Shown here piece by piece: positions 1 to 16,097 of a DNA stretch of 16,097 bases. The notes under the pieces were generated by a model, which was given only the letters and a program-made list of their open reading frames with translations, searched no databases and had not been told where the DNA came from. The stretch's first letter is position 1. The number at the start of each line of letters is the position of its first letter. Origin of the DNA: Bacillota bacterium (GTDB taxonomy: Bacteria; Bacillota_A; Clostridia; Lachnospirales; Lachnospiraceae); the NCBI GenBank assembly GCA_023443925.1, contig JAEZSL010000227.1:1-16097 (forward strand), in the 5' to 3' direction. Position numbers and translations under genes: made by a program.

Positions 1-575
1 GTGTTGGATACGTCTATCTTACTGGCTTTTAACAGACATTTTACGGCTTTATCCGTTTCGCCGTTCTTCATATAAAGCAGTGCCAGTAACTGCAGTGCTT
101 TTACAAAATGAGGATTTAAATTAGTAACTTTTTTAAGCTGTATGATTGCCATATCATCACTGCCCTGTTTTGCCGACAGCAATGCAGCATTGTATCTTTT
201 AATGGTCTGGTTTAAGCTGTCCAGCTTGGTAGGATTGGACTGCAGAGATTCCATATACTCATCCGCATCATTGTTTTCTGTCTGAAAATGTTTACTAATA
301 ACCCATTCGCTTAATGCAGAAACCGTTTCCCCTGACTCATAATAAATAAGTCCCAATAAATTCCTGGCATTAATATTCCTCTTATTTAACTCCAGGCTCT
401 TTTTCAATACCAGTATGGCTCCGGATAAGTCTCTTACCTTTGCCTTCTCCAAACCTTCATTATAGTATTTATTGGATAGCAGATACATTTTCCTGTATAT
501 AGTTAAATCCTCACCACACCGTTCACAGCGGTTTTTTTTCGCTGCTACTGTGTTGCCACATTTCGGACAATTCAT
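1..575 (-). CDS. Zinc-ribbon / TPR protein, 3' end outside the window (partial)
   Basis: The reading frame is open from 575 to the left edge, about 191 residues without a stop. It begins MNCPKCGN and has two CxxC pairs within the first 21 residues (CPKC and CERC), a typical N-terminal zinc ribbon. The rest is helical with TPR-like periodicity: one repeat around LSGAILVLKKSLELNKRN, another around MAIIQLKKVTNLNPHF, and a third near the edge. No membrane segment is visible in this part. There are two candidate ATGs, at 581 and 575. The Shine-Dalgarno GGTGGAG touches the first but lies 6 nt before the second, so 575 is preferred. It follows the 46-aa small protein by 49 nt and probably shares its promoter at 951-979. 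The role is not recognised; zinc-ribbon/TPR proteins are often adaptors in larger assemblies. The C-terminus could carry membrane or other domains that cannot be seen here. Confidence 0.85.
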   Translation of the reverse strand, partial: MNCPKCGNTVAAKKNRCERCGEDLTIYRKMYLLSNKYYNEGLEKAKVRDLSGAILVLKKSLELNKRNINARNLLGLIYYESGETVSALSEWVISKHFQTENNDADEYMESLQSNPTKLDSLNQTIKRYNAALLSAKQGSDDMAIIQLKKVTNLNPHFVKALQLLALLYMKNGETDKAVKCLLKASKIDVSN

Positions 576-624
576 ATTCATCTCCACCTAACCGTTTATT
601 CTCTCATGTTCCTTCTGCATATAA

Positions 625-765
625 TTAATTATCTTTCAGATCCTTCAGCATGGTTTTAATTATATCCGTAATATCCGATAAATCATTATTGTTAATTACG
701 TCTTCTGCCTGGTCTACTTCAAGGCTTGGCTGAAATTTAGCTATTTCTTCATCGAAATTTATCAT
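625..765 (-). CDS. Acidic 46-aa small protein, unknown function
   Basis: A short ORF beginning MINFDEEIAKFQPSLEVD and ending MLKDLKDN. It is strongly acidic, predicted helical towards the C-terminus, and has no signal peptide or membrane segment. An in-frame ATG at 777 would add four residues. However, GGGAG at 771-775 lies 5 nt before the ATG at 765 and overlaps the upstream ATG, so 765 is the better start. It is the first gene after a good promoter and a structured leader, and it sits 49 nt upstream of the zinc-ribbon/TPR gene, which suggests a two-gene unit. Support comes from the ribosome binding site, the promoter and the compact spacing; no homologue is recognised. It could be a small partner of the TPR protein or a leader peptide. 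Confidence 0.6.
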   Translation of the reverse strand: MINFDEEIAKFQPSLEVDQAEDVINNNDLSDITDIIKTMLKDLKDN

Positions 766-944
766 GATATCTCCCATCTGTGCGTTTAGCCGCACGTACA
801 AATCAAGATGTTACTAACCTCTTTTTCGGATAATCCCATTCCACGATGGATTACCCTGTAACCGGGTTGGAATACTTCTTCCAACTAACTTGCCTGTGAA
901 TCGTGCTGTGCTGTTTAATTAAAATACAACTCACATCCGAATAT
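766..944 (-). other. Structured 5' leader of the 46-aa/TPR unit
   Basis: The transcript expected from the promoter at 951-979 would start near 944 and have about 180 untranslated nt. Three hairpins can be drawn. The first is 866-872 with 879-885 (7 bp, 6-nt loop). The second is 828-836 with 848-856 (9 bp including one G-U, 11-nt loop). The third is 780-784 with 791-795 (GUGCG/CGCAC), directly upstream of the GGGAG ribosome binding site. GUUAC and GUAAC segments flank the central hairpin and could form an outer stem. I do not match it to any riboswitch class I know, and there is no U-tract for a classical attenuator. It may be a regulatory leader or simply a structured UTR. Confidence 0.4.
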
Positions 945-950
945 ATATAC

Positions 951-979
951 ATCATAACTATTTTGAGAATAAAAATCAA
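951..979 (-). promoter_or_regulatory. Promoter of the 46-aa/TPR unit
   Basis: On the minus strand, TTGATT (974-979) is separated by 17 bp from TATGAT (951-956), a close match to the SigA consensus with ideal spacing. Predicted start is near 944. Confidence 0.7.
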
Positions 980-1226
980 GTTAATATTTGCCTGTATCGC
1001 ATGAAACACAATAGAATGTACGCACCTGCGGACATTCTATTGTCTGATTCAGGAAAGTGGCATATTTCCTACTTCCATTATAATATTACTATTTTTTTAT
1101 GCAAGAAAAACAGTTCGATTCACTTCGACATGGTAAACATAAATTTACCATTATTTGTGGTTTTTACATCTTTTATCTATTGCTTTCCACCCGACAACTC
1201 CTAAGCCTCGAATGTTGAAATCCGGT
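980..1226. other. Intergenic region with two hairpins downstream of valS
   Basis: No convincing gene is present. A 12-bp perfect inverted repeat lies at 1008-1019 and 1032-1043, and its loop can form a further CGC/GCG stem, making an almost fully paired 36-nt hairpin. A second hairpin, 1130-1137 with 1144-1151 (ATGGTAAA/TTTACCAT, 6-nt loop), lies about 75 nt beyond the valS stop codon. Neither has a clean U-tract on the minus strand, so no textbook terminator for valS can be assigned. The 1130-1151 hairpin is the nearest candidate. Confidence 0.5.
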
Positions 1227-3893
1227 TTATTTTTTACCAAGATACTGTAAACGTTCCGAAACCTGATCCATCATATTGGTATATTTCTCTAATTTTTCCT
1301 TTTCTTCAGCAATTTTAGCTTCCGGAGCCTTGCTTACGAACCGCTCATTGCTCAGCATGCCTTTAACCCGCTGTAATTCCCCTTCCAGCCTTGTCTTTTC
1401 TTTGGTAAGGCGTTCGATTTCCTTTTCAATATCTACCAGGTCTGCAAAAGGCATATAGATAGAAGCTTCCGGAATTACGGCTGCCACGGAATCCGATGGT
1501 ATACCGGTTTTATCTGCCTGTATGGCAACCTCTGCCGCATATCCTAAAGAAGCGAAAAATACTTTGCTGTTTTCAAAAATATTTCTGACTTTTTCATTTT
1601 CCGATACCACAATTACGGCTGCTTTTCTGCTGGGGGGCACATTCATATCCGTACGTACGTTACGGATACCCTTAACGGCTGCCTTAATTACTTCAACCGC
1701 TTCCTCTTCTTTCACATAAGCCATCTCTTCTGTGTATACCGGCCATTCAGAAATCATAATGGATTCGTCTTCGGAAGAGCTTCCTTCCATTTCCTTTAAA
1801 GTACAGTAGATTTCCTCCGTAATAAAGGGCATAAAGGGATGGAGAAGTTTTAAGGATATAGTAAGTACCTGCTTTAAGGTCCACATGGCGCCGGCTTTGG
1901 TTTCATCGGTTTCGCTGTATAATCTGGGTTTTACCATCTCAATATACCAGTCACAGAATTCTTCCCAGACAAAATCGTAAATCTTCTGTACCGCAATTCC
2001 CAGTTCGAAATTATCCATATTATCCGTAACATCCTTCACCAGGGTGTTGGCCTTGGATAAAATCCATTTATCCGCATCCGTTAAGGTTTTGGGATCCATG
2101 GTATCACCGGTGCTGGCTTTCTCCAGATTCATCATAATAAATCGGGAGGCATTCCAAACTTTATTGGCAAAGTTTCGGCTGGCTTCTACTCTTTCCCAGT
2201 AGAAACGCATGTCGTTGCCTGGAGCATTGCCGGTAATCAGGGTAAGTCTTAATGCATCGGCACCGTATTTATCGATAATTTCAAGGGGATCGATACCGTT
2301 TCCGAGAGACTTACTCATCTTGCGTCCCTGGGAATCCCTTACTAAGCCGTGTATTAAAACTTTGCTAAAGGGTGCTTTACCGGTGTATTCATAACCGGAG
2401 AATACCATACGGACAACCCAGAAGAAAATAATATCATAGCCGGTTACCAGTACATCCGTCGGATAGAAATAGTTTAAATCGTCTGTGTTCTCCGGCCAGC
2501 CCAGAGTTGAAAAAGGCCACAGGGCGGAGCTAAACCAGGTATCTAAGGTATCCTCATCCTGTTTTAAGTGGGTATGTCCGCATTTGGGGCATTTCTCCGG
2601 TACTTCACGGGATACTACGGTTTCACCGCATTTTTCGCAGTAATAGGCAGGAATACGGTGTCCCCACCATAGCTGTCTGGAGATACACCAGTCTCTGATA
2701 TTATCGGTCCAGTTAAAATATATTTTATCAAAACGTTCCGGTACGAACTGTACTTCACCTTTTTTCACAGCATCCACGGCAGGCTTAATGAGTTCGTCCA
2801 TTTTTACGAACCACTGCTGTTTAATCAAAGGTTCTACCGTTGTCTTACATCTGTCGTGGGTTCCTACGTTATGGCTATGGTCTTCCACCTTAACTAATAA
2901 GCCCAATTCCTCCAGTTCCTTTACCATGCGCTTTCTGGCTTCATACCGGTCAAGACCGGCATAGATCCCGCCGTTGGCATTAATGGTAGCATCATCGTTC
3001 ATCACATTGATTTCCGGCAGGTTATGTCTTTTACCTACTTCAAAGTCATTGGGGTCATGAGCCGGTGTAATTTTAACTACTCCGGTGCCGAATTCCTTGT
3101 CTACATAAGTATCCGCAATAATGGGAATTTCTTTATTTACCAGAGGAAGGATAACTGTTTTGCCGATAAGATGCTTATACCGTTCATCTTCCGGATGAAC
3201 CGCTACGGCAGAATCGCCCAGCATGGTTTCGGGTCTGGTAGTGGCAACTTCCACAAACTCATCGCTGCCAGCAATGGGGTATTTAATGTGCCAGAAATGG
3301 CCGGCCTGTTCCTCATGTTCCACTTCCGCATCAGATATACTGGTCTGGCATACGGGACACCAGTTAATAATCCGGGAGCCTTTATAGATATAGCCTTTTT
3401 CATATAAGCGAAGAAATACTTCCGTTACCGCCTTTGAACATCCTTCGTCCATGGTAAACCGTTCCCTGTCCCAGTCGCAGGACGAACCTAATTTCTTTAA
3501 CTGGCCTATGATCCTGCCGCCGTATTCCTCTTTCCATTCCCAGGCACGTTTTAAAAATCCATCCCTGCCAAGGCTTTCTTTATCAATGCCTTCTTTTTTT
3601 AACTGCTCGATAATCTTAACTTCCGTAGCTATACTGGCATGGTCCGTGCCCGGCTGCCATAAGGCGTTATAACCTTGCATGCGCTTAAAACGAATCAGGA
3701 TATCCTGCATGGTATTATCCAGAGCATGTCCCATGTGGAGCTGCCCCGTAATGTTGGGCGGGGGTATTACTATGGTAAATGGTTTTTTCTTTTTATCAAC
3801 TTCGGCATGAAAATATTTTTTATTCAGCCACTTTGCATACAATCTGCCTTCTATGTCCTGGGGATCATAGTTTTTTGCCAGTTCTTTCTGCAT
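1227..3893 (-). CDS. valS: Valine--tRNA ligase
   Basis: Cytoplasmic class I aminoacyl-tRNA synthetase that charges tRNA-Val with valine using ATP. Its 888 residues fit the usual bacterial length. The HIGH signature appears as HMGH at residues 53-56 after PPPNITGQL, and KMSKS at 525-529. An editing (CP1) domain lies between, with the [10 protein letters not shown] and [13 protein letters not shown] motifs. Two Cys pairs (CEKC and CPKC) form the zinc knuckle before [13 protein letters not shown]. The anticodon-binding domain follows, and the last ~65 residues form the coiled-coil tRNA-binding arm typical of ValRS. AAAGGAG sits 7 nt before the ATG. Expression should depend on tRNA-Val charging through the T-box at 4094-4396. 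It appears to be monocistronic. The sequence looks intact and ordinary. Confidence 0.98.
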
Positions 3894-3921
3894 GGTTAAT
3901 CTCCTTTATCTATCTTTTTAT

Positions 3922-3966
3922 CTAGCTTTTCTTGAATTAGCTTTTCTTGAATTAGCTTTTTTGAGT
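3922..3966. repeat. 15-bp tandem repeat, three copies, in the valS 5' UTR
   Basis: Three consecutive 15-bp units: 3922-3936, 3937-3951 and 3952-3966. The core is TAGCTTTTCTTGAA. The first two units differ at one position and the third is degenerate. The array lies between the T-box terminator and the valS ribosome binding site, so it is transcribed only when the T-box reads through. The rest of 3894-4093 shows nothing else convincing. Confidence 0.8.
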
Positions 3967-4093
3967 TAGATTTATTAAATTTTTAATTCCTCTTACTCTT
4001 TCCAGCTTCTAAAGTAACAATCCGTCAGGCCTGATGGGGGTATAGCACAGCTTTTTTCAATCTTACATGAGAAATATTTTGTTCCCCGAAAGA

Positions 4094-4120
4094 CAAAAAA
4101 AGTCCTCCGTCTGAAAGGAC
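4094..4120 (-). terminator. T-box regulated intrinsic terminator
   Basis: On the minus strand, a GTCCTT / GAGGAC stem with a short loop is followed by a seven-T run. It competes with the antiterminator built on the T-box sequence at 4127-4140. Confidence 0.9.
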
Positions 4121-4396
4121 GAAGAACCGTGGTACCACCTTTGTTTACGGCATTCCATAGACTGCCGCCTTTGTGCTGTTATTCAGCCGGTCTGTAACGG
4201 GACCTCCCGTTATTTCTTACTCTGCTTTCAGAAATCCTGTTCCGGAGCTACCTTCGATAAACATTCCTTAAGATGACCTTTCAGCCGGCGGGCCATCCTC
4301 TCTGTTAAGATGATTTATCTAATCCTCTCCATCCATACATTTATACCTTATTATATTCTTAAAAACAATACAGCGCAGGCTGTTTCAACCTGCTTC
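4094..4396 (-). ncRNA. T-box leader (tRNA-Val responsive) of valS
   Basis: The conserved T-box sequence AGGTGGTACCACGG lies at 4127-4140 on the minus strand. It is followed by an intrinsic terminator: the GTCCTT/GAGGAC hairpin at about 4102-4120, then a seven-T run at 4094-4101. Upstream, a Stem I-like region has complementary GGAG and CUCC segments flanking the specifier region. The triplet GTA at 4249-4251, inside GAAGGTAGCTCC, is the best candidate specifier codon and reads valine, matching the downstream gene. Established mechanism: uncharged tRNA pairs with the specifier and, through its NCCA end, with the T-box bulge, which favours the antiterminator. The specifier assignment is my inference; the T-box itself is unmistakable. 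Confidence 0.95.
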
Positions 4397-4402
4397 TATA
4401 CT

Positions 4403-4431
4403 ATCATATGAAATGAATCCGATTCTGTCAA
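4403..4431 (-). promoter_or_regulatory. valS / T-box promoter
   Basis: A perfect TTGACA (4426-4431) and TATGAT (4403-4408) are separated by exactly 17 bp on the minus strand. Predicted start is near 4396. The -35 box is only 14 bp beyond the stop codon of the upstream operon's last gene (4446). Confidence 0.9.
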
Positions 4432-4445
4432 GACATTTTTCCCTT

Positions 4446-5675
4446 TTACAAATATATCCCGTACAGCCTGAGCTTTTCAGTTACTTCCTCCAGGTTTTCG
4501 GGTCTTTTATTAATAAATTCCTGTATATCCCTGATGCTTTTGTCTTTCAGACTATTGTTGTAGTCAATCCGGTCCCTGAGTTTTTTTCTTCTGGTTTCCA
4601 GACGCCTGCGTACCTCATCCATTTCCACACGGTCCATAAGCGCCGCAATCTGGTGCACCCAGATATCCGGGTCCTTTAAATCCTGACTTTTAAGTTCCTT
4701 TACCAGATCTTTTTTATAGTATTCCAACTGTTCCATGTTTTTATTAAAGACTCTTTCTTCTTCCTTTGCCTTTAAATACTGTTCCCATAAAAACTGAAGT
4801 TCCGCATAGCTGTTAACCATATATTTCTGGTATGAGTAATCCAGTTCACTGGTATTGTTAATATACTTAATTTTCACCTTATTCAGCAGTCCGATGGCCC
4901 TATTCAGCTTCAATTCCGTCACTTTCATCTCTTTTCGGTTGCTGCCGGAATTAATAAAAATATAAAATGCTGAAATTGCAGCCAGAGCAATGGTCATTAA
5001 GAAGGGTATCTGCATATCCGCTTTTGTGGAATTCTGAACCAGGATAAATACGGTGAATAAAATCAGTACCACAATACAAGTGGCTGCTGCTATTCCTTTT
5101 AAATAGCTATGTCTGCTGAAAATTTCCTCTCTCTGGTAATTAAGCGCACCTTTTTCTCCCTCCAGATATTTCATGTCCGTTTTGATGGTATCCTGGTAAA
5201 CCTCGTTTTTTTTCATTCTTTTTAGCTCTGTCGGAAGTACCTCTTCATACCTGGCCATATTCTTAAACTGAACATCTGTTATCTTTCTGGCTTTATTCTG
5301 GTGATTGGACCGTTCTTTGGTATAGGCGGTGATTTTTTTTGCCGTATCGTTCAAATATTGCCTATCCTCCTCCGGCAATCGGTCCAGCTTCTGGATATCG
5401 GCCAGATAGGAGGTGACGGCCTGAAACTCTGTTTTTAGTTCCTCCAGCTGTTTACCGGTCTCTAAAATCTGTTCACAGTTATCGATAATAAAATTACCCC
5501 GGTCTGAACCGGAACCGAAATTTACTTTCTTTTCATCCAGCTTCAAAATTGTTTCTTTATCCGCTTCTGTCATTGTATCAGTCACCAAGCCGTTATCTTG
5601 TATATCAGCCGCGCTTTTTGGTGCTTCTGTTTTTTTACCCTTCCTCTTAGAAAAAATCTTACTAAAAATGCCCAT
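4446..5675 (-). CDS. Coiled-coil protein with two central membrane helices, unknown function
   Basis: This 409-residue protein starts MGIFSKIFSKRKGKK, a short amphipathic, very basic N-terminus with no cleavable signal. Residues ~65-185 are charged and helical, probably coiled coil. Two hydrophobic helices follow at ~192-214 and ~222-242, joined by a loop of only about seven residues. A second long charged coiled-coil region covers ~245-400, and the protein ends LRLYGIYL. Basic flanks on both sides suggest both arms are cytoplasmic, giving a membrane hairpin anchor (inference). AGGAG lies 9 nt before the ATG and abuts the stop of the preceding gene, from which it is 15 nt away. It is the last gene of the four-gene operon, with no terminator before the valS promoter. 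I recognise no named family. Its likely job is to tether the other three products to the membrane. Confidence 0.88.
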   Translation of the reverse strand: MGIFSKIFSKRKGKKTEAPKSAADIQDNGLVTDTMTEADKETILKLDEKKVNFGSGSDRGNFIIDNCEQILETGKQLEELKTEFQAVTSYLADIQKLDRLPEEDRQYLNDTAKKITAYTKERSNHQNKARKITDVQFKNMARYEEVLPTELKRMKKNEVYQDTIKTDMKYLEGEKGALNYQREEIFSRHSYLKGIAAATCIVVLILFTVFILVQNSTKADMQIPFLMTIALAAISAFYIFINSGSNRKEMKVTELKLNRAIGLLNKVKIKYINNTSELDYSYQKYMVNSYAELQFLWEQYLKAKEEERVFNKNMEQLEYYKKDLVKELKSQDLKDPDIWVHQIAALMDRVEMDEVRRRLETRRKKLRDRIDYNNSLKDKSIRDIQEFINKRPENLEEVTEKLRLYGIYL

Positions 5676-5690
5676 CTGTCTTCACTCCTG

Positions 5691-6527
5691 CTACAGGTTT
5701 TCCTTCCGGAATTCCTGTTTCCACCGATTGATTACATCCCCTGCCATATCATAAAAGGGAACGATTCTGCCATTTTCTTTCTGTTCCTTAAGATTACCTA
5801 TAACCTGATAGTCCTCGGAGGCTTCTGCCTCCTCATAAAAGTTCTCAAGTTCATTCCGAAGCAGTTCCAGGTAATCCAGTGAGGCACCGTAATTCATAAC
5901 CTCTTTTTCCAATCTTTCGTCCTGCCTGGTCAGAATCAGCGCGTAAAAATACTGTCTTAAGGATTCTTTGTTATGACTCCTCTCATAGGCTTCCTTAAAC
6001 CGTTCCGCCGCTTCCGCCAGTCCCATGGTATTTATCTGGGCAACTGCCAGATTGTGCATCAGACTTCCATAAGCTACGCTGTCTGTTCCAGCGGCATCTG
6101 TACTGTCCAGAAGGGATTCATATTCAGCCTGGGCGGCCGTAAACCGCCTGTATTTTACATAATTATCCGCTTTCTTCTTTCTTTTATCAAAGGGTGATAA
6201 ATGTACAAACTCATCCATGGTATGAATCAGCTTCTTAATCTCATCTTCGGAATAATAGTCCGCACTGCAAAGAATACAGACTACATAATCCTTAAGACCG
6301 GTCTTTCCTTCCAGCAGAAAACGCAGCTTATCTCCCCGTTCTTTAAGCTCTAACTCCTCCTGGATCCAGGTTACCAGGGCTTGGTCAAACAAATCCTCCT
6401 GAATGATTTCAATATTATTGTAAAGGTAATAACACAGTTCTTCTATGGAATATACATAAGTATCCGTCAATTTAAAATAATAAGGCTGTTCCGCCTGTTT
6501 ACCGTTGCATATAATTAATTTTCCCAT
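5691..6527 (-). CDS. TPR-like helical protein, unknown function
   Basis: A 278-residue soluble protein beginning MGKLIICNGKQAEQPYYFKL. The N-terminal ~95 residues form a mixed domain containing YSIEELCYYLYNN and EDLFDQALVTWIQEEL. From ~110 to ~215 the sequence is helical with TPR-type spacing, for example YRRFTAAQAEYESLLDS, then SLMHNLAVAQINTMG and AERFKEAYERSHNKESL. The C-terminus is acidic and ends with a basic stretch. No signal peptide or membrane segment is seen. GGAG lies 6 nt before the ATG. It sits between the DUF5716-like gene (82-nt gap holding a tandem repeat) and the membrane protein gene (15-nt gap). As TPRs usually bind proteins, an adaptor role in the same complex is a reasonable inference. 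No specific family name is claimed. Confidence 0.88.
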   Translation of the reverse strand: MGKLIICNGKQAEQPYYFKLTDTYVYSIEELCYYLYNNIEIIQEDLFDQALVTWIQEELELKERGDKLRFLLEGKTGLKDYVVCILCSADYYSEDEIKKLIHTMDEFVHLSPFDKRKKKADNYVKYRRFTAAQAEYESLLDSTDAAGTDSVAYGSLMHNLAVAQINTMGLAEAAERFKEAYERSHNKESLRQYFYALILTRQDERLEKEVMNYGASLDYLELLRNELENFYEEAEASEDYQVIGNLKEQKENGRIVPFYDMAGDVINRWKQEFRKENL

Positions 6528-6539
6528 AACACTCTCCTC

Positions 6540-6599
6540 ATCCGTTATGTATGCTTATATCCGTTATGTATGTCTTATATCCGTTATATATATCTTAAT
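6540..6599. repeat. ~20-bp tandem repeat, three copies
   Basis: Units at 6540-6558, 6559-6578 and 6579-6599 share ATCCGTTATRTATR followed by a variable CTTAT. Unit length drifts from 19 to 21 bp. The array fills most of the 82-bp gap between the DUF5716-like gene and the TPR-like gene, inside the operon transcript. Confidence 0.8.
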
Positions 6600-6609
6600 C
6601 TGTTAAGCC

Positions 6610-7878
6610 CTAAAAAGTAATCTCTTTCTCCCAGATCCGGTTGGAGGAAGGGTAGAAATTACCAAAGCCTTTGTCCTTAACGGAAATCACAGCCGTGTTT
6701 TTATCCAGGAATTTTATCCTTACTTCAACTCTGGTGGTCTTATTGGGTCTGAATGGAAGTCCTTCCAGCGGCAGCTTATAGACTTCCGTTTCATGTTTTA
6801 GGAGATCTTTTCTGGATATGGATATCTCCTTTGTGTCATCCAATATCAAATCCAGTTTTTCCTCCGCGCCATACCAGGGAGTGGCGGCTTTCATCAAAAC
6901 TGCCTCTGCCGGTTTGGCATCATAATAACCGTTCAAATAGAAAGTGCTGGTAATCATCTCACTGCCCAGGAGTAAAAAGTCCTCCAGCCGGCCCTCCCCG
7001 GTTAATTCCCTGGCCGTATAACAGGCTCCTTTGGCATAAAGGTTCTGGCCTTTAAATACTCTTCTTCCAATACACAGCTCTTTTAAAACATTGTCTGCCC
7101 AGGCTCCTTCAAATCCGATGCCGGTAATGTAAATCGTCGATACAATCTGTTTATGAAGTACCTTTTTAGCCAGATTGGAAAATAAGTACTCTGCTTTTTC
7201 CTTCTCTTTCAAATCCTTAAGCACCTGGAGGTTTAATACATCCTGAAAACCTTTTTCCGTGATTCCCACCGTTTGAGGCTTTGTCCTGCGGTCAATTATA
7301 ATCTGCTGATAACTTAAACCCATCTCATCAAAATCAAACAGGCCCACATCGTTCATCCATAATTCTTTTTTCTGATACAGAGCATAGTACTGGTAACTCT
7401 GGGAATGACTCTGAACAAAAGCACGGTCCTTTCCAATCCCCATATTGCACAATGCTTCGTAAATATCCGCCATTAGTTTTTCATCCGGCTCTTTCACCGT
7501 AACAACCAGTTTTAAAATGCTGTTGGAAGGAAAATAAAGCTTTAGCAGCTGAAGACTTTTTCGAAAAAACTTTTCCAGCAGGGCAACCGGTTTAAAAGGA
7601 ACTCCATAAATCTGCGTATCTTCCCCTGCCTTAATCTTAGTTAACAATCCGTCAATCAGTACTCCGCTGCCTGCCTCCTGTATAAGATAGGCTTCCTCCC
7701 CGTATACCCACTCTTTGGTCTTTTCTTTAACCCCCAGTACGGTAGGTATCAAATATTTTGTTTTATCCGAAGTGACGCAGATGGATTCCGGCTCATACGT
7801 TTTCGGATTATAGCAGCAAATCTGTGATGCTGCTTCGCAAAGGTCAAACCCAACGATAAGGCTTCTTTGTTCAACCAT
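6610..7878 (-). CDS. DUF5716-family protein, degenerate actin/Hsp70-like fold
   Basis: A 422-residue soluble protein. Its layout recalls the actin/Hsp70 ATPase core. SLIVGFDLCEA (residues 6-16) sits where Hsp70 has the phosphate-1 loop. VGLFDFDEMG (178-187) matches the phosphate-2 position, followed by a strand QQIIID. IYITGIGFEG (249-258) resembles the adenosine motif, with KGACYTA (283-289) after it. The C-terminal ~75 residues form a beta-rich domain ending in VSVKDKGFGNFYPSSN-like sequence (exact text at 398-413). The Gly/Thr residues that contact phosphate in true Hsp70 proteins are largely missing, so ATP hydrolysis is doubtful. I believe this is the DUF5716 family of Lachnospiraceae (recognition, not searched). 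A GAGG ribosome binding site precedes the ATG. It is the second gene of the operon, 94 nt after the DUF5717-like gene. Confidence 0.85.
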   Translation of the reverse strand: MVEQRSLIVGFDLCEAASQICCYNPKTYEPESICVTSDKTKYLIPTVLGVKEKTKEWVYGEEAYLIQEAGSGVLIDGLLTKIKAGEDTQIYGVPFKPVALLEKFFRKSLQLLKLYFPSNSILKLVVTVKEPDEKLMADIYEALCNMGIGKDRAFVQSHSQSYQYYALYQKKELWMNDVGLFDFDEMGLSYQQIIIDRRTKPQTVGITEKGFQDVLNLQVLKDLKEKEKAEYLFSNLAKKVLHKQIVSTIYITGIGFEGAWADNVLKELCIGRRVFKGQNLYAKGACYTARELTGEGRLEDFLLLGSEMITSTFYLNGYYDAKPAEAVLMKAATPWYGAEEKLDLILDDTKEISISRKDLLKHETEVYKLPLEGLPFRPNKTTRVEVRIKFLDKNTAVISVKDKGFGNFYPSSNRIWEKEITF

Positions 7879-7894
7879 ATTTTACCTCATTCCT

Positions 7895-7910
7895 GCGCAT
7901 CGTTGTGCGC
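7895..7910. other. Small GC-rich hairpin between DUF5717- and DUF5716-like genes
   Basis: GCGCA (7895-7899) and TGCGC (7906-7910) form a 5-bp stem with a 6-nt loop in the 94-nt gap, just upstream of the DUF5716-like ribosome binding site. There is no T-run, so it is not a terminator. It could tune translation or mRNA processing. Confidence 0.4.
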
Positions 7911-7972
7911 TATTCCCATACCAGTTTAAGTGCTGTCCATGCTGTGTAACTTCAATCGTGGGTTATCACATA

Positions 7973-10900
7973 TTAGAGCAGATGAAATAATTTATCTGTA
8001 ACATAATTTAATTTATAATAGTTACTTATACTTTCCATCAGGGTTTTATCATCCTGTACGTCCAGTGCGGTCAGCATGAAATTCAATTGATTGTACCGGG
8101 TGTCCTCCTCCAGCTTCATATTGTGATCCAGCTGTACATTTACACTTTCCGTAATGGCAAGCTGCCCTTCTTCCTCTTCTTCCGTAATGTAGTACTGGAT
8201 ATTTTCATTATAGAACAGGATAAATTCCTTGACATGGATGCCCAGATAAACATTATTCATCTCTTCGGTAGTAAAATCATCGGTGCCGTCTTTTCCTTCC
8301 AGCCGGTAATGGATGGTTACCTTATGAGAAGGATTTGTAATATACTCCACAAAGATCCGGTCATTGATACGGGACGGCAGTGTAATGGAATTCTGGAACT
8401 TCTTAAAAAAGGGAAGAATGATTCCTTTTTGTATCATTTTATGCAAATTGTAATCAACCAGCTCTTTTTCACCGTCACCCAGACTGTCCTCCTGAGACAG
8501 CTGCTTTAACAATGCCAGCATACAGACTTCATTCTCCTCATAGGTAAGCTGCCGTTTCATAATAGGGAAAAGCTCAGGTTGTATCACACGGTCCATAACC
8601 AGATATTTATAGGCATTGTAGGTTAAAAATGCCCGGATCAGCTTATGATTGGTGCCTTTTTTATAATAGCTTAAAAATACTGCCAGAGAATTGGTAATAT
8701 AACTTTCCGCAAACAGCATCTGACCCAGCAGACGTTCTTCCAGACTTCCGGTTTCCATCTCAAAACCCGAAGCTGCCAACCAGAGATCATACATCTCCCC
8801 TGTGGTGCCAAAAAAATTCTTCACCAGATAATCAAGGATTTCTTCGTTATATTTGCCTTCTCTAAAAATATGATAAGCCAGACTAACCAGTATACCGTTA
8901 TTTTCTTCATCGATACCGTTTCTTTGAAGCAGCGCAGAACACAGTTTAATTAAACGCTTTACCGCAACTCCCTGGAATCCGAATTCCGTAAGTGCCTTCA
9001 GTGCTTTGTCATACAGATCCCTGATAATGAATAATTCAATTATCTTATCCCGGTCGGCTTTATTAAGACCACCTACCTCGATTCTATGCAGGTAGTTTTC
9101 CAGCAGCTCTCCTTCAAAATTATCATAATAATAAGAAACCAGATCCAGATTAATTTTATTATAATAACTGTCGTCCAAACCAGGAATATCCAATATCTGT
9201 TTTCTGATCTCTATGGACTGTGGGTCAAATTTCTGATAGGTCTGCACTTTCTCCGACAGATTCAATAATACCATGGGGTGTTTCACTTTCATATCGTAAC
9301 AGGTATTGATATAATACTCCCAGTGCATTAGTTTATTCAATATGTATTCTGCCGTAGCAGCATACCGGTTGTCGGTTCCGTCCACCAGAAAAATCTCCGC
9401 ATCTTCCGTGTAGATATCCACATAGGCTGTTCCGGAGGAAAACGGAGTAAAGACTTCCTCCCGCATTTCTTTATGTACGACAAGAACCCCTTTCATATTG
9501 GGGTTATTGCAGACAATTTCGTGCTTGAACATAACAAAGGGCAGTTCTGCCGCTATTTCCGGAGTCATGGGCTGGGTTGCCAGAATTTCCTCATATAGCA
9601 GGGCCAGATTAGCATTCATATTATGTGCTGTAAGCTGTCTAACCACAAACTGCTCAATCCGCTTTAAGTAGGACCGGTACATGGCGGGCAGACTTTCCTT
9701 GCGTTTTACGATATAAGCGTAGAGATAGGCTTTCTTACGGTCATTTAGACTGCTGTTGTAGATAAAATATAAAAGTATCTGCTGCGGCAGCACCGTATCC
9801 GGATTCTCATTAACGGAATACATATAATATTCATAGAGTTCCGTAATCCGCAGCTGTTCCTCCACACCTTCCCGGTACCAGGTAAAATACCTGCCGCTTC
9901 TTTGCTGCCCTTTGATGAGATGGCTGCAGATGGCTGTCAGTATTTCTTTATTCCCGTATTTTGGGTACAGTTTCTCCAGGCAGTGATGGACAGTCCGGCT
10001 GAAAAACTTTTTCTTTCCCGCAAGATAGGTATACTGCATCGCTGCTTCTTCCATGATATATTCATTTTTTATACTCCAGTTTAGGACCTGGAATTCGAAT
10101 TCCTGTAATTCATGCAGAAGGGACGGCTCTTCGTTAAATATGACTGCCGCCTCAAAATATAAAATCGGGCTCCTGCATCCGTTCTTATATTGTTCTTTGA
10201 TATCCTCCAGTTTTAAAGCTTTATTGATATCATACTTTTTGTCGACGTATAACAGAAACCATAGCAGCTGCCAGTCACGGCTGCCGCTTTCGTAACGGCC
10301 CCGGATGGTATTCAGGGCTTCCGTTATGGCAGCTTCATCCTTGTTTAGAAGCGCCTTAAGGTATAGATACCCGCAATAAAGCAGAATGTTTGACTCTTTA
10401 TCGCAATGCGTACTCCCTTTATCGCAATGCGTACTCTCTTTTTCGCAATTCGCAGTTTCTGTATAGTTTTGCAGATTTTCCCCTGCCCTCATCTCTTCTC
10501 CGGATATGATCAACAGGTGGATCCGCAGCAGCTGATAGTAATCCTGGTTGCTTCCATCAAGGGCTATTAACCGCTCCAGTAAAGCTTCCGTGTCACTGAC
10601 ATAATCCTTTAGGGGCAGCAGGTTCCTTCTAAACTCCAGATAGTTGTGCGTAATTTTATACCGGTACTGTTTTATTTTTTTATGTTCCGTCTCTTTATCC
10701 GTGCCTGCCCTGTTCTTATGGCAGCAAACTTCCACGGTTATAGTTCCATGGGGCGAAGCAAGGAAAATTCGTCCGAAATTATTGCCGGGCCGCATGGCAG
10801 ACGGGTTCAGCACAAATTCCAGCGGATAGTTATTCCCAACAAAATTCTCGGCCCAGATAATCTTGTGTTCCGGAACCAGGAATAGCGCATCTGTACTGAC

Positions 10901-11578
10901 ATTAATTTTGGCATAGCCCCAGTTATCTTTTATCAGCGTTATTTTATCCATCATACTCTCATTGCGGATTTCGTAATGCAGCACTGTTTTATCCACGGAT
11001 ATATTCACCGGGATTTTCTTGCGGATTGCAATTAGAAATTCTTCCATGGCCTGGCTTATGGATCTGCTTTTAACGATATTCTGGTAAAGCAGCAGGAATT
11101 TTATATCATGATGAATTAAGATTTCTTTAAACTCTTTGGATTTAAAAAGCTTAATTGCCTCAGCCGTATCCGTCCTGGCAAGGTTGGTAAAATTAAAAAG
11201 ATCTTTTATTTTACCAATGGAGGAGTCAATATAAGGTGCTTCAATACTTACGGTAAAGGGCAGAATAATCTCACCGCAGTCACTTACAATGCAGACCTCC
11301 CCTTTCACCGTCTCCAGAGGACTCATATTCTCACCGTAAAAAGTATATTGAATCTCATTTTCCCGTTCCGTAAAACGGTTCTGTTCCAAACGGAACAATT
11401 CATTGGATGAGTAAAGAATCCCTTTAATTGGAGTATTCTTATCATTTTTCACGGTAAAACTACCGGTATAATTCTTACCTGCATCAACCGTAATCACAAG
11501 TTCTTCTTCCGACAACAGGATTCCAGGCGTTTCAAACTCAAAAACTCCTTTCGATAACCGATCCACTTTTTCTTTCAA
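7973..11578 (-). CDS. DUF5717-family large scaffold protein (Ig-like + helical repeats)
   Basis: A 1201-residue cytoplasmic protein with no signal or membrane segment. Residues ~20-110 look like an Ig-like beta sandwich (ELVITVDAGKNYTGSFTVKN). A helical linker with KIKDLFNFTNLA follows. A second beta domain at ~195-295 contains VLHYEIRNES and WAENFVGNNYPLEF. Residues ~320-1070 are an alpha-solenoid of TPR-like helices, interrupted around 720-790 by a beta-rich insert (AYVDIYTEDAEIFLVDGTD). The last ~120 residues are a mixed C-terminal domain ending YVTDKLFHLL. A 7-residue tandem repeat lies at 377-397. The start is TTG, with GGTGG 5 nt upstream; the nearby ATG at 11582 is out of frame. I recognise it as DUF5717 (not searched). 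It is the first gene of the operon, consistent with a scaffold role. Confidence 0.87.
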   Translation of the reverse strand: MKEKVDRLSKGVFEFETPGILLSEEELVITVDAGKNYTGSFTVKNDKNTPIKGILYSSNELFRLEQNRFTERENEIQYTFYGENMSPLETVKGEVCIVSDCGEIILPFTVSIEAPYIDSSIGKIKDLFNFTNLARTDTAEAIKLFKSKEFKEILIHHDIKFLLLYQNIVKSRSISQAMEEFLIAIRKKIPVNISVDKTVLHYEIRNESMMDKITLIKDNWGYAKINVSTDALFLVPEHKIIWAENFVGNNYPLEFVLNPSAMRPGNNFGRIFLASPHGTITVEVCCHKNRAGTDKETEHKKIKQYRYKITHNYLEFRRNLLPLKDYVSDTEALLERLIALDGSNQDYYQLLRIHLLIISGEEMRAGENLQNYTETANCEKESTHCDKGSTHCDKESNILLYCGYLYLKALLNKDEAAITEALNTIRGRYESGSRDWQLLWFLLYVDKKYDINKALKLEDIKEQYKNGCRSPILYFEAAVIFNEEPSLLHELQEFEFQVLNWSIKNEYIMEEAAMQYTYLAGKKKFFSRTVHHCLEKLYPKYGNKEILTAICSHLIKGQQRSGRYFTWYREGVEEQLRITELYEYYMYSVNENPDTVLPQQILLYFIYNSSLNDRKKAYLYAYIVKRKESLPAMYRSYLKRIEQFVVRQLTAHNMNANLALLYEEILATQPMTPEIAAELPFVMFKHEIVCNNPNMKGVLVVHKEMREEVFTPFSSGTAYVDIYTEDAEIFLVDGTDNRYAATAEYILNKLMHWEYYINTCYDMKVKHPMVLLNLSEKVQTYQKFDPQSIEIRKQILDIPGLDDSYYNKINLDLVSYYYDNFEGELLENYLHRIEVGGLNKADRDKIIELFIIRDLYDKALKALTEFGFQGVAVKRLIKLCSALLQRNGIDEENNGILVSLAYHIFREGKYNEEILDYLVKNFFGTTGEMYDLWLAASGFEMETGSLEERLLGQMLFAESYITNSLAVFLSYYKKGTNHKLIRAFLTYNAYKYLVMDRVIQPELFPIMKRQLTYEENEVCMLALLKQLSQEDSLGDGEKELVDYNLHKMIQKGIILPFFKKFQNSITLPSRINDRIFVEYITNPSHKVTIHYRLEGKDGTDDFTTEEMNNVYLGIHVKEFILFYNENIQYYITEEEEEGQLAITESVNVQLDHNMKLEEDTRYNQLNFMLTALDVQDDKTLMESISNYYKLNYVTDKLFHLL
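10388..10450. repeat. 21-bp in-frame tandem repeat inside the DUF5717-like gene
   Basis: Three 21-bp units (10388-10408, 10409-10429, 10430-10450) encode three 7-residue repeats: NCEKEST, HCDKGST and HCDKESN (residues 377-397). Each unit carries one cysteine. The length preserves the frame, as expected for replication-slippage expansion in a surface loop between solenoid helices. Confidence 0.9.
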
Positions 11579-11657
11579 TCATTCCACCCCAAGCTTTGGA
11601 TAATATTGTTTTGTATTTTTGAAATTATTTTTAGTATTTATTTTATGTTATTTTGGT

Positions 11658-11761
11658 ATTTGTTTCTTGTATTTATTTCTTATATTTGTTTCTTGTATTT
11701 ATTTCTTGTATTTGTTTCTTGTGTTTATTTCTTGTATTTATTTCTTATATTTATATTTAAT
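11658..11761. repeat. 13-bp tandem repeat, eight units, in the leader of the DUF5717 operon
   Basis: Eight consecutive 13-bp units run from 11658, the first seven close copies and the last degenerate. On the plus strand the core is RTTTRTTTCTTRT. On the transcribed (minus-sense) strand it reads AYAAGAAAYAAAY, almost free of G and C. G- and A-containing variants alternate in part, suggesting a 26-bp super-period. The array lies about 80-185 nt before the TTG start and downstream of the predicted promoter, so it would form much of an unstructured, A-rich 5' UTR. Confidence 0.92.
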
Positions 11762-11888
11762 ATTTTGTTTGTAATTTTTTGTAATTTCATTTTTATTTCT
11801 TTTCTAATATGGCTTTTTTCATTATTTGAATATACCACTGTATATTACATTATTCTGTATTGCATTTTTCCGAATTTAAATTATAATA

Positions 11889-11918
11889 ATTATAACACTA
11901 ATCGACATATTTAAGCAA
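11889..11918 (-). promoter_or_regulatory. Promoter of the DUF5717/DUF5716 operon
   Basis: TTGCTT (11913-11918), 18 bp, then TATAAT (11889-11894) on the minus strand, with an extended -10 (TGT before TATAAT). A second TATAAT occurs at 11880-11885. Predicted start near 11882 leaves a leader of about 300 nt. Confidence 0.65.
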
Positions 11919-12213
11919 TAGAAAGTGGATAGGCAAATGTTCATATGTTTACCGAAAAACCCTTATAATTTGGACATTATTCATAAAATACATAATGTGT
12001 TTCGTCGGGTTTTGGCAGCATTCATTTTACAGAGTGCCATACATAGATAATGCGTTGCATTTTAATCTTTTTAAATAAGCACTATTACAAGTGAGCATTC
12101 AAAAATATGGATTAACCCGAAGCATGAATTGCATAATTCAATCTCTGATTGGTTACAACAAATTACCATTCGCAGATGATACGATATACTGATATTCCGG
12201 TTATGAATAAAAA
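11919..12213. other. Divergent intergenic region, no gene seen
   Basis: A+T-rich DNA between the operon and the aminotransferase gene. The only structure I can support is an inverted repeat, ACATTAT (11974-11980) with ATAATGT (11992-11998), and a loose CCGAAAAACCC / GGGTTTTGG pairing flanking it (11952-11962 and about 12008-12017). This might be a regulatory site. No ORF with a ribosome binding site was found on either strand. Confidence 0.4.
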
Positions 12214-12244
12214 TTAACATAAAAAAACAGATTAGATGTATAGT
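12214..12244 (+). promoter_or_regulatory. Possible promoter of the aminotransferase gene
   Basis: TTAACA (12214-12219), 19-bp spacer, TATAGT (12239-12244). The spacing is long and the match moderate. It would give a short leader containing a GGTTT/AAACC mini-hairpin (12254-12265). Confidence 0.35.
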
Positions 12245-12285
12245 TTTATTACAGGTTTAAAAACCAGGCAGGAAGGAATCGTAAA

Positions 12286-13383
12286 ATGCTGACACCAAAA
12301 GAACATTTTCACGGAAGTGATTTAGAAAAAATTGAAGCTTATTATGGTATTAGAAAAGAGGATATTACCAGTTTTTCAGCCAATGTAAATCCCTTAGGCA
12401 TCTCGGATAAGTTAAGAAACGGTCTTGCGGATAAAATCGATGCCATTACAGGTTATCCGGACAGAGAATATACCTCTCTTCGAAAATGCATAGGCGCATA
12501 TGTCCACGCGGACCCGGAGCAGATCGTTGTGGGTAACGGAACGACGGAGTTAATCTCCCTCTGCATTCAGATTACCCATCCAAAAAAAGCACTGATACTC
12601 GGGCCCACCTATTCGGAATATGAAAGGGAAGTTGCTTTTGGCGGTGGCAGCTCTGAATATTTCCGGTTGGAAGAGACGGATGATTTCCGGCTGAATGTGG
12701 AAGATCTGAAAAAGGAGCTGACTTCGGATTTTGATCTGCTGGTGATCTGCAATCCCAATAATCCCACTTCTTCCGCTATCCCCTTACCGGATATGAGAAA
12801 AATTCTGGATATCTGCAAGCAGCGCAGTATTGTATGTATGATAGACGAAACCTATGTAGAATTTGCAGTGAAAACAGAAGAAATTACCGCTGTTTCCCTG
12901 GCAAGTTATTATAACAATATTATTATTTTAAGAGGAATCTCCAAGTTTTTTGCCGCTCCTGGCCTGCGTTTAGGATATGCTATTTGCGGCAATGCAGATC
13001 TTTTAAAATTGTTGAACCAGCGGAAAAATCCCTGGACTATCAACACCCTGGCTGCTATTGCAGGAGAAATCATGTTTACCGATACTGATTATATCAATAA
13101 GACCAGAGCGTTGATAAAACAGGAAAGGGAAAGAGTCTGCGGACTTCTCTCCTCCTGCCCTAATGTAAAGGTATACCCACCCGCTGCCAATTTTGTACTG
13201 GTTAAGATATTAAAAGACGGGATTACTTCCGCCGATGTATTTGACGCCGCTATAAGGAAAGGATACATGATCCGAGACTGCTCTACCTTTCCCTTTTTGG
13301 ATCAAAGATTTATCCGCTTCTGTTTTATGACGGAAGAAAAGAATACCGAATTGGTTAATCTGCTGTTAGATATCCTGGGGTAA
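12286..13383 (+). CDS. PLP-dependent aminotransferase, HisC/CobD type
   Basis: Fold-type I PLP enzyme of 365 residues, full length for the histidinol-phosphate aminotransferase / threonine-phosphate decarboxylase group. Visible motifs are FSANVNPLG near residue 30, GNGTTELI (83-90), CNPNNPT (155-161), IDETYVEF with the cofactor Asp at 187, SKFFAAPGLRLGY with the Schiff-base Lys at 220, and RFIRFCF with the substrate-binding Arg at 344. The N-terminus HFHGSDLEKIEAYYG resembles the CobD-like subfamily more than classical HisC. GGAAGGA lies 8 nt before the ATG. It stands alone, with no histidine or cobalamin genes beside it, so the substrate cannot be decided from context. Its transcript ends at the bidirectional hairpin at 13476-13517. 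Confidence 0.93.
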   Translation: MLTPKEHFHGSDLEKIEAYYGIRKEDITSFSANVNPLGISDKLRNGLADKIDAITGYPDREYTSLRKCIGAYVHADPEQIVVGNGTTELISLCIQITHPKKALILGPTYSEYEREVAFGGGSSEYFRLEETDDFRLNVEDLKKELTSDFDLLVICNPNNPTSSAIPLPDMRKILDICKQRSIVCMIDETYVEFAVKTEEITAVSLASYYNNIIILRGISKFFAAPGLRLGYAICGNADLLKLLNQRKNPWTINTLAAIAGEIMFTDTDYINKTRALIKQERERVCGLLSSCPNVKVYPPAANFVLVKILKDGITSADVFDAAIRKGYMIRDCSTFPFLDQRFIRFCFMTEEKNTELVNLLLDILG

Positions 13384-13475
13384 AGGATGTCGGATGAATT
13401 AACGGGAATTCTTGGTACATTCGATTCCTTCTCCACAACTGATTTCTGTAGTTCTGATAACAGGCTATAATATAG

Positions 13476-13517
13476 ACCGGCGGCTGATTCACTATTTATT
13501 AAGAATCGGCCGCCGGT
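13476..13517. terminator. Bidirectional terminator hairpin
   Basis: Arms 13476-13490 and 13503-13517 pair over 15 bp with one G-U and a 12-nt loop; the core ACCGGCGGC/GCCGCCGGT is very GC-rich against an A+T-rich background. On the plus strand TTATTTTACTT follows. On the minus strand an A/T-rich run follows. It sits between the convergent aminotransferase and SEDS genes. The rest of 13384-13475 holds nothing recognisable. Confidence 0.85.
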
Positions 13518-13521
13518 TATT

Positions 13522-14856
13522 TTACTTCACTCTTTCAATCCGAATAAACATCTTATCTTTATACGGCACTTCTTTTATCAGGCTGGTATTGCGGAACACC
13601 GACATCATAAGACCCAGCACTATGAAATTCACAAAAATTCCGGTACCTCCAAAGGACACAAAAGGAAAGATTACCTGGTCGATGATCCGGAATCCCAAAT
13701 TGGATAATATATAAACGACACTCTGTACGGCAAATACCAGACCGCAGCCTAATCCCACCAGCATACCCAGCGAATTCTTTCTGGTAAGGGAAATATAGAT
13801 CATCCTGGCGATAAATAAAGCAAACAAAGCTATCATGAAAATACCCGGAACAATACCCCAACGGCAGATTATATAGGTCAGGATAAAATCGTTATTATAA
13901 CCTGAAATATATTGAAAAGATATTTCGGGGACACTGCCAAATAGTTTTGAGCCGGAGAGAATTTCTCTGATTAAACTTATCTGGTATCCTCTTGCATACA
14001 GTTCCGGTTTCCATAATATCTGCAGCTTTTCAAGAAGCAGTATCAACCGATTACCACCGGAACTCATTAATATAATAAGACCGGCAGGTAATAGCCAACC
14101 GATTACCATAAAAGCTGCTTTTATTTTAGAGGTTGCGAACCAGTTTTTCGATACAGCAGTAAGCAGCATAATCAGGCAGGAAAAAAGCAAACTCAGATAT
14201 ACCGCGCTCTTGTCGATGAACTGTGTTACAACGGCAACTGCCAGAAGCACAAAGAGCAGACATTTCAAAATTCCGGTGTAACCTTTATTCCGGTAAGCAT
14301 ATATAATCCCTCCAAATAACGGGATAAACAACATACTATATACATATATATACGCCATCTGGTTATTAATCCACTTTCCAAAGGGTGCATACCCTAGTAT
14401 AACGGCAATCAACAGAAACCACATGAGTTTCGGATATCTTCCCAGAAAGGAATAATCCAGAAAATATACTCCTACCATTAACAGCAACCCGGCACTGATA
14501 AAAATAAGCTGTCTGACAATTACAGGACCCGTTATCATATTTTCAAGAGATGTATCCATACTATAGCGGGCAAATACACCTGCCAGGCATAGAATCAGGG
14601 CTGTCACAAATAATTTCCATTCAAAACGGGGCCGATGTATTTTATCCAGCTGCTTTCCCACTTCCACAGGATCTCCCATCTCTTCCAGAGCCTTCTTAGC
14701 AGCAGTAGATTCATCATGACCTTGCATTCTGTAAGATTCTTGCTGATCTTCGATATGCCGGCTGATTTCCTCCGCTGCCATATCTTTCGCCTTTCTGCAC
14801 CGGATCTGATCTGTCAGCTGTTCCAGATATTCTTCTTTTTTATCCAATGGGTTCAA
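13522..14856 (-). CDS. HAAS-domain SEDS protein (FtsW/RodA/SpoVE-like)
   Basis: Integral membrane protein of 444 residues from the TTG at 14856. The N-terminal ~75 residues form a HAAS-type helical domain (YLEQLTDQIRCRKAKDM, then HIEDQQESYRMQG and ALEEMGDPVEVGKQLDKIH). About ten membrane helices follow with SEDS landmarks: RQLIFISAGLLLM, VTQFIDKSA, ISGYNNDFILTYI carrying the conserved extracellular Asp, and FPFVSFGGTGIFVNF. True FtsW/RodA proteins have an acidic pair after DFIF; here it is CRWG, and the QPSE motif is missing, so a divergent function is likely. A GTG at 14865 gives 447 aa but touches AGGAGG; the TTG at 14856 has 8-nt spacing and is preferred. It overlaps padR by 17 nt, so the two are probably cotranscribed. 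The substrate and enzymatic activity are unknown. Confidence 0.85.
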   Translation of the reverse strand: MNPLDKKEEYLEQLTDQIRCRKAKDMAAEEISRHIEDQQESYRMQGHDESTAAKKALEEMGDPVEVGKQLDKIHRPRFEWKLFVTALILCLAGVFARYSMDTSLENMITGPVIVRQLIFISAGLLLMVGVYFLDYSFLGRYPKLMWFLLIAVILGYAPFGKWINNQMAYIYVYSMLFIPLFGGIIYAYRNKGYTGILKCLLFVLLAVAVVTQFIDKSAVYLSLLFSCLIMLLTAVSKNWFATSKIKAAFMVIGWLLPAGLIILMSSGGNRLILLLEKLQILWKPELYARGYQISLIREILSGSKLFGSVPEISFQYISGYNNDFILTYIICRWGIVPGIFMIALFALFIARMIYISLTRKNSLGMLVGLGCGLVFAVQSVVYILSNLGFRIIDQVIFPFVSFGGTGIFVNFIVLGLMMSVFRNTSLIKEVPYKDKMFIRIERVK

Positions 14857-15184
14857 AGGTAACACCTCCTATTACACCGCTTACGGCCTGGGTATATTCC
14901 TGCCACTCCTCCCGGATGGTTTTTAAATGCTGACTGCCCTTCTTCGTAATTCGATAATATTTTCTTGGTTTTGCACCCTTTGCATCCTCATAGGATTCCA
15001 GATAGTTTTTTTCCTCCAGTGAATGCAGTAATGGATATAGCGTGCCTGCTTTCAAATCAAAAACATGATTGGATCGCAGCCTCAGGATTTCTATAATCTC
15101 GTAGCCATACATATCTTTTTCCGATAACAGACTTAAAAGCAGCAGGGACGTATTTCCCGAAAGCAGTGCTTTATTTGCAGTCAT
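14840..15184 (-). CDS. PadR-family transcriptional regulator
   Basis: Cytoplasmic winged-helix regulator of 114 residues, the usual size for the short PadR subfamily (PF03551). It shows the characteristic LLLLSLLSEKDMYGYEI, then KAGTLYPLLHSLEEKNYLES and KYYRITKKGSQHL, which make up the recognition helix and wing. The C-terminal helix EEWQEYTQAVSGVI would mediate dimerisation. AAGGAGG lies 7 nt before the ATG. It overlaps the HAAS-SEDS gene and probably represses its own promoter through the palindromes at 15198-15240. PadR genes paired with HAAS-domain membrane proteins are a recurrent arrangement in Firmicutes; the inducing signal cannot be deduced. Confidence 0.95.
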   Translation of the reverse strand: MTANKALLSGNTSLLLLSLLSEKDMYGYEIIEILRLRSNHVFDLKAGTLYPLLHSLEEKNYLESYEDAKGAKPRKYYRITKKGSQHLKTIREEWQEYTQAVSGVIGGVTFEPIG

Positions 15185-15197
15185 TTGCTTACCTCCT

Positions 15198-15240
15198 TAT
15201 ATAGATTATCTACCTATATATTATATAGATAATCTATATA
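15198..15240. promoter_or_regulatory. PadR operator pair (perfect 15-bp inverted repeat)
   Basis: Arms 15198-15212 and 15226-15240 are perfect reverse complements of 15 bp with a 13-bp centre. Each arm contains its own near-palindrome, TAGATTATCTA at 15202-15212 and TAGATAATCTA at 15226-15236, with centres 24 bp apart. The right arm fills the -35/-10 spacer and the left arm covers the predicted start. That placement fits steric repression by PadR dimers (inference). Confidence 0.8.
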
Positions 15241-15246
15241 TGTCAA
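15218..15246 (-). promoter_or_regulatory. padR/SEDS promoter
   Basis: A perfect TTGACA (15241-15246) lies next to the right operator arm. The -10 is either TATAAT at 15220-15225 (15-bp spacer) or TAATAT at 15218-15223 (17-bp spacer). Predicted start near 15211 leaves a leader of about 26 nt. The remaining upstream DNA, 15247-15324, shows nothing recognisable. Confidence 0.75.
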
Positions 15247-15324
15247 TAGAAAATTTCGTTTGATTTGTAATTTAATACATTTTATATACAAGTAGATAAA
15301 ACAAGAAAAATTCGTTACGTTATT

Positions 15325-15366
15325 ATGAGGGGGTCCCAGTTCAGATTACTTATGGGGCACCCTCAT
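15325..15366. terminator. Strong hairpin after the BtrH-like gene, possible terminator
   Basis: ATGAGGG (15325-15331) pairs with CCCTCAT (15360-15366), and pairing continues inward (TCCCA with TGGGG) after one mismatch. The hairpin starts 21 nt beyond the stop codon of the BtrH-like gene. No T-run follows directly on the minus strand; a T-run occurs about 15 nt further on. On the plus strand TTCTTTTT follows after a few bases. Its role as terminator is plausible, not proven. Confidence 0.45.
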
Positions 15367-15380
15367 GTGAATTCTTTTTA

Positions 15381-15420
15381 AATCGTTCTAAAACTTATTC
15401 AATCGTTCTAAAACTTGTTG
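15381..15420. repeat. 20-bp tandem duplication at the end of the BtrH-like gene
   Basis: Two adjacent 20-bp units, 15381-15400 and 15401-15420, share AATCGTTCTAAAACTT; mismatches are confined to the last four bases of each unit. The duplication covers the last codons and the stop of the BtrH-like gene. Because 20 is not a multiple of three, the second copy is read in another frame and creates the TAG stop at 15388-15390. Confidence 0.88.
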
Positions 15421-16097
15421 TTCCAATACATGGATTTCATCAAGTACGTTACAATATGGCTCTAAATTTATCTTATCGTTAAACAGGTCGGCAGCTGAAA
15501 AATCCTGAGGTATCAGCTTTGCTAATTGCAGCGTATGTTCTGTAATTTTTTCATATAACTTCGCCAGATCTTCTCTTCCGTAATCATTGAAAAACGGCAC
15601 CGCATACTGCCGGTCTAAATATTGCTTATAATTACACATAACATTCAGATACGGCTCAAAATTATCTGTCCAGCTATATGTTTTAAGTGCATGAATGAAG
15701 GCTTTATGGGCTGCAAGTCCATTATACTGCCCCGGTGCAAGATTTTCTTCATGGATTAAGCGCCGTACAAGCTTTAAAGTCTCTTTTAATATTTCATCTT
15801 TATCCGGTTTTTCAGTTTTCCCTTCAATAATTAAAATTCTGCCTACACTGCCCTTAGCAAAAAAGCCGGTATGCCACCCTGATTTCCGGAAATAACCGGT
15901 ATCATCCGGCAGTTCATCATGATCCTCATTCACATACATAAATGGATTATAGCCTAATAGTACCTCTCCATCGTTATCATAACCGGAAATAACACAAGCA
16001 TCGGAGCAATTAATTACTCCTTCCAGCGTAATAACCGGCATACCCCGGTCTATGCTGTCAACAATGAGCCTCTTATCCTTTTCATAGTCCCCGCGGA
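15388..16097 (-). CDS. BtrH/C39-like protein, 5' end outside the window (partial)
   Basis: The frame is open from the right edge to the TAG at 15388, about 236 codons. An internal ATG at 16041 is not the real start, because 18 further in-frame codons (RGDYEKDKRLIVDSIDRG) fit the family pattern. SIDRGMPVITLEG, then VISGYDNDGEVLLGYNPF and DTGYFRKSGWHTG, match proteins with a BtrH N-terminal / C39-peptidase-like fold as I know them from Firmicutes. The catalytic Cys would be upstream, beyond the window. The C-terminal ~130 residues are helical, with GLAAHKAFIHALKTY and a terminal coiled coil. The known family member BtrH transfers an acyl group in butirosin synthesis, but most relatives are uncharacterised, so no substrate is proposed. 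The C-terminus has been altered by a tandem duplication. Confidence 0.8.
   Translation of the reverse strand, partial: RGDYEKDKRLIVDSIDRGMPVITLEGVINCSDACVISGYDNDGEVLLGYNPFMYVNEDHDELPDDTGYFRKSGWHTGFFAKGSVGRILIIEGKTEKPDKDEILKETLKLVRRLIHEENLAPGQYNGLAAHKAFIHALKTYSWTDNFEPYLNVMCNYKQYLDRQYAVPFFNDYGREDLAKLYEKITEHTLQLAKLIPQDFSAADLFNDKINLEPYCNVLDEIHVLEQQVLERLNKF

Follow-up and report, generated by a model that had tools for sequence, protein, structure and literature searches.

The window analyzed here is a 16,097-nucleotide stretch of DNA in which the ORF call places four ORFs of 1201, 422, 278 and 409 aa in a contiguous row on the minus strand, in the order and with the sizes given by an earlier reading made from the letters alone (the sequence-only reading). 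The features of the row and its borders are as follows:

12286..13383, plus strand: divergent CobD/HisC-like aminotransferase gene, upstream border (TIGR01140, match below the cut-off)
11889..11918, minus strand: candidate promoter for the row, TTGCTT and TATAAT separated by 18 nt (read by eye)
7973..11578, minus strand: gene 1, DUF5717 protein, 1201 aa, TTG start (Pfam and AlphaFold2 model)
10715..11521, minus strand: PapD/ASH/MSP-type Ig-like pair, N-terminal in gene 1, model residues 19-287
8363..10696, minus strand: alpha-solenoid of gene 1, model residues 294-1071, interrupted at 684-748 by a small beta insert (model secondary structure)
8132..8356, minus strand: beta-sandwich at the C-terminal end of the gene 1 protein, model residues 1074-1148 (model)
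6610..7878, minus strand: gene 2, 422 aa, DUF5716 protein, an Hsp70 homologue that has no lid and in which the two residues of ATP hydrolysis (Lys, Glu) are missing
5691..6527, minus strand: gene 3, 278 aa, TPR-like protein, naturally fused to DUF5716 in other genomes (homologues, fusions)
4446..5675, minus strand: gene 4, coiled-coil protein with a membrane hairpin, 409 aa, separable neighbour (locus and genome counts)
4953..5093, minus strand: gene 4 membrane hairpin, with hydrophobic segments at aa 195-213 and 223-241 (hydropathy scan)
4112..4431, minus strand: valS promoter-like site and T-box leader, downstream border (promoter scan, T-box match)

The promoter previously proposed at the front of the row is the weak point of that description: a perfect TATAAT can be read by eye at 11894-11889, but its -35 (TTGCTT at 11918) is poor, and the site is absent from the list of a promoter scan of the window, which is itself near chance (51 sites in total vs 44 +/- 6.5 in shuffles). 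The 3' end of the row is clear: valS is served by a separate promoter-like site (4431-4403, 11/12 in the scan) and T-box leader (4112-4344, 107.6 bits). The CobD/HisC-like gene scores 273.8 bits against TIGR01140, under the cut-off of 290.55. Among the 81 DUF5716 loci, many of which end at contig ends, cobD is a neighbour in 37/81 and valS in 38/81. Since valS carries its own T-box, the linkage between the row and valS probably reflects the history of the locus.

DUF5716 (PF18980) and DUF5717 (PF18983, PF18984) are named in Pfam as families of unknown function, and in the literature extracts available their sole mention is in unrelated work. Both names assigned by the sequence-only reading are borne out above the Pfam gathering cut-offs: gene 1 matches PF18984 (E 0, 1016.4 bits) and PF18983 (E 1.3e-99, 333.7 bits; cut-off 25), and gene 2 matches DUF5716_C (E 2.4e-104, 348.9 bits; cut-off 34.7). 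The AlphaFold2 model of gene 1 (residues 2-1201, pLDDT 87.3) begins with a pair of Ig-like domains, continues as a long alpha-solenoid and closes with a beta-sandwich, which upholds the Ig-like and alpha-solenoid architecture proposed earlier. The solenoid gave weak Foldseek matches to SKI3/Ctr9-type solenoids.

DUF5716 is a homologue of Hsp70 carrying a nucleotide-binding domain (NBD) and an SBD-beta, and no lid. Both domains are present in the model of a homologous DUF5716-TPR fusion protein, the DUF5716 part of which stops after the SBD-beta. In the best 50 structural matches listed per search, Hsp70 family members were found, many of them also covered over the SBD-beta, and neither actin nor MreB; the fold formerly described as actin/Hsp70 is Hsp70-like. 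The top match is Ssz1, level with DnaK, at 12-13% identity, and a comparison with PDB sequences yielded nothing convincing (best E 0.024). DnaK positions 485-619, which correspond to the SBD-alpha lid, are filled to less than 30% in the rows of window-type DUF5716, which also lack a 78-residue stretch of the NBD. The catalytic pair of ATP hydrolysis, which we take to be K70 and E171 in E. coli DnaK (the Glu being also given as Glu147), is kept in 56/56 comparison rows (array Hsp70s and DnaKs), while the Lys occurs in 0/100 and the Glu in 0/100 of the aligned DUF5716-type sequences, a count from which a length filter had removed L039 (322 aa), and which also left out sister B/C pieces shorter than 440 aa and deeper ones shorter than 380 aa. 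The "possible nucleotide-type switch" seen earlier in gene 2 is revised here: because the residues of hydrolysis are absent, a switch run by ATP hydrolysis is unlikely, as judged from the alignment.

Gene 3 itself gives only a sub-threshold Pfam TPR hint (E 0.045), and its homologue in a sister lineage matches TPR Pfam models. TPR homologues are present in 78/81 DUF5716 loci, in three of which they are fused to DUF5716; further fusions are P0241-P0243 and P0251. These fusions occur in two separate lineages, that is, at two places on the tree. The model of the natural fusion has a floppy linker (pTM 0.58, linker pLDDT <50), and the alignment used for folding displaces about 12 N-terminal TPR residues, another one which misplaced the TPR rows having been set aside. 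A DUF5716-TPR interface was consequently not retained from this model, for which there was no error matrix.

Gene 4 has no Pfam match above the cut-off. Two hydrophobic segments were found in 61/62 complete gene 4 sequences, including that of the window, and the coiled-coil and membrane-hairpin architecture described earlier holds. A homologue is present at 65/81 DUF5716 loci. At the genome level, gene 4 occurs in 203/393 genomes of the order: it accompanies the DUF5717-DUF5716 pair in 166 of 275 genomes, was not found in the other 109, and is present in 32 genomes with neither family. The profile search also failed to detect it genome-wide in 12/12 genomes picked for its absence at the locus, and in other lineages it remains beside cobD or valS without the rest of the row. 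The coiled-coil membrane protein is therefore separable from the other three genes; on these counts an obligate four-gene complex was rejected, and the anchor role formerly given to gene 4 is not supported as an obligate one.

Linkage of the other genes is conserved, as a survey of gene neighbourhoods proposed in the sequence-only reading showed: DUF5717, like the TPR homologue, is found in 78/81 DUF5716 loci, order and strand are constant wherever the partners are present, and at locus L061 DUF5717 lies on another contig. In the 393 sampled genomes of the likely order, both families occur in 275 (70%), only one of the two in 4 and 3, and neither in 111; two of the four apparent exceptions (G082 and G133) have a DUF5716-type gene detected with a more sensitive profile. 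Presence was recorded in 279/393 genomes, most matching genomes having one locus. The reading that genomes of divergent lineages have two copies was discarded: in most of these cases a single DUF5717 locus had been matched in two pieces, often with the gene broken into two frames. In a sample of the phylum, PF18984 was found in 5/398 genomes, all of which are also in the sample of the order; the solenoid profile of the sister lineage matched 5/328 genomes, four of which were already among the PF18984 genomes and one of which is a weak match (E 6e-4). Patterns from the single window protein found no DUF5716 relatives in viral_contigs, and a viral origin was rejected on that ground. Linkage, co-occurrence and the DUF5716-TPR fusions point to a physical assembly. 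The single four-part membrane machine envisaged earlier is supported only in part, gene 4 being separable. All the mirror-tree values are in part accounted for by vertical inheritance alone, and that of DUF5716-DUF5717 drops to 0.53 with ValS as a control.

In related lineages, a longer array comprises DUF5717, Hsp70-A, GrpE, a DUF5716-type protein (B), Hsp70-C, Hsp70-VWA (D), TPR and coiled-coil genes. In the proteins A-D scanned, no lid is evident, since the Pfam HSP70 match ends within positions 471-514 of a 599-position profile; in D, a VWA domain follows the Hsp70 part, and MreB_Mbl is a further model against which Hsp70 relatives from the array score. The HSP70 and GrpE neighbourhood, including a GrpE-domain protein of the array's own, occurs in full arrays, and the window has DUF5716 only. 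A CobD/HisC-like homologue also adjoins the longer array in other lineages; it is in view at only 4/14 sister loci, and therefore the array does not lie at one fixed place throughout. Because window-type DUF5716 is nested among the array lineages in a DnaK-rooted tree, the row of the window is likely to be a reduced descendant of such an array. The great length of some B branches (2.6-3.6) leaves both their exact position and their alignment at the catalytic columns unsure. At L176, the remainder of the array as labelled is the DUF5717-DUF5716 pair.

The closest known likeness at the level of one protein is with Ssz1, described in PMC7083937 as an atypical Hsp70 with an NBD and an SBD-beta and no SBD-alpha lid, which binds ATP without hydrolysing it. 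DUF5716 has the same plan, with no lid and the hydrolysis residues missing, as known here from sequence and model. The comparison is limited to this subunit because Pfam detected no J-domain protein, Zuo1-like or DnaJ, among the window proteins or those of the L112 array; the neighbours of DUF5716 are instead an Ig-like/solenoid protein and a TPR protein, identity is only 12-13%, and window-type DUF5716 lacks the NBD stretch mentioned above. With DnaK-GrpE, the NBD and SBD-beta are homologous and a GrpE-domain protein likewise forms part of the full array; the differences are the lack of an evident lid in A-D, the VWA domain of D, the missing catalytic Lys/Glu of DUF5716 and the lack of DnaJ. 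At the level of the neighbourhood, searches on Hsp70/GrpE/VWA, on Hsp70-like operons in Lachnospiraceae or Lachnospirales and on bacterial pseudo-Hsp70s returned, in the extracts available, only one relevant paper (PMC7159879). The second theme of the GAP1-N2 GTPase-centric systems, as its section 29 describes it, combines HSP70, GrpE and a protein of FNIII repeats that is fused either to DnaJ or to TPRs, and a subset adds a second HSP70 lacking the peptide-binding domain (Kaur et al., 2020). The full array likewise joins HSP70, GrpE, an atypical HSP70, a beta-domain protein and TPR, but it has three HSP70s with intact catalytic residues and one without, no TRAFAC GTPase or GAP1 match was found by Pfam in ten L112/L110 proteins or ten window proteins, and in the reduced form found here the active HSP70s and GrpE have been lost.

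On balance, DUF5716, DUF5717 and the TPR protein probably form an ATP-independent protein-binding complex, which is predicted to be what remains of a larger Hsp70-GrpE array. By analogy with the yeast pseudo-chaperone Ssz1, the SBD-beta of DUF5716 would weakly hold extended segments of clients or partners without a hydrolysis cycle, DUF5717 would serve as the scaffold through its Ig-like pair and solenoid, and the TPR protein as a docking piece. In the window and wherever else the dedicated Hsp70s and GrpE are missing, any ATP-driven step would have to be supplied by the housekeeping DnaK or be lost, and a membrane tether for the complex, in the form of the coiled-coil hairpin protein, would exist only in genomes retaining gene 4. 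To our knowledge, pseudo-Hsp70s are known mainly from the eukaryotic RAC. A bolder account, which we put forward tentatively and with some doubt, is that the order evolved an Hsp70 machine of its own (four lid-less Hsp70s, one of them catalytically dead and one with a VWA domain, together with a GrpE dedicated to them and a scaffold of Ig and solenoid type), and that the lineage of the window discarded all the ATP-hydrolysing parts and kept the dead Hsp70 and its scaffold, a pair that would make up a pseudo-chaperone of bacteria comparable to RAC. With DUF5716 as a predicted hydrolysis-dead Hsp70 and the operon as a reduced array, two families of unknown function gain a testable chaperone hypothesis, and the natural series from full array to reduced row to bare pair bears on what a pseudo-chaperone does without its active partners.

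Other readings have to be weighed against this binding complex. A bacterial counterpart of RAC, handing nascent chains near the ribosome or translocon to DnaK, would account for the Ssz1-like plan of DUF5716 (Ssz1 as in PMC7083937) and for the membrane hairpin protein added in many genomes, but is unlikely, as neither a J-domain partner nor a recognised ribosome-binding part was found among the window and L112 array proteins and the linkage to valS, with its own T-box, is probably locus history. We consider it rather improbable that the row encodes a cytoskeleton-like, division or cell-shape assembly, with DUF5716 polymerising like actin/MreB or scaffolding the divisome, DUF5717 as scaffold and gene 4 as anchor: the superfamily fold, the MreB_Mbl scores, the hairpin and a single locus in most of 279/393 genomes, as for a housekeeping machine, are consistent with it, but the listed structural matches are to Hsp70s, the adjacent relatives are Hsp70s and a GrpE protein, the anchor is dispensable, and no recognised division gene occurs among the labelled array ORFs (part of the neighbouring ORFs being searched). 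No evidence was found for the cell-shape, division or secretion role suggested by the sequence-only reading.

A chaperone-type conflict or stress system akin to the GAP1-N2 systems has little probability: the parts shared with the second theme as given in section 29 of PMC7159879, and the HSP70s, GrpE, VWA, TPR and Ig-like scaffold of the full array, are set against the lack of a GTPase/GAP1 match in the ten L112/L110 proteins, a spread over 279/393 genomes and cobD and valS neighbours conserved in many of these, unlike a mobile defence island. PADLOC models (systems described by 2023) matched 0/4 row proteins, and a defence system was set aside on this basis. Least credible to us is co-inheritance of neighbouring genes without any physical complex. 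Vertical descent at one locus would itself keep the order and correlate the trees, but the two families are jointly present or absent with few exceptions, two of which do have a DUF5716-type gene, DUF5716-TPR fusions originated at two separate points of the tree, and L176 retains, as labelled, just the pair.

At three loci (L065, L067 and L076), the place of gene 4 is taken by ORFs of 468-504 aa which show no similarity to it and encode multi-pass membrane proteins with 8-10 hydrophobic segments, MATE-like by eye.

ORF calling in the window confirmed four minus-strand genes, encoding proteins of 1201, 422, 278, and 409 aa, at the positions proposed in the sequence-only reading, but the promoter placed in front of them there is at most a candidate. 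Based on Pfam, gene 1 belongs to DUF5717 and gene 2 to DUF5716_C, and no Pfam match above the cut-off was obtained with gene 3 (the TPR protein, 278 aa) or gene 4 (the coiled-coil protein, 409 aa). The row is bordered upstream by a divergent CobD/HisC-like aminotransferase gene (TIGR01140, 273.8 bits, below the cut-off of 290.55) and downstream by valS, which is a separate unit since it has a promoter-like site and a T-box leader of its own. An AT-rich tandem array (11614-11770; 26-base period, 4.3 copies) lies in the spacer between the CobD/HisC-like gene and DUF5717, within the presumed leader of the row, and a 20-base tandem repeat (6540-6605; 3.4 copies) occupies most of the DUF5716–TPR intergenic gap. 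An in-frame 21-base repeat (10396-10449) within the DUF5717 gene encodes a CDKxSTH-like repeat close to a loop of the structure model (residues 380-392) that was predicted with low confidence.

A DUF5716 profile scan of named genomes yielded 362 relatives; the best 80 loci were kept and, with the window, make up the 81 loci compared. DUF5717 was identified at 78 of the 81, as was the TPR gene (fused to DUF5716 in three of these 78), and the coiled-coil gene at 65, the order and strand of all these genes being constant wherever they are present. The linkage suggested for four genes holds for the first three; gene 4 is separable. DUF5717 was not identified at L004, which is a contig end, at L061, where it lies on a different contig of the same genome, and at L056. 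The TPR gene is missing at L007, L008, and L056, where the contig stops just past DUF5716 in each case; four of the 16 loci with no coiled-coil gene are contig ends (L007, L008, L019, and L056). DUF5716 and the TPR protein form a single open frame at L031, L036, and L043, and likewise in proteins P0241-P0243 and P0251; since the L036 and L043 fusions occupy different positions in the trees, this fusion arose at least twice. At L065, L067, and L076, a multi-pass protein, MATE-like as judged by eye, was observed 3' of the TPR gene, at the usual position of the coiled-coil gene.

The nearest named relatives of the window are Anaerocolumna (Lachnospiraceae), and the order referred to in all our counts is therefore that containing the Anaerocolumna genome G001. 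DUF5717_N was found in 279 and DUF5716_C in 278 of its 393 genomes: 275 carry both families, four DUF5717 alone, three DUF5716 alone, and 111 neither. In two of the four genomes with DUF5717 alone (G082 and G133), a DUF5716-type gene was detected with a more sensitive profile. Neither family was found in the 14 control genomes, and a phylum-wide sample gave matches in just five of 398 genomes, all shared with the order sample. The four row proteins evolve fast, with median pairwise distances of 0.61-0.65 vs. 0.26 for ValS and 0.32 for CobD, the numbers of loci differing. The partial rank correlations, amounting to 0.74 (DUF5717-DUF5716) and 0.69 (DUF5716-TPR) given CobD at 31 shared loci, and to 0.53 and 0.71, respectively, given ValS at 22 loci, provide supporting evidence and do not prove contact.

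Gene 4 belongs to the cobD-valS locus and is separable from the other row genes. Two hydrophobic segments are present in 61 of its 62 complete sequences, and none was seen in 63/68 DUF5717, 80/81 DUF5716, and 75/77 TPR sequences. It occurs in 203 of the 393 genomes of the order, namely in 166 of the 275 carrying the pair, in 32 with neither family, and in five with one. Among 15 of these 32 genomes inspected, cobD was in view in 10, directly adjoining gene 4 in six. In sister genomes G040, G052, G063, and G083, the coiled-coil gene adjoins valS, apart from the other array genes. The cobD-valS locus has kept the coiled-coil hairpin gene in lineages with no detected DUF5716 or DUF5717 (L177-L184, L190, and L191).

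A longer array was found in genomes where DUF5717 scores weakly. In the 14 sister loci (L110-L123), DUF5717 is divided into two frames in 12, and cobD is visible next to the array in four. Nine of them show the full order DUF5717, Hsp70-A, GrpE-type protein, DUF5716-type B, Hsp70-C, the GrpE-type protein being Pfam-confirmed in seven of these and assigned from size and position at L114 and L121. The contigs run out at L116 and L119, labelling is incomplete at L117 and L120, and B, C, and D were not seen at L123. At L112, L159, and L158, the array runs on with Hsp70-D, TPR, coiled coil, and valS, D and TPR each being split over two frames at L158 (G022). Pfam recognized GrpE in each of the eight proteins tested and both HSP70 and VWA in each of the four D proteins. 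The HSP70 matches of the scanned A-D proteins all stop short of the lid portion of the profile, at positions 471-514 of 599. The GrpE domain is C-terminal in a protein of about 640 aa (L112, 7375-9309, and equivalents), the first 500 residues of which gave no Pfam match. Eight of the ten deeper loci fetched (L167-L174) carry DUF5717, A, GrpE, B, C, and D, arranged in that order and adjoining divergent cobD. A TPR gene is labelled in five of the eight, and an ORF of about 310 aa with no label takes its position in the other three; the coiled-coil gene comes next in seven (the exception, L169, being a contig end), and valS is visible in four. The remaining two of the ten are short as labelled: DUF5717, DUF5716, and TPR at L175, and DUF5717 (two frames) and a DUF5716-type gene at L176.

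In the DnaK-rooted tree, all the DUF5716-type sequences form one clade (96/96). Inside this clade, the window's type is nested together with the B sequences of G022 (100/99) and of five deeper loci (98/97), each taken from a long array. An earlier unrooted tree including the window's own row gave the same grouping of the core with G022. The simplest reading of this nesting is an ancestral array with A, GrpE, C, and D, all four of which were then lost in the window's lineage. Because several of the B branches are very long, the nesting is more secure than the exact branching order. The HSP70 matches scoring over 100 bits in three genomes from the window's lineage (G001, G014, and G019) comprise DnaK-like copies and one longer paralogue, and all of these lie away from the row locus.

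DUF5716 is an Hsp70 homolog from which residues required for ATP hydrolysis are missing, and it is linked to its neighbors and in some cases fused to the TPR protein. The row proteins may best be read as an ATP-independent binding complex, in which DUF5716, lid-less and predicted to be hydrolysis-dead, would, like Ssz1, keep a weak hold on extended segments. DUF5717 would serve as its mount and the TPR protein as its docking partner, and DUF5716 might hand over its segments to DnaK. According to PMC7083937, Ssz1, the atypical Hsp70 of the eukaryotic RAC, binds ATP without hydrolysing it and has no lid. The fact that no J-protein partner for DUF5716 was seen among the window proteins or in the L112 array counts against an ATP-independent binding complex, and the structure model of a natural DUF5716-TPR fusion protein gave no sign of an interface. 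The closest published neighborhood found is the HSP70/GrpE theme of the GAP1-N2 systems, which are defined by a GTPase and GAP1 (PMC7159879), whereas a Pfam scan of ten L112/L110 array proteins matched neither. The set is best filed as Hsp70-derived, outside both RAC and the GAP1-N2 systems.

Elsewhere in the window, a PadR-type regulator gene overlaps a gene encoding a fusion of a permease-prefix (HAAS-like) and an FtsW/RodA-like membrane domain (13522-15184); this fusion is an unusual SEDS-like protein, which may be controlled by a regulator of its own. An ORF of 217 aa is present at 15388-16041, with no match in Pfam and NCBIfam searches at E 0.1.
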